Positions 1-64,000 of a stretch of DNA of 64,000 bases are shown piece after piece; the first letter of the stretch is position 1; every line of letters begins with the position of its first letter. The translations under genes and the position numbers were made by a program. Origin of the DNA: Byssovorax sp. (GTDB lineage: Bacteria; Myxococcota_A; Polyangia; Polyangiales; Polyangiaceae). The stretch spans positions 1 to 64,000 of the forward strand of contig JANYGI010000113.1 in NCBI GenBank assembly GCA_025362495.1. The letters run 5' to 3'. The notes beneath the pieces were generated by a model. The model did no database searches. It saw only the letters and a program-made list of their open reading frames with translations, and was not told the DNA's origin.

Positions 1-953
1 GCGTCGCCGGCGAGGCTGAGGAACACCGACTCGAGCTCGCGCTCGCCGCGCCCGACCTGGAGAATGCCGATCCCGGCCTCGACCAGCGCCTTGCACAGCG
101 CCTCGCGCACGTCGTGATCGGCGTCGACCCGCAGCGTGACGACGCGCTCGCCCCGCTCGGCCGCGGGGAGATGCTTGATCGCCGCCACGCCCTTCAGGCC
201 CTCGGCGATCTCGCGCACGCGCGCCTCGATCGTCTCGGTATTTGCCGCGGATCCGCGCACCGTGATCTCGAGGCGCACGCCGCTCTGCAGCCGCGCGATC
301 AGCTCGGCCTCGGTCCCGGCGGCGGCGATCTCGCCGCCCTTGATCACCAGGATGCGGTCACACGTCTCGCTGATCTCCGAGAGGATGTGGCTCGACAGCA
401 GGATGGTGTGCTTGCCCTTGAGCCCGCGGAGCAGCTCGCGCATCTCGACGATCTGCACGGGATCGAGCCCGGTTATCGGCTCGTCGAGCACCAGCAGCCG
501 CGGCTTGTGCACGATGGCCTGGGCGATCCCCACCCGCTGCTTGAAGCCGTGCGACAGGGACGCGATCGGATCATCGGCGACGTCGGTGAGCTGGGTCTGC
601 GCCAGCGCCTCGGGCACTTGCTTCTCGGCCTGCGCGCGCGAGAGGCCGCGGAGCTGCGCCGCGAAGAGCAGATACCCGCGCACCGTCATCTCCGGGTAGA
701 GCGGCGGCGTGTCCGGCAGGTAGCCGATGCGCGCGCGCACCTCGTGCGGATGCTCGACGACGTCGAGCCCGTCGATGGTCACCGTGCCCGACGAGGGCAG
801 CAGATCGCACGCGAGGATGCGCAGCGTCGTCGTCTTGCCCGCGCCGTTGAGGCCGAGCAGCCCGACGATCTCCCCGTCGGCGATGGAGCAGGAGAGCGGA
901 CCGACGGCCTTGCGGTCGCCATAGAATTTGTAGAGCTCGTTGATCTCGATCAC
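1..953 (-). CDS. ABC transporter ATP-binding protein, 3' end outside window
   Basis: This is the nucleotide-binding subunit of an ABC exporter; it hydrolyses ATP at the inner membrane to drive a separate permease that is not in the window. Reading from a GTG start gives MIEINELYKFYG, Walker A GLNGAGKTT near residue 34, the signature LSHGFKQRVGIAQA, Walker B LLVLDEP and the SSH switch motif. A C-terminal domain after about residue 215 follows. The layout resembles the GldA/CcmA-like group of single-domain ATPases. The gene runs off the left edge, so its end and its likely permease partner are not visible. No strong ribosome binding site precedes the GTG, so the start is moderately certain. The substrate is unknown. 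Confidence 0.9.
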   Translation of the reverse strand, partial: MIEINELYKFYGDRKAVGPLSCSIADGEIVGLLGLNGAGKTTTLRILACDLLPSSGTVTIDGLDVVEHPHEVRARIGYLPDTPPLYPEMTVRGYLLFAAQLRGLSRAQAEKQVPEALAQTQLTDVADDPIASLSHGFKQRVGIAQAIVHKPRLLVLDEPITGLDPVQIVEMRELLRGLKGKHTILLSSHILSEISETCDRILVIKGGEIAAAGTEAELIARLQSGVRLEITVRGSAANTETIEARVREIAEGLKGVAAIKHLPAAERGERVVTLRVDADHDVREALCKALVEAGIGILQVGRGERELESVFLSLAGD

Positions 954-1088
954 GGTGGGCCCAGGTTTCGAGGAAGAGCAGCGCCTGCGGTGGAGGCAGG
1001 CGGGCGCCTTATACCAGGAACCCGGTGGATTCATTCCCCGTCGAAGGGCGATTTGCCAAATTCTACCGAGCGGATTCGACCGCGGCGG

Positions 1089-1988
1089 ATGACGTACATC
1101 CCCGACGCATCTCACGGCGACCGACTCGACAACGAACCAGAGCATCGCGCAACGCAGACGCGCTCCAGCGCTCCCGCCGCGAGGCCACCGGTCTCGAGAA
1201 TCGTTGCCCGGATCTTCGAGAAGCTCCTCACCGATCTGGAGGCCTTGCGGCCAGTCCAGACCAAGATCGATCGCGAGGTGGCGACCCAGGAAGCGCGCGT
1301 GTGGTCTGGTGACGACGTGCTCAACGTGCACCTCGACGAGACGAAGAAAGAGGACCTCGTCGAGATCGGCACCGACTAGAGCGCTCCGCCGTACAAGCAG
1401 CTCTTCGGCAGCCAGGCGCCGAGCGAGCTGCGACGTTTTTTGATGGGTGAGCAGCTCTCGGCCATGCGCACCTGGCCGGCGATCCTCGCGCAGACATCGA
1501 ACCCGAAGCTCCAGAAGATCGGGGCGCGGATCACGCAGGCGGTGCAGCAGGCGGATCAGATCCTGGCCGCGCTCGCGGCGGTGAAGGCGGCGCAGAGCAC
1601 GTTCGCGCTGGGGACGCGCGCGGCGTTCGCGCAGGCGTGCAACGCGGCGCGCGGGGCGGCGTTCGGGAAGCTGCTGGAGATCGCCAAGGATCCGGCGAGC
1701 GGGCCCTTGCCCGACGATTTCGTCGATCGCTTCTTCCGGCGCGACACGAGCGCGCGGGCGCCTCGGCTGGAGGATCTGGACCGGACGATCGCGCGGCTCT
1801 CGGATCGCGTCGCCAAGGTGACCGCGCAGCGCGACGAGCTCGCGGGGCGGCAAGCGAGGGCGCTGCGGTCGCGGCAGGAGGCGGAGCTGGCGACGAAGCA
1901 GGCGCGGCTCGCGGCGAAGAAGAAGGAAGCCGACGACGCGGCGGCGGAGGTCGCCGCGCTGGAAGCGGCGATGGGAAAGGCGAAGTAG
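1089..1988 (+). pseudogene. Helical/coiled-coil protein gene interrupted by an in-frame TAG
   Basis: One reading frame is open from an ATG at 1089 to the stop at 1988 except for a single TAG at 1377-1379. Both sides look like one protein: VHLDETKKEDLVEIGTD, the TAG, then SAPPYKQLFGSQAPSELRRF. The last ~70 residues are an Ala/Lys/Glu-rich coiled coil (RQEAELATKQARLAAKKKEA). A downstream start (TTG 1440 or ATG 1443) could give a ~180-residue protein with most of the helical region, so residual function is possible. I do not recognise the family. The true N-terminus is uncertain. A sequencing error at the TAG is the main alternative to real decay. Confidence 0.55.
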
Positions 1989-2016
1989 GGGGCGCGGAGC
2001 GGAGCCGGGCGGCGCG

Positions 2017-2409
2017 ATGAGGGGGTCGCTCGGCAACGTTCCGTGGACGCGGTTCTGGATCCCGCGGGATACGGCGCCTGCGCTTGGCGACGGTGGCTAC
2101 CTCGTCGATCCCGAGAGCGACCACGGCAAGGCAGCCAACGCGCATGCGAGGACGCTGGAGCAGCTCGACGAGACGCCATGCGTGGCGTTGCGCGGGGAGC
2201 CGGGGATCGGGAAGTCGTAGGTGATCGACGCGTACCGCGAGAGCGCGCGCGTCGGTGCCGGCGAAGTCGTCGATCTCGACTTTCGCGTGGACCACGAGCT
2301 GAAAGAGAAGCTCTTCGCGACGCGCGCGTTCACGCGATGGAGCGATGGCGCGTCACCTCTGATGCTCCTCATCGACAGCCTCGACGGGCACCCGCTGGGC
2401 GGCGATTGA
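2017..2409 (+). pseudogene. Truncated P-loop NTPase (NACHT/STAND-like) cut by TAG after Walker A
   Basis: The N-terminal part of a STAND or NACHT-like ATPase remains. The frame reads LEQLDETPCVALRGEPGIGKS, in which GEPGIGKS is a Walker A motif, then a TAG at 2218-2220. It continues in frame with VIDAYRESARV, a hydrophobic strand LMLLIDSLDG resembling Walker B, and a TGA at 2407. Intact relatives are far longer, with sensor and repeat domains that are absent here. The nucleotide site cannot form from either piece alone, so this is a remnant. It lies just after another TAG-interrupted gene. Such ATPases are often defence or signalling proteins, but no effector domain is visible, so the role is not assigned. 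Confidence 0.6.
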
Positions 2410-2573
2410 CCTCGATCTCATCTTCGTGAAGTCCTCGACGAGCTGCGCTCCATCTCCGCCGCGCGCTGAGCGGCCGGCGGCGGCAGCGCGCGCGGTGGAT
2501 CCGGGGCTGGCGGCCGATCTCGCGATCCTGCGCGCACGATCAACACACCTGGAGCCCCGCGGCCGGACCGGCG

Positions 2574-2783
2574 ATGGAGGCCGCAGCGAGGGTGTTCGCC
2601 GCCATCCACTTCGAGGGCATGACGACCGCCGAGGTCCTGCGGCTCATCGGTCCTCCGATGTCCAGAGATCCGGGTGATGCCGTGTGGCACTACTGCTATC
2701 ACAACGGCGAAATGGGCGTCGTGCGCTGGTTCCACATCGCCGATGGGCGCGTCACCAGCGTGCAGACCGTGATGACGCAGTAG
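2574..2783 (+). CDS. Small BamE/SmpA-like protein, possibly a fragment
   Basis: This 69-residue product contains FEGMTTAEVLRLIGPP, close to the GMTxxEVxxxLGxP signature of BamE/SmpA/OmlA folds, followed by strands AVWHYCYHN and VVRWFHIADGRVTSV. In full-length relatives this fold is a small lipoprotein or a secreted domain that helps assemble outer-membrane proteins. No signal peptide or lipobox is visible before it, so this may be the surviving domain of a larger gene or a cytoplasmic use of the fold. It sits in a decaying stretch after a broken NTPase gene. The start at ATG 2574 is the only good one in frame. Confidence 0.55.
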   Translation: MEAAARVFAAIHFEGMTTAEVLRLIGPPMSRDPGDAVWHYCYHNGEMGVVRWFHIADGRVTSVQTVMTQ

Positions 2784-2888
2784 CGGTGTCGTACCCGCGG
2801 CCGCGCCGCGCGGAGAAGCGGTGAGTCGACGACGAGAACTCGTGGCCGCACAGTCCCCTTCGACCCGGATCTGGAGCGCCTCGCGCCG

Positions 2889-3866
2889 CTACCGGGCGAC
2901 GGATGCGCGCCGCGGCGAGGCGCTGCGGCGGCTGACCTTCGCGCGAGCCGGCGGCTTCGCCCGAGGCTTGCGCAGCGCAGCCGCCACATCCTCCGCTGAA
3001 CGCGTACCCACGATCTCGAGCAGACGCTGAAGCGCCGCTTGATCACTGACGCGCTGAACCGCGGCCGTCAGAGCGGCCGGCGGCGCCCCGAATCGGGCTT
3101 TGTAGACCACGAGCACGGCCTTCGAGAGCCCCTCGCCCTGGCCTTCCCCGCGGCCTTCCTCGCGGCCTTCCTCGCGGCCCTTCTGGTGCAGATCCTCGAG
3201 GTACTTGTCGATTTCCTTCGTGGTCATCAGAAACTCCCGATCGATCGTGGTCTGCTTCGCCGGGTCGGCGGGGATCTCGAGCCGCAACCGTACCAGAATC
3301 GGCAGCGCCAGGCGACGCTCGGGCGCATCGGACGGAAGGGCCCGCACCTCCGCGATCGCTCGCGAGAGTGTCTGACCCGCGCCCATCAGTCGAACGAGCA
3401 GCGTGGCGCGCGTCTTCGGCAGCTCGCTGATGACCACGAGCAGCGTCCGCGTCAGCGTGGGTCCGTCGTAGATCCCGGGGCTCCGACGCGAGCGGCGAAA
3501 GCGGAACCCGAGCAGCGCGGCCGACGGGCGGCCCGAGCAGAGGATCCATTGCATCGGTGCCTCGGGGCGAGGCGTGCGCCGCGCGAGCTCCCGGCAAAAG
3601 AGGCGATGCTTCGCGACGCAGTCGGCGACCAGCTCGCCCGACGGCGTGCGATGAAACGGCTCCAGCGTGCAGCTCGTCCGCGCGATACGACCCAGCAAGC
3701 CCAGGGGCGCGAGTGCTCTCTTCGGCGCGCGTCCAGCATGCGGGACGAACCACACGTCGATGCGCAGAGCATCCGGTGTGACCTCCGCTTCGGTCTCCAC
3801 GCGCCCCGCCGGCGAAAGCCCCTCGCGCGCCAATCGCTTGACGAATTGATCGAACCTGTTGTGCAC
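2889..3866 (-). CDS. Rpn/YhgA-like putative PD-(D/E)XK nuclease family protein
   Basis: A 325-residue protein beginning VHNRFDQFVKRLARE from a GTG preceded by GAGGA. An ATG at 3884 gives six more residues. The N-terminal half has the pattern of the Rpn/transposase-like nuclease group (TEAEVTPDALRIDVWFVP). The C-terminal half carries a charged Gly/Glu/Arg repeat (KGREEGREEGRGEGQGEG) and then helices KAVLVVYKARFG, as in many multicopy myxobacterial proteins annotated with Rpn or DUF4351-like domains. Family assignment rests on this layout; a complete catalytic motif was not confirmed. These genes usually occur in many copies per genome. The protein is probably cytoplasmic. Confidence 0.6.
   Translation of the reverse strand: MHNRFDQFVKRLAREGLSPAGRVETEAEVTPDALRIDVWFVPHAGRAPKRALAPLGLLGRIARTSCTLEPFHRTPSGELVADCVAKHRLFCRELARRTPRPEAPMQWILCSGRPSAALLGFRFRRSRRSPGIYDGPTLTRTLLVVISELPKTRATLLVRLMGAGQTLSRAIAEVRALPSDAPERRLALPILVRLRLEIPADPAKQTTIDREFLMTTKEIDKYLEDLHQKGREEGREEGRGEGQGEGLSKAVLVVYKARFGAPPAALTAAVQRVSDQAALQRLLEIVGTRSAEDVAAALRKPRAKPPARAKVSRRSASPRRASVAR
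3138..3185 (+). repeat. Four tandem 12-bp units inside the Rpn-like gene
   Basis: Two exact copies of GCGGCCTTCCTC (3150-3161 and 3162-3173) are flanked by a diverged copy on each side. They encode the REEG-type repeats of the gene on the opposite strand. The unit is a multiple of three, so copy-number change keeps the frame and only changes linker length. Confidence 0.75.
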
Positions 3867-4045
3867 GGACAGCCATCCTCGCATGAGCGAGAGCCACGTC
3901 AAGAAGGATAGGTGAGCGCGAGCCGGGTATTGATTGCGGCACCGCATTGGCTCGCTGCGAGCCGTGCGCCAGCAGGGATCGAGTCCTCGCGGCCGCCCGA
4001 AATTCGACACCCTGGAGGGCGCCTCGCTTGCGTGGACTCGGCATC

Positions 4046-4735
4046 ATGATCTCTCCGCGCGCTGGCCTCGCCGCTCTGGCTCTCACCTTGATCACCCGTG
4101 CTGCTCAGGCGCAAACGCTGCCTCCGGCTGCTCCGCCCGGCCCGCCGGCGCCTCCTCCGGCCGCCGCCCAGGCGCCGCTCGGCTATGCACCGCCGCCTGC
4201 CGGCTACGCGCCTCCGCCCGATGGTTACGCACTGCCCCCGGGCTACGCCTACGCGCCGCCGCCGGGCTACGCGTATGCGCCGCCGCCGGGCTACCAGTAT
4301 CGGCCGCTCGTGAACGGGCCCGAGACGTTGCCTTACCAGGATGGCTATCCCATCCCGGACGGCTACCGCCCCGGGACGCGCCGCCGAACGGGGTTGATCA
4401 TCGCCGGCGCCGCCACGTTTGGCGCCGTCTACGCGCTCAACGTCCTCGGCGCGTCCGCCGGCGGCGACAACGGGGCGCTCTTCGTACCGGTGGTCGGCCC
4501 GTTCATCGAGCTCGGCCACCTCAACGCATCTCCGCTCACCCCTCTCGCGGGCATCTTTCTGGTCCTCGACGGCCTCGCGCAGACCGCCGGAGTCGCGATG
4601 TTGATCGGCGGCATCGCGAGCACGAAGCCGGTGCTGGTGCGGCAGGACGTGGCGAAGACGACCGTGCGGATCACCCCGCTGACGATGGGATACGCCGGCA
4701 CGGCCCCGGGGATCGGCCTCGTCGGCACGATGTGA
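4046..4735 (+). CDS. Secreted Pro/Tyr/Gly-rich membrane protein of unknown function
   Basis: The 229-residue product starts MISPRAGLAALALTLI, a signal peptide with likely cleavage after AQA near residue 22. A region rich in APPPGYA-type repeats follows (about residues 25-90), then a basic stop-transfer RRRTG and hydrophobic segments (GLIIAGAATFGAVYAL, GALFVPVVGPFIELG, FLVLDGLAQTAGVAMLIGG). Pro/Tyr-rich periplasmic or surface domains linked to such membrane segments are common in Sorangium-type myxobacteria and have no defined role. An ATG further upstream would place the signal peptide internally, so 4046 is preferred. The gene converges on the FAD oxidoreductase with a 28-bp gap. Confidence 0.75.
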   Translation: MISPRAGLAALALTLITRAAQAQTLPPAAPPGPPAPPPAAAQAPLGYAPPPAGYAPPPDGYALPPGYAYAPPPGYAYAPPPGYQYRPLVNGPETLPYQDGYPIPDGYRPGTRRRTGLIIAGAATFGAVYALNVLGASAGGDNGALFVPVVGPFIELGHLNASPLTPLAGIFLVLDGLAQTAGVAMLIGGIASTKPVLVRQDVAKTTVRITPLTMGYAGTAPGIGLVGTM

Positions 4736-4763
4736 GCGGCGCGATCCCCGGTCGCCAACGGGC

Positions 4764-6200
4764 CTAGATCAGCGGCACGTCCTGATACTCTGCCAGCGGG
4801 AGCTTCTCGGCGGCGAGTACGTGATTGGCCGCCTCGAAGCCGGAGTTGGCCGCGGCCTCCATGCCAATCGTGCCCTTCGACGTCCAGTCGCCCGCCAGGA
4901 ACACGCCCTTGCCGACGTCGCGGTCCTCGGGCTTCTTGGAGAACTGCCCCTTGGACCACTTCGTGTAAAGGTGCTTCCCCTCGCGGTGCAGCTCGGCCTT
5001 CTCCACCGTCATGCCCACCACCTCGGGGAACAGGCGATCGAGATCTCTCTTGATCTCCGCCACGAGAGCGTCCTTGTCGGCGTCGACGCCTCCGGCGAGC
5101 ATGTCGGCGTGGCCGACCTCGCAGCGGATCACGGTCTTGTCGCCGGCGAAATCCGGCCAAAACTGCGAGAGATCCGTCACCACGCTGAAGCTCCAGTGCT
5201 CGCGGCTGCACCCGAGCTCGCGATCGTCGGCCGACTGCTTCACCTTGCCCGACAGACGAAGCACCACCGTGATGACGGGGCTGACGGGCTGAAGCTCGGT
5301 CCAGGGCGCCGTCACCCAGGGCACCAGGGTCTTTGCCACCCACGGTGACGAGGCCAGGATCACGTGATCGGCCTCGATCGACTCGGCCCCTTCCGGCGTC
5401 GTGAAATCGATCCGCGTCCGCTTCGCGGGGACCTCGCGATCGATCGATTTCACCAGGGCATTCAGGGTGATCTGCACGCCGAGCCTCTCCAGCTTCCGCG
5501 TCATCGGGCGGGCGAAGAGCTCCGACAGATCGCCCGCGGGGAGCTGGTAGGCGAGGCCGTCAGGCTGGTTGATCAGCAAACGATGCTTGCCGGCAAACAG
5601 CGCTCCCGACTGCTCCTGGACGAAGAGGTTGGTGAGGCCGAGCGAGGCCGCGTTCCAGGTCATCGCGCCGACGTCCGAGTAGCCGAGTCCAGTGCCCAGC
5701 TCGAAGCTCGATTGCTTGTCGAGCTCCTTGTACTCGCTGAACGGCGTCTCCATCAGCTTGAAGGCCGCCCAGGCGAGCCGGATCCGCTCCCAGTACGTGA
5801 GCCAGGGGATCTGCAGCATCGAGGGCAGCGTCGCGAGCACCACCGGCAGGTTCGGCGACTGCTTCAGCGTGACGCGGCGCCCGTAGGGATCGCAGATCGT
5901 CCAGCCGGGGACGCGCGAGAGGCCCGGCATCTTGCTCGTCGGGTTGGCGTCGTCGTCGGCGCGCAGCTCGTCGATCATCCCGAGGATCGTGCGGTAGTAA
6001 TTGAAGAAGACGTGGCTCCCGTGCTCGACGATGAAGCCGTTGACGTTGAACGCGCGCGCCTGTCCGCCGGTCTCGCTCTCGGCTTCGAGCACCCGGACGC
6101 GAAACCTACCTCCGTGCTCCCGGCCCCGCTTCACGAGCTGGTACGCCGCGGTGAGCCCCGAGATACCACCGCCGATGATGACCACGTCCTTCGGTTTCAT
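4764..6200 (-). CDS. FAD-dependent amine oxidase/phytoene desaturase-like oxidoreductase
   Basis: The 478-residue protein opens with a dinucleotide-binding fold, MKPKDVVIIGGGISGLTAAY, followed by the acidic strand end VRVLEAESETGGQA that binds the FAD ribose. A C-terminal FAD segment GVFLAGDWTSKGTIGMEAA is also present. This is the layout of the amine oxidase/carotenoid desaturase/hydroxysqualene oxidase family. Length and motifs fit a desaturase-like enzyme acting on isoprenoids, but no carotenoid, squalene or sterol gene lies beside it, so the substrate is open. It starts at an ATG only 17 bp from the divergent gene at 6218, so any promoters must overlap coding sequence. It ends with TAG. 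Confidence 0.85.
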   Translation of the reverse strand: MKPKDVVIIGGGISGLTAAYQLVKRGREHGGRFRVRVLEAESETGGQARAFNVNGFIVEHGSHVFFNYYRTILGMIDELRADDDANPTSKMPGLSRVPGWTICDPYGRRVTLKQSPNLPVVLATLPSMLQIPWLTYWERIRLAWAAFKLMETPFSEYKELDKQSSFELGTGLGYSDVGAMTWNAASLGLTNLFVQEQSGALFAGKHRLLINQPDGLAYQLPAGDLSELFARPMTRKLERLGVQITLNALVKSIDREVPAKRTRIDFTTPEGAESIEADHVILASSPWVAKTLVPWVTAPWTELQPVSPVITVVLRLSGKVKQSADDRELGCSREHWSFSVVTDLSQFWPDFAGDKTVIRCEVGHADMLAGGVDADKDALVAEIKRDLDRLFPEVVGMTVEKAELHREGKHLYTKWSKGQFSKKPEDRDVGKGVFLAGDWTSKGTIGMEAAANSGFEAANHVLAAEKLPLAEYQDVPLI

Positions 6201-6217
6201 TTTCGTGAGCGCCTCGC

Positions 6218-6790
6218 GTGTTGCTGGGCGCCTACCATGCCCCGGACGGCGCCCCGGGGTCCATCGGGTTCCACTCCGGGGGCGCCGGGCGGCTCGGGGA
6301 GGCTCAAGTCTCGGGTGAACCCACCGAGCTTCTCCAGGTGATCCCGGGAGCCGACCGCGTGGACGAAGCGACGCTGGCGAGCCTCGATGAAGCCTGCCGC
6401 GTTCGCCCGGCGGATCTCGCGCACCTCGCCGTGCTCCGCGAGACGCTCTCGGTCCTCAACGACGCCGGGGCCAGCGCCGGCCGGATCGCCGAGTGCATCG
6501 AGCGGTTCCCCGCGCTCAAGGCCCGCGTTCAGCGCCGCCACCATCGGGGTGATCCGCGCGGGCAGCGGCCCTCGCTCGCGGTGCACCTCGCGCGCCTCGG
6601 CAACCGCGAGTTCGAGCGCCTCCTGCTCGAGCTCCTCGAAGATCTGACGATGCTCCGCGGCGAGCTCGACGAGGCCGCAGAGCAGCGAGCCTCGATGGCG
6701 CCGGGGCCCGCGCCGTCGACGCCACCGGCGTCGCCCGCGCGGTCCACGCCGCCCGGGCCGCCCCCTTCGGTGACGCCCCGACCACGCTGA
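6218..6790 (+). CDS. Hypothetical protein with a helical core and Pro-rich tail
   Basis: I do not recognise this 190-residue product. The frame shows the strong third-position G/C bias of real genes here, and the opposite strand reads as low-complexity Arg-rich sequence. The middle is helical (ADLAHLAVLRETLSVLNDAG, FERLLLELLEDLTMLRGEL) and the tail is Pro/Ser/Thr-rich and disordered. No signal peptide, membrane segment or catalytic motif is visible. The GTG at 6218 has no clear ribosome binding site and abuts the divergent oxidoreductase gene, so the true start may be downstream. Confidence 0.55.
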   Translation: MLLGAYHAPDGAPGSIGFHSGGAGRLGEAQVSGEPTELLQVIPGADRVDEATLASLDEACRVRPADLAHLAVLRETLSVLNDAGASAGRIAECIERFPALKARVQRRHHRGDPRGQRPSLAVHLARLGNREFERLLLELLEDLTMLRGELDEAAEQRASMAPGPAPSTPPASPARSTPPGPPPSVTPRPR

Positions 6791-6916
6791 CGGTCCGGGG
6801 CGGAGCGCCCTCGCGATGTCCACACCGCGTGTCCCGGCGACCACAGGAATTTCGTAGCGATGCGCGCTTCGCCTGGCTTGCGGCCGCGGCATCCCTGTTG
6901 CTCAGTGCGCGCCTGA

Positions 6917-9900
6917 ATGGCGATCAAGAACCGGCTCCGCTTCCGCCTCGCACCGCTCGTCGTCACCGTGATCGCGACGAGCATGGCCTGCATCCAGGGC
7001 GCGCGGGCGCCCATCGTCGAGCCCAGAGGCACCCTGGCGCCCGACGGCCAGGAGGCCGGCCTCGCCGTCCCCGAGGGGCCGTTCGGCGTCGTCTTCGGCT
7101 CGCCAAAGGGCGCGACGATCGATCCGAGCGAGGTGACGCTGGTCTTCAATCGACCGATGCGCGCGCTCGACACCGCCGAGAACCAGGCGGCGCCGCCGGT
7201 GATCATCAAGCCGGCCATCGCCGGTCGCTGGAACTGGGTCGGCACCTCGGGCATCCAGTTCGTCCCCGAGGGGCGCGAGCTCCCCCGCGCCACCGAGTTC
7301 ACCGTCGAGGTCCCCGCCGGGACCAGGTCGCTCGACGGCTCGGCGATGCCGAAACCCTACGTTTTACGGTTCTCCACGGTCCGACCGAAGCTGCTGTCGA
7401 TCAGCCCGAGCGGCAACTACGGAGGTGACGCGATCGAGCCCGCCGCGGCGTTCACGCTCCGCTTCAACCAGCCCGTCGACGACGCCGAGGTCGCGCGCAC
7501 GCTGTCGATCGTGGTCGGTGATCCCCCGGTGCGCGTGGCCTTCGACGTGAAGCGCCCCGATCCGAAGAACGAGCAGCTCGTCCAGCTCGTGCCCCGCGCG
7601 AAGCTCCCGCTCGCGTCGCCCGTGCAGGTCTCCGCCGACGGATCTCTCCGCGGTCGCGAGGGCCCGCTCGCGGCGAACGAGCCCCGCAACGAGTCGTTCT
7701 CGACCTACGGGCCGCTCGCGTTCAAGCGGGTGATCTGCTCCGACGACACGCCCCACAAGCGCTGCGCGTCCGACGACGGCTTCACGATCGAGCTCACGAA
7801 CCCGGTCAAGATCAAGGAGATCAAGCGCGCGCTCAAGATCGAGCCGGCCATCGCGGTGCGCTGGCCGCGCTGGTTCGACGACGACGACGTGACCCAGACG
7901 ATCCAGGTGTGGGGCCGCTTCGTCCCGGGCCGCACCTACCACGCGAGGCTCGCCGCGGCGTCGATCAAGGACGTGCACGGGCAGCCGCTCGCGCGCGAGA
8001 TGAACGAGACGGTGGCCTTCGACGACTACTGGCCGACGGCCGACATCGGCGTGCGCGGATCGCTGTTCGACGCCGCCTCGCGCCGCCCGATCCCGGTGGC
8101 CTCGGTCAACGTCAAGACGCTCGAGCTCGTCACGGCGCCGCTCGACGAGAAGACGATCCTCGATCATCACGACGGCAAGCCGCTGCGCTTCCGGGACCTC
8201 GGCGCCCTGCCCGGCGCGAAGACCTCGACGCTTCACCCCGCCGCCGCGATCAACTCGCCGGCGACGCATCCCGTCGATCCCGCCGAGGTGCTCGGCGGCA
8301 AGGACCGGCGCGGCCCGATGATGATCGGGATCTCCTACAATTCACGCCCGGGGACGCCGGCGGCGCGCACCACCGAGTCGACGTCGGAGGTCGCGATCAC
8401 CGATCTGGCGATCAGCGCCAAGGTGTCGCCGCACGGGTCGCTGGTGTGGATCACGCGGCTCTCGACCGGCGCGCCGGTCGCGGGCGCCACGGTGAGCATC
8501 GCGCGGCCGGACGGGCCCCATCTCGTCGACGTGACCACCGACGCCGACGGCTTCGCGCCGATCCCCGAGAGCGCGTTCGTCCCGAGCGCGTCGGTCGAGA
8601 AGGCGGTGATCTTCGCGCGCCTCGGCGACGACTGGGCCTATCACCGCGTCAACCAGACGGTCGACGGCTACCGCTTCGGCGTCTACGCCGACCTCTCGCC
8701 CGAGCACCCGTTCGGGATGATCTTCTCGGATCGCGGGATCTATCGGCCCGGCGACACCGTCCGGCTCAAGGGCATCTTCCGCGACGAGGCCCGGAGCGGC
8801 ACCACCACGCCCGCCGGGCGCTCCGTCGATCTCGACGTCGAGAGCTCGGACGGCCAGCCGTTGACGAAGCTCACGATCCCGCTGAGCGCCTTCGGGACGC
8901 TCTCGGCCGACGTGAAGATCCCCGACTCGGGGCGCCTCGGGAGCTACCGCGTGCAGGCGCACGTGCAGGGCAGCGCGCGCGGCTACCCCGACGTCGGCGC
9001 CGACTTCGAGGTCGCCGAGTACCGCGCGGCCGAGTTCAAGGCCTCGGTGCAGAGCGATCACCCGTCGTACATCCGCGGCGACAGCGCGAGCTGGACGGCG
9101 CGCGGCGACTACCTCTTCGGCGCGCCGATGAGCGGCGCCGACGTCCACCTCGACGTGACGCGGAGCGAGACGTACTTCTCGCCGCCCGGCTTCGATGGCT
9201 TCACCACCGACGACGGCGCGTACCAGTCCGGCGTCCCCGAGGCGTCGCAGCGGCAGTACCAGGTGCAGACGGCCAGGGCGAAGCTCGATCCGAAGGGCGC
9301 CGCCACGCTCGCGGCTCCGCTGGCGATGCCCGGGCAGCGCGGCCCCGAGCTCGTGACGTGCGAGGCCGACATCACCGATCTGTCGCGCCAGATGATCTCG
9401 GCGAGCACCAGCGCGATCGTCCACCCGGGCGAGTTCTACGTGGCCCTCGACGGCGGCGCGGATCTCTTCCTCAAGCCCGGCGATCCCGCGAAGCCGCGCG
9501 TCCTCGCGGTCGATCCGAAGGGCGCCAAGATCCCGGGCGTCGCCGTGAAGATCGATCTCGTGCAGCGCAAGTGGACGGTGGCGAAGCAGGCCGTCGGCGG
9601 CGGCTTCCGCACCCAGAGCAGCCTCGTCGACAGCGTGCTCGCGAGCTGCACCGTCACCACGGGCAGCGATCCGGCGAGCTGCTCGCTGCTACCCCCGAGC
9701 GCGGGCTACTACCTCCTCCACGCCACGGCGATCGATCGCCGCAAGAACCCGCTCGGATCGTCGGTCGGCATCTACGTGACCGGCGACGTCGGCGAGACGA
9801 GCTGGGGCGACAACGACAAGCAGGCCGTGGATCTCGTCGCCGATCGCAAGAGCTACGAGATCGGCCAGACGGCGCACATCCTGGTGAAATCGCCCTTCAA

Positions 9901-12625
9901 GACGGCCGACGCGCTCGTCACGGTGGAGCGCTCGGGGATCTACACGCAGCGGCGCGTGACGCTCTCGGGCCCGATGCCGACCATCGACGTGCCCGTGACC
10001 GGCGACCTCCGCCCCAACGCGTTCGTGTCGGTGCTGCTGGTCCGCGGGCGCACCAAGGCCGCGCCCGAGAAGGCCGACAAGGCCGACGTCGGGGCCCCCG
10101 CGTTCCGCCTGGGCTACGCGCCGATCCCGGTGAACCCCGAGGCGCGACGCCTGACGATCGCCTTGAAACCAAGCAAGAACGAGCTCGGGCCGGGCGACAC
10201 GGTCGACGTCGATCTCGACGTGAAGGATCGCGCGGGCAAGCCGGCGCGCGCCGAGATCACGCTCTACGCCGTCGACGAGGGCGTGCTCTCGCTCATCGGC
10301 TACAAGACGCCGGATCCGATCCCGATCTTCGGCGCGCCCCGCTCGCTCAAGGTGACGACGGGCGAGTCGCGCACCGAGCTCGCGAAGCTGCTCAACCCGT
10401 TCGCGGCGCTCGGCCTCGACAAGGGGCTCGAGGGCGGCGGCGGCGGCGAGGGCGGCGTGCGCAAGGATTTCAAGGCCAGCGCGTACTTCAACCCGTCGCT
10501 CGTCACCGACGCGGCGGGCCACGCGCACGCCAGCTTCAAGCTGCCCGACAACCTGACGACGTTCCGGATCATGGCCGTCGCCGCGGCCGAGGACGATCGC
10601 TTCGGCTACGCGCAGGATCGCGTGACGGTGAGCCGCCCGCTGATGGCGCGGCCGGCGTTCCCGCGCTTCGTGCGCGTCGGCGACAAGCTCGACGCCGGCA
10701 TCATGATCACCTCGAAGGGCTTACCGAAAGCGAAGATCGACGTCACCGCCACGGTCGACGGGCTGACGCTCGAGGGCGACGCCAGCAAGTCGATCGATCT
10801 CGACGCCAACAGCTCGGCCGAGGTCCGCTTCGCGCTGGCGGCGCCCCGCGTCGGCAAGGCCAAGATCCGCTTCAAGATCAAGGGCGCCGGCGCCGAGGAC
10901 AGCGTCGAGATCACCCGCGACGTGAAGGTGCCGATGGTGCTCGAGGCCGTCGCGCTCTACGGCGACACCACCAAGGCCAGCGGCGAGAAGCTCGGCGATC
11001 TCTCGGCGATCCGCGACGACGTCGGCGGGCTCGACGTCAGCCTCTCGTCGACCGCGCTGGTCGGCCTTAACAGCGGCCTGGAGCAGCTCGTCCAGTACCC
11101 CTACGGCTGCACCGAGCAGCTCGTGAGCCGCCTCGTGCCGCTCTTGCCGCTGCGCGATCTCGCGCGCGACTACCACGCGGATCTGCCGAAGGATCTCGAT
11201 CCGGTGATCACCAAGGCCATCACCGACATCCTCTCGCACCAGCGCGGCGACGGCGGCTTCGGCTTCTGGGCCGAGTCGACCACCGCCAACCCCTGGGTCA
11301 CGGCGTACGCGCTCTGGGGGCTCTCCACGGCAAAGCGGCACAAGGTCGTCGTGCCCGAGCGCGCCATCGCCGACGCGACGTCGTACCTGCGCCGAGAGCT
11401 GCCGGAGATGTGGAAGAACAACAGCGCGACGCTCCTGGCGAGCGGGCCGTTCATCCTCGACGTGCTCGCCGAGAACGGCGAGCCGGATCCGGGCAACGTC
11501 GGCAAGCTCTTCGATCGCCGCGAGGATCTCCCGCTCTTCGCGCGCGCGCAGCTCCTTCACGCCATGGTCCTCTCGAAGAGCGACGCCGCGCAGATCGAGA
11601 AGCTCACCGCCGAGATCGAGGGCCACGTTCGCCTCGACGCCAACACCGCGAAGGCCGTCGCCAACGAGGGCGATCGCTACGCCGTGCTGATGGACTCCGA
11701 GGCGCGGACCTCGGCCCTGGTGCTGCGCGGGCTGATCGCGGCGCGCCCGTCGCACCCGCTCGGCTCCAAGCTGGCGATGGGCCTCCTCGCGGTCCGCCGC
11801 GGCGGCACCTGGCGCAACACGCAGGAGACGGCGTGGTCGCTCCTCGCGCTCGACGACTACCGGAAGGCGCAGGAGAAGGTCGAGCCGGACTTCACGGCGC
11901 ACGTGTTCCTCGGCGAGGCCGAGCTCTACAGGGCTGCGTTTCACGGCAAATCACTCGAGAACCCGAAGACCTCGGTCCCCACCGCGGGCCTCGTCGCCGG
12001 GAGCGGCGCGGTGCTCTCGTTCGACGTCGAGGGGCAGGGGAGGCTCTTCTACGAGGCGCGCCTCCGCTACGCGACGAGGGCGCTCCCGCAGAAGGGAATG
12101 GATCGCGGGTTCTTCATCAAGAAAACGCTGCGCGCCGTGACCACCGAGGGCCTGGAAAGCGCGCTGAAGATCGTCCCCGAGACGGGCCTGACGGCGTTCA
12201 AGGGCGGCGATCTCATCCTCGCCGACGTCGTCGTCGTCACGCCGTCGCCGCGCGAGATCGTCGTCATCGACGATCCGCTCCCAGCCGGCTTCGAGGCCGT
12301 CGACGCGCACCTCGCGACGACCGGCGCGCGCTACGACGTGGACTCGGCCGACGCGCGATCGGGCGGCGACGACGAGGACGACGACGCCGACAAGCGCGCC
12401 GCCGGCGGCATGTACGGAGCGAGCAGCTTCCTCCGCGAGATCCGCGACGACCGCGTGCTCTTCTTCGTCGATCACCTCTCGGCGGGCATGTTCCGTTATC
12501 GCTACCTCGCGCGCGCCACGACCAACGGATCGTTCGTCCTCCCGCCGACCAAGGTGGAAGAGATGTACACGCCCGAGGTCTTCGGCCGCACCGGCGCGAG
12601 CCAGATCACGATCACCCCGCGCTGA
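6917..12625 (+). CDS. Bacterial alpha-2-macroglobulin lipoprotein (YfhM-like)
   Basis: This 1902-residue protein is a bacterial alpha-2-macroglobulin, a periplasmic protease trap that uses a reactive thioester. It starts MAIKNRLRF and has a lipoprotein signal ending ATSMAC. The N-terminal half contains macroglobulin-type beta domains, including SDRGIYRPGDTVRLKG. The thioester motif is intact in YPYGCTEQ, with the cysteine at residue 1398, and is followed by the helical alpha/alpha toroid with GGFGFWAES. An acidic Asp/Glu-rich insert lies near residue 1820. The penicillin-binding protein 1C gene follows by 25 bp, the classical pairing, in which the trap is thought to protect the wall where PbpC works. 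Family assignment is strong. Confidence 0.95.
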   Translation: MAIKNRLRFRLAPLVVTVIATSMACIQGARAPIVEPRGTLAPDGQEAGLAVPEGPFGVVFGSPKGATIDPSEVTLVFNRPMRALDTAENQAAPPVIIKPAIAGRWNWVGTSGIQFVPEGRELPRATEFTVEVPAGTRSLDGSAMPKPYVLRFSTVRPKLLSISPSGNYGGDAIEPAAAFTLRFNQPVDDAEVARTLSIVVGDPPVRVAFDVKRPDPKNEQLVQLVPRAKLPLASPVQVSADGSLRGREGPLAANEPRNESFSTYGPLAFKRVICSDDTPHKRCASDDGFTIELTNPVKIKEIKRALKIEPAIAVRWPRWFDDDDVTQTIQVWGRFVPGRTYHARLAAASIKDVHGQPLAREMNETVAFDDYWPTADIGVRGSLFDAASRRPIPVASVNVKTLELVTAPLDEKTILDHHDGKPLRFRDLGALPGAKTSTLHPAAAINSPATHPVDPAEVLGGKDRRGPMMIGISYNSRPGTPAARTTESTSEVAITDLAISAKVSPHGSLVWITRLSTGAPVAGATVSIARPDGPHLVDVTTDADGFAPIPESAFVPSASVEKAVIFARLGDDWAYHRVNQTVDGYRFGVYADLSPEHPFGMIFSDRGIYRPGDTVRLKGIFRDEARSGTTTPAGRSVDLDVESSDGQPLTKLTIPLSAFGTLSADVKIPDSGRLGSYRVQAHVQGSARGYPDVGADFEVAEYRAAEFKASVQSDHPSYIRGDSASWTARGDYLFGAPMSGADVHLDVTRSETYFSPPGFDGFTTDDGAYQSGVPEASQRQYQVQTARAKLDPKGAATLAAPLAMPGQRGPELVTCEADITDLSRQMISASTSAIVHPGEFYVALDGGADLFLKPGDPAKPRVLAVDPKGAKIPGVAVKIDLVQRKWTVAKQAVGGGFRTQSSLVDSVLASCTVTTGSDPASCSLLPPSAGYYLLHATAIDRRKNPLGSSVGIYVTGDVGETSWGDNDKQAVDLVADRKSYEIGQTAHILVKSPFKTADALVTVERSGIYTQRRVTLSGPMPTIDVPVTGDLRPNAFVSVLLVRGRTKAAPEKADKADVGAPAFRLGYAPIPVNPEARRLTIALKPSKNELGPGDTVDVDLDVKDRAGKPARAEITLYAVDEGVLSLIGYKTPDPIPIFGAPRSLKVTTGESRTELAKLLNPFAALGLDKGLEGGGGGEGGVRKDFKASAYFNPSLVTDAAGHAHASFKLPDNLTTFRIMAVAAAEDDRFGYAQDRVTVSRPLMARPAFPRFVRVGDKLDAGIMITSKGLPKAKIDVTATVDGLTLEGDASKSIDLDANSSAEVRFALAAPRVGKAKIRFKIKGAGAEDSVEITRDVKVPMVLEAVALYGDTTKASGEKLGDLSAIRDDVGGLDVSLSSTALVGLNSGLEQLVQYPYGCTEQLVSRLVPLLPLRDLARDYHADLPKDLDPVITKAITDILSHQRGDGGFGFWAESTTANPWVTAYALWGLSTAKRHKVVVPERAIADATSYLRRELPEMWKNNSATLLASGPFILDVLAENGEPDPGNVGKLFDRREDLPLFARAQLLHAMVLSKSDAAQIEKLTAEIEGHVRLDANTAKAVANEGDRYAVLMDSEARTSALVLRGLIAARPSHPLGSKLAMGLLAVRRGGTWRNTQETAWSLLALDDYRKAQEKVEPDFTAHVFLGEAELYRAAFHGKSLENPKTSVPTAGLVAGSGAVLSFDVEGQGRLFYEARLRYATRALPQKGMDRGFFIKKTLRAVTTEGLESALKIVPETGLTAFKGGDLILADVVVVTPSPREIVVIDDPLPAGFEAVDAHLATTGARYDVDSADARSGGDDEDDDADKRAAGGMYGASSFLREIRDDRVLFFVDHLSAGMFRYRYLARATTNGSFVLPPTKVEEMYTPEVFGRTGASQITITPR

Positions 12626-12650
12626 ACGCGATCCATCCACGAGAACGAGC

Positions 12651-15116
12651 ATGAAGGTGGAGGCGAGCCGGGTCCGTCGCGCGCTCGCCTTCTGTTGGTC
12701 GCGCGCCGGCAAGCGCGCGCTCCTCGCGCTCGCGGCGCTCCTCGTCGCGCCGTGGGTCGCGCTCGTCGTCGCTGCCGCGTTCACCTCGCTGCCGCCCGAG
12801 CTCGCCGAAGGCAAGGCCGCGAGCACGGGCGCGGTGCTGCGCGATCGCCACGGGGTCGTCCTCCGCGAGCTCCGCGCCGACGACGGCGCCCGCGCCCGGT
12901 GGGTGCCGCTCGACGCCTCCGGCGATCGCATCGCCCGCGCGGTGATTGCCGCGGAAGATCGCCGCTTCTACCTGCACCCGGGCGTCGATCCGTTCGCCAT
13001 GATCCGCGCCGCCGGGCAGGCCGTCGCCCATCGGCGGATCGTCTCCGGCGCGTCGACGCTCACGCAGCAGCTCGCGCGCGCGCTCGTGAAGCGGCCGCGC
13101 ACCCTCCGCGGCAAGTTCGGCGAGGCGGCGCTGGCGCTGCGGATCGAGTGGTCGCTGAGCAAGCGCGAGATCCTCGAGCAGTACGTCAACCGCGTCAGCT
13201 TCGGCCCGGGGCTCCGCGGGATCGAGGCCGCGAGCCGCTTCTACTTCGACAAGCCCTCGGTCGATCTCTCGCTCGCCGAGGCCGCGGCGCTCGCGGGGAT
13301 CCCGCGCGGACCTTCCGTCTACGATCCGAAGCGCGGCACCGGGCGCCTCCAGCGGCGCCGCGATCGCGTCCTCGAGCGCCTCGCGGATGCCGGCCTCGCC
13401 ACGCGCGCCGACGTGCAGCAAGCGCAGCGCGAGCCGCTGGTGATCGCGCCCGCGGGCGGCGGATCGGGCGCCCCGCACCTCGTCCGCGGCCTGATGTCCG
13501 GCGCCCTCGACGAGGCCCTCGGGCCGCTGCGCAACCGCACGTCCGAGCTCACGCTCACCGTCGATCGCGGCCTCCAGCGCGAGATCGAGGTCCTCGCGCA
13601 GCAGACGGTCAAGGGCCTCGCCTCGCGCCACGTCACCGCCGCGGCGGTCGTCGTCCTCGACAACGCGAGCGGCGAGATCCTCGCGTACGTCGGCTCGCCC
13701 GACATCGAGGACGAAGCGCACCTCGGCCACAACGACGGCGTCCTCGCGCTCCGACAGCCGGGCTCGGCGCTCAAGCCGTTCGTCTACCAGCTGGCGATGG
13801 AGCGCCTCGGGTACACGGCCGCGACGGTGCTCCCCGACGTCGAGCTCTACCTGCCCACGCGCGACGGCGACTACCACCCGAACAACTACGACGGGCGATT
13901 TCACGGCCCGGTGCGCGCGCGCGAGGCCCTCGCCAACTCGTACAACGTGCCCGCGGTGATCACCGCCGACGCGGTCGGCCCGGGGCGCGTGCTCGATCGT
14001 TTCCACGACCTCGGCATGCGCTCGCTCACCGACGACGCCGAGCACTACGGCGCGGCGATCGCCCTCGGCGACGGCGAGGTGCGCCTGCTCGATCTCGCGA
14101 ACGCCTACGCCACGCTGGCCCGCGGCGGCGTGTGGAGATCGATCGTCGCGGTGAAGAGCGCGCTCGCGAAAGACGGCGCCCCGCTCGCGCTCCCGCCGCG
14201 AGAGAGCCGCCGCGTGATGGACGAGCCCACCTCGTTCGTGATCACCGACATCCTCGCCGACCGCGCCGCGCGGATCTCCTCGTTCGGCGAGGGCAACGTC
14301 CTCGAGCTCCCGTTCCCGGTCGCCGCGAAGACGGGCACGTCGAAGGGCTACCGCGACAACCTCACCGTCGGCTTCACGCCCGACGTCACCGTCGCCGTCT
14401 GGGTCGGCAACTTCGACGGCTCGCCGATGGAAGGCGTCAGCGGCGTCAGCGGCGCGGGCCCGCTCTTCCACGGCGCGATGCTCGCCGCGGCGCGCGCGCG
14501 GCCCGTCGCCGAATTCACGCGTCCGGTAGGGCAAATCGAGGAGATCCAGGTCTGCTCGCTCTCGGGCGAGCGCCCCGGCCCCGGCTGCGATCACCGCCGT
14601 CAGGAGATCTTCGCGCGCGGGGCAGAGCGCTCCACCGCCCCCACGGCCACCTGCTCGATGCACGAGCGCGTGCTCATCGACAAGCGCAACGGCCTCCGCG
14701 CCGGCAGCACGTGCCCGCGCGCCGAGGTCGAGGAGCGCACCTTCGAAACGTTCGACGCCCGCCTCGCCGCGTGGGCTCGCACCGCCGGCCGGAACCTCGC
14801 GCCGGATCGTCGATCGCCGCTCTGCCCCGGCGCCAACGAGCCCTCGCCCTCGCCGGTGCGCGGCAGCCTTCGCCTCGCGTACCCGCCCGAGGGAGCGCTC
14901 TTCGCCATCGATCCCGGCGCCGCGAGCCGCCAGTCGATCCGCCTCCGCGCCGACGTGCCGCCCCAGGTGCGCGAGGTCCGCTTCGTCGTCGATGGCGTCC
15001 CGCGCGTCGCGGCCTCGCCCTTCGCGATCGACTGGACGCTCGCGCCGGGCCACCACCGGGTCCGCGTCGAGGCCGACGGCCTCGGCGGCGACGAGGTCGA
15101 GATCACCGTCGAGTGA
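12651..15116 (+). CDS. pbpC: Penicillin-binding protein 1C
   Basis: This bifunctional peptidoglycan synthase has 821 residues. An N-terminal membrane anchor (LLALAALLVAPWVALVVAAAF) precedes a glycosyltransferase domain with catalytic Glu102 in AAEDRRF and the motif STLTQQLAR. The transpeptidase domain has S372-A-L-K375, S430-Y-N and K560-T-G, so all three active-site motifs are intact. The C-terminal ~90 residues form the beta domain typical of PbpC (LAYPPEGALFAIDPG onward). It is presumably cotranscribed with the alpha-2-macroglobulin gene 25 bp upstream. The start at ATG 12651 gives the expected short cytoplasmic tail. Confidence 0.95.
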   Translation: MKVEASRVRRALAFCWSRAGKRALLALAALLVAPWVALVVAAAFTSLPPELAEGKAASTGAVLRDRHGVVLRELRADDGARARWVPLDASGDRIARAVIAAEDRRFYLHPGVDPFAMIRAAGQAVAHRRIVSGASTLTQQLARALVKRPRTLRGKFGEAALALRIEWSLSKREILEQYVNRVSFGPGLRGIEAASRFYFDKPSVDLSLAEAAALAGIPRGPSVYDPKRGTGRLQRRRDRVLERLADAGLATRADVQQAQREPLVIAPAGGGSGAPHLVRGLMSGALDEALGPLRNRTSELTLTVDRGLQREIEVLAQQTVKGLASRHVTAAAVVVLDNASGEILAYVGSPDIEDEAHLGHNDGVLALRQPGSALKPFVYQLAMERLGYTAATVLPDVELYLPTRDGDYHPNNYDGRFHGPVRAREALANSYNVPAVITADAVGPGRVLDRFHDLGMRSLTDDAEHYGAAIALGDGEVRLLDLANAYATLARGGVWRSIVAVKSALAKDGAPLALPPRESRRVMDEPTSFVITDILADRAARISSFGEGNVLELPFPVAAKTGTSKGYRDNLTVGFTPDVTVAVWVGNFDGSPMEGVSGVSGAGPLFHGAMLAAARARPVAEFTRPVGQIEEIQVCSLSGERPGPGCDHRRQEIFARGAERSTAPTATCSMHERVLIDKRNGLRAGSTCPRAEVEERTFETFDARLAAWARTAGRNLAPDRRSPLCPGANEPSPSPVRGSLRLAYPPEGALFAIDPGAASRQSIRLRADVPPQVREVRFVVDGVPRVAASPFAIDWTLAPGHHRVRVEADGLGGDEVEITVE

Positions 15117-15140
15117 TCCCGGGCCTCGCCTCCGGCGACA

Positions 15141-16232
15141 TCACTTCTTCTTCGGAGCCACCTTCGGAGCGGGCTTGGCGATCGGCGCCTTGGCGGGAGG
15201 TGCCTTGGCGCCGGGCTTTCCTGCCGGCTTCGGCAGCTCGGAAGGCACGGCCTCTCCCGGCTGCGGCGGCGCGACGGGCGGGTGAGCGAGCTTCACCTTC
15301 TCCAGATCCGCGCGCGAAGGCGCCGTCTTCGGCACCGTCACCGCCTTGATCCCGTGCTTCACGGCCTCTTCGCAGCCGAGCGCCACGCCGGTGTCGACGC
15401 CGTCGATGCGCATGATCTTGAACTCCACGCGCCGGTTCTTCTCGCGCGCGGGCTCGCTCTCGCCGGGATCGATCTGGCAGTGGCTCCCGTAGCCCTGGGC
15501 GTGCATCCGCCGCTTGTCGACGCTGCGCTTTCCCAGTGCGTCGAGCACGGCCTGAGCGCGGCTCTTCGTCAGCTGCGCGTTGCTCGCGTCGGTCCCGACC
15601 TTGTCGGCGTGGCCGGCGACCTCGAGATACTCGATCTGCGGATGATCGTTGATGACGTAGGCGATCTCGTCGAGCAGGCCCTGCGAGGCCGGCTCGATCG
15701 TGGCCTTGCCGAAGGCGAAGAGGATCTTCTCGTTGATCTTCACCTCGGTCTTCGTGACTTGCACGCGAGGCGCCTTGTCGGGACAGCCATCTTCGTCCTC
15801 GAAGCCGTTCTTCGTCTCGGGCTCGTTGGGGCATTTGTCGGCGTCGCCGAGGATGCCATCGCCGTCGGGATCCGGTGATTTGCAGCCATCTTTCGGATCG
15901 GGCTGCAAGCCGTCTTCCTTCTCGTTCGGGCAGCGATCGGCGTCGCCGACGATGCCGTCGCCGTCGGGATCGGTCGATTTGCAGCCATCCTTCGGATCGG
16001 GCGGCAGCCCGTCTTCCTTCTCGAGCAGGCACTTGTCGGTGCCGTCGTCGGGGATCCCGTCGCCGTCGGCGTCGGCCGGCGGCTTCGGTGGCTCGGCGGC
16101 CGGCGGGGCCTTGGCCGGGGGGGGCTCGCAGCCGAGCGTGAGCCACGCGAACGGCGCGGCGAGGAGCAAGATCGCCGCGTGGCGGAGGATGCGGTGTCGA
16201 GGCCCGGATCGGAGAGCAGTAGGATTCGCCAT
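15141..16232 (-). CDS. OmpA-family lipoprotein with thrombospondin type 3 repeats
   Basis: The 363-residue protein starts MANPTALRSG after a good AAGGAG site and has a lipobox TLGC near residue 35. Next come calcium-binding-type repeats (DADGDGIPDD, DPDGDGIVGDADRCP, DPDGDGILGDADKCP), about 33 residues each, and then an OmpA peptidoglycan-binding domain (ILFAFGKATIEPAS, AGHADKVGT, KSRAQAVLDAL). The C-terminal tail is Lys/Pro/Ala-rich and basic. It probably tethers the outer membrane to the wall. The gene converges on pbpC with a 24-bp gap, which fits a cell-wall neighbourhood. Confidence 0.92.
   Translation of the reverse strand: MANPTALRSGPRHRILRHAAILLLAAPFAWLTLGCEPPPAKAPPAAEPPKPPADADGDGIPDDGTDKCLLEKEDGLPPDPKDGCKSTDPDGDGIVGDADRCPNEKEDGLQPDPKDGCKSPDPDGDGILGDADKCPNEPETKNGFEDEDGCPDKAPRVQVTKTEVKINEKILFAFGKATIEPASQGLLDEIAYVINDHPQIEYLEVAGHADKVGTDASNAQLTKSRAQAVLDALGKRSVDKRRMHAQGYGSHCQIDPGESEPAREKNRRVEFKIMRIDGVDTGVALGCEEAVKHGIKAVTVPKTAPSRADLEKVKLAHPPVAPPQPGEAVPSELPKPAGKPGAKAPPAKAPIAKPAPKVAPKKK
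15879..16077 (+). repeat. Near-identical 99-bp tandem repeat encoding TSP3 units
   Basis: Two adjacent 99-bp stretches, beginning near 15879 and 15978, are almost identical in DNA as well as protein. Each encodes a 33-residue calcium-type repeat of the OmpA-like lipoprotein on the minus strand. The second copy diverges in its last third. Such DNA similarity points to a recent duplication or to gene conversion. Confidence 0.7.
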
Positions 16233-16620
16233 GTCACTCCTTGGCTATTCAGCCTTTCGGCAGTCGTACCCGACCTGACGCGCGCGCGTCGAGGAATGAT
16301 CACGACCGCGTGCGCCGCGGCACGCCCGCACGCCGACCCTGGAAAAGTATCACCAGGTCGTCGCGTGGTTTCCTGCTCCGGTGCGAACGTGGATTGACCG
16401 CTCTCGAAATCGCGCGACGGTGCCAGTCGAGCGAGGGATCCCGCAGACGCCTTCTCTCCGACGGAGCGCCGCGGCGCCGACGGCGAGCGCCTGTTTGCCC
16501 GGCATGCGCGACATCGCGACCACCTCGACCGTGACGCCGCACGGCGTCGGCCCGACCCGCCGCCGCGATTACCTCGAGAAAGCTGGCGCGCGCGGCGAGC
16601 GCCGATGATAACTTCGCCCT
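16233..16620. other. Divergent intergenic region, no gene seen
   Basis: This 388-bp gap separates the OmpA-like gene (minus) and the surface-repeat gene (plus). Short open frames here have no coding bias. An AAGGAG site for the minus-strand gene lies at its left edge. It must hold both promoters, but no convincing -35/-10 pair was identified by eye. Confidence 0.6.
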
Positions 16621-18042
16621 GTGCTCGCCTCCTCCGCGCGCTCGCTCCTCGGCGGTAGCGCGCTCTGCCTCGTCCTCCTCGCGGCGCCTCACCTGGCCTT
16701 CGCGCAGGCGCCCCCGCCTCCCGCGGCGGCCGAGCCTCCGCCGGTGCCGCCCGCGCCCGGGCCATTGCCTGTCGTTCCCCCGGTGGTCCTCGCGCCGCCG
16801 GCGCCGCCCCCGCCTCAACCGGTGATCGTTCAGGAGATCATGCCGGGTCTGACGCCGTCGCGCCCTGCCGCTCCCGAGGACCCCGCGGACGAAGCCCCGC
16901 AGCTCACGATGCCGCGGCCACCGGATCTCCGCGACACGGCGCCTTATTTCCCCGTCAATTTCGCGCTGCTCCACCCGCTCAGCAGCAACGGCGGTATCCC
17001 CGATCTCCGCACCAACGTGGCCCTCGGCGTCATCCTCGATCGCGTCGGCTACGTCGATGGCTTCCAGGTCGCCGCCGTCAGCTCGATCACCCGCGATCTC
17101 CACGGATTCCAGCTCGGCGCGGCCGATCTCGTCGACGGCGCGTCCGACGGGGTCCAGCTCGGCGGCGTCTTCGCGTTTGGCGACGGTCCGTTCCGCGGCG
17201 CGCAGATCGCAGGCTTCCTGAGCTGGGCCGACTCGTCGCTCTCCGGACTCCAGCTCTCGGGGCTCATCAACCGCAGCACCAAAGCGGTCGAGGGCGCCCA
17301 GATCGCCGGCCTCACCAACTGGTCCAACGACGCCTTCACGGGCCTACAGCTCTCCGGCGCGCTCAACCAGGCCAAGGGGTACGCCCGCGGCGTCCAGCTC
17401 ACGGGCGGCATCAACGCGGCGTATGGCAACCTCGACGGCGTGCAGATTGGCACGTTCAACATCGGCAAGGTCCGCGGCCTCCAGCTCGGCCTCATCAACA
17501 TCTCGGCCGACACCGAGGGCACGCAGATCGGCGTCATCAACATCGCGCGCCGCTCGCAGGGCCTCCAGGTCGGCGTCGTCAACATCACCGACGCCCTCAA
17601 GGGCGAGTCGCTCGGCATCGCGAGCCTGCCGCGGGAAGGCGGCATTCACCTCATGCTCTGGGGCAGCAACAGCCTGTCGGGCAACCTCGGGGTGAAGTTC
17701 GGCAGCAAGGTGGTCTACAGCATCCTTTCGGGCGTCCTGTCCCGGGAAAACAAGCAGAACATCTACGGCGGCGGCATCACCATGGGCGTCCACGTCCCGA
17801 TCTTCCCGAGCCAGATCGACGGGCTCGCGATCTCGGGCGACGTCGGCGGGTATCGTGTGGTCCGCGATCCCGCGCCGAACACCCGCCACGACGAGGTCTA
17901 CAAGGGGCGAGTCCTGCTCTCGTACGAGATCGTCAAGCACTTCTCCTTCTTCGCGGGCGGCGGGGTGAAGATCGGTGTGCGCGGCGACGACAAGCTCGCT
18001 GTCACGCCGGGGCCGGAGATCTGCGGCGGCCTCGAGCTCTGA
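16621..18042 (+). CDS. Secreted surface-repeat protein (LA_2272-like GxQxGxxN repeats)
   Basis: The 473-residue product has a signal peptide (LCLVLLAAPHLAFAQA) and a ~50-residue Pro-rich linker. Residues 140-330 then form a run of short repeats of the form DGVQIGTFNIG, RGLQLGLINIS and QGLQVGVVNIT, spaced about 20 residues. This pattern matches proteins annotated as LA_2272-type surface repeat proteins and suggests a regular beta structure. The C-terminal part (YGGGITMGVHVPIF to the final CGGLEL) looks like outer-membrane beta strands. Location is probably the cell surface or outer membrane. The function is unknown. The GTG start has no strong ribosome binding site, but it places the signal peptide correctly. 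Confidence 0.7.
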   Translation: MLASSARSLLGGSALCLVLLAAPHLAFAQAPPPPAAAEPPPVPPAPGPLPVVPPVVLAPPAPPPPQPVIVQEIMPGLTPSRPAAPEDPADEAPQLTMPRPPDLRDTAPYFPVNFALLHPLSSNGGIPDLRTNVALGVILDRVGYVDGFQVAAVSSITRDLHGFQLGAADLVDGASDGVQLGGVFAFGDGPFRGAQIAGFLSWADSSLSGLQLSGLINRSTKAVEGAQIAGLTNWSNDAFTGLQLSGALNQAKGYARGVQLTGGINAAYGNLDGVQIGTFNIGKVRGLQLGLINISADTEGTQIGVINIARRSQGLQVGVVNITDALKGESLGIASLPREGGIHLMLWGSNSLSGNLGVKFGSKVVYSILSGVLSRENKQNIYGGGITMGVHVPIFPSQIDGLAISGDVGGYRVVRDPAPNTRHDEVYKGRVLLSYEIVKHFSFFAGGGVKIGVRGDDKLAVTPGPEICGGLEL

Positions 18043-18132
18043 CGGGACCGCCGTGCTGCGCCTTTCGTCGGCCCACGGTCGCACGGAAGAACTGTTGCCT
18101 TCGCGCGCGGGGTCGAGGTCTGATCCACGCGC

Positions 18133-18164
18133 TTGACAACGTATAAGCTGCGGCTTATACGTTG
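18133..18164 (+). promoter_or_regulatory. Promoter overlapped by a perfect 12-bp inverted repeat (ArsR operator)
   Basis: TTGACA at 18133-18138 and TTATAC at 18155-18160 are separated by 16 bp and could act as -35 and -10. A perfect palindrome overlies them: CAACGTATAAGC (18137-18148), the 4-bp spacer TGCG, and GCTTATACGTTG (18153-18164). ArsR-family repressors typically bind AT-containing 12-2-12-like palindromes, and this one ends 3 bp before the ArsR start codon. Autorepression is therefore likely. Transcription would begin at about the ATG, so the message may be leaderless. Confidence 0.75.
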
Positions 18165-18167
18165 CGC

Positions 18168-18497
18168 ATGCAGAGCGCAGTCGTGGCCGAGGACAAGGTC
18201 TTCCAGGCGCTGGCGGACCCCAGCCGCCGGGCGATCTTCGAGTCGCTCACGCGCGGCGAAGCTGCAGTGAAGGACCTCACCGCGCGCTTCGACATCTCGC
18301 AGCCGGCCATCTCCCAGCACCTCGCCGCGTTGAAAGACGCTGGCCTGGTGAAAGGCCGTCGCGAGGGGCGCTGTGTTTATTACAAGGTGGAACCGCGAGG
18401 GATGAAGCCGCTCCTCGACTGGATAGCGCACTACCGCGCCTTCTGGACGGAGCACGTCGATCGCCTCGAACAGCTGCTGGAGAAGATGGACGAATGA
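18168..18497 (+). CDS. ArsR-family winged-helix repressor
   Basis: The 109-residue regulator starts MQSAVVAEDKVFQALADPSRR, the usual N-terminus of the ArsR subgroup paired with SRPBCC proteins. The winged helix carries the recognition helix ISQPAISQHLAALKDAGLV and the wing GRREGRCVYYKVEP. No metal-binding cysteine pair (ELCVC type) is present, so it probably senses something other than a thiophilic metal. The next gene overlaps it by 4 bp (ATGA), and a perfect palindrome covers its promoter. The ATG at 18168 is preferred over the upstream TTG at 18162, which lies inside the operator. Confidence 0.93.
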   Translation: MQSAVVAEDKVFQALADPSRRAIFESLTRGEAAVKDLTARFDISQPAISQHLAALKDAGLVKGRREGRCVYYKVEPRGMKPLLDWIAHYRAFWTEHVDRLEQLLEKMDE

Positions 18498-18934
18498 CTG
18501 TCATCGACAGGACCGAACAAGCGCAGAACGAAGCCCTCTCGTTCGAATTCGAGCTGCATCACCTGCCGGAGAAGGTGTGGCGCGCGCTCACCGATCCGGC
18601 GCTGCTCGCCGAGTGGCTCCTTCCCGTCGTCGGTCTGCAGCTCGCTCCGGGGGCGGCGTTCGCCTTCAAGACGCAGCCGCAGCCCGGCTGGGACGGCAGC
18701 GTCGATTGCCAGTTCGTCGAGATCGAAGCGCAGCGGAAGCTCAGCTACACGTGGCGCGTCGGCGCCATGGACACCCTGGTGACGTTCACGCTCACGCCCA
18801 CCGCGTCGGGGACGCGCCTGTCTCTCGTGCACTCGGGCTTCAAGCCGGACCAGAAGCAGAACTTCGGCGGCGCGCGCTACGGCTGGAAGCTGATGGGCGG
18901 GCGCCTCGTCGATCTGTTCGCGAAGAGGGCCTGA
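18494..18934 (+). CDS. SRPBCC/AHSA1-domain protein
   Basis: The 146-residue protein has the AHSA1-like START fold: [26 protein letters not shown], then [41 protein letters not shown] and a long C-terminal helix ([13 protein letters not shown]). The fold encloses a hydrophobic ligand cavity, but the ligand is unknown in this subgroup. It overlaps the ArsR gene by ATGA, so the two are translationally coupled. Such pairs are widespread and often respond to small hydrophobic or toxic compounds. The UvrA-like gene follows after 54 bp and may belong to the same transcript. Confidence 0.9.
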
Positions 18935-18988
18935 AGCCGCCGCGGCGCCGCGCCGGGGCGAGATCGCGTTTCCACTGTCCGGAGCACC

Positions 18989-21277
18989 ATGTCCCCCTCC
19001 CACTCTTCCTCCGCATCCGATAGCCCGGGCTCCATCCAGGTCCGGGGCGCCCGCGAGAACAACCTCAAAAACATCTCCGTCGACATCCCTCGACGGAAGA
19101 TCACCGTGTTCACCGGGGTCTCGGGCTCGGGGAAATCGTCGCTGGTGTTCGACACCATCGCCGCGGAATCGCATCGCCTCCTCAACGAGACGTTCTCGAC
19201 CTTCGTGCAGAATTTCTTGCCGCGCTACGCCCAGCCCGACGTCGACGTGCTGGCCAACCTCTCCACGGCGATCCTCGTCGACCAGCAACGCCTCGGCGGG
19301 AACCCGCGCTCGACGCTGGGCACGGCGACTGACCTCTACACGCTGCTGCGCGTCCTGTTTTCCCGCCTCGGGAAGCCCGCTGTGCCGCACGCGCTGGCGC
19401 TCTCGTTCAACGATCCCACCGGCATGTGCCCCGAGTGCGAGGGGCTCGGTCGCGGGGCCCGGATCGACGTCGACGCGCTGGTGGACAGGAAGAAATCCCT
19501 CGAAGAGGGCCCGATCCGTTTCCCGACGTTCAATGTGGGTGGCTACCACCTGAACACCTTCGTCAAGTCGGGCTTCTTCGACGTGAAGAAGCCGCTCGCG
19601 AAGTACACGAAAGACGAGCTACACAATCTCCTTCATCGCAACGACTCGAAGGTCAAGGTCAACGCACAGGGGCTGAAGATCAACTCGGGCTACGAAGGCG
19701 TCGTCCCGAAATTCAAGCGCCTTTACCTGACCAAAGACGCCGAGAAGCTGCCGGCGAACCTTCGCGAGTCGTTCGAACGGATCGTGACCTCCGGGCCGTG
19801 CGGCGCGTGCGATGGAACGCGCCTGTCGGAGCTCGCGCGCGCCTGCCGCATCGACGGCAAGAACATCGCAGACTGCTCGGCGATGCAGATCAGCGAGCTC
19901 GCGGCGTTCATCCATGCGCTCCGTGCGCCGAGCGTCGCTCCGCTGCTGGCTCGCCTGGCCGAGAGGCTCGATCACCTCGTCGAGATCGGGCTCGGCTATC
20001 TGAGCCTGAGCCGCGAGACCGCGACGCTGTCCGGTGGAGAATCGCAGCGGGTGAAGATGGTGCGCCACCTGTCGTCGAGCCTGACGGAGACGCTCTACAT
20101 CTTCGACGAGCCGACGATCGGCCTGCACCCGCACGACATCCAGCGGCTCAACACCACTCTCCTCCGGCTGCGTGACGCGGGCAATACCGTGCTCGTCGTG
20201 GAGCACAAGCCGCAGGTGATGGCGATCGCCGATCACCTGATCGATCTCGGGCCGGGCGCCGGAAAGGCCGGAGGGACGGTGGTGTTCGAGGGCTCGTTCG
20301 CCGGCCTCCAGAAGAGTGACACTCTCACCGGAAAGCACCTGGCGAGGCTCGAGGCGCTGAAAGAAAAGCCGCGCAAAGGGAAGGGGCATCTCGTGATCGA
20401 GAACGCCACGCTCAACAACCTCCACGACGTCACCGTGAAGATCCCGAGAGGCGTCCTCACGGCCGTCACCGGCGTCGCGGGCAGCGGGAAGAGCTCGCTC
20501 ATCCATGGTAGCCTCGCCGGGCGCTACCCGGATGCGGTGTTCGTCGATCAAGCGCTGGCGGCCGGATCGCGGCGATCCAACCTGGCCACGTACTCGGGGA
20601 TGGCGGACGCGGTCCGGAAGGCGTTTGCGACGGCCAACAAGGTCGAGCCCGCGCTCTTCAGCGCGAACTCCAGGGGGGCTTGCGCGGCCTGCGAGGGGCT
20701 GGGCGTGCTGTATACCGATCTGCAGCACCTCGACCCGGTCGCGATTCGCTGCGAGACGTGCGAGGGCCGCTGCTTCACCGACGCGGTCCTGGCGTTGACG
20801 CTTCGCGGGAAGAACATCAACGACGTGTTGAACCTCGCGGTGATCGACGCGCTGTCGTACTTCACGGAAAAATCGGTCCTCGCGACGCTGAAGGCGCTGC
20901 GAGACGTCGGGCTCGGGTACATCGCGCTCGGGCAAAGGCTCAACACCCTCTCGGGCGGCGAACGTCAACGCCTGAAGCTGGCGGCAGAGCTCGAGAAGCC
21001 GTCGCCGATCGTGGTCCTCGACGAGCCGACGACGGGCTTGCACATGGCCGACGTGGCGACGCTGCTCGCGCTCCTCGACACGATGGTCGACAATGGGACC
21101 ACGTTGATCGTGATCGAGCACAACCTCGACGTGATCGCGCGCGCCGACTGGATCATCGACATGGGCCCGGGCGCCGGCGCCGAAGGCGGCAACGTGGTGT
21201 TCGAGGGGACGCCGCGCGACCTGCTGAGAGCGAGCAAGTCGCTGACGGCGAAGCACCTCGCGGCGCGCCTCGGATGA
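18989..21277 (+). CDS. UvrA-like ABC ATPase without the UvrB-binding insert
   Basis: At 762 residues this is shorter than canonical UvrA (~940). It has two ABC cassettes: Walker [10 protein letters not shown] at residue 43 and GVAGSGKSS at residue 495, with signatures LSGGESQRV and LSGGERQRL. Of the first zinc module only CPECEGLG and CGACDGTRL remain. The second keeps both CxxC pairs (CAACEGLG and CETCEGRC). The first cassette lacks the long insert that carries the UvrB-binding region in UvrA1. This fits the UvrA paralogue group linked to resistance to DNA-acting drugs rather than general excision repair. Its place behind the ArsR/AHSA1 pair supports a stress or drug-response role, but that is inference. 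Confidence 0.85.
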
Positions 21278-21346
21278 ACCCGCCGTCCTCGGACTCACTC
21301 CGGCACGACCGCGAAAACCGCGATATGACGGCCAGATCCGCGGCGA

Positions 21347-22270
21347 TCATGGCGTCGCGGCGGGCGCCTTCGCTCGCTCGACGATGACGCCCGCCTCGTA
21401 GCCGAGGCTCGCGGCCGCGAGCTCGCGTCGCAGCGCCGACAGCGCCGCGCGCTTCACCTCGACGCTGCGATCGGCCGCGGACTTCACCACCACGCGCCAG
21501 GTCTCCGCGCCGCCGACCACGTCGATCGGCCCCTCGACCGTGGGATCTTCGAGGATGACGCCGGCCATCCCGTCGTGCGCCTCGAGCCGCGCCGCCACGC
21601 CCTGGAGCACGGCGAGGATCTTCTCTTCCGGCACGAGCGGCCCGAACGATGCGTCGATCGCCACGCGGTTGAAGCCGTGGGTCCGGTTCGCGACGTTGCT
21701 GATGTTGCTGTTGGGGATGAAGTAGGCCGTGCCCCCGGCGTCGCGCAGCACCGTGATTCGCAGCGTCATCTGCTCGACCGTGCCGGTGATCCCGGCGATG
21801 GTCACGGTGTCGCCGACGCTGAACTGGTTCTCGAAGAGGATGAAGAACCCCGAGAAGAAATCCTTCACGATCGACTGCGCGCCGAAGCCGACCGCGACGC
21901 CGGCGATCCCCGCGCCGGCGAGGAGCGGCGCCACCGAGATGCCGATCACGCCGAGCACCACGGCGATCGTCCCGAGCCAGATCACCGCGCGCGCGACGCT
22001 CCCGGTGACGCGGGTGAGGGTCTCGACCCGCTGCTGCTCCTCGGCCTGCGACTCGTCGAAGACCGCCGCGCGCCGCGTGGCTCGCCGCATCACGAAGCGC
22101 TCGATCAGCGGGACGAGCCGCAGCGCGAGCATCGCGACGACGAGCGCGACGATCACGCGGGCGACGCCGAGGAGCACGGTCAACGCCGCGGGGCTCACCG
22201 TGACGCCGAGGACGTGGAGCGGCGCCGGCTGGGCCGAGGCGAGGAGGAGCGAATGGAGCGTGACCGGCAT
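21347..22270 (-). CDS. Small-conductance mechanosensitive channel, MscS family
   Basis: The 307-residue inner-membrane channel has an N-terminal hydrophobic segment, TM helices VIVALVVAMLALRLVPLI and AVIWLGTIAVVLGVIGI, and the pore helix VAVGFGAQSIVKDFFSG. The beta domain contains the MscS signature FILFENQFSVGDTVTIAGITGTVE and then PNSNISNVANRT, followed by the alpha/beta vestibule. It opens under membrane tension to release solutes during osmotic downshift. It converges on the UvrA-like gene with a 69-bp gap and shows no clear operon partner. Confidence 0.93.
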   Translation of the reverse strand: MPVTLHSLLLASAQPAPLHVLGVTVSPAALTVLLGVARVIVALVVAMLALRLVPLIERFVMRRATRRAAVFDESQAEEQQRVETLTRVTGSVARAVIWLGTIAVVLGVIGISVAPLLAGAGIAGVAVGFGAQSIVKDFFSGFFILFENQFSVGDTVTIAGITGTVEQMTLRITVLRDAGGTAYFIPNSNISNVANRTHGFNRVAIDASFGPLVPEEKILAVLQGVAARLEAHDGMAGVILEDPTVEGPIDVVGGAETWRVVVKSAADRSVEVKRAALSALRRELAAASLGYEAGVIVERAKAPAATP

Positions 22271-22466
22271 GACGCCCGCGAAGGTGCGCGCGAGGCCGCG
22301 GAGAGGTCAAGCGCCACCGCGCTGGCGCGGAGCCGACGGCCGCCGTTCCTCGCGACGGACGGCGCCCGGGGAACGATCTTGACGGGGGCGACCATTCGGT
22401 TGCGTCGGCGCGCGCTGCGCCCTACTCTCGGAATTTCGCCGCGTAATCCTTACCGCAAGGTCTGCT

Positions 22467-23900
<1,434 letters not shown>

Positions 23901-23925
23901 CCCCTTGCCGATCCGGTTCCAACGA

Positions 23926-24897
23926 ATGAAGCGCTGTTTGCCACCCGCCGCCGCGCTCGTCGCGCTCTCGGTGATCGCCACGATCGCCGGGCCCGCGCGG
24001 GCCGACGACAACGCGGCGGCCGAGGCCCTCTTCCAGCAAGCGAAGACGCTCACCGAGCAGCAGCGCTACGACGAGGCGTGCCCGAAGTTCGCGGCCAGCT
24101 ACAAGCTCGACAAGGCGCTCGGCACGCTGCTCAACCTCGCCGATTGCGAGGAGCACATCAACCACGTCGCCTCGGCGTGGGCCCACTGGGGCGAGGCCGT
24201 CGAGCTCGCGCAGAAGTCGGGCGACGCGCGCGCCGCGTTCGCGAGCGGCCACCGCGACGCGCTCGTGAAGCGGCTGCCCACGCTCGTCCTCGACGTCACC
24301 GCGCCGAGCAGCACGCTCGAGGTCTACCGCGACGGCGTGAAGATCGATCCCGCGGCCTACGGCGTGCCGCTCCCGAGCGATCCGGGCGGCCACGTCGTCA
24401 CCGTGCGCCGCGGCGCCGAGGTGATCGCCGAGCGGCGCGTCGTCGTGCGCGAAGGCGAGACCGGCAGCGTGCCGCTCGATCTCGCCGCGATCGAGAGGGC
24501 CGCGCCCGCGGTCGTCGCCGGGTCTGGCTACGAGGCTCCGCCGAGCGGGCTCCGCACGGGCGGCTTCGTGCTCACCGGCGTCGGCCTCGCCACGGTGCTC
24601 GCGGCGGGCGGCCTCGAGATCGCCGCGATCATCAACAAATCGGCGGCCGACGCGCCGGACTCCTGCGTCGCCAATCACTGCACGCCGGCCGGGATCGTCA
24701 CCGCGCGGCGCGCCAACACCTTCGCGACGGCGGGCCAGTGGATCGGTATCGGAGGTATCCTGATGACGGCGGTGGGGGTGAGCCTGATCATCGCCTCTCC
24801 GAGCCGGAAGGCGCCGCCCCGCGCCGCGCCGCCGGTCACGGTCGGTGGCTGGCTCGTGCCCGGGAGCGGTGGAGTCACGCTCGAAGGGGCCTTGTGA
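23926..24897 (+). CDS. Exported TPR-like protein with C-terminal membrane helices
   Basis: The 323-residue protein starts MKRCLPPAAALVALSVIAT, a signal peptide cleaved near ARA-DD. A TPR-like helical hairpin pair (AEALFQQAKTLTEQQRYDEA, NLADCEEHINHVASAWAHWG) is followed by a beta domain with PEGA-like strands (SSTLEVYRDGVKIDP). Two membrane helices come next, near residues 205-230 and 265-290. This layout, found directly after a Ser/Thr kinase gene, recurs in Sorangium-type myxobacteria. A TTG upstream (23905) would extend the signal peptide unnaturally. The next gene overlaps it (GTGA), so they are coupled. Confidence 0.8.
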   Translation: MKRCLPPAAALVALSVIATIAGPARADDNAAAEALFQQAKTLTEQQRYDEACPKFAASYKLDKALGTLLNLADCEEHINHVASAWAHWGEAVELAQKSGDARAAFASGHRDALVKRLPTLVLDVTAPSSTLEVYRDGVKIDPAAYGVPLPSDPGGHVVTVRRGAEVIAERRVVVREGETGSVPLDLAAIERAAPAVVAGSGYEAPPSGLRTGGFVLTGVGLATVLAAGGLEIAAIINKSAADAPDSCVANHCTPAGIVTARRANTFATAGQWIGIGGILMTAVGVSLIIASPSRKAPPRAAPPVTVGGWLVPGSGGVTLEGAL

Positions 24898-25358
24898 CGG
24901 TCCGCCGTCTTCTCCTGGCGTTCGCCGCGCTCACCGGCGCTCTCGGGCTCCAGGCGAGCTGCGTCGCCGTGTTCGGCGTCGACGAGGCGAGCCTCCACGA
25001 CGTCGTCATCGACATGTGCAAATGCGACGCCCTCCAGGGCCTCGACGGCTGCGTCGCCAGGCTCACCGAGCGCCTCGATGGCGCCGGCGGGGCCGCCCAG
25101 CAGGCCTGGCTCGCGCAGTACGTCGACCGGTGCACCGAGTGCAGCGACGTGCTGCCCTGCCTCTCGGAGAGCCCGACCTGCACCCTCAGCGCGTGCAAGA
25201 TCGACGCGGAGTGTTGCCAGACGAACCCCGCCGGGCCGACGACGTGCAAGGGTGGCGCGTGCAAGGAGTGCAGCGTGGCCTCGTGCACCGTGGACGCGGA
25301 CTGTTGCCCCACGGGCGACGCCGGAAAGGTGAAGTGTGTCGTCGGCTTCTGCACTTGA
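24894..25358 (+). CDS. Small cysteine-rich lipoprotein
   Basis: The 154-residue lipoprotein starts at a GTG overlapping the preceding stop, with GAAGGGG upstream. Its signal peptide ends LQASC near residue 23. The mature part holds an N-terminal module (DMCKCDALQGLDGCV ... WLAQYVDRCTEC) and then cysteine repeats of the form DAECCQ and DADCCP. The N-terminal module matches that of the next gene in cysteine spacing and helix pattern (MCSLLDRC ... WLDTFTNFDC), so the two are probably paralogues. The cysteines are likely disulphide-bonded outside the cytoplasm. The function is unknown. Confidence 0.78.
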   Translation: MTVRRLLLAFAALTGALGLQASCVAVFGVDEASLHDVVIDMCKCDALQGLDGCVARLTERLDGAGGAAQQAWLAQYVDRCTECSDVLPCLSESPTCTLSACKIDAECCQTNPAGPTTCKGGACKECSVASCTVDADCCPTGDAGKVKCVVGFCT

Positions 25359-26562
25359 TGGTAGCGCCGCGCGCCGCCGGCGCCGGGCCACGCGGAGCGT
25401 CGCGGCCTTCGGGCTCGCGGTCAGCCTCGCGCTCGGGCTCGCGAGCTGCACTGCCGTGCTCGGGCTCGACTCCTACGGTAACGCCGCCGACGAGATGTGC
25501 AGCCTCCTCGACCGCTGCTACGGGCCGGCCGACTACGCCGGGTGTCGACCGATCCTCGAAGGCCGCCTCGACGCCGCCGACTCCTCGCTCCGGCACGACT
25601 GGCTCGACACGTTCACGAACTTCGATTGCCTCGACAGCTGCAGCGCGGGGCGCCACTGCCTCAACATCGCTCCGCTCTGCGTGTCGTCGGGCTCGTGCCT
25701 GCACCGGCAAGACTGCTGTGGGTTCCTCGACGGCAACGCGGCCTGCCTCGACAACACCTGCTGCCGGACCCGGGGCTCCACGTGCAGCACCGAGACCGAC
25801 TGCTGCCCTGGCAGCGATGGTTGCCAGAACGGCATCTGCGGCGGCGTGGCCTGCCTCGACGCCGGCACGCGGTGCGAGGCCAGCAACGAGTGCTGCACCA
25901 GGATCTGCAAGCGCGGCGAGTGCTCGGAGACCATCTGCGAGGACGACAAGGCCGCTTGCGACGTCGATCAAGACTGCTGCAACAAGCACTGCGATCCCGG
26001 TACCAAGGTCTGCACGACACCGCCGGTGTGCGCGCCGGTCGACGGCGTATGCGCCGCGGAGACCGACTGTTGCGACGGTAACCCCTGCGTCCTGAAATCA
26101 GGGACCCTCGCCGGAACGTGCCAGAAGTCGACGTGCTATCGCCTCGACATCGACTGTTCGGACGACACCGCGTGCTGCAGCGGGCACTGCGATCCTGTCA
26201 AGTCGCTGTGCGCCCCGGCCTGCGTGGCGGAGACCGGCGGCTGCTCCGACGACGCCGATTGCTGCGCGGGCGCGTGCAACGCCGGGGTCTGCGCGGGCAC
26301 GTGCTCGACCACGTACTGCACCAAGAGCGCCGATTGCTGCAGCAAATCGTGCATCGACAGCGTCTGCGCGGCGAAATGCAACACACCCACGGTTCACCCC
26401 ACCTGCGCCCTCGGCGGGCCGCTCGCGGGCGATCCGGGGGCCAGCGCGTGCGTCTCCACCATCTGCACGGCCGATCCCTTCTGCTGCTGCGGCGCCTGGG
26501 ACGACGCCTGTGTCATCGCCGCGGTGGCCCATAAAAACCTCTGTACCGACGTATGCAACTGA
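25336..26562 (+). CDS. Cysteine-rich repeat lipoprotein (Dickkopf/knottin-like repeats)
   Basis: This 408-residue lipoprotein has a signal peptide ending GLASC and about eight repeats with a DCC core: TDCCPGSDGCQNGIC, NECCTRICKRGEC, QDCCNKHCDPGTKVC, ADCCAGACNAGVC, ADCCSKSC and others. Each unit has a spacing like C-x-x-D-x-D-C-C-x(3-7)-C-x(4-8)-C, which resembles small disulphide knots. The N-terminal ~60 residues match the preceding gene. The GTG start lies 23 bp inside that gene. It is probably a rigid outer-surface or periplasmic protein. Such repeats are frequent in myxobacteria and have no defined role. Confidence 0.82.
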   Translation: MSSASALDGSAARRRRRATRSVAAFGLAVSLALGLASCTAVLGLDSYGNAADEMCSLLDRCYGPADYAGCRPILEGRLDAADSSLRHDWLDTFTNFDCLDSCSAGRHCLNIAPLCVSSGSCLHRQDCCGFLDGNAACLDNTCCRTRGSTCSTETDCCPGSDGCQNGICGGVACLDAGTRCEASNECCTRICKRGECSETICEDDKAACDVDQDCCNKHCDPGTKVCTTPPVCAPVDGVCAAETDCCDGNPCVLKSGTLAGTCQKSTCYRLDIDCSDDTACCSGHCDPVKSLCAPACVAETGGCSDDADCCAGACNAGVCAGTCSTTYCTKSADCCSKSCIDSVCAAKCNTPTVHPTCALGGPLAGDPGASACVSTICTADPFCCCGAWDDACVIAAVAHKNLCTDVCN

Positions 26563-26587
26563 ACCCTTGGTGATGGGAGCTTCACTT

Positions 26588-28171
26588 ATGCGACGATATC
26601 TCGGCCTTTCATTGACATGCGCGGCGGTGACGTACCTCGCGCTGGGGTGCCAGGTGACGGGGAGCGTCCCCGGCGCGGGCGGCAGCGCCAGCACGGGCAC
26701 GGGCCTGGGCGGGGAGCTCAGCAGCTCTGCGAGCGGGGGCCTGTCGGCGGGGGCCGGGGGCGGCACGACGGCCGGGGGCAACACCGCCGCCGTGAGCATC
26801 GCCGATCCCAAGGATACGAGCTGCATGCCCGGCGGTCTGCCGCCGCCTCCCGTGTCCCTCTCGGTCGCGCGGGCGCGGTCGACGGTCTCGGCGACGCAGC
26901 TGCGCGGCATCCTCACGGGCTCGCCGCAGCCGACGATCCCGCTGCCGAGCCTCGTCCACGGGGCCGAGCTGCTCTCGTATTTCCACATCGACTATCCGCT
27001 GCCCAACGTCGGCCAGGTCGACGGCCCGCTGGCGATCGTGACCGAGCTCGTGCCCACCGCCGTCTCCGGGCAGCTCGTGCTCCAGATTGGCGTGCAGGCG
27101 CCCAAGCCCACCGTGCACCGCGATCACACCGTGTTGACGGTCCTCGTCGACACGTCGAAGTCGATGGAAGGCGAGGCGATGAAGCGCGCCAACGCCGCGG
27201 TGCTGGCCATGGCGTCGAGCCTCGGCACCGGCGACGTGCTCAACCTCGTGACCACGAACGAGGGCGCCATGCCCGTCCACCGCGTGGCCGCGAGCGACGG
27301 CGATCCGGCCCTGTTTCAGCTCGATCCGCCGCTCACGATCGGCGGGCTCGGGAACCTCGAGGGCGGGCTCGACCTCGCGTACAAGGCGGCGCTGGCGGCC
27401 GATAGCTACGCGGCGGATGGCATCAACCGCGTCGTCGTCGTCACCGACGGCGGCGGGCTCGCGACGTCGACCGAGATCGAGCTCGCCAGCTCTCACTGGT
27501 CGGGCGAAGGCATCCAGCTCGTCGGCGTCGGGGTGGGCTCCGCGGTGGGCTACCGTCGCGAGCTGCTCGACGCCGTCACCATCGCCGGCCACGGCGCCAA
27601 CCTCTACCTCGACAGCGTCGCCGAGGCCGACGTCGCGCTCCACCAGCGCTTCGACGAGGTCATGGACGAGGCCGCGGGCGATCTCATCGTCGCCTTTCAG
27701 CTCCCCGCGATGTTCGACGTCGTCAACGCCAACGACGCCGGCGCGCTCCTCACCGAGGGCGACCTCGTGACCTCGGATCTCGGCCGCGGTCGATCGATGG
27801 TGTTCCGCCACGCCGTCACCGCGTGCTCCGGCCTCGACACGAAGGGGCTCGACAAGATCATGATCAGCGTCACGGCGAGCTGGAAGCAGCGGGGCAAGCC
27901 CGATCGGCAGATGACGACGGCGACGATCTCGGTCCTCGAGGCGATGAAGGATCCGGGATCGTACGCGGTCCTCAAGACCTCGGCCGTCGAGGCGTACGCG
28001 AGCGCGCTGGCGTCGCTCCAGGTGACGCGCTTCCAGGACGCGTGCACCAAGCTCGGCCTCGCGCGCGCGCGCCTGCAGCTCGAGCCGAACGCCGCCACCG
28101 ATCACGATCTCGACGCGATCCTCGCGCAGATCAAGGCTCACCCGGTGATGGCGCAGAAGACCTGCCCGTGA
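26588..28171 (+). CDS. VWA-domain lipoprotein
   Basis: The 527-residue protein starts MRRYLGLSLTC with a GGGAG site 7 bp upstream, and has a lipobox LALGC near residue 20. A Gly/Ser/Thr-rich linker (residues 25-75) leads to a beta region. A von Willebrand A domain follows at about residues 170-355, with the metal site DTSKS (DxSxS) and the later strand VVVVTDGGG. The remainder is a beta region and a helical C-terminus. Close relatives share the YfbK/von Willebrand-type arrangement used for protein binding at the cell surface. It lies 25 bp after the cysteine-rich lipoprotein and may share its message. Confidence 0.85.
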   Translation: MRRYLGLSLTCAAVTYLALGCQVTGSVPGAGGSASTGTGLGGELSSSASGGLSAGAGGGTTAGGNTAAVSIADPKDTSCMPGGLPPPPVSLSVARARSTVSATQLRGILTGSPQPTIPLPSLVHGAELLSYFHIDYPLPNVGQVDGPLAIVTELVPTAVSGQLVLQIGVQAPKPTVHRDHTVLTVLVDTSKSMEGEAMKRANAAVLAMASSLGTGDVLNLVTTNEGAMPVHRVAASDGDPALFQLDPPLTIGGLGNLEGGLDLAYKAALAADSYAADGINRVVVVTDGGGLATSTEIELASSHWSGEGIQLVGVGVGSAVGYRRELLDAVTIAGHGANLYLDSVAEADVALHQRFDEVMDEAAGDLIVAFQLPAMFDVVNANDAGALLTEGDLVTSDLGRGRSMVFRHAVTACSGLDTKGLDKIMISVTASWKQRGKPDRQMTTATISVLEAMKDPGSYAVLKTSAVEAYASALASLQVTRFQDACTKLGLARARLQLEPNAATDHDLDAILAQIKAHPVMAQKTCP

Positions 28172-28175
28172 CGTT

Positions 28176-28868
28176 TCAGCGCGGCGGGGCGCTCGCCCAG
28201 CGCCAGCCCTTGCAGCTCGATCCGGGCACCATCGTGCCCAGCCGGGCGACGAATCTGGCGATGGCATCGTCGAGGTTCGACCCCGAATAATCCATCTTGA
28301 GGCGGGCCACCGAGCGGTGCAGCGGGACCGAGAACAGGGTGCCCGAGATGCCGATCTCGCCGAATTCGGCGCCGCGTCCGCGCGCGCCGCGAGGGGGTTG
28401 TCCGGCGCGCGTGCGCGCTCCGCGTCCCGGCTGCGGGATGCCGCCCGGGCCGAGCGCCGAGGCGTCGTCCACGCCCTTCGACAGCGCCGTGTGGCCGTTG
28501 ATCGTCACGACGAGGATCATCGCGCCTTCGGCCGACGGGGCGAGGCGCTCGAGCAGCTCTTCGGTGATGCCCTCATCGCGCACCGACTCGTCGATGCTCG
28601 CGGCGAGCTCGGCGTGGTCGATCGAGAGGCGGTCGTCGTAGCCTGGCTCGCAGGCTTTGTCGCCGAGCGCGGTCGAGAGCGGCGGACCGAGCTTGAGCCA
28701 CGACTCGCGGCTCATGCGCCCTTCGTGGAAGACACCGAAGATCGAGATCGTCGTCTTCCCCGGCGTGAAATCGGGCTCGTACCTGGCGTGAAAGTCCGCG
28801 CTGCCTTCGGCGCACGACGTCGTCGCCATCATCACCGCGAGTCCGGGCCACAGCCGGGGAGAGATCAT
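28176..28868 (-). CDS. Hypothetical lipoprotein, last gene of the RND operon
   Basis: The 230-residue product has a short signal peptide ending MATTSC near residue 19. The mature part is mixed alpha/beta (KTTISIFGVFHEGRMSRESW, AMILVVTINGHTALSKG) with a Gly/Arg/Pro-rich insert near residue 150 that may be disordered. I do not recognise a family. It starts 1 bp after the stop of the membrane fusion gene, so it is coupled to the efflux operon and may be an outer accessory factor. It converges on the VWA gene with a 4-bp gap. Confidence 0.7.
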   Translation of the reverse strand: MISPRLWPGLAVMMATTSCAEGSADFHARYEPDFTPGKTTISIFGVFHEGRMSRESWLKLGPPLSTALGDKACEPGYDDRLSIDHAELAASIDESVRDEGITEELLERLAPSAEGAMILVVTINGHTALSKGVDDASALGPGGIPQPGRGARTRAGQPPRGARGRGAEFGEIGISGTLFSVPLHRSVARLKMDYSGSNLDDAIARFVARLGTMVPGSSCKGWRWASAPPR

Positions 28869-28869
28869 C

Positions 28870-30201
28870 CTATTTTTTCCCTGCTCCCGGCGCGGGCGCG
28901 GCAGACGCGGCTCCCGGCGGGGCCGGGGAGACTACGTCCACTTCGAGCCCCTCCGCCAGACGCTCGCTCGGGTTGCTGATCACGCGATCGTCCGGGCCCA
29001 CACCTTCGGCGACGCCGAGATCCGCGCCGTAATCGCCCTCGATCACGATCTTCTGGCGGCGGACCCGCTGATCGGGGCCGACGACGAGCACGGCCGTACC
29101 CTCGGCGCCGAGCACGAGCGCGCTCGCGGGGATCAGCAGCGGCGGATGAATCGCCGCGAGGTGGAGGCTCGCCTGCGCGTACATCCCGGGGAGCAGCGCG
29201 TGATCGGCGTTGGGCACCTCGATCTCGGTCTGCATGGTGCGCGTCGACGGATCGAGCGCGCCGGTCGCGCGGGTGATCTTCCCCGGGAAATTGCGGCCCG
29301 GGTACTCGCGCACCGTCACCTGCGCGTCCTCGCCCACCCGCACCGCCGGCGCGTACGTCTGCGGCACCGACACGAACACGCGCAGCGTGTCGACGTCGGC
29401 GACCTTGAACATCGCCTGGCCCGCGCCGTTGCCGGCCGTGACCAGCGCGCCGACCTCGATCGTGCGCGAGGTGATCGTGCCCGCGAACGGCGCCGTCACC
29501 CTGGCGAAGACCAGCTGCTCGAGCAGGCGCTTCACCGTGGCCTGGCGGCTGCGGATCGTGGCCTCGGCGCTGCGGACGCCGTTCTCGCCGGCGTCGAAGC
29601 TCGACTTTTTCAGATCGAGATCCTGCTGCGACGAGAGGCCCTGCGTCACCAGCGTGCTCGATCGACCGAGGCTCGTGCGGGCGAACTCGCGCGCCGTCCT
29701 GGCCTGCGCGAGCGCCGCCTCTGCCTCGGCCAGCGAGGCCTGCGCCTGGAGCAAATCCTGCTGAATTTCCGGCGTTTCGAGCTCGGCCAGGAGCTGCCCC
29801 TCGGTGACTTTGTCGCCGATGTCGACGAGGCGCCGCTTCACGTAGCCGCTGGCGCGCGCGAAGACGGTGGTCTCGCGGCGAGGCTCGACGCTGCCCGGCA
29901 GCGACGCCGCCTGACCGACGGCGACCGTGCGCGGCTTCGCGGCGTTGACGCGCGCGCGGGCCTCCGAGGCCGCGGCCGTCTCCACGCCGAGCGCGTGCGA
30001 GCGGTGCAGCCGCGGCAGCAGGCCGACGAGGAACAGCACCGTCAGCACCCCGGTCACCGCGAACGCGACCGCGGCGATGGTGCGGCGCTTCGGCGTGGGC
30101 GCCTCGGGCAGGACGATGTGCTCGTCGTCGTGGGCGGGCGCGCTCGCGCCGCCCGGCGCGCGAAAGGGGACGACGGGATCGTTCGAGTGATCAGACGGCA
30201 T
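28870..30201 (-). CDS. RND efflux periplasmic adaptor (HlyD/AcrA family)
   Basis: The 443-residue membrane fusion protein has one N-terminal TM helix (AVAFAVTGVLTVLFLVGLLP). The lipoyl half-motif GYVKRRLVDIGDKVTEGQLLAELETPE is followed by a coiled-coil hairpin (about residues 140-215) and the second lipoyl half VTAPFAGTITSRTIEVG. A beta-barrel and a membrane-proximal domain (VLVVGPDQRVRRQKIVIEG) complete it. It links the RND permease to an outer-membrane channel. The gene overlaps the permease gene by 11 bp. The first ~35 residues are an unusually long acidic/Pro-rich cytoplasmic leader. Confidence 0.94.
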   Translation of the reverse strand: MPSDHSNDPVVPFRAPGGASAPAHDDEHIVLPEAPTPKRRTIAAVAFAVTGVLTVLFLVGLLPRLHRSHALGVETAAASEARARVNAAKPRTVAVGQAASLPGSVEPRRETTVFARASGYVKRRLVDIGDKVTEGQLLAELETPEIQQDLLQAQASLAEAEAALAQARTAREFARTSLGRSSTLVTQGLSSQQDLDLKKSSFDAGENGVRSAEATIRSRQATVKRLLEQLVFARVTAPFAGTITSRTIEVGALVTAGNGAGQAMFKVADVDTLRVFVSVPQTYAPAVRVGEDAQVTVREYPGRNFPGKITRATGALDPSTRTMQTEIEVPNADHALLPGMYAQASLHLAAIHPPLLIPASALVLGAEGTAVLVVGPDQRVRRQKIVIEGDYGADLGVAEGVGPDDRVISNPSERLAEGLEVDVVSPAPPGAASAAPAPGAGKK

Positions 30202-33200
30202 TGAGCTGCTCGATTTCTTCGGCCGAACTGGCCTTTTGTGCCTTCACTCGCAGCGCGCTGTAGACGACGGGGACGAAGAAGAGCGTGGAGATGGTGGCCA
30301 CCATCAGGCCGCCGATCACGGCGCGGCCGAGCGGCGCGTTCTGCTCGCCGCCCTCGCCGAGGCCGAGCGACATCGGCAGCATGCCGATCACCATCGCCAG
30401 GGCCGTCATCACCACGGGCCGGAGCCGCGTCATCCCGGCGGCGAGCGCGGCGTCGTGGGCCGAGAGCCCGAGCTTCCGCTGATCGTTGGCGAAGGTGATC
30501 ATCAGGATGCTGTTCGCCGTGGCGACGCCGATGCTCATGATCGCGCCCATGAGCGAGGGCACGCTCAGCGTCGTGCCGGTGACGAAGAGCATCCACACGA
30601 TGCCCGAGAGCGCGCCGGGGAGCGCCATCAAGATGATCAGCGGATCGAGCCACGACTGGAAGTTCACGACCATCAGCAGGTACACCAGGCCGACCGCGAA
30701 GATCAGGCCGTAGCCAAGGCCGCGGAACGAGGAGCTCATGCTCTCGACCTGACCGCGCACCACGATGGTGCTGCCGCGCGGCAGGGTGGGCTTGATCTCG
30801 GCGACGATGGCGTCGATGCGCGTGGCGACCGAGCCGAGATCGGTGCCCTCGACGCTGGCGAGCACGTCGACCGTGGGCGCGACGTTGTAGTGGGTCACGT
30901 TGGTCGGCGCGACGCCGCGGGTGACCCGCGCGTAGCTCGCGAGCAGGCCGGGATCCTTCGGATCGCTGCCGCCGATCGGCGTCCCTTGCAGGGCCTGAAC
31001 GCTGTCGATCCGGTACTGCGGCGTCTGCACGGCGAGCGGGTATTGCACGCCCTTCGCCGAGTCGAGCCAGAAGTTCGGGGCGGCCTGCCCGCTCGAGCTC
31101 AGCGACACGAGGAGCGACGTCGCGACCTCGCGCTGGCTGAGCCCCGCCTGATCGGCGACGGTGCGATCGACGTCGACGCGGAGCTCCGGCGTCCCGATCA
31201 CCTGGTGGACGTGGACGTCGACCGCGCCGGGGATCTTCGCGATGCGATCGCGGAGCGCGCGGCCGATCGCCAGGTTCTGATCGTAGGTCGCGCGCGTCCC
31301 GACGATCTGCACGTCGATCGGCGCCGAGATGCCGAAGTTGAGCACCTGCGTCGAGATGTCGGGCGCGAGGAAGAAGAACGTCACCTCGGGGAAAGCGTGG
31401 GTGAGGCGCGCGCGCAGCCGCTTCACGTAGGCCGGCGTCGAGCCGTGGCTCTCGGGATCGAGGGCGATCAAGATCTCGCCGTCGGCCGCCGAGATCATCG
31501 ACGGATCGCCGAGCGCGAGGTTGATGCCGCTGACCGGGATCCCGAGGTTGTCGAGGATGGTCGCGATCTCCTCGGCGGGGATCTCGCCGCGGATTTCGCG
31601 CTCGATCCGCTCGAACACCTTCTCGGTCTCCTCGAGCCGCGTGCCCGGCGGGCAGCGCACGTGGAGCTTGATCTGCCCGGCGTCGACCGAGGGGAAGAAG
31701 TCGCGCCCCGTGAACGGGAGGAGCCCCATCGAGAGCACCACGAACGCGCCGGTGGTCAGCGTCGCGAATTTGCGGTGCGCGAGCGTCCACGCGAGGACCA
31801 GGCCGTAGGTCGCGCGCATCCGCTCGAAGCCGGCGTTGAACCTGTCGTGGAGGCGCGCGAACCAGCCCGTCGCCTTGTGGCCGGCCGCGTGCTGCTCGGC
31901 CTCCACCGCGAGGAGGAAATGGGCCATCGTCGGCACCAGCGTCCGCGAGAGCAGGTACGAGGTCATCATCGCGAAGACGACGGCCATCGCCAGCGGCACG
32001 AAGAGCGATTTCGCCGCGCCGGAGATGAACGCCACCGGCACGAACACGATGCAGATGCAGAGCGTCGACACGAACGCCGGCACCGCGATCTGCTCGGCGC
32101 CGTCGAGGATGGCGCGGATGATCGGCTTTCGCTGCCCGATGTTGCGGTGGATGTTCTCGATCTCGACGGTGGCGTCGTCGACGAGGATCCCGACGGCGAG
32201 GGCCATCCCGCCGAGCGTCATCACGTTGAGCGTCTGGCCGAGCGCCGCGAGCAGGATGATCGACACCAGGATCGAGAGCGGGATCGAGACGACGACGATC
32301 AGCGTGCTCCGCCAGCTCCCGAGGAAGAGCAGGATCATCAGGCCGGTGAGCCCCGCGGCGATCGCCGCCTCCTTGATCACGCCCGACACCGCGGCCCGCA
32401 CGAACACCGATTGATCGAAGAGCAGCGTGACCGAGAGCTCCTTCGGGAGCGTCGCGAGGATGCCGGGGAGGGCGTCGCGGACGCGCTGCACGATGTCGAG
32501 CGTCGACGCGCTTCCGGCCTTGAGGATCGGCAGGAGCGCGCCCTTCTTGCCGTCGGCGTGGACCATGCTCGCCTGCGGGGCGAAGCCGTCGCGCACGTGG
32601 GCGACGTCGCGGATGTACACCGTGGTCCCGTTGACGGTCTTGATCGGGAGATCGTTGAGATCGGCCACGATCTCCGGGCTCCCGTTGACGCGGACCGAGT
32701 ACTCGCGCGGCCCGATCTTCGCGGTGCCGCCCGGCAGGATCAGGTTCTGCGCGTTGACGGCGCTGGACACGTCGCTCGGCGAGAGGCCGTAGCCGGCGAG
32801 CTTCTGCAGATCGAGATCGACCATCACCTGGCGGGTCTTGCCGCCGTACGGGAAGGGGATCTGCGCGCCCTGCACGACGGCGAGGCTGCCGCGGAGCGCG
32901 TTCTGACCGAGGTCGGTGACCTGCTGCTCCGTCAGCGTCTCGCTCCCGAGCGAGGCCTGGAGGATGGCCACGTTCGACGCGCTGTAGCGGATGATCAGCG
33001 GAGGCGTCGCGCCGGGCGGGAGCTGCCTGAGCGACGTCTGCGAGATCGCCGTCACCTGCGCCGTCGCGGCCTCGATCTTCGCTCCCGGCTGGAAGAAGAT
33101 CTTCACGACGGCGATCCCCGCGAGCGACTGGCTCTCGATGTGCTCGATGTCGTTGACGGTGGTGGTGAGGCCGCGCTCGTAGTTGGCGACGATCCGCTTG

Positions 33201-33379
33201 TCCATCTCGTCGGGCGGGAGCCCGGCGTAGTTCCACACGACGGCGATGACCGGGATGTCGATGTCGGGGAAGATGTCCGTCGGCATCCGCGAGATCGTCA
33301 CCCCGCCCAGCAGGACGATGAGCATCGCCATCACCACGAAGGTGTAGGGTCTGCGAAGTGCGAGCCGGACTATCCACAT
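30191..33379 (-). CDS. RND-family efflux permease
   Basis: The 1062-residue inner-membrane transporter starts MWIVRLALRRPYTFVVMAML, the usual first TM helix, from an ATG at 33379. Further upstream starts would add Arg-rich non-coding sequence. TM4 carries the paired acidic residues in AVGILVDDATVEIEN. TM10 reads IGVATANSILMITFAND, so the lysine found at the equivalent place in AcrB is missing; this is seen in a separate RND subgroup. Porter-domain segments are present. The substrate cannot be told from sequence. It lies 110 bp downstream of an AraC regulator on the same strand and overlaps the adaptor gene. No outer-membrane channel gene is nearby. Confidence 0.94.
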   Translation of the reverse strand: MWIVRLALRRPYTFVVMAMLIVLLGGVTISRMPTDIFPDIDIPVIAVVWNYAGLPPDEMDKRIVANYERGLTTTVNDIEHIESQSLAGIAVVKIFFQPGAKIEAATAQVTAISQTSLRQLPPGATPPLIIRYSASNVAILQASLGSETLTEQQVTDLGQNALRGSLAVVQGAQIPFPYGGKTRQVMVDLDLQKLAGYGLSPSDVSSAVNAQNLILPGGTAKIGPREYSVRVNGSPEIVADLNDLPIKTVNGTTVYIRDVAHVRDGFAPQASMVHADGKKGALLPILKAGSASTLDIVQRVRDALPGILATLPKELSVTLLFDQSVFVRAAVSGVIKEAAIAAGLTGLMILLFLGSWRSTLIVVVSIPLSILVSIILLAALGQTLNVMTLGGMALAVGILVDDATVEIENIHRNIGQRKPIIRAILDGAEQIAVPAFVSTLCICIVFVPVAFISGAAKSLFVPLAMAVVFAMMTSYLLSRTLVPTMAHFLLAVEAEQHAAGHKATGWFARLHDRFNAGFERMRATYGLVLAWTLAHRKFATLTTGAFVVLSMGLLPFTGRDFFPSVDAGQIKLHVRCPPGTRLEETEKVFERIEREIRGEIPAEEIATILDNLGIPVSGINLALGDPSMISAADGEILIALDPESHGSTPAYVKRLRARLTHAFPEVTFFFLAPDISTQVLNFGISAPIDVQIVGTRATYDQNLAIGRALRDRIAKIPGAVDVHVHQVIGTPELRVDVDRTVADQAGLSQREVATSLLVSLSSSGQAAPNFWLDSAKGVQYPLAVQTPQYRIDSVQALQGTPIGGSDPKDPGLLASYARVTRGVAPTNVTHYNVAPTVDVLASVEGTDLGSVATRIDAIVAEIKPTLPRGSTIVVRGQVESMSSSFRGLGYGLIFAVGLVYLLMVVNFQSWLDPLIILMALPGALSGIVWMLFVTGTTLSVPSLMGAIMSIGVATANSILMITFANDQRKLGLSAHDAALAAGMTRLRPVVMTALAMVIGMLPMSLGLGEGGEQNAPLGRAVIGGLMVATISTLFFVPVVYSALRVKAQKASSAEEIEQLNAV

Positions 33380-33489
33380 TGCGCCTGATCTCGGGCCGGG
33401 CCGCAGCCAGGCGGGCTCGGGCCAGGAGCACGACTGTAGTCGCCGCGTCCGCCTGCCGTAGGGGAAGGTTCGGTGCTGAGTAGGACGAT

Positions 33490-34419
33490 CTAGCGATCGG
33501 GACCGACGCTCCGGCTCGCCATGCGGAAGGCGCGGGGCGTCGTCTGGTGGGCGCGCCGGAACAGCCGGATGAAGTACGTCGCGTCGCGGTAGCCCACGCG
33601 CTCGGCCACGATCGCCACGTCTTCGTCGGTCTCGCGCAGGCGGCGGCGGGCCTCGGCCATGCGGCGCTCGGTGATCCACTCGAGCACCGTCATGCCGGTC
33701 GCGCGGCGCACAGTGGCGGTGACGTGGCTCGGGGATCGGCCCACGGCGCGCGCCACCTCGTCGAGCGAGATCGGAGCGGCGTAGCGCGCCTCGATCACCG
33801 CGAAGACCTCGCTCACGAGCGGCGGGATCGTGTCGCCGGTGGCCAGCGGCGCGATCAGGCGAGCCGCGTTGATCAGGATGATCTGGAGCTGCGCGCGCGC
33901 CGCCTCGCGGTAGCCGAGCCGGGCCTCGCGGAGCTCCTGATCCAGCACCTCGAAGCGCCGCCCCCAGGCCCAGCGATCGGCCTCGGGGATCGTGGTGTAC
34001 GCGGGGACGCCCGAGGTGCGCCGCGAGAAGCCGACCCAGTGGGTGTGCCCCGCGCGCGGCAACAAGAAGGGCGCGATCCCCTCGCCGAGGCCGACGAGCG
34101 CCTCCTCGGTGAACTCCGCCGCCCAGCCCGTCACCGAGCCGAGTCCGCTGGTGTCGTGGAGCTCGCCGGGGGCGAGGAGGTGCACGTGGCCCGCCGTCAC
34201 GCAGACGGATTTTCCCGAAAAATGAAGCTTCCCCGTGCCGCCGTCGGCGAGGAAGAGAACGAAGAAGCGGTGGCCGTGGAGCTCGGGCGCGTGCACGACG
34301 CGGGCGCCGTCGCGCCGGTATGTCACGAGCGGGAACGCGTCGTCGTCGCGGCGGCGAAAGGCCACGATCGGCGGTCGCGGCGATCGTTTTCGCGAGCGCT
34401 CGGAGGAGGCGGCCGTCAT
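33490..34419 (-). CDS. AraC-family transcriptional regulator
   Basis: The 309-residue regulator has an N-terminal cupin-type sensing domain (HGHRFFVLFLADGGTGKLHF, CVTAGHVHLLAPGELHD). The C-terminal AraC domain has two helix-turn-helix motifs (SLDEVARAVGRSPSHVTATVRRATG and EDVAIVAERVGYRDATYFIRLF). It probably controls the RND operon immediately downstream on the same strand, the divergent TonB-receptor operon, or both. Its start at 34419 lies about 200 bp from the TonB gene start. The ligand is unknown. Confidence 0.93.
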   Translation of the reverse strand: MTAASSERSRKRSPRPPIVAFRRRDDDAFPLVTYRRDGARVVHAPELHGHRFFVLFLADGGTGKLHFSGKSVCVTAGHVHLLAPGELHDTSGLGSVTGWAAEFTEEALVGLGEGIAPFLLPRAGHTHWVGFSRRTSGVPAYTTIPEADRWAWGRRFEVLDQELREARLGYREAARAQLQIILINAARLIAPLATGDTIPPLVSEVFAVIEARYAAPISLDEVARAVGRSPSHVTATVRRATGMTVLEWITERRMAEARRRLRETDEDVAIVAERVGYRDATYFIRLFRRAHQTTPRAFRMASRSVGPDR

Positions 34420-34623
34420 CGCGGGTCGCCGCGCGCCGCTCGTTCGAGGATCAAGCGCGCGAGTATAGGCAGGGCCCCCGCGGTGACAAGCCGACGCTCC
34501 GCGAGCGCGGGATCGTGCTCGCGGGCCACAAAGCCTGAAGGTCGCGCGCGGCCCGGGCCAACCCCCGCGATGCCCCTTCGACCCTCCTTGCGCGGCGTGC
34601 CCCGCGATGCCCACGGGGCGTCG

Positions 34624-36891
34624 ATGTCGTCGCGCCGACGCCGGATCGTCGCCAGCGCCGCGGCGCTCGCGGCGCTGCTCGGCGTGGCGTCGTCGTCGCG
34701 CGACGCCGCGGCCGCGGCGCCCCAGGCCGCCTCTGCCGTGGTGCCGCCGCGGATCGATCCTCCGCCGCAGGTGGCCTATCCCACGGGCGCGGCCGGCGAC
34801 GCCGAGGTGATCCTGATCCTGACCATCGACCGGACCGGCAAGGTGCTCTCGGCCGACGTCGAGACAGGCGCCGAGCCGTTCGCTTCCGCGGCAAAGCAGG
34901 CTGCCACGGAATGGCGCTTCCAGCCCGCGACCCGCGATGGCGTCCCGCTCGGCGCGAAGATCCGCTTCGCCGCCAGCTTTCACGGCGAAAAGACCGTCCC
35001 CGCGCCCGAGGAGCCCCCGCCGCCGGCCGCGCCGGTGGTGCCCTCGAACGCCGACAAGCACGCGGTCGCCAAGGCTCCTCCGGCCAGGGCGCCTATCGAG
35101 ATCGACGTCCGCGGCGACAAGCTGCCTCCTTCGGTGACGTCGCTCTCGCGCGCCGAGGTCCGCCAGCTCCCGGGCACGTTCGGCGATCCCTTCCGCGCCA
35201 TCGAGATCTTGCCGGGCGTGACGCCGATCGTCTCCGGCGTGCCGTTCTTCTACGTCCGCGGCGCGCCTCCGGGCAACGTGGGGTATTTCCTCGACGGCGT
35301 CCGCGTCCCGTATCTCTTTCACGTCGCGCTCGGGCCATCGATCGTCAACCCCGCCCTCGTCGAGCGCGTCGATCTGTATTCTGGCGGCTACCCCGCGCAG
35401 TATGGCCGCTACGCCGGAGCCATCGTGTCGGCCGAGACCACGGCGCCGCGCGACGATTTTCACGGCGAGGGCAACCTGCGGATCTTCGACGCCGGGGCGA
35501 TGGTCGAGAGCGGCTTCGGCGACGGGCGCGGGACAGCCCTCGTCGGCGGGCGGTACTCGTACACCGGTGCGCTGTTCTCGCTGATCTCCCCGACGCTGAG
35601 CCTCGATTACCGCGACTACCAGGCTCGCGTCACCTGGAACCTCACCTCGCGCGATCAGATCGGGCTCTTCGCCTTCGGGGCCTACGATCTGCTCGCGCAG
35701 CAGAAGAACGGCATCGAGACCATCGTCTTCGGGTCCGAGTTCTACCGCTTCGATCTCCGCCTCGATCATCGCTTTGCCGACGGAGGCCACCTGCGCTGGG
35801 CCACGACGGGCGGCTTCGATCAGACCCGGATCGCCGGCGGCCAGCAGAACGCGCGCGACATCCCGATTGGCACCCGCGTCGAGTACACCACGCCGCTGAG
35901 CGAGGACGTCACCCTCCGCGCCGGTATCGACGCCCAGTTCGACACCTACTCGGCCGATCCGAAGCGCTGGGGCGATCCCGAGGATCCCGACACCAAGGCC
36001 TTCAATTCGCTGTTCCCGCCACGGGCCGACGCCGCGCTGGCCGCGCGTGGAGATCTGGTGATAAAGCTCGGACGCCGCGTCGAGCTGACGCCGGGCGTGC
36101 GCGTCGATCTCTTCCGCTCCGGCGGCGCTTCGGCCGTATCGGCCGACGGGCGCCTCGCGCTGCGCTCGGCGATCACCGACAAATTTCGCATCATCCAGGC
36201 GCTCGGGCTCGCCAACCAGCCTCCCTCGTTCATCATCCCTCTGCCGGGCGTCTCGGTGGGGAGCCTCCAGGGAGGGCTCCAGACGTCGGTGCAGTCGAGC
36301 GCGGGAGTCGAGATGGAGCTGCCGGGCGCGATCACCGCCAGCGCCAGCCTCTTCGACAACGTGTTCATCAACATGAGCGACACCCTCGGCGTGGCCTCGG
36401 CGCGCTCGGCCACGCGATCGGAGCCGCGCAGCCTGGGATCGGCCTACGGGCTCGAGGTGTACATTCGACGCCGGCTCACCAGCCGGCTCGGCGGCTTCAT
36501 CTCGTACACCATCTCTCGCTCCAACCGCGCCGAGGGCAACCTGACGTTCCCGAGCTCGTTCGATCGCACTCACGTGCTCAACCTGGCCGCGGCGTTCGAC
36601 ATCGGCCGCGGCTGGCGCGCCGGGGCGCGGTTCACATTCTACACCGGCGCTCCCTCGATCGCCTCGCAGATCGCCGGGGCCCAGACCGGGGACCGGAAGC
36701 TCCTGACCGACCGGGATCCGGCGTTCTACCGCATCGATCTTCGCCTCGAGAAGCGCTGGACGCTGCAGAAGGCGCGGTGGGTCTCGTTCGTGGCGGAGAT
36801 GCTCAATACCACGCTCCACAAAGAGGTCGTCAGCGGCCAGGAGATCGGGCCGATCGCCATACCCAGCCTCGGCGTCGAAGGAGGTTTCTGA
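34624..36891 (+). CDS. TonB-dependent receptor with an N-terminal TonB C-terminal-like domain
   Basis: The 755-residue protein has a signal peptide (IVASAAALAALLGVASSS). Residues 50-120 (VILILTIDRTGKVLSADVE, ATEWRFQPATRDGVPLGAKI) match the fold signature of the TonB C-terminal domain. A Pro-rich linker leads to a receptor plug at about residues 160-280 (LPGVTPIVSGVPFFYVRGAPPG, FLDGVRVP, VERVDLYSGGYPAQYG). A beta-barrel follows to the C-terminus. No standard N-terminal TonB box was identified. The next gene overlaps by one base and encodes a lipoprotein, likely a partner. ATG 34624 is chosen because it opens directly into the signal peptide. Confidence 0.9.
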   Translation: MSSRRRRIVASAAALAALLGVASSSRDAAAAAPQAASAVVPPRIDPPPQVAYPTGAAGDAEVILILTIDRTGKVLSADVETGAEPFASAAKQAATEWRFQPATRDGVPLGAKIRFAASFHGEKTVPAPEEPPPPAAPVVPSNADKHAVAKAPPARAPIEIDVRGDKLPPSVTSLSRAEVRQLPGTFGDPFRAIEILPGVTPIVSGVPFFYVRGAPPGNVGYFLDGVRVPYLFHVALGPSIVNPALVERVDLYSGGYPAQYGRYAGAIVSAETTAPRDDFHGEGNLRIFDAGAMVESGFGDGRGTALVGGRYSYTGALFSLISPTLSLDYRDYQARVTWNLTSRDQIGLFAFGAYDLLAQQKNGIETIVFGSEFYRFDLRLDHRFADGGHLRWATTGGFDQTRIAGGQQNARDIPIGTRVEYTTPLSEDVTLRAGIDAQFDTYSADPKRWGDPEDPDTKAFNSLFPPRADAALAARGDLVIKLGRRVELTPGVRVDLFRSGGASAVSADGRLALRSAITDKFRIIQALGLANQPPSFIIPLPGVSVGSLQGGLQTSVQSSAGVEMELPGAITASASLFDNVFINMSDTLGVASARSATRSEPRSLGSAYGLEVYIRRRLTSRLGGFISYTISRSNRAEGNLTFPSSFDRTHVLNLAAAFDIGRGWRAGARFTFYTGAPSIASQIAGAQTGDRKLLTDRDPAFYRIDLRLEKRWTLQKARWVSFVAEMLNTTLHKEVVSGQEIGPIAIPSLGVEGGF

Positions 36892-37823
36892 TGCGCACCC
36901 GACTCCTGATCTCGGCGATGGTGGGCCTCGCGGCGGCGCGGGGCCTCGCCGCCTGTCTCCCCGGCGACACCCGCCCTCAGCCCGCCGTGGTTCATCTCAC
37001 GGTCGAGCCGAGCCCGGCGATCGCCGCGGGCGTGACGACGACCGATGGATGGCAGATTTCGTTCGGGCGGCTCCTGGTCAGCCTCGGCGGAGCGGGCCTG
37101 AGCGCTCGCGGCGTCGGCGGCCGCGGCGCCGACGATTCGCTCTGCAACAGCTACGCGGGCGCGGGCTACGAGCGCTTGTTCGATTTCACGGTGGGTGGGC
37201 GGCAAAAGCTCTCCGACATCTACGGTCTCGGGACGTGCGGTGTGCGGCTCCGCCTGCGGTCGCCCGGCTCTGACTCGCTCCTCGGTGAGGGGGTGACGGC
37301 CGACGATCTCACCTTCATGCGCGCCGAGGGCGCCGACGCGATCATCACCGGCGGTCGTCGCACGGTCTACCTGCGCGGGAAGGCCACGCGCGGCGCGGTG
37401 ACCAAGCGCTTCGAGTGGACGTTCCGCGCCGGCGTGTCGCTGCACGGCTGCGCCGGCGCCGGCGACGTCGGCTTCGCGAGCGACGTCGTCCTCGCCAGCG
37501 GCGAGGTGCTCTCGCTCCCGCTGATCGTCCACGGCGAAGAGCTGTTTCACGCGAACCTCGCCGACGACAGCCCGCTCCGGTTCGACGCGATCGCCGACGC
37601 CGACGCGGACGGAGATCAGACGATCACCCTCGACGAGCTCGCCGCCGTGCCGGGTCCAATGCCCGAGTCGGACGGCGGCATCGAATCGAGCGACGGCGGG
37701 ACTCCGACCCTCGAAGAGTTCCTGTACAAAGGGCTGCTCCCGCGGATGGTGCGGATCGGCGACAGCGGAGCCTGCGTCGGCGATCCCCAGCAAATGATGA
37801 TGATGATGCCCGGCGGTGGCTGA
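36891..37823 (+). CDS. Lipoprotein partner of the TonB receptor, EF-hand-like site
   Basis: The 310-residue protein starts at an ATG overlapping the receptor stop (TGATG) and has a strong AGGAGG site. The signal peptide ends GLAAC near residue 22. The middle is beta-rich (WQISFGRLLVSLGG, FEWTFRAGVSLHGCAG). Near residue 240 it has an EF-hand-type loop, DADADGDQTITLDELAAV, suggesting calcium binding. The C-terminus ends in a run of methionines and glycines. The family is not recognised. Tight coupling suggests it sits on the outer membrane with the receptor, perhaps capturing its substrate. Confidence 0.8.
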   Translation: MRTRLLISAMVGLAAARGLAACLPGDTRPQPAVVHLTVEPSPAIAAGVTTTDGWQISFGRLLVSLGGAGLSARGVGGRGADDSLCNSYAGAGYERLFDFTVGGRQKLSDIYGLGTCGVRLRLRSPGSDSLLGEGVTADDLTFMRAEGADAIITGGRRTVYLRGKATRGAVTKRFEWTFRAGVSLHGCAGAGDVGFASDVVLASGEVLSLPLIVHGEELFHANLADDSPLRFDAIADADADGDQTITLDELAAVPGPMPESDGGIESSDGGTPTLEEFLYKGLLPRMVRIGDSGACVGDPQQMMMMMPGGG

Positions 37824-37948
37824 GAGCGTCGCGGGACACCACGCCGCGGCAAGGGTTCGTTGCCACCGATCCCTCGGTTCCATTCCTTCCCTCGTCGGGC
37901 GCTCCCCCCGCCGCGGTGATAGCCTCTCGGGATTCAGGGGGAGGCTCG

Positions 37949-39373
37949 ATGATCGCGCTTTTGTCCGATATTCATTTCTGCGACACGTCTGCCCAGATTG
38001 GCAATGTCGCCACGCCGGCCTTCGCCACCGTCCTTCACGAGGTGTACGCCCGGGCGCGCAAGATCGCCCGCAGCCGGGATACCCCGGTGCGCCTCGACAT
38101 CGTGCTCCTCGGCGACATCTTCGATCTCCTCCGCACCGAGCGGTGGTTCGAGGACGAGAACGGGGCGGCGATCCCGCTGGCCGATCGCCCCTGGGCCAGC
38201 GCCGCTGCGCTGGGCGAAGGGCAGGCGAACCCGGGCGCGGTGGCGCGGGCGCGGGCGATCGTCGACGAGGCCATCGTGTACAACAAGGACTCGCTGGCGA
38301 CGCTGCGGGGCGAGCGGCGACTGCCTCCGGCGGGCGTGGAGGTGCGACGGATCTTCATCCCGGGCAACCACGACCGGCTCTATCTCCATGACGCCGCGCT
38401 CCGCGAGCGGATCCTCGGCGCCCTCGGTGCCGTCGACGGGACGGGCCTCTCGAGCGAGGGTATCTTCCTCCATCGCCTGCAAATGCCGGACTACGGACTC
38501 CTGGCGCGGCACGGGCACGAGTGGGACTTCTGGAATTTCCCGAGCTTCCGCGCCTCTGCGCGACCGTCGGAGTACACCGACGAGGAGTATCTCCCCACGC
38601 CGATCGGCGACGCCATCACCACCGAGCTCGCCGTGCGCCTGCCCTACGAGCTCCGGCGCCGGCTCCTCGCTGAAAAGGCCTTTGCGCCCGAAGAGGCAGA
38701 GCTCATCCACGATCGGATGAAGCGCATCGAGGACGTGCGGCCGCTGATGTCGGCCTTTCACTGGTCCTTCTACGAGATCCAGCGGATCGGGCGCGGCCTC
38801 GATCCCGTGCAGTCGGGGGCGCTCGATCGGGCCTTCAACGACACGCTCCACACCATCGCCACCGAGTTTCGACAGCTGGAGTTCTACCGAGCGTGGGTGA
38901 ACAGCTGCCGTGGTCCCCTCCACCTCGGCCTGGCGACGTTGCTGCGGATCCTCCTGCTGGCGATGGAGACGCTCGGGGATCGCCTCGGCGGCGCGGCGAT
39001 GCAGTTCGATCGCCTGCTGGCAAGCTACGATCCGCGCGACGCGGCGCGGGAGGGGGCCCGGCGGGAAGCCCTCGACGCCGTCGGCTCGACCGGGACCCGG
39101 CTCGTCGTGTACGGCCACACCCATGCTCCGGCGCAGGTCGCGCTCGGCGCCGACGAGAAGACGGAGGACCTGTATCTCAACACTGGCACCTACCGTCCGG
39201 GCGTGTTCCGCGCCGAGGACGGGCGGAGCTTCGTCGGCTGGCAGCGCCTGGCCTACACGATCCTCCACGATCAGGAGGAGACGGCCGGCGGGTGCGCGCC
39301 GCTGGTGCCGCGGTTCGTCGAGTGGATCGGCGCCGCGGGGCTGGTGCCGCGGGTCGGGGATCCGCGCTGCTGA
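37949..39373 (+). CDS. Metallophosphoesterase
   Basis: The 474-residue enzyme has the calcineurin-like metal-binding motifs in order: DIHFCDTS at residue 7, GDIFDLL near 55, GNHDRLY near 135, and GHTHAP near 392. It has a large helical insertion (residues 215-375) between the third and last motifs. No signal peptide is seen, so it is probably cytoplasmic. The start at 37949 follows a GGGGGAGG tract. The substrate is unknown. The nearest characterised members hydrolyse phosphomonoesters, cyclic nucleotides or lipid precursors. A gap of 125 bp separates it from the TonB operon. Confidence 0.9.
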   Translation: MIALLSDIHFCDTSAQIGNVATPAFATVLHEVYARARKIARSRDTPVRLDIVLLGDIFDLLRTERWFEDENGAAIPLADRPWASAAALGEGQANPGAVARARAIVDEAIVYNKDSLATLRGERRLPPAGVEVRRIFIPGNHDRLYLHDAALRERILGALGAVDGTGLSSEGIFLHRLQMPDYGLLARHGHEWDFWNFPSFRASARPSEYTDEEYLPTPIGDAITTELAVRLPYELRRRLLAEKAFAPEEAELIHDRMKRIEDVRPLMSAFHWSFYEIQRIGRGLDPVQSGALDRAFNDTLHTIATEFRQLEFYRAWVNSCRGPLHLGLATLLRILLLAMETLGDRLGGAAMQFDRLLASYDPRDAAREGARREALDAVGSTGTRLVVYGHTHAPAQVALGADEKTEDLYLNTGTYRPGVFRAEDGRSFVGWQRLAYTILHDQEETAGGCAPLVPRFVEWIGAAGLVPRVGDPRC

Positions 39374-39406
39374 ACCGCCTGGCTCGGTGATCGAGAGAGG
39401 CGGTAT

Positions 39407-40043
39407 TCAGGGCATCAGGGTGATGCCGAATCCGATCTCGTTGCCAGAGAACTTCGGGAAGTCGATCCCGCGGCCATTCGAGCTGGAATAGGCGAAGTAA
39501 GGGCTACAGATCCCGCCGCCCGCGCTCACGAGATCCACGCCGAGGTGCACGATCTCGTAGCGGAGCGGCGTCCGATCGAGGCCGAAGCGGAACCCGTGAT
39601 CTCGAGCGACGAAGTCGTTCGCGAGGAGCTCGTGTGAGCCTCAGTCGCCCTCCCGGGGGCAGGATGGCGCGCGACAGACTCGGGCTCTCGGCGAGCAGCT
39701 CGAAGCCGACGCTGGCTCGATACGACTCCCACGGCACCGGCTCGCCCTGGTCGAAGTTGATGAGCTCGACGAACCCGTCAATCGCGAGGCCGAGGCGCAA
39801 TCGGTCGGACTCGGCGCCGACGAGCAGGACGCCGGCGCCGAGCATCGCTTTCCAGCGACCGCCCTGGAGGGCATAGCGAAGCGACGCTTGATCGGGGTCC
39901 GCGCGGGGTTCGTCCGGCATGAAGCGGTGAGCCATCATCAGCGTCTGGACCCGCCAGGTGGGCGGCGCGGCTGCCTCCTCGGCGCTGGCCGGCAAAGCGG
40001 ATACCAGGATGGCGGCCATCAGCGCGGCGCAACCGGCGCGCAC
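39407..40043 (-). pseudogene. Secreted beta-rich protein gene with a single-base frameshift
   Basis: From a GTG at 40043 (GGAG upstream) the frame encodes a signal peptide (AALMAAILVSALPASA) and beta-strand sequence resembling an outer-membrane protein, up to SLSRAILPPGG near 39650. The protein then continues one base further along in ELLANDFVARDHGFRFGLDR and FAYSSSNGRGIDFPKFSGN, ending at the TGA at 39407. The total length is 3n+1, consistent with one inserted base. The break falls near a GGGAGGGCG run, where an extra base is plausible. Real inactivation and a read error are both possible. Repaired, it would be about 211 residues. Confidence 0.6.
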
Positions 40044-40100
40044 GATCTCCGCGTTCGTGATGGCCGTCGTCCAGGGCTGCTCGCGTCGGTTTCGCACTGA

Positions 40101-40177
40101 CCGCAAGGGCGCAAGGGACGCGAGGGCTCGGAGATTTTGATTCTCTTCTGGCCCTTGTGGCCCTCGCGCCGTTGCGG
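40101..40177. repeat. Imperfect inverted repeat, ~27-bp arms
   Basis: The left arm at 40101-40127 and the right arm at 40150-40177 are near-complementary, with about five mismatches. They flank a 22-bp AT-richer loop. The arms contain short direct motifs (GCAAGGGCGCAAGGG and GAGGGC). The element lies just upstream of the frameshifted gene at 40043. It could be a mobile intergenic repeat, a cruciform-forming element, or the terminator of some transcript. No T-tract follows on either strand, so it is not called a terminator. Confidence 0.6.
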
Positions 40178-40240
40178 TTTCTTCAGCCTCTTTCCCCGAA
40201 CGCCACGAGCTGGAGTCGTTCGAGGTTCGCGCTCGCTGAT

Positions 40241-40404
40241 TCAGATCAACCCTGCGCACTTCAAGGCGGCAATCCGCTCGGATGGACATGCGCTCTCGTC
40301 GTCCGGGCCGCCGGTCAGGCACTTGCACAGCCGGGCCCCACGGCGCTGGCGAGGAGCAGGAAGGCGGCGAGGGGGAGGCTCTTGCGGACCAGAGTCGTGA
40401 TCAT
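40241..40404 (-). pseudogene. Small secreted cysteine-rich peptide gene with a frameshift
   Basis: An ATG at 40404 opens a signal peptide, MITTLVRKSLPLAAFLLLAS, followed by AVGPGCASA and a stop. A shift of frame at that point gives CKCLTGGPDDESACPSERIA and ALKCAGLI before a TGA at 40241, a sensible small cysteine-containing mature peptide. The total length is 3n+2. It sits between the second kinase gene and the other frameshifted gene on the same strand. Reading it as two parts of one ~53-residue gene is an inference from composition only. Confidence 0.35.
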
Positions 40405-40478
40405 GGGCTTGGCCTTTCAAGCGGCGTGAGAATCGACAGCGCGGCGGCCGCGACGTCGCGAGCGAGGCGCGCGGCGAT

Positions 40479-42143
40479 CTACTCGTACTCGTCGATCTTG
40501 GGGGTCGGGGGCTCGGGCGGGGCGGGCGGCGCAGCGGTCGCCGCAGCTGCGGCGGACGCCGGCGGGGCCGCCGGGAGCGCAGCGGGCGCCGTGGAGGCGG
40601 CGGAGGCGGCCGGCGGCGATATGGGAGCGGCGCTGGCAGAGGCCCTGGCCGCGGCGCTGCCGAAGAGCAGCTCGACCTTCGGGGGCATCGCGCCCTCCTC
40701 CGTCACGATGATATCCACATGCGTGGTGGCCTTTCCCTTCGTGAGCTTGAGGCGATGAACACTTCCGAGAGTGCCAGTCACCTCGAGGATGCCGCCGCGG
40801 GCGAGGGCGCGTGCGCCGTCGAGCTCGACGATCGCGTCGGGGGGGAGGATCACGATCTTCACGCGCCGAGGGGTCGTGTCCGCGGGCCGCGCCGCGCTCG
40901 CCACGACGGCGACGGCCGGCGAGGGCGGGGGCGCGACGAGCACCGGAGTCGCGGCCGGCGTCGGCACGGCGGTGCTGACCGGCGTCGCGTGCGAGCGGGC
41001 GTTGAAGGCGTAGCTGCCGCCGATACCGACGGCGAGCGCCACGGCTGCGGCGATACCCACGGTGGCTCTGGACGAGCCCGCCCCGCCGGCGCTCGCGGCG
41101 GGCGGCGGCCTCGACGGCGACTGCGTGCCTGTGTCGTGGAGGGACCGGCCGGTGACGCCTGGCAGCGAGCTCGCCGCCGGCCGGGACAGGCGCGGGCTCA
41201 GCGACACGCGCGCCGCGGCGTCGATGCCGCCGGAGTCGTCGAGTGACACCAGCATGTCGTCATGGATCGTCCAGCTGTTCGCGATCAGCGGGCGGATGGC
41301 CTCGAACATCTCCTTGGCGGTCTGGTAGCGCTCGTCGGCACGCTTGTGCAGGGCCTTGTGGACGACGGCCGCGACCTCGTCGCTGACCCACGGCGCGAGC
41401 TCCTGGACCGGCCGCGGCGCGTCCTGACAGATCGCCAGGATGAGCTCGCCGAGCGCGGTGATCTCGTGCCAGGGGGTCCGCCCCGTGAGCGACTGATAGA
41501 GCACCACACCGAGCGACCAGATGTCTGCGCGAGAGTCGATGTTCTTGGTGTTGCCGCGGGCCTGCTCCGGCGACATGTAGAGGGGCGATCCAAGCATGCT
41601 CCCCGTGCGGGTGAGGGCGGCGGACTCTGCGTCTTCGGCCTGCTCCATCGTCAGCTTGGCGATCCCGAAGTCGAGGAGCTTGACGACGATCTCGCCGGCG
41701 TCGCGCCGGGCGAGGAAGAGATTCGCCGGCTTGATGTCGCGGTGAATGACGCCCGCTTCGTGCGCCTTCTGCAGGCCGAGGCAGGCCTGAGCGACGATCC
41801 GCAGCGTGAGATCCGGCGCGAGCTTGCCGAGGCGCTTCAGCAGCGCGGAGAGGTCGCTTCCGGCCAGGTACTCCATCACCAGGAAGGGCAGGTTGCTCTC
41901 GCGATCGACGCCGGCGTCGAGCACCTGGGTGATGTGCTGGGTGTCAATCGCTCCGGCGGCGCGGGCCTCGCGCTGGAAGCGGGCGACGAGCTTGGCGTTG
42001 GCGGCGAGATCGGTGCTGCTGATGACCTTGATGGCCACGCGTCGCCCCGTCGATGCGTGCTGGGCTTCGTACACCGAGCCCATCGCGCCGGCCCCGAGGA
42101 GCCGATCGATGCGATATTTGCCGTCGAGTGTGGTGCCCAGCAA
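40479..42143 (-). CDS. Membrane-anchored Ser/Thr protein kinase
   Basis: The 554-residue Hanks-type kinase starts MLGTTLDGKYRIDRLLGAGAM. It has the lysine strand VAIKVI, the catalytic loop H134RDIKPAN, DFGIAKL, and activation segment LGSPLYMSPEQ, all intact. The domain ends near residue 280. A linker with SPSRPPPAAS leads to a TM helix (VGIAAAVALAVGIGGSYAF, about residue 365). An outer beta region contains a PEGA-like strand pair (RVKIVILPPDAIVELDGA) and a Pro/Ala tail. It is divergent from an alpha/beta hydrolase gene, whose start may lie only a few bases away. No sensor ligand is predicted. Confidence 0.93.
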   Translation of the reverse strand: MLGTTLDGKYRIDRLLGAGAMGSVYEAQHASTGRRVAIKVISSTDLAANAKLVARFQREARAAGAIDTQHITQVLDAGVDRESNLPFLVMEYLAGSDLSALLKRLGKLAPDLTLRIVAQACLGLQKAHEAGVIHRDIKPANLFLARRDAGEIVVKLLDFGIAKLTMEQAEDAESAALTRTGSMLGSPLYMSPEQARGNTKNIDSRADIWSLGVVLYQSLTGRTPWHEITALGELILAICQDAPRPVQELAPWVSDEVAAVVHKALHKRADERYQTAKEMFEAIRPLIANSWTIHDDMLVSLDDSGGIDAAARVSLSPRLSRPAASSLPGVTGRSLHDTGTQSPSRPPPAASAGGAGSSRATVGIAAAVALAVGIGGSYAFNARSHATPVSTAVPTPAATPVLVAPPPSPAVAVVASAARPADTTPRRVKIVILPPDAIVELDGARALARGGILEVTGTLGSVHRLKLTKGKATTHVDIIVTEEGAMPPKVELLFGSAAARASASAAPISPPAASAASTAPAALPAAPPASAAAAATAAPPAPPEPPTPKIDEYE

Positions 42144-42246
42144 GTGAGTGGTCCGACCTTACGGCATCGCCCCGCGAGGAGCAACGTTGGCGCGAGCGCC
42201 GCTCGGTGCGGCTCAAGGTTTCGCGCGAGTCGCCGATCGCGCTCCC

Positions 42247-43050
42247 GTGCTTGAAAGTGTCGCTGCCAAGGTCTCCTCCACCGGCCCGATTTGCCCGGGC
42301 CACACCCTCGTCGGAGCGGGGCCGACGAAGGTCGTCGTTCTCCACGGCTGGTTCGGTGATTGGTCGGTGTTCGACCCGCTCCTTCACGCCCTCGATCGCG
42401 ATCGCTTCACCTATGCGTTCATGGATTTTCGTGGGTACGGGAGCTCCAGGCACCTTCGCGGCGACTACACGATAGCCGAGATCGCCGGCGACGCCGTGGC
42501 GCTCGCGGACAGCCTCGGCTGGGCGACGTTCGACGTGGTGGGCCACTCGCTCGGCGGGATGGCCCTGCAATGGATCCTCGCCGAGCATCCCGGGCGCGTG
42601 CGTCGGGCCGTGGCGCTCACGCCCGTGCCCGCGACCGGCGTGCCGCTGCCTCCCGAGGTGTACGCGATGTACCGGAGCGCGGCCGGCGACGCCGCGCAGA
42701 TGGGCGCGTTCATTCATCAATCGGTCGGCGGGAGATACAGCCCCGGCTGGCAACGAGCGATGGGCGAGAAGTGCGTCGAGACCACGACGCCGGAAGCGTG
42801 GATAGGCTATCTCGACGCGCTCGTGAACACGAGCTTCGTGGACCGGATCGCGGGCAGCTCCGCGCGGGTGAAGATCGTGGTCGGCGCGCACGACGCCGTC
42901 GTCACCGAGCCCATGATTCGAGCCACGATGTGCCAGTGGCTCCCGAACGCCGAGCTCGAGGTGCTGCCCGACTGTGGTCACTATCCGATGATGGAGAGCC
43001 CCATCCGCACGGCCTCCGTGCTGGAAGAGTACCTGAGTCGTGAACCCTAA
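42247..43050 (+). CDS. Alpha/beta hydrolase
   Basis: The enzyme has the hydrolase fold with oxyanion region VVVLHGWFGD, nucleophile elbow VVGHSLGG (serine), acid KIVVGAHDAV and catalytic histidine DCGHYPMME. Likely substrates are esters, lactones or similar small molecules; none is identifiable. A GTG at 42247 gives 267 residues. A GTG at 42148 adds a 33-residue low-complexity leader that abuts the divergent kinase start. Neither has a clear ribosome binding site. The following gene starts inside its last codons. Confidence 0.85.
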   Translation: MLESVAAKVSSTGPICPGHTLVGAGPTKVVVLHGWFGDWSVFDPLLHALDRDRFTYAFMDFRGYGSSRHLRGDYTIAEIAGDAVALADSLGWATFDVVGHSLGGMALQWILAEHPGRVRRAVALTPVPATGVPLPPEVYAMYRSAAGDAAQMGAFIHQSVGGRYSPGWQRAMGEKCVETTTPEAWIGYLDALVNTSFVDRIAGSSARVKIVVGAHDAVVTEPMIRATMCQWLPNAELEVLPDCGHYPMMESPIRTASVLEEYLSREP

Positions 43051-43477
43051 GCCCACCTCGCCCGCGGCCTCGGACGCGTCGCGTGGTGTCCCGAGCGCGT
43101 GCAGCGTGCGGTTCGACGACAGCCGGCGACCGATCAACGTTTACACGTTCACGGGGGAGATGACGCCCGCGGACCTCCAGGTGATGCTGCGGCGCTCCGA
43201 CGAGATCCTGAGGCAAGGACGCCACGCGTTGCTGATGGACTTGCGGGGCCTCTCGGCGATGTCCGCGCTCTTGCGCCAGCAGGCCGCCGAGTGGAACGTC
43301 GCCAACGCCGCGAGCCTGGCGAGGCTCCGCGTCGGCCTCGCGATGGTGATCTGCGACAGTCGCGAGCGCGGCATCGTCACGGCCATCTACTGGCACAATC
43401 CTCCTCCGTATCCGTACGTCATCAGCGAGAGCCTCGACGAGGCGCTAGCGTGGTGCGGTCAGAAGCTGACGCAATGA
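43040..43477 (+). CDS. Small STAS/SpoIIAA-like protein
   Basis: The 145-residue product (GTG start overlapping the hydrolase by 11 bp) has the strand-helix pattern INVYTFTGEMTPADLQVMLRR, HALLMDLRGLSAMSALLRQQ, VGLAMVICDSRERGIVTAIY and a last segment SESLDEALAWCG. This resembles the STAS or SpoIIAA-like domains used in regulatory protein contacts. A phosphorylatable serine cannot be assigned with confidence. It is probably cotranscribed with the hydrolase. The function is unknown. Confidence 0.65.
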   Translation: MNPKPTSPAASDASRGVPSACSVRFDDSRRPINVYTFTGEMTPADLQVMLRRSDEILRQGRHALLMDLRGLSAMSALLRQQAAEWNVANAASLARLRVGLAMVICDSRERGIVTAIYWHNPPPYPYVISESLDEALAWCGQKLTQ

Positions 43478-43767
43478 CGCCGTGGAGCGGCGCTCGTCGG
43501 CGATCCGCCGATCAGGGCGGCTGTCGCGGCTCGAGTATCCGGGGTGGCCGTGGTCACGAGAGCAGCCCTGTCGCTCGCGGGCGGTTCCACCGCAGGAGCC
43601 CGGGTCGCCGGCCCGTTACAGCCAATCGCGACAAGCATCGCCGCGAGGAGGGCGGCAGATCGCGCGGATTTGCCAGGGGGCCGCGGATGCGGAGGGCGCG
43701 CTGGATTCGACGATTCGAGAAACACGGGGCGAGACAGCGACGCGACGCGGTTGTTCCTCACCCGCGA

Positions 43768-44166
43768 GGCGGTCCGGCGAGCTGCTTTGCCTCTCTCGGC
43801 GAACGCCCCGCCAGCGCGACGTGGTATCCCGAGCTCGTCGTCAACGCGACGCACGTGGCCTGGGCCGATCCCGATCGCCGGGCCATCCTCGGCGTCGACA
43901 AGCATCATGGTGGAGAGCCCGTGGTCCTGTCGGAGACCCGCTATCGACCCGCGCACCTCGTGGCCGATGATCACGATATCTTCGCACTCACGGGCGAGCC
44001 CACCGAGGACGACTGGCACGTCGAGCACGTCCCCGCGCAATCAGGCGCGTCGCGCGTCGTGGCCGAGTACCGGCGGCGGCGCTCGGACAGGCCGGGATTG
44101 GTGCTCTCGGCGCCCGCCCTTCATTTCACGACGAACGACCGCATCCTCCAGCTCGCGCGGGCCTGA
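43768..44166 (+). pseudogene. C-terminal fragment of a beta-propeller-like protein
   Basis: From GGPASCFASLGERPASATWY onward the frame has normal coding bias and repeats of the kind seen in propeller blades (VVNATHVAWADPDRRAILGV, VADDHDIFALTGEPT, SAPALHFTTNDRILQLAR). Upstream the same frame becomes Arg-rich and non-coding, and no start codon fits. The region 43478-43767 has no convincing gene on either strand. This is probably the remnant of a longer secreted protein whose 5' part was lost or frameshifted. Confidence 0.45.
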
Positions 44167-44257
44167 CCGCCGGGAGACGGCGCCCGCTCGGACCGTTCGG
44201 GCCACGGCGCGCTGGATCGTGCAACCGCGGTCGCGGGGCTCGTCGCAAACGCCGGTT

Positions 44258-44897
44258 CTACCTGGAGTCGCGCTCGTGCTTCGCCACGATCGGCGGCAGC
44301 ACGTCTCGGGCGCGTGCGAGCCAGGTAGTGAGCGAGTCTGCGTCCTTCGATAGCTGGTCGAGGTCGGCGCGCTCCACGAGAATCACCATCGCTCGCGCGT
44401 CCTTCGGCGTCACACCTTTCTCTTCGAGGCGCAGCGCCGCTCGCTTCGTGGTGAGAGCCTCGGTGTGCCGCTCTCCCATCAGCGCGAGGATCCACGCTTC
44501 GAGCGCAGGGACAGCCACGCCTCCGATCACCTCGGGCGGGGTGGCGAATGTCTCGGGAATGCGTCGGATCCCTTCTTCGACCGCGTCTCGTCGCACAGGA
44601 TCATTGTCGGTGTCGCGTGAGAATGCGAGCACGTCGCAGCTCGCCTTTTTGGCATCGAGCGCGACGCCAAGGACATTGTGGGTGTCCCGATGCGAAACGC
44701 CTGCCTTGTATTTGCGGATGCTCGTCCAGTCGCGCGCCGCCGACCTCCCAGCCAGTGGCCTGCACGCGCGCGAGGAGAGCGTGGAGCACCCCGGGCTGGG
44801 CGTCCGTCTGGTAAGCCGGATGGCCGCAGCGGCTGCCGAGCTCGTTCCGGCCCTCGCCGCAGAGGAACACTTTCACTTTGTGCGGCGCAGCGCTCAC
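44258..44897 (-). pseudogene. TOPRIM-like partner of an AAA ATPase, frameshifted
   Basis: A GTG at 44897 overlaps the stop of the ATPase gene (GTGA). The first part reads VKVFLCGEGRNELGSRCGHP to WEVGGA; the protein then continues in another frame as RDWTSIRKYKAGVSHRDTHN, CDVLAFSRDTDNDPVRRDAV, and to KHERDSR at 44258. The break near 44730 lies in a GCGGCGCGCG run, and adding back one GC pair restores the frame (GGARDW). GEGRNE and RDTDND are the acidic positions expected of a TOPRIM-type nuclease. OLD and PARIS-type immune systems pair such a protein with an ATPase. Family assignment is by motif only. Confidence 0.6.
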
Positions 44898-45964
44898 GTT
44901 CGTGAGCCGCCCTGCAGGAGCGGCGCTTCGTCGTCGCCGTTCGCGTACGAGAGCCAGAGCTCGCCCAGCGCATACACCTTGGCGCGCTCCTCGAAGCCTG
45001 GCGTCGTCTGGATGGGAGTGGCATTGGTCCCCGTCTCGGGGGACCGGGTCACCACGGTAACCTCTTCGGGCCGAAGCTCGTTGATGACCAGCGGGCTGTG
45101 AGTCTCGATGATCACCTGAGTCTTCTCGGAGATGGCGCGGAGCACGCGCATGACCTCGGCGATTCGCGACGGATGAAGGCCATTCTCGGGCTCCTCGACC
45201 AGGAGCAGCGCAGTCGGCGCGAGGTGAGGAAGCACCGCGAAGGCGAGGTAGTACAGGAGGCCTTCGCTCATCTGATCCGCCGGCACGACGGTGCCGTCGG
45301 TCAGCCTGACGCCGAGCGCCTTCGTGCCGTGATTGGGATTCATGAGCTGGATGCTCTTCACGCTCGGAAAGAGCTTCGTGAGCTGCTCGTTCAGCGCGAT
45401 GTAGGCCGGGAGATCGCGGACCAGGAGCGCGTCATAGAGAGCAGGCAAGCCGGTGCCGCGCTCGTCATCGAAGCGTAGAGGTGTCCCGTCGGCGATGAGG
45501 GCGTGGGGTGCGCGGAGGAAGTCAGGATCGAGTCGAAGGAGCTGAGCGACAAGGAGTAAGTCCTTGATCTCCGAGGCCGGGCGCCAAGGGTTGCCCGTGA
45601 ATGCATATCGCGCGGACACGAACTGATTTTGAGCGGAAGCCGTGGCTTCCGACCCGTGCTCGTACGAGCTCGCCGTGTAGCCCTCGCCCGGCCCGAAGCG
45701 CAGGGAACATGTCATTGTCGGTCCGGCGAGCGCAAAGCGTGGGCCGGTTCTATTCGCGTGCAGGGCCTGGCGGAGCGCGTTCAGGGCGCTCGCATCGATC
45801 GCCGCATCGACGGTCCGCGCCATGGTCCTGAGCGCGCGGAGCACTGTGGTCTTCCCGCTGCCGTTCGGCCCGATGAGCGCGTGCAGCGGCGTGAACCGGA
45901 ACGTCGCGTCCCGGATGCAGCCCTAGTTCTCGATGCGCAGCTCGTGGATGATGGGCCGTTCCAT
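44894..45964 (-). pseudogene. OLD/AAA_21-type ATPase gene interrupted by TAG at codon 14
   Basis: From ATG 45964 the frame reads MERPIIHELRIEN, a TAG at 45923-45925, then GCIRDATFRFTPLHALIGPN with Walker A GPNGSGKTT and a C-terminal half with DQMSEGLLYYLAF, Walker B LLLVEEPENGLHP and the switch IIETHSPL. All ATPase motifs survive, but the stop precedes the P-loop. The next start (GTG or ATG codons after it) would lose Walker A. The normal residue at the stop is probably an aromatic, as in the common ENFG or ENYG of this family. It is coupled to the TOPRIM-like gene. This ATPase-plus-TOPRIM layout suggests an anti-phage module. Confidence 0.7.
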
Positions 45965-46087
45965 GGTGTTCCTGGGCCGTGCGGCGGGCGGAGCATACTC
46001 CGGCGTTCGCGGTCGAGGCCGCGGGATGTCGAGCGCCGCGGTCGGTCAGCACGTCGCGGCGGCGCTCCCGCGTTCGTGCAGGTCGTG

Positions 46088-46250
46088 CCAGCAAGTCGGA
46101 GGGGCGGCCCAGTACGTCGAGGAGCGTGCCAGCAGGTCGGGGGAACCGCCCAGCACGTCGGGGGAGCGTGCCAGCACGTCGGGGGAACCAGCCAGATTCG
46201 TTGGGTCGGCTCCCCCGAGCTGCTGGGCACGGTCCCCGAGCTGCTGGCAG
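46088..46250. repeat. Minisatellite with ~21-bp units, followed by inverted units
   Basis: Five units of about 21 bp (one of 20) run from 46088 to 46191. A typical unit is CCAGCACGTCGGGGGAACC. After a 17-bp spacer two more copies, at about 46209-46250, lie in the opposite orientation (CCCCGAGCTGCTGGCA). Direct and inverted copies can pair into a large hairpin. The remainder of the 45965-46345 gap shows no gene. The units could encode a seven-residue repeat in one minus frame, but there is no start, signal or coding bias. Confidence 0.75.
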
Positions 46251-46345
46251 CGAGCCTCCGGCTCCGGCAAAGCAGGATGGAGATCGTGAAAGAGGGGCGA
46301 GAGACGAGGATCCATCTGCGCCACCGCTTCTTTCTCTGTCCTCCG

Positions 46346-50530
<4,185 letters not shown>

Positions 50531-50588
50531 CGCCCGGAAGAATCTGCTCCGGGAAGACGGTTGTCAACAGAGGTGGCGCCTTCTCGGG

Positions 50589-51347
50589 TCAGCTCCCGCC
50601 GTCGCCGCCGTCGGTCCCGCCATCGATCCCGCTGCTGATGCACACCGCCTCGACGAGCGCCGGATCCTGCCCGCCGCCGCAGATCATTTCGGTCCCGCGG
50701 CCGAGGCGCCTGGCGATGAAGTCGGTGATCGACGCGGCGTCGATGCACGTCGCGGTGTAGGTCGCGCCCCACGCCGACGCAGCGATCGGCGTCGCCAGCA
50801 GCGGATCGGGCGTGAGGATCACCCGGCTCGCCGGCGAGCCATGCGAGACGCAGTAGGTGTCGTCGGCGTCGTCGATGGCCTTGCCGAGCGCCGCGACGAC
50901 GTCGGGGCAGCCGTCCTGGCACCGGTACGAGAGCACGACCCAGCCGTGCTCGAGGTTGTGCGTGGAGAGCTCGCGCGGAATCGGCGTGGTGTACTTGCCC
51001 TGCGCCGCCCACACCGGCCAGTGCGGGCCGCCGCTCGGCGGGTTCGTCGCGTACGGCTGCGGCGTGCACTCCGGGATGTGATGCGCGTCGGGGACGGCGA
51101 TGTTCGTGACCTCGACCACGGTGCACGCCGATTCGCCCGGGAGCGGCATCTCGCCTGGATGAAGCGTCACCGTCACGGGGTGCGAGCCGGCGTCGGGGGA
51201 GCCGGTGCCGGTGCTGGTGCTGGTGTCGCCGCCGCCGGATCCGGTCGGATCGGGCGAGCTGCAAGCGAGGGGAAACGCGGCCAGCGGGAGCAGTATGCTC
51301 ACCACGACGGCGAGGGCGCGGAGTCGGGGCAGAGTGCGCCTGGGCAT
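50589..51347 (-). CDS. DUF3105 lipoprotein
   Basis: The 252-residue lipoprotein has a signal peptide (VSILLPLAAFPLAC) with lipobox FPLAC and a Ser/Gly/Thr linker. A DUF3105 domain then follows with its conserved pattern YATNPPSGGPHWPVWAAQG, LEHGWVVLSYRC and a second cysteine pair. The conserved His/Glu residues suggest a metal or ligand site, but no function is established for the family. It lies 58 bp upstream of the fusion regulator on the same strand, and 47 bp from the divergent cyclase gene, so its promoter is very short or overlaps coding sequence. Confidence 0.88.
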   Translation of the reverse strand: MPRRTLPRLRALAVVVSILLPLAAFPLACSSPDPTGSGGGDTSTSTGTGSPDAGSHPVTVTLHPGEMPLPGESACTVVEVTNIAVPDAHHIPECTPQPYATNPPSGGPHWPVWAAQGKYTTPIPRELSTHNLEHGWVVLSYRCQDGCPDVVAALGKAIDDADDTYCVSHGSPASRVILTPDPLLATPIAASAWGATYTATCIDAASITDFIARRLGRGTEMICGGGQDPALVEAVCISSGIDGGTDGGDGGS

Positions 51348-51394
51348 GCCTCGAACGTATCACGTCGCGACGTTGCGACAGAGTCTCGGCTCTG

Positions 51395-52330
51395 GTGTAC
51401 TGCAAGGCCTTGTCGTCCCCGAAGAGCGAACCCCGCGATACGCTCGAGACCGTCGCCTCGACGCTCCCGGCGGCCGTGCGCCTGTCGGAGCCCGGCGCCG
51501 CGTACCTGGTGATCATCTACGGCACCGATCTCGGACGTCGCATCCCGCTCGGCATCGCCGACGTCGAGTGCGGTCGGGTGATGCAGACCGACGTGCCGCT
51601 CGACGACGACGCGGTGAGCCGCAAGCACGCGCGCTTCGCCTGGACCGGGTCGAGCTACATCGTGCGGGACCTCGGCTCGACGAACGGGACCTTCGTCAAC
51701 GACGTCAACGTCAGGGAACGTACGCTCGTCGACGGCGATCAGATCAAGATCGGCCGGACGATCTTCAAGTTCATCTTCGGCGGCAACGTCGAGCTCGCGT
51801 ACCACGAAGAGATCTACAAGCTGATGACGTTCGACGGCCTCACCGAGACGCACAACAAGCGCTCGTTCGAGACCACGCTCGAGCGCGAGGTCGCGCGCGG
51901 CGTGCGCTACCAGCGGCCGCTCGCGCTGGTGATGCTCGACATCGATCACTTCAAGCAGGTCAACGACGGGATGGGCCACCTCGCCGGCGACGCGGTGCTG
52001 CGGCAGCTCGCGGCCCTGATCTCGCCCAACGTGCGGCGCGAGGACACGTTCGCGCGCGTGGGCGGCGAGGAGTTCGCGCTGCTGATCCCGGAGATCCAGC
52101 TCGCCGGCGCCGTGGTGGTGGCCGACAAGCTCCGCGCCCTCGTCGAGCGATCGCCGTTCCACTTCGAGGAGAAATCGATGCCGATCACGATGAGCTTCGG
52201 CGTCGCGTCGCTGCGCCTCGACGGGCCGCCGATGACGCCCGCCGAGCTGTACCAGGCCGCGGACGAGCAGCTCTACCGGGCGAAGAACGGCGGTCGCAAC
52301 CGGGTGATGTCGGCGCTGGCGCGCGCCTGA
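51395..52330 (+). CDS. FHA-GGDEF diguanylate cyclase
   Basis: The 311-residue protein carries an FHA phosphothreonine-binding domain (DDAVSRKHARFAW, DLGSTNGTFVNDVNV) at residues 55-140 and a GGDEF domain at 145-305. The active site reads GGEEF, with a conserved DIDHFKQVNDGMGHLAGD, so synthesis of cyclic di-GMP is likely. A product-inhibition RxxD motif was not identified. FHA would let Ser/Thr kinases of the genome control it. The start may be the GTG at 51395 or the TTG at 51410; neither has a clean ribosome binding site. Confidence 0.93.
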   Translation: MYCKALSSPKSEPRDTLETVASTLPAAVRLSEPGAAYLVIIYGTDLGRRIPLGIADVECGRVMQTDVPLDDDAVSRKHARFAWTGSSYIVRDLGSTNGTFVNDVNVRERTLVDGDQIKIGRTIFKFIFGGNVELAYHEEIYKLMTFDGLTETHNKRSFETTLEREVARGVRYQRPLALVMLDIDHFKQVNDGMGHLAGDAVLRQLAALISPNVRREDTFARVGGEEFALLIPEIQLAGAVVVADKLRALVERSPFHFEEKSMPITMSFGVASLRLDGPPMTPAELYQAADEQLYRAKNGGRNRVMSALARA

Positions 52331-52340
52331 GACCGATCGA

Positions 52341-53378
52341 TCAGGGGCAGGCGGTGGGCGCGCCCGCGGCGATCCATGCGCTGATGGCGTTCAGCTCCGC
52401 CGGCAGCAGCTCCTTGCCGCGCCCGTCCTCGGGCGGCATCGGCAGGCCGACGACGACCGTGGCGCGGAGCCGGGCGATCTCGTCGAGTCGCGTTTGCTCG
52501 AGCGCGGGCGTGCTGGCCCTGGCGCCGTTCCTGGCGTTGGCGAGCAGCTTATAGAGCAGGTAGCTGTTGCCGGGTCGCGTGGGATCGATGATCGGCATCG
52601 CGCGACCGAAGCTCGACGGGCTGACCTCGGGCTGGGCGGCGTGCTCGCCGGTCTGGGTCTCGTGCGCGACGTGCGGCGAGGTGGCCGCGAGCCGCGCCAC
52701 GCTCGAGAAATCCAGCCCTTCGGCCGCGCCGAGGTGGACGCCGTGGTCGTCGGCGCCGGCGCTGGTGTGGCACCCGTTCGCGGCGCAGGTGTCGCGGAGC
52801 ACGTGCGGGTACAGCTCGCCGCAGAAGTCGACGGCGGGCGGCGTGTCGGGCAGCGAGTCTGCGGGCTCGACGTCGCGCGTGGTGAACGTGCGGCTCGCCG
52901 CGCGCTCGAGCGGAGCGCCGTCGAAGGCCTGGATGCCAGTGGCCGTGCCGTCGCCCGGCGGCGGGAACACGCTGATCGTGTAGTGCATCCCCGGGACGAG
53001 CCCGGCGCTCGTGTCGGCCTGGCGATAGACGATCTGGCGCAGCACCGGATCGTACGCGGGATCGAGGAAGACGCCGTTCGCGCAGCCTTTCGCGGCCTTC
53101 ACGCCATTCACCGAGGGCTGCAAGCAGACCGACTGGCGGAACGCGGTGGTGGGGAGAAGAAAGCGGTCGAACGTGACGCGGAAGCTCGTGCGAGCGACGA
53201 TGCCCGCGGTCGATCCGCTCGGATCGATCACGGCGTAGCTCGATGGAAGCCCCCCGTCAGTCGCGGTCGCGACGGCAATGTCGACGAGATTGACGGGGGC
53301 GAGAGGGGTGGGTCCGGGATGGTCGACGTCGCAAGCAGTCGTCGCCAGCGCGACGAGCGCGCCTACGACTCGGAGTAC
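52341..53378 (-). CDS. Lipoprotein with a haem-binding-like CX4CH motif
   Basis: The frame encodes a lipoprotein signal (VVGALVALATTAC) and a ~330-residue mature part. Beta-sandwich-like sequence (SFRVTFDRFLLPTT, HYTISVFPPPGDG) is followed by CGELYPHVLRDTCAANGCHT, with CAANGCH as a CX4CH motif. A C-terminal region GNSYLLYKLLANA ... GLPMPPEDG ... AISAWIAAGAP resembles the cytochrome-like domain of planctomycete-type proteins. No ATG, GTG or TTG fits just before the signal peptide; the nearest codons are GTA CTC at 53378, inside the end of the preceding gene. Either a non-standard start is used or the sequence has an error there. It may be part of the electron-transfer cluster. Confidence 0.65.
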   Translation of the reverse strand, partial: VLRVVGALVALATTACDVDHPGPTPLAPVNLVDIAVATATDGGLPSSYAVIDPSGSTAGIVARTSFRVTFDRFLLPTTAFRQSVCLQPSVNGVKAAKGCANGVFLDPAYDPVLRQIVYRQADTSAGLVPGMHYTISVFPPPGDGTATGIQAFDGAPLERAASRTFTTRDVEPADSLPDTPPAVDFCGELYPHVLRDTCAANGCHTSAGADDHGVHLGAAEGLDFSSVARLAATSPHVAHETQTGEHAAQPEVSPSSFGRAMPIIDPTRPGNSYLLYKLLANARNGARASTPALEQTRLDEIARLRATVVVGLPMPPEDGRGKELLPAELNAISAWIAAGAPTACP

Positions 53379-53617
53379 GTGGAGATCTGCTCGCGGATGA
53401 CCCGCTCGTTGATCCCCGCCTGAATGTGCTCTTTCAGACAGTCCGCCAGGGTCAGCAGCATGTCGTCGACGCCCTTCTCTTCGATCAGCTTCGAGAGGAG
53501 CTGCCGGGCTTCGCGACCGTCGTCTTCCCGGAGAAAGTTGCGCACCGTATCCAGGGTGATCTCCCCCTGAAAGTCGATGTACATGTTGTCGAGCAGGTAC
53601 TTGATCAGCTCCTTCAC
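53363..53617 (-). CDS. Small helical protein of unknown function
   Basis: The 84-residue product starts at a GTG with AAGGAGA upstream: VKELIKYLLDNMYIDFQGEI. It is predominantly helical and acidic (TVRNFLREDDGREARQLLSKLIEEKG). No signal peptide or known motif is visible. It overlaps the following lipoprotein gene by 16 bp and lies 249 bp after the multihaem cytochrome gene on the same strand. The gap 53618-53866 shows no other gene. I do not recognise the family. Confidence 0.75.
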   Translation of the reverse strand: MKELIKYLLDNMYIDFQGEITLDTVRNFLREDDGREARQLLSKLIEEKGVDDMLLTLADCLKEHIQAGINERVIREQISTYSES

Positions 53618-53866
53618 GCTCGTTCTCCTTGGGTTTCGCGGCCCTTCCAGGGGCCAGGGCGAATCCAGCCCCCCCGCTATACCTGTGGCCAGAAGGGCTG
53701 CGCAAGGAATATGCGACACAGCGACACGACACTTGCGCGCAGGGCCGCAGGCACGGGCCCGCGCTCGCTGCAATCGTCGCGTCGGTGGTGGTCGTCGCGT
53801 CGGCGCGGTCGGTCGCCGCAGCGCCGCGCGAGGTCGCGACCGTTCGAGGACAGCGGCGCCCGGTGA

Positions 53867-55321
53867 TCATCGGCAGCTCCCGAGCAGGCTGTCCCGCCCG
53901 TCGTGGCAGACCAGGCAAGGGCGAGGGTTGCGCTGGAGCGCGAGCCCACATTTCGATCGGAAGCCGAGGGGGTGCGGGTTCACCCCCTGGCCGCCGGCGA
54001 TGCCCTTGGTCGCGTGGCAGGTCGTGCAGTCGCGCTCGGTGTGGCACGAGACGCAGGCGTTGAGGTTGCGCTCCGCCTCCCAGGCGTGGTGCTGCGGGCC
54101 GCGCGGCGCTGTCGTCCAGACCTCGGGCGGCAGGTGGAAGCGGCGACCCGAGAGGTTGCCGCTGGCGGCGTCACGCGCGACGCCCGTGCGGCGGTGGCAG
54201 TCGGCGCAGAACGTCTGCTCCTGGTGACACGAGACGCAGCGCGGGCTGTCCTGCCGCGCGGCCTGGGGATGCATCGAGAGGAAATCGTTGGGGTGGATAT
54301 TGCGCGGGCGCACCTTGCCGTCGTGGCAATCGGCGCAGTACTTGTCGGTGTGGCAGCTGCCGCAGAAGGCGCTGTCGTTCGCGGCCGCGGTCTTGTGGCG
54401 CTCGATCCAGTCGGCCGCGTGGCCGGAGTCGTGGAGCCAGCGCGGGGGCAGCAGCTTGCCGGTCGAGAACGCGACCTGCATGCGCCCATCCGGCTGCGAG
54501 AGGTGGCACGTCGTGCACTCGCTCTTCGCCTCGCCCTCGGCCGGGCCGCTCATCGCGTGGCAGGTGAAGCACCCCGCCATGCGCGGCATCTGCTCGCGCG
54601 TGGCGAGCTCGAGCTCGTCGATCTTGCCGTGGCACTGGCCGCACTGGATGTTGCGGGCGAGGTGCAGTTTGTGCGGGAAATGAAGGTTGGGCGTGGGGAT
54701 CACCACGGCCGCCACCTTGCCGCCAACGCCTGCCTTCGCGCCGACGTGGCAGAACGAGCACTTGCCCATCGGGATGGCCGAGGCCTTCACCGCGCGGAGA
54801 TCGGAGTGGTCGGTCTCGTGGCAGCCGTCGCACGCCTTGGCCGGCTTCGGCAGCAAGCGGTCGGCGGCGTCGACGCTGCCGTACGCGTCGGAGTGGCACG
54901 AGCGGCAGGTGAGCTTGAGCTCCTTGACGTGCTTCTTGTGGTTGAAGCGCAGGGGGATGGTCTGCGGCGGGAAGATCTCCTCGCTCGGGAGCGGGCTCGC
55001 CCCGGAGCCGGGCGGCATCCACTCGAGCGGGACCTCGGCGTCGCCGGGCATCGCGGCGCGCCCGCTCCGCGTCGTGGCGTCGTCGTCGATCGGCGGCGCG
55101 AACAGCGTCGTCGGCGCGGGCAGCGGCGAGATGGCCGAGCCGGTCGGCGCGGGGTTGATGGTCGAGCCCGAGGGGGCCGGCGTGGGCAGCGGCACCACGA
55201 CCGGCGCGGGGATGTCGGCCGAGGCGTCGGGGTTCAGCAGCGCGAGCACGAGGGCCGCGACGCAAGCCACGAGCGCGAGCCAGCCGGGGAGGGGAGCGGT
55301 AGCGCGCCTGCGAGGAATCAT
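53867..55321 (-). CDS. Multihaem c-type cytochrome, 13 CxxCH motifs
   Basis: The 484-residue protein has an N-terminal hydrophobic segment (WLALVACVAALVLALLN) acting as signal or anchor and a Pro/Ala/Ser linker. Thirteen CxxCH haem motifs follow: CRSCH, CDGCH, CSFCH, CGQCH, CFTCH, CTTCH, CGSCH, CADCH, CVSCH, CADCH, CVSCH, CTTCH and CLVCH. Several sit as close pairs, as in decahaem-type electron conduits. Many spare histidines are available as axial ligands. The start codon overlaps the stop of an outer-membrane barrel gene by ATGA. The pair resembles porin-cytochrome complexes that pass electrons across the outer membrane. Confidence 0.93.
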   Translation of the reverse strand: MIPRRRATAPLPGWLALVACVAALVLALLNPDASADIPAPVVVPLPTPAPSGSTINPAPTGSAISPLPAPTTLFAPPIDDDATTRSGRAAMPGDAEVPLEWMPPGSGASPLPSEEIFPPQTIPLRFNHKKHVKELKLTCRSCHSDAYGSVDAADRLLPKPAKACDGCHETDHSDLRAVKASAIPMGKCSFCHVGAKAGVGGKVAAVVIPTPNLHFPHKLHLARNIQCGQCHGKIDELELATREQMPRMAGCFTCHAMSGPAEGEAKSECTTCHLSQPDGRMQVAFSTGKLLPPRWLHDSGHAADWIERHKTAAANDSAFCGSCHTDKYCADCHDGKVRPRNIHPNDFLSMHPQAARQDSPRCVSCHQEQTFCADCHRRTGVARDAASGNLSGRRFHLPPEVWTTAPRGPQHHAWEAERNLNACVSCHTERDCTTCHATKGIAGGQGVNPHPLGFRSKCGLALQRNPRPCLVCHDGRDSLLGSCR

Positions 55322-56997
55322 TTGAGCACCAGCAGATTGATCAGGGCGAGCACGCGGTAGCGCTGGCCGACGAGCCGGTTGATGTCGTGCTCCCACTCGA
55401 GCCGGAAATTCGCGGCCCGGAGCGGCGCGAAGCCCGCGGCGAGGACGTAGCCGAACGAGGTCGCGTCGCGATCGGGCCGCGTCGGATCGTGCCAGCCGTA
55501 GAGCGAGGTGCGCGCGCCGAGGGTGTAGCGGCCGCCGTCGAGCCCCTTCTCGGTGCCGAGATCGACGCCCTCGCGGCTCCCGCGCGCGCCGGTCTGGAGC
55601 ATGCCCTTGAGCGTGACGTTGCCGGATCCGAAGCGATAGCGCGCGTTGACGTTGCCGAGCAGGTCGAGCGTGGTGCTGACGGCGCGGTTCTCGGGCAGGC
55701 GCGACCACGGCTGCGCGCCGGTCGCCGCGTTGCCGCCGGTCGACGGATCGATCCCCGTGGTCGGGCTCGGGATCGTCGTGCACACCGGCATCGTCTTCGC
55801 GGCGTTGCACTCGCCGACGCCGAACGTCGCGGGATCGCCGTCGGCCGACCACAGGCGCGCGCCGCCGGACATCGTCGCGTCGAAGCGCTTGGTGAAGCGG
55901 ATCGAGGCGCGCCCCGTGATCGAGGTGACGGGGCTCCTGGTGAACCAGTTCCAGATCGAGTCGGCGTCGAACGTGGGGACGAAGTAGTCGACGTCGGCGC
56001 CGATCGTCCCGCGCTTGCCGAGGTAGGCCTCGACGCCGCCGGTGTAGCTCGCGACGATCTGGCTGTAGAGGTCGTAGCTGAAGCCGCCCTTGACCGTGCC
56101 GAGATCGTTCTTGATGAGCTCACCGGCCCAGCCGATTCGCTCCTGCGAGAGGCGCGTGCCGGCGATGGTGCGGTAGCCGCCGCCGACCGGATCGGGGAAC
56201 ATCGTCACGACCGACGTGCCGGTGTTGTAGACGCGGCGGTACGAGAAGCGCCCGTGGATCCAGCGCGGGCCGGCGCTCTCGATCGCGAAGCCGAACGCGG
56301 GCGCGGGCTCGGCGTACTGGTACGCGGGGTAGTCGGTGACGCTCGGCATGCTGGCGCCGATGCCGAAGCCGGTGTGGCTGCCGCGCCACTCGCCCTGCGA
56401 TTCGAAGCGCGAGGTCGAGAGCGGGAGGCCACCGCGCTGCTCGAGGCCGGCGTAGGCCTCGGCTTGCACATAGAACGGCGTGGTGATCCGCACGAGGCCG
56501 CCGTCGAAGCCCCACCACCCGAGCGCGTCGGTCACGTATTGACGACCGATCTTGAAGCCGAGGAGCCCGTGCGCGAGGTTGCGCCCCTCGACGTAGCCGT
56601 ACATCAGATCGAGCGGCGCGGACTCGAGGCCAGGGACGAAGCGGAGGCCGTTGCCGGCGCTGGTGGCGTACGTCGTCTCGCCACCGCCCTGGCGATCGTC
56701 GAGGTGCGCGTTGACGCCGAAGTCGGCGTTGAGCCGCATACGCACGACGAGCCGATAGTCAGCCTCACCGGGCCGATGTTCGCCCTGCAAGTTGTAGACG
56801 CCGAGGCCCACCGTCTGGAGCATGCGGCGACGCTGGAGGACGACGTCGCCCCACGGTGACGTGACCTCGTAGCCCTGCAGCGCGGTGTCGGCCTGGACGT
56901 CGAAGTCGGCGGCCCGGGACTCTGTCGGCGTGAGCACCGCGAGGGCCGTCGCGAGCGCGCAGAACCTCGGGCGTCGCGCCAAAGGACGATCGCGCAT
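55318..56997 (-). CDS. Outer-membrane beta-barrel, porin partner of the multihaem cytochrome
   Basis: The 559-residue protein has a signal peptide (CALATALAVLTPTESRA). The mature part is made of alternating aromatic/small residues in barrel strands (RLVVRMRLNADFGVNAHLDD, GFKIGRQYVTDALGWWGFDG, INARYRFG-like strands) and ends in a final strand VLALINLLVLK. The size and the coupled multihaem cytochrome suggest an MtrB/PioB-like role as a sheath for an electron-conducting cytochrome. Direct homology to MtrB was not recognised by eye. The ATG at 56997 is used because it opens at the signal peptide. Confidence 0.75.
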   Translation of the reverse strand: MRDRPLARRPRFCALATALAVLTPTESRAADFDVQADTALQGYEVTSPWGDVVLQRRRMLQTVGLGVYNLQGEHRPGEADYRLVVRMRLNADFGVNAHLDDRQGGGETTYATSAGNGLRFVPGLESAPLDLMYGYVEGRNLAHGLLGFKIGRQYVTDALGWWGFDGGLVRITTPFYVQAEAYAGLEQRGGLPLSTSRFESQGEWRGSHTGFGIGASMPSVTDYPAYQYAEPAPAFGFAIESAGPRWIHGRFSYRRVYNTGTSVVTMFPDPVGGGYRTIAGTRLSQERIGWAGELIKNDLGTVKGGFSYDLYSQIVASYTGGVEAYLGKRGTIGADVDYFVPTFDADSIWNWFTRSPVTSITGRASIRFTKRFDATMSGGARLWSADGDPATFGVGECNAAKTMPVCTTIPSPTTGIDPSTGGNAATGAQPWSRLPENRAVSTTLDLLGNVNARYRFGSGNVTLKGMLQTGARGSREGVDLGTEKGLDGGRYTLGARTSLYGWHDPTRPDRDATSFGYVLAAGFAPLRAANFRLEWEHDINRLVGQRYRVLALINLLVLK

Positions 56998-57058
56998 GGC
57001 GGGATAGTCGGTCGGGGCGATGGACGGTGTCAATGGCGCCCGGCGTGGGCGCCGAGGA

Positions 57059-57823
57059 TCAGTACGAAGGACCCTTCTTGATCTTGCCGTCGGGTCCCAC
57101 CGAGTACCCCGCAGTGTCGCGCAGCGTCGCGGCCGCCTTCGCGCGCAGCTCTTCCGGGAGGGCCCAGCCGCGGAAGCTCAGCCCCTCGGCGACCTTGTTC
57201 TTGATACGCACGGACTCCTCGGCCTCGAGGAGCGCCACGAGCGCGGGGACGCACGCCGCGTCGTTGTTCGCGAAGGTGGTCTGCACCGCGTGGAAGCGCA
57301 CCGTCTCGTTCACGTCTTCGAGGAAGGGCGCGACGGCGTCGCGCACGTCGTCGTCGACCACGGCCTCGAGCGCGGCGATGATCTGGAGCTTCGGCTCGAC
57401 GTTGCGCGCGTACTCGGTGTCGTGGCGGCCGAGCAGCACGATCAGCTCGTCGCGGTACTCGTCGTCGTCGAGCAGCTCGCGCAGGATCTTCATCGGCCAG
57501 GTGAGCGCCTCGGCCTTCACGCAGAACTCGAGCACGCTCGGCACCGCATCTTTGCCCGCGGCGAGGACGCCCTGGAAGGCGATCTCTTTCTCTTCCTGAT
57601 CGGTGATCGAGGGATCGATGACGAACGTGAAGCGCTTCATCAGCGCCGCCGCGGCGTCGCCGGACTTCATCTCTGCGAGCTGCTGCAGAGCCTCGAGGCG
57701 GTCGTAGGTCTGGGCCCGCTTGTCGGCCGCGACCCGCGCGGGGCCCGCGACCTTCTTGTCGGTCGGCGCCGCCGAGCCGGCGGGGGGAGGACTGCTCTTG
57801 CGAAGGAAATCGAAGAAACCCAC
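57059..57823 (-). CDS. HEAT-repeat-like protein
   Basis: The 254-residue protein starts MGFFDFLRKSSPPPAGS, a short amphipathic N-terminus, and then forms helical repeats (DRLEALQQLAEMKSGDAAAA, VPSVLEFCVKAEALTWPMKI, RDELIVLLGRHDTEYARN, VPALVALLEAEESVRIKN). These are HEAT-like, suggesting a protein-binding scaffold. No signal peptide is seen, so it is cytoplasmic or membrane-associated. It lies 61 bp upstream of the barrel-cytochrome operon on the same strand. Whether it belongs to that transcript is not known. Confidence 0.82.
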   Translation of the reverse strand: MGFFDFLRKSSPPPAGSAAPTDKKVAGPARVAADKRAQTYDRLEALQQLAEMKSGDAAAALMKRFTFVIDPSITDQEEKEIAFQGVLAAGKDAVPSVLEFCVKAEALTWPMKILRELLDDDEYRDELIVLLGRHDTEYARNVEPKLQIIAALEAVVDDDVRDAVAPFLEDVNETVRFHAVQTTFANNDAACVPALVALLEAEESVRIKNKVAEGLSFRGWALPEELRAKAAATLRDTAGYSVGPDGKIKKGPSY

Positions 57824-58135
57824 GGACCTACCTCATGCCGAGCGCGCCGCCGTACACCGACGAAGCAACCCGCGCGCGGCTTACCCGAAAGCCGCTGCGC
57901 GCGCAACCATGCGGAACGCGCGATGCGGCGGCCGCGCCAGACCCGTCGACGCTGTCGGGTCGTCCCCTGGCCGATCGTCGCTGCGAGGCGCCGCGCCGGG
58001 GAAACGCGAGCTACCGCGCCCGAGCAGCGGACAAAACAAAGCCCCAAACATGCTTTGAACAAGCATGCTCGGGGGCCTTTGCCGCGGAGCGGCAGCGAGG
58101 CACGCTGTTGAAAAGCGCGTCTTGCGTCCTCGCGA
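57824..58135. other. Intergenic region holding a terminator; no gene
   Basis: This 312-bp gap between the HEAT-repeat gene and the barrel gene at 58136 contains one strong intrinsic terminator for the upstream barrel gene and no coding sequence. It probably also holds the promoter of the HEAT-repeat gene, but no convincing -10/-35 pair was found. Confidence 0.6.
58032..58080 (-). terminator. Intrinsic terminator after the outer-membrane barrel gene
   Basis: On the minus strand an arm with GGCCCCCGAGCATGCTT pairs with AAGCATGTTTGGGGC across a five-base loop, and is followed by TTTGTTTTG. It begins 56 bp after the stop of the barrel gene at 58136. Stem, loop and T-rich tail all fit a rho-independent terminator, the clearest in this window. 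Confidence 0.85.
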
Positions 58136-59026
58136 TCAGTCCGTGGTCTTGATCGACGTCGGGAACTGGAAGCTGGCGTGGACGGTAACCATGCTGTTGA
58201 AGTGGAACTCCCGATCTGCGCTGTTCACGTTGAGATCCGGGAAGTCGCCGTTGGCGCCGCCACCGTGGTTGTCGAAGCCCGACGTGTTCCACGAGAAGGG
58301 CAGAGCGCGGAACTCGAACCCGAACCCGACGAACGACGAAGGGTAGAAGTTGAGGCCGAGGCCGAACGTCCCCGTGACCGCGACCCGGCTCGCCAGCGTG
58401 AACGTCGACTGATTGGCGCAATCCGTGAGCTTGGCACCGTTAGAGTCGTGCCCGCAGTCCCCGCGCTCCTGAACACCGATGAAGGCCGGACCCGCGAAGA
58501 TGTTGACGTCGGTGTCGACGAAGAGAGACGAGAACAGAGCGAGCTTGCCGCGGAACGGAACGACCTGAATCTGCGGCGAGACAATCCACTGCATCCTGCC
58601 GAGCTGATCGTCGGCAATGGACCCGTGGGTCAGGTTCGTGGCGGTGAGCCGACACGGTCGACTGAACGACTTGTGAGCGCAGTCTCGGAAATCGATAGCC
58701 TTCGTTTGCAGCTCGTCGGCCAGACCCGCGTTGTACGGGATTCCGAAACCACCCCAGACGCCGAAACCGAGCCAGTCCGTGACGTGGTAGGTGAGCGCCG
58801 CGCCCGGAAGCAGCGTGCGGCGATATTGATCGAGCAAACTGAACGAGACGCCGGGCGCGATCTCGAAGCGACCGGCACGGTGAAGGCGCAGCTTGCGCAC
58901 GGCGGGCGCCCCGGCCAGCGGACCGGTCAGCTGAATCTCCTGGGCTTCTGCCCCGGTGCTCAGGGCGGTCAGGGCGGCCAAGCCGGCGAGGCCCGCGAGC
59001 ACACTCTTGACGAATCGACGCATCAT
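58136..59026 (-). CDS. Outer-membrane beta-barrel protein, Myxococcota type
   Basis: The 296-residue protein starts MMRRFVKSVLAGLAGLAALT, a signal peptide cleaved near AEA-QE. The mature part has barrel strands (EIAPGVSFSLLDQYRR, LTYHVTDWLGFGVWGGFG, IQVVPFRGKLALFSSLFV, FGLGLNFYPSSFVGFGFE). This pattern matches the outer membrane beta-barrel domain family common in myxobacteria, members of which include gliding-motility envelope proteins. It lies downstream of a similar gene on the same strand (127 bp gap) and ends at a strong terminator. A specific role is not assigned. Confidence 0.82.
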   Translation of the reverse strand: MMRRFVKSVLAGLAGLAALTALSTGAEAQEIQLTGPLAGAPAVRKLRLHRAGRFEIAPGVSFSLLDQYRRTLLPGAALTYHVTDWLGFGVWGGFGIPYNAGLADELQTKAIDFRDCAHKSFSRPCRLTATNLTHGSIADDQLGRMQWIVSPQIQVVPFRGKLALFSSLFVDTDVNIFAGPAFIGVQERGDCGHDSNGAKLTDCANQSTFTLASRVAVTGTFGLGLNFYPSSFVGFGFEFRALPFSWNTSGFDNHGGGANGDFPDLNVNSADREFHFNSMVTVHASFQFPTSIKTTD

Positions 59027-59152
59027 GCCTGTCCCCGTAGTTGGAGAACCTTCAAACAACCCAGTGCGTTCTTGGAGCCCAGAAGGGATCCGGAGACCAG
59101 GGCCCCGAAGGACCCGGATCCAGCCGGGGCCTCCGAAGCCCCGCGCGACGCT

Positions 59153-60187
59153 TCACTTCGGCAGCCGGTACTCCCAGCTGAACGGGAGGAACACCGACAG
59201 GCCAACCTGCGCCTGAACGTTGTTGGTGAAGCTGGCCCCTCCGGGATCGAGCCACGTGCTCGAGTCCTGAGCGAGGGGCTTCTTCGTGTTGGGGTCGAGC
59301 CCAAGCGCGATCTTCGGGTTCTCGAGCTCGTCGAAGAACAGATAGTCACTGACCTCGAGCGTGGCTGCGAGCCAGCGATTGAAGAAGATTCGCAGACCAC
59401 CACCGACGTGAAACGAGACCTTCGGCTTGAAATCGAAGGTTCGGTTGTCGGGATCGACGACGGCGATCGGACGAGTCGAGATGGCGCCGACACCGCCGAC
59501 CACGAAGAAGTCGTAGTGGAAGATGAAGTCGCTGAAGCCGGCAAACTTGCCGTACGCCGGAACGTACGAGAAGTTCGCGTTGGCGTTCCACTGGTACTCG
59601 GTCACCGGCTCGCCGACGCGTGCTGCGCGGCTAGTCTGCAGGTTGAAGTTCGAGTTCGAGTTCAGCCCGGCGTACAAGTTACCGTTCACGCCGATGGCGA
59701 GCACGTTGGTGATGTACCAGTTCACCGCGAGCCCCGGTCCGGGGTGCCCGACGAACTGATCGTTCATGGTGATCCCGAAGTAGGGATTCACCTCGAACCG
59801 ATGGTTGCGGAGCGCATAAATCTGCTGCACCGCGTACATCTGGACTTTCATGTCCCGATTGGCGGCCTTCTCCATATCAATCGTCGGGCAAGCCGTCGGA
59901 TCGATTTTGCAGATGTCGCCCAAACCAGCGTCGTCGCCGGCGGGCGCCGGCGTATCTCCGCCAACGGGCGCCGTTGCACCGTCCTTCGGAGCATCCCCAC
60001 CCTCGAGGTTGACTTCTTTGACGTCACCCGTAGCTGCCGGAGCGGCAGCGGGCTTGTCTTTGGAAGTGTCCTTGGGATTCTTCCCTGCTTGCGCTTTCGG
60101 TTGCGCCGCTTTCGGTTGCGCCAGTGCCGTAGCAGGCATCGCAACCAGCGCAGCCGCAACGAGAAGCCCCACGCGAGCCTGCTTCAT
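59153..60187 (-). CDS. Outer-membrane beta-barrel protein with an acidic/Pro linker
   Basis: The 344-residue protein starts MKQARVGLLVAAALVAMPAT from an ATG at 60187 with GGAAGGG 6-7 bp upstream; the ATG two codons earlier is too close to that site. The signal is cleaved near ALA-QP. A Lys/Pro/Ala-rich linker leads to barrel strands (HRFEVNPYFGITMNDQFVG, AVNWYITNVLAIGVNG, FIFHYDFFVVGGVGAIS, VSFHVGGGLRIFFNRW). It is a member of the same myxobacterial barrel family as the next gene, and the two are probably paralogues in one operon. Confidence 0.85.
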   Translation of the reverse strand: MKQARVGLLVAAALVAMPATALAQPKAAQPKAQAGKNPKDTSKDKPAAAPAATGDVKEVNLEGGDAPKDGATAPVGGDTPAPAGDDAGLGDICKIDPTACPTIDMEKAANRDMKVQMYAVQQIYALRNHRFEVNPYFGITMNDQFVGHPGPGLAVNWYITNVLAIGVNGNLYAGLNSNSNFNLQTSRAARVGEPVTEYQWNANANFSYVPAYGKFAGFSDFIFHYDFFVVGGVGAISTRPIAVVDPDNRTFDFKPKVSFHVGGGLRIFFNRWLAATLEVSDYLFFDELENPKIALGLDPNTKKPLAQDSSTWLDPGGASFTNNVQAQVGLSVFLPFSWEYRLPK

Positions 60188-60496
60188 CGCCATCCCTTCC
60201 GCAGTCCGTTCGACATGAGCATCTTCTCGCTCAAGTGAGTACAGCAGAGTAACTACGCGAGATCATTCAAAAAATCGGCAAACCGCCAAGCCCGAGGGAC
60301 TATATCACGCGGAATTTCTCGGAATCAACAACCAAATCCGAGTCTTTCGGATGAATATCGTGCGCTCGTCGGTTTCCCGCGGCTCGCGAGCGGATCTTTC
60401 CAACCGGCGACCGCGCGAAGCCCTGCTTTGTCGCTGAAAGCGTCGCGGCATCATCGAGGCCTCGAACCATCCGGGGCCTCATCGAGCTGAGGTGAT
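60188..60496. other. AT-richer upstream region of the barrel genes; no gene
   Basis: This 309-bp gap between ftsY and the barrel pair is notably AT-richer than the surroundings. It contains a possible promoter for the barrel genes and a long untranslated leader of about 105 bases. No open frame with coding bias is present. Confidence 0.55.
60299..60328 (-). promoter_or_regulatory. Candidate sigma70-type promoter of the barrel gene pair
   Basis: On the minus strand TTGATT (60328-60323) and TATAGT (60304-60299) are 18 bp apart, close to consensus in an otherwise GC-rich genome. Transcription would begin near 60292. The call rests on spacing and base composition only. Confidence 0.35.
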
Positions 60497-61831
60497 TCAC
60501 GCTGCGGCGTCCGATTCGGAGCCCTGGCCGAGCATCGCCTCGACGAACTCTTCGGCCACGAACTCGCGGAGGTCTTCCGCGCGCTCGCCGATGCCGATGT
60601 AGCGAACGGGGAGGTTGTGCTCGGCGCATATGCCGAGGATCACGCCGCCCTTCGCCGTTCCGTCGAGCTTGGTGAGGACGATGCCCGAGAGCGGCAGCGA
60701 CTCCTTGAACATCGCGGCCTGCTGCATGGCGTTCTGACCGTTGGTCGCGTCGAGCACGAGGAGCGTCTCGTGCGGCGCGCCGTCGAGGGCCTTCGCCATC
60801 GTGCGCGAGACCTTGGTGAGCTCGTCCATCAGGTTCGTCTTGGTGTGCAGGCGACCCGCGGTGTCGACCAGGACGACGTCGGCGCCCGTCTCTTTCGCGC
60901 GCTGGATTGCGTCGAAGATCACGGCGCCAGGGTTGGCGCCGTCTTTACCGCTCACGACCTCGCAGCCGACGCGCTTGCCCCAGATGTTGAGCTGCTGCAC
61001 CGCCGCCGCGCGGAACGTGTCGCCCGCGGCGAGCACGACCTTCTTGTTCTCGGCCTTGAGCTTCGTCGCGAGCTTGCCGATCGTGGTCGTCTTGCCGACG
61101 CCGTTGACGCCGACGACCATCACCACGGTGGGGTGCGCCGAGAGCGTGATGCCGCCGCCGCCGATGCTGAGGATCTTGACGGCGTGCTCGCGGAGCGAGG
61201 CCCAGACCTTGTCGTTGTCGGCGAGCTCCTTCTTTTGAAGGGCTTCCTTGATGTCGGCGAGGAGCGCCTCGGTCGTGCGCACGCCGACGTCGGAGGTGAG
61301 GAGCACCTCTTCGATCTGGTCGACGATTTGCGGATCGATCTCTTTCGAGCCGGTGAACAGCGCCTTGAGCCGGCCGAAGAAGCCTTCCTTCTCGCGCACG
61401 CGCGTGAGGCCCTTGCGGAGACCTTCGACGTCGCGCTTCTGCGCGCTCGACGGCGCGGCGTCGCGGCGCGGCGCGGGCTTCGCGGCGGCCGACGGCGGCG
61501 CCTCGACGACCGAGACCTCTTCAGGCTCGGGCGCGGGCTTTGCGACGGGCGGCGGCGTCGAGGGCTTTGCGACGGGCGCGGGCTTGACGGCGGCAGCCGG
61601 CGGAGGCGCGGGCTTCTCCGGAACCTTCGACGGCGCAGGCTTCGTCGCCTCGGTCGACGGCTTCGCGAGCGAGGTCGCGGGCTTCGTCGGCTCGGTCGCG
61701 CTCGGGAGCTTCTTCTCCTCGGGCGGGGCCTCGATCTGCTCGGCCTTCGCCTTGCTGGACCGCGAGTAAAGGATGAAACCGATCACCGCGATTGCGATGA
61801 CGACGGCGATGACGATGAAGGTCGAGTCCAC
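60497..61831 (-). CDS. ftsY: Signal recognition particle receptor FtsY
   Basis: The 444-residue GTPase docks the signal recognition particle and ribosomes at the membrane. It has an N-terminal TM helix (FIVIAVVIAIAVIGFILYS), a long Pro/Ala/Lys linker (residues 30-130), the helical N domain and the G domain with GVNGVGKTTTIGKLA, DTFRAAAVQQL, DTAGRLHTKTNLM, TKLDGTAKGG and GIGERAEDLREF. All GTPase and SRP-contact motifs are intact. The TM anchor instead of a simple acidic A domain is seen in related deltaproteobacterial lineages. It stands apart from its neighbours with gaps of more than 150 bp. Confidence 0.97.
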   Translation of the reverse strand: MDSTFIVIAVVIAIAVIGFILYSRSSKAKAEQIEAPPEEKKLPSATEPTKPATSLAKPSTEATKPAPSKVPEKPAPPPAAAVKPAPVAKPSTPPPVAKPAPEPEEVSVVEAPPSAAAKPAPRRDAAPSSAQKRDVEGLRKGLTRVREKEGFFGRLKALFTGSKEIDPQIVDQIEEVLLTSDVGVRTTEALLADIKEALQKKELADNDKVWASLREHAVKILSIGGGGITLSAHPTVVMVVGVNGVGKTTTIGKLATKLKAENKKVVLAAGDTFRAAAVQQLNIWGKRVGCEVVSGKDGANPGAVIFDAIQRAKETGADVVLVDTAGRLHTKTNLMDELTKVSRTMAKALDGAPHETLLVLDATNGQNAMQQAAMFKESLPLSGIVLTKLDGTAKGGVILGICAEHNLPVRYIGIGERAEDLREFVAEEFVEAMLGQGSESDAAA

Positions 61832-61992
61832 GATCGGTTCTCCGGGGGCGGCGTGCGACTATATGAAACGCGGCGACCACGTCAACGTGCGTCGCCCGAG
61901 CGAGCGGCGATTGGCTCGATTGCCCGCGTGGCGTGCGTGATCCGCGGCGCGCATCGCAGGACGTCAGGGCGCCGTTCGCAGCGCGGGCGCGC

Positions 61993-63843
61993 TCAGCGAA
62001 GCGCGCGCGGCTCGACGCTGCGCACCTCGCGCTCGACGGGCTCGACCACGGGATCAGGCCCGTACGCGACGTTCTCGACGCGACGCGCCCACGCTTCGAT
62101 CTCTTCCGCGCTGCCGCGCGCGGCGACGCGGCGCACGTGACCAGGCGTCGGCTCGGGCGTGCCGTCGTACGGCGCACCCTGTCGGCGAGCCCAGCGCACC
62201 AGGCGATCGAGCAGCGCGCGTCGGCGCGTCACGAGCGCGACGCCGAGCGCGCTCGGCGGCGGCAGCGCTTGCTCGTAGGCGCTGTGAAGGGGCGACTCCA
62301 CGACGAGGCGCGCGTCGCTGCGGTGCGCGGCGTCGAGCGCGAACATGCCGCGCTCATCGGTGAGGACCTCGGCGATGACGCCGTCGCCCTGGAAGCTCGG
62401 CGCGATGATCGCGAGGCGCGCGCCCACGATCGGCGTGCCCTCGTGCGCGTCGCTCACGACCCCGCTCCACCCGTTGCCCACGCGCGGCGGCCCGAGCACC
62501 TGCACGCCCGCCTTGCCCGAAGGCAGCGCGGGGAGGATCTCTTCGCCCGGCGCGACCGGCGCCTTCGGCGCGCGCCGCCATCCGCCGACGACCCACGCGC
62601 CCGCGGCGAGCACGACGAGCGCGACGAGGATCTCCTTCAAAATGCCCGGTCCCGCGAGGCTCACCTCGGTCTGCAACGCGGGGCCCGCGCGGTACCACGG
62701 AGCCGACGACACGTAGCGCAGGAGGATCGGCACCGTGCTCGCGCCGCCCGACGCGAAGCTCACGACGACGTGCGCGTGGCCGTGCGTGACCTCGCCCGCG
62801 CCGACGCTCTCGCCCGCTGTCGGTGCAGCCGTCCGGCCTGCCGCGAGCGATCGGATCACCTCGATCACGCCGCCGTCGACGGCGCCGCGGCCGGTGGTGA
62901 CGTCGACGTCGATCGCGAACCCGTCGTCGGCGTCGGCGCGCTCGATCGGATGCGTGAGCGCGAGGTGAACGTCGGCGCGGCGCACGATCGGCTGGGCGAT
63001 GGAAGCCTTCGCGATCCCTGGTTTTCCATCGAATCGCGCGATCACCTCGCCCGCGCCCGGGCCCGCGAGCGTCGCCGTCTTCACCTCGAAGCGCGCGCGC
63101 CCGTCGCCGCCGGTCGCGGCCTCGGCGAGGCGCTGCGCGTGCTCGTCCTCGAGCGTGAGCGCCACGCCCTCGCGCCGCGCGGGTGGAGGCGATCCGGGGC
63201 GGCTCGCGTCGGTGCGATCGATGCGCAGCGACGCGGTGATCGTCACGCTGTCCTTGTCGAGATCGATGGTCTCGGGCGGCGGCTCGAAGCGCACGAGCGT
63301 GCGGAGCAGGTGGTCTTGATCGGGCTCGACGCTGAGCTGGGTTTCGAACGCGTCGTGGATCTTGCTGCCGCCGTAGCGGACCTTGAACACGACCTTGGGG
63401 ATCGAGGCTTTCCCGACGACGCAGAACGTTCCGCGCTCGTCGGTGTCGATCGCGCCCTCGGCCGCCGTGCCGCCGAGTCGACGCTGCGACGGGCCCTCGC
63501 ACGGCTCGAGTGACGTTAGGTGAATCGGAGTGCGCAGATCGTCCGGTGCAAACGCCTGGAGGGTGATGGGCGCGTGCGGGACCGGGCTGCCTGCGTCGTC
63601 GATCAGCGCGCCGCGGATCGAGAAGCCGTCGGGCTCCGACGACGCGGCGATCTGGAGCTCTGCGGTGCCGCGTACATGCACGTGGAGGCCCGAGCCGGAC
63701 GGCGGCGATCCCGACGTGGCCGGGGCCGTCTGCGCGCGCGCGTCGGAGGTGGTCGGACCGAGGCCGATGGCTGCAACGAGGAACGCGAACCCGAGGACGA
63801 TCCCTCGCGCTGCAGCGCCGCCCCGCGTTTCACGCGCGATCAT
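61993..63843 (-). CDS. Large exported membrane protein with Ig-like and carboxypeptidase-like domains
   Basis: The 616-residue product starts MIARETRGGAAARGIVLGFA, a signal peptide cleaved near ARA-QT. Two or more beta-sandwich domains follow (FSIRGALIDDAGSPVPHAPI, VFKVRYGGSKIHDAF, ARFEVKTATLAGPGAG), with one TM helix near residue 430 (EILVALVVLAAGAWVVGG). A second beta domain, WSGVVSDAHEGTPIVGARLAI, resembles carboxypeptidase-regulatory-like folds; a basic helical C-terminus (RRRALLDRLVRWARR) ends the protein. I do not recognise a named family. It probably sits in the inner membrane facing the periplasm. The ATG at 63843 is chosen because it opens the signal peptide; the 157 bp upstream show no gene. 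Confidence 0.8.
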   Translation of the reverse strand: MIARETRGGAAARGIVLGFAFLVAAIGLGPTTSDARAQTAPATSGSPPSGSGLHVHVRGTAELQIAASSEPDGFSIRGALIDDAGSPVPHAPITLQAFAPDDLRTPIHLTSLEPCEGPSQRRLGGTAAEGAIDTDERGTFCVVGKASIPKVVFKVRYGGSKIHDAFETQLSVEPDQDHLLRTLVRFEPPPETIDLDKDSVTITASLRIDRTDASRPGSPPPARREGVALTLEDEHAQRLAEAATGGDGRARFEVKTATLAGPGAGEVIARFDGKPGIAKASIAQPIVRRADVHLALTHPIERADADDGFAIDVDVTTGRGAVDGGVIEVIRSLAAGRTAAPTAGESVGAGEVTHGHAHVVVSFASGGASTVPILLRYVSSAPWYRAGPALQTEVSLAGPGILKEILVALVVLAAGAWVVGGWRRAPKAPVAPGEEILPALPSGKAGVQVLGPPRVGNGWSGVVSDAHEGTPIVGARLAIIAPSFQGDGVIAEVLTDERGMFALDAAHRSDARLVVESPLHSAYEQALPPPSALGVALVTRRRALLDRLVRWARRQGAPYDGTPEPTPGHVRRVAARGSAEEIEAWARRVENVAYGPDPVVEPVEREVRSVEPRALR

Positions 63844-64000
63844 CGCGGCGATATTCGGCCATCCCGGCCCGTGCGGGAAGGGGCGCACGCGCTCTCCACG
63901 TCGAATCGAGTGAAGAGGCGGGCGATCGTGCGCGTCCAATCGCCCCGGCAGCGCCGCCCGTCGGGGCAGGACGGCGCGGGGCCCGGGGCGCCGCCCGGGA

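Follow-up and report, generated by a model that had tools for sequence, protein, structure and literature searches.

Our analysis of a Byssovorax sp. contig revealed two overlapping genes that very probably encode a two-part outer-membrane electron conduit, consisting of a predicted barrel and a separate multihaem cytochrome. Conservation of the pair extends over much of the Myxococcota and takes in the aerobic soil genera Sorangium and Polyangium. The original prediction had proposed a conduit from the gene layout, and we consider that reading strongly supported rather than proven, because the two genes are strictly co-conserved and mostly overlapping, because shortened relatives of the cytochrome all retain the same one of its two halves, and because homologous pairs in other families adjoin multihaem lipoproteins, some with an MtrC/MtrF-like domain and, at one locus, a NapC/NirT-type cytochrome. 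Precedent for such an arrangement is further provided by published two-gene porin-cytochrome (Pcc) clusters (PMC4245776).

Locus and operon layout

The window is the 64,000-nt stretch of contig JANYGI010000113.1 (GCA_025362495.1) that was analysed, and all coordinates are positions within it. On its minus strand, the barrel gene (55318-56997, with its ATG at 56997) encodes a 559-aa protein with a signal peptide and a predicted plugless outer-membrane barrel, and the cytochrome gene (53867-55321) encodes a 484-aa, 13-haem c-type cytochrome with an N-terminal export signal and a Pro-rich linker. The barrel stop and the cytochrome start share an ATGA (55318-55321), an overlap that the original prediction had reported correctly, as it had the coordinates, and that fits coupled translation and one-to-one assembly. 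The operon continues on the same strand with a gene for an 84-aa protein (53363-53617; GTG start, no signal peptide), constant in length and highly conserved in Polyangia, and then with a lipoprotein frame (52341-53366) whose start codon is unclear and which carries a lipobox, a Met-Pro motif, and one haem-type motif (CAANGCH).

Downstream of the operon lies a gene for a 1394-aa kinase-GAF-sigma54 activator (46346-50530), which may be the operon's regulator; proteins of comparable size (1389-1437 aa) occur near the operon in loci L038, L040, and L048. Upstream of the barrel, a gene at 57059-57823 gave a weak HEAT-repeat match, and a relative of it occupies the corresponding position in L038 and L039.

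Conservation and coinheritance of the pair

The conservation counts rest on profile searches over all frames, codon-based gene calls being unreliable in several high-GC loci. Barrel relatives were found in 56 of 282 Myxococcota genomes. Among larger loci from 40 genomes, the cytochrome adjoins the barrel in 39 (38 with 13 motifs, one with 12), and in the fortieth the contig stops at the barrel. A scan of named genomes returned 148 barrel relatives, of which we kept the 80 named as Myxococcota or under the older label of Deltaproteobacteria; these include Sorangium cellulosum, Polyangium fumosum, other Polyangium, Minicystis rosea, and Labilithrix. Pooling the two sets, which overlap in part, gave 120 loci, in which the cytochrome lies beside the barrel wherever there is enough DNA (114/114), with 13 motifs in 107 loci, 12 in four, and seven in three (six run off the contig). 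Of 98 distinct loci, 93 keep the start overlap, at −4 or −1. A profile search across 377 genomes further recovered strong cytochrome matches (E < 1e-100) in 29 of the 35 genomes from the same family, as well as in many other families.

The original prediction held that such a conduit would be unexpected in an aerobic soil myxobacterium, and this part needs changing: among cultured hosts, Sorangium and Polyangium, for example, are indeed aerobic degraders or predators, and the pair is widespread in Polyangia, as the same-family genomes and its presence in Sorangium, Polyangium, and Minicystis attest. In the cytochrome tree, the window's protein groups with that of Minicystis rosea, with modest support. 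Barrel and cytochrome distances across 109 pairs are tightly correlated (r = 0.94; the largest of 999 permutations reached 0.25), a correlation that vertical inheritance alone could suffice to explain. In comparisons of closely related genomes of Polyangium or Sorangium, dN/dS ranges from 0.07 to 0.37 for the barrel and from 0.08 to 0.22 for the cytochrome, and both are under purifying selection.

A barrel apart from MtrB

The AlphaFold2 model of the barrel (mean pLDDT 80, with 28 relatives as input) predicts 22 long strands after the signal peptide and lacks a separate plug domain, in agreement with the outer-membrane barrel proposed originally. Its sequence matched no Pfam family, searches against NCBIfam and PDB sequences added nothing, and PF11854 (MtrB_PioB) gave no match at E up to 1. 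Profile comparison by hhalign with eight Myxococcota MtrB_PioB proteins returned a probability of 5.1%. On the last two results we rejected membership of the barrel in MtrB/PioB, to which it is not detectably related in sequence, and they support the earlier suggestion of a separate family. More broadly, homology to any known conduit porin went undetected in profile, fold, and PDB sequence searches. In fold searches with Foldseek and VIA-align, the barrel matched porins of a generic kind and pilus ushers. FimD-type ushers scored best over the full length (Z about 16), a match that we take as a likeness of size only and not as usher identity. MtrB was absent among the fold matches listed, an absence that carries no weight against MtrB likeness.

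One weak match to PF11854 in another part of the window's genome (G000:C25) was set aside, as no haem gene adjoins it. Genuine MtrB_PioB barrels do occur in other Myxococcota families (f24, f28, f32, f35, and f36; loci L157-L164), where a 10-haem gene lies upstream, the opposite gene order to that of the window pair.

A cytochrome of two halves

The count of 13 CxxCH motifs given in the original prediction was exact: they lie at residues 139, 164, 188, 227, 251, 269, 320, 329, 362, 372, 423, 432, and 469 of the 484-aa translation, compared with a mean of 0.1 and a maximum of 2 when the residues of the protein were shuffled. The motifs fall into a group of six (residues 139-273) and a group of seven (320-473), which define an N-terminal half (54497-55003, minus strand; residues about 107-275) and a C-terminal half (53870-54448, minus strand; residues about 292-484). 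Pfam returned Cytochrome_C7 and c3-type matches, and the top PDB sequence match of the cytochrome profile was the dodecahaem 3ov0. The first half matched c7-type proteins in profile searches and aligned to ActA of alternative complex III (VIA-align; Z 5.7-6.5 over 131-144 residues, with 22-28% identity), and a fold search of the cytochrome gave matches to this N-terminal half only. The C-terminal half contains, in addition to its seven motifs, seven conserved non-motif histidines (301, 309, 343, 351, 396, 412, and 450), a number sufficient to give each haem there bis-histidine ligation, and an invariant cysteine pair (458/483).

Seven shortened cytochromes (L141, L143, L154, L210, L212, L213, and L228) match profile positions from 234-240 to 424 only, which is the C-terminal, seven-haem half. 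They lie on several separate branches of the cytochrome tree, with their exact placement unsure because of long branches and partial columns. Since all seven keep the C-terminal half, that half is probably the one held by the barrel, and the N-terminal half is probably a periplasmic extension. In-frame TAG counts in distant cytochromes looked odd, but have a simple explanation in L216, the one compared by coordinates, where the alignment overruns the terminal stop by one codon.

Homologous pairs and other electron-transfer genes

The homologous barrel and 12- or 13-haem gene of families f19, f23, f58, and f59 have as neighbours multihaem proteins with 10-34 motifs, most of which have a lipobox. 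At L230, L236, and L238, the cytochrome and large multihaem proteins were seen, with the barrel below threshold. The large proteins of L231, L232, L233, and L234 passed the cut-off for PF22113 (an MtrC/MtrF-like domain), a broad model with some match in 138 of 188 genomes. A NapC/NirT-type cytochrome follows directly downstream in L234 (PF03264; 41 bits, cut-off 24), and such a neighbourhood has, as far as gene content indicates, the layout of a quinol-to-cell-surface electron-transfer chain. Some of these multihaem proteins are very large, with 28-34 CxxCH motifs and, in several cases, a lipobox (L231:9138-12659, L232:7993-11958, L235:683-5590, and L239:10263-14954), and a 10-haem lipoprotein near the conduit in L233 (10673-13324) combines a collagen-like repeat (PF01391) with an MtrC-like domain.

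Within the window's own genome, we found neither a NapC/NirT protein nor a strong MtrC-like protein, and the kind of closely spaced CxxCH pairs searched for turned up nowhere else. The genome does contain terminal-oxidase and complex III-like genes. Two clusters each encode a 4Fe-4S protein and an ActA-like pentahaem protein, accompanied in one by NrfD and in the other by COX1; both resemble alternative complex III and might pass electrons to or from the conduit.

The downstream genes and a possible CUG start

The 84-aa protein, which matched no Pfam family above cut-off, was found in 88 of the 120 loci, and relatives of the lipoprotein in 89. Of 75 distinct loci, 72 place the lipoprotein frame at −4 relative to the 84-aa gene's stop, and 65 of these have CTG there, such that the conserved CUG overlaps the stop as CTGA. 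In 54 of the 72, there is no ATG, GTG, or TTG that leaves room for a signal peptide ahead of the lipobox cysteine, and the in-frame starts further upstream are distant, falling well back inside the 84-aa gene or ahead of it. The last serine codon of that gene is pyrimidine-ended in nearly all loci, compared with the use of TCG or TCA in 8 of 33 Ser-ending genes in the same loci. The simplest reading of these patterns is that the lipoprotein starts at the conserved CUG by termination-reinitiation; a −1 frameshift is a possible alternative source of the lipoprotein. Three of the 75 loci do not fit a CUG start, and the window is one of them: it has GTAG at the overlap point (53363-53366) with no evident lipoprotein start, and it alone has TCG as the last serine codon.

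Between the CTGA point and the lipobox, L040, L091, L094, L150, and L152 carry in-frame short peptide repeats (e.g., DSEAPY and LTAPRQ), owing to which the leader varies widely in length while the frame stays open. In Sorangium comparisons (L081/L084, L082/L086, and L083/L084), dN/dS of the lipoprotein is 0.54-0.87, against about 0.03-0.08 for the adjoining 84-aa gene, and such fast change would fit surface exposure or relaxed constraint.

Proposed function and alternative explanations

In the mechanism we propose, the predicted 22-strand plugless barrel would serve as a sheath around the cytochrome's seven-haem C-terminal half, which would be the wire, with the N-terminal, six-haem, ActA-like half reaching into the periplasm and exchanging electrons with quinol-linked carriers. 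In Polyangia, the outer partner would probably be the downstream mono-haem lipoprotein, or else the wire might meet an external acceptor directly; in the other Myxococcota families, the large multihaem lipoprotein would take that role. As to the direction of flow, electron export under oxygen limitation is our first guess.

The similarity of the N-terminal half to c7 and ActA proteins, the dodecahaem as the top PDB sequence match, and the resemblance of the barrel to generic porins and ushers could also be accommodated by a cytochrome that is fully periplasmic, acting as an electron store or relay in the manner of c7 chains and dodecahaem GSU1996, next to a barrel that is a separate, co-expressed solute channel for iron or a redox mediator. 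We consider this improbable, given that the pairing is strictly one-to-one and the genes overlap, that the shortened cytochromes lose precisely the c7/ActA-like half and keep the C-terminal half along with the barrel, and that homologous pairs adjoin large multihaem lipoproteins. A variant of the conduit reading that differs only in purpose deserves more credit, even if it is doubtful: the main task in Polyangia may be non-respiratory surface redox chemistry, such as ferric-chelate reduction for uptake, the activation of secreted oxidative enzymes on polymers, defence, or predation. This would suit an aerobic degrading or predatory life like that of cultured Sorangium and Polyangium, and an operon that has a mono-haem lipoprotein and no large reductase; set against it, iron-uptake and oxidative-enzyme genes were not detected as conserved neighbours in rough gene calls. 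It is unlikely, by our estimate, that the pair instead imports electrons to feed aerobic respiration, as MtoAB and PioAB do with ferrous iron. Two-component barrel and cytochrome clusters lacking an outer cytochrome do occur in iron oxidisers (PMC4245776), and this genome has terminal-oxidase and complex III-like genes, but the large multihaem lipoproteins and the NapC/NirT cytochrome beside relatives elsewhere suggest export in those families.

The chances seem to us about even that the outer membrane of the aerobic, partly predatory Polyangia has, as a near-universal part, a six-plus-seven-haem wire in a barrel family that arose separately from MtrB. If so, this lineage, which is not regarded as electroactive, would have extracellular electron exchange among its basic traits, and the outer partner, the mono-haem lipoprotein, would differ from those of metal reducers. 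If the conduit reading is right, a large number of Polyangia in soil and sediment, among them producers of natural products such as Sorangium, carry an outer-membrane wire, with a bearing on survival in anoxic aggregates and on the reduction of minerals or humic matter. These culturable aerobic hosts offer a setting in which to test such wires outside metal respiration, and the shortened forms, by indicating the barrel-associated half, make assembly testable with defined halves.

Comparison with known systems

We found no description of 13-haem conduits or of extracellular electron transfer in Polyangia in the open-licence literature, and a text search of an Mtr survey (PMC8805035) yielded no mention of Myxococcota. 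With MtrAB, MtoAB, and PioAB, the window pair has in common a barrel, a multihaem cytochrome, and a proposed wire through a sheath. The barrel model has 22 strands, against 26 in solved MtrB (PMC7198977). The pair differs from them in that their cytochromes have 10 motifs rather than 13, and in that their cytochrome gene lies upstream of the barrel rather than downstream. Identity with MtrAB was rejected on two counts, the barrel falling outside PF11854 and the cytochrome not being a decahaem protein. A fused cytochrome-porin of the Cyc2 type was likewise rejected, as no CxxCH occurs in the barrel protein and the cytochrome forms a chain of its own. Likeness to ActA is confined to the N-terminal half of the cytochrome; the window operon lacks complex III partners, and its ActA-like half is fused to a second half with seven haems and is accompanied by a barrel gene. 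The three-part layout of Geobacter OmbB-OmaB-OmcB, with a multihaem lipoprotein, a barrel, and a periplasmic cytochrome, matches the relatives in f19, f23, f58, and f59, a likeness drawn from layout and not from sequence; the large multihaem lipoprotein is absent from the window operon.

The closest arrangement is found among the Pcc clusters described in six phyla by Shi and colleagues, with porins of 18-22 predicted strands and cytochromes of 5-14 motifs (PMC4245776), ranges into which the window's 22 strands and 13 motifs fall. The two-gene clusters of this kind (Anaeromyxobacter, Group IV) likewise consist of a porin-like barrel gene and a periplasmic multihaem cytochrome gene. An outer multihaem cytochrome is absent there, as it is beside the window pair, an absence that is not defining for the type. 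The periplasmic cytochromes from two-gene clusters of Anaeromyxobacter and Kuenenia have 12 or 14 haems in 338-344 aa (PMC4245776), compared with 13 in 484 aa here, and the window operon differs in continuing with the 84-aa protein and the mono-haem lipoprotein. For the two-gene clusters, the extra haems have been argued to make up for the absent outer cytochrome (PMC4245776), an idea that the window pair, with 13 haems and no large outer cytochrome, fits. We file the pair as a variant of the porin-cytochrome kind, likened to Pcc by layout and by strand and motif numbers rather than by sequence comparison.
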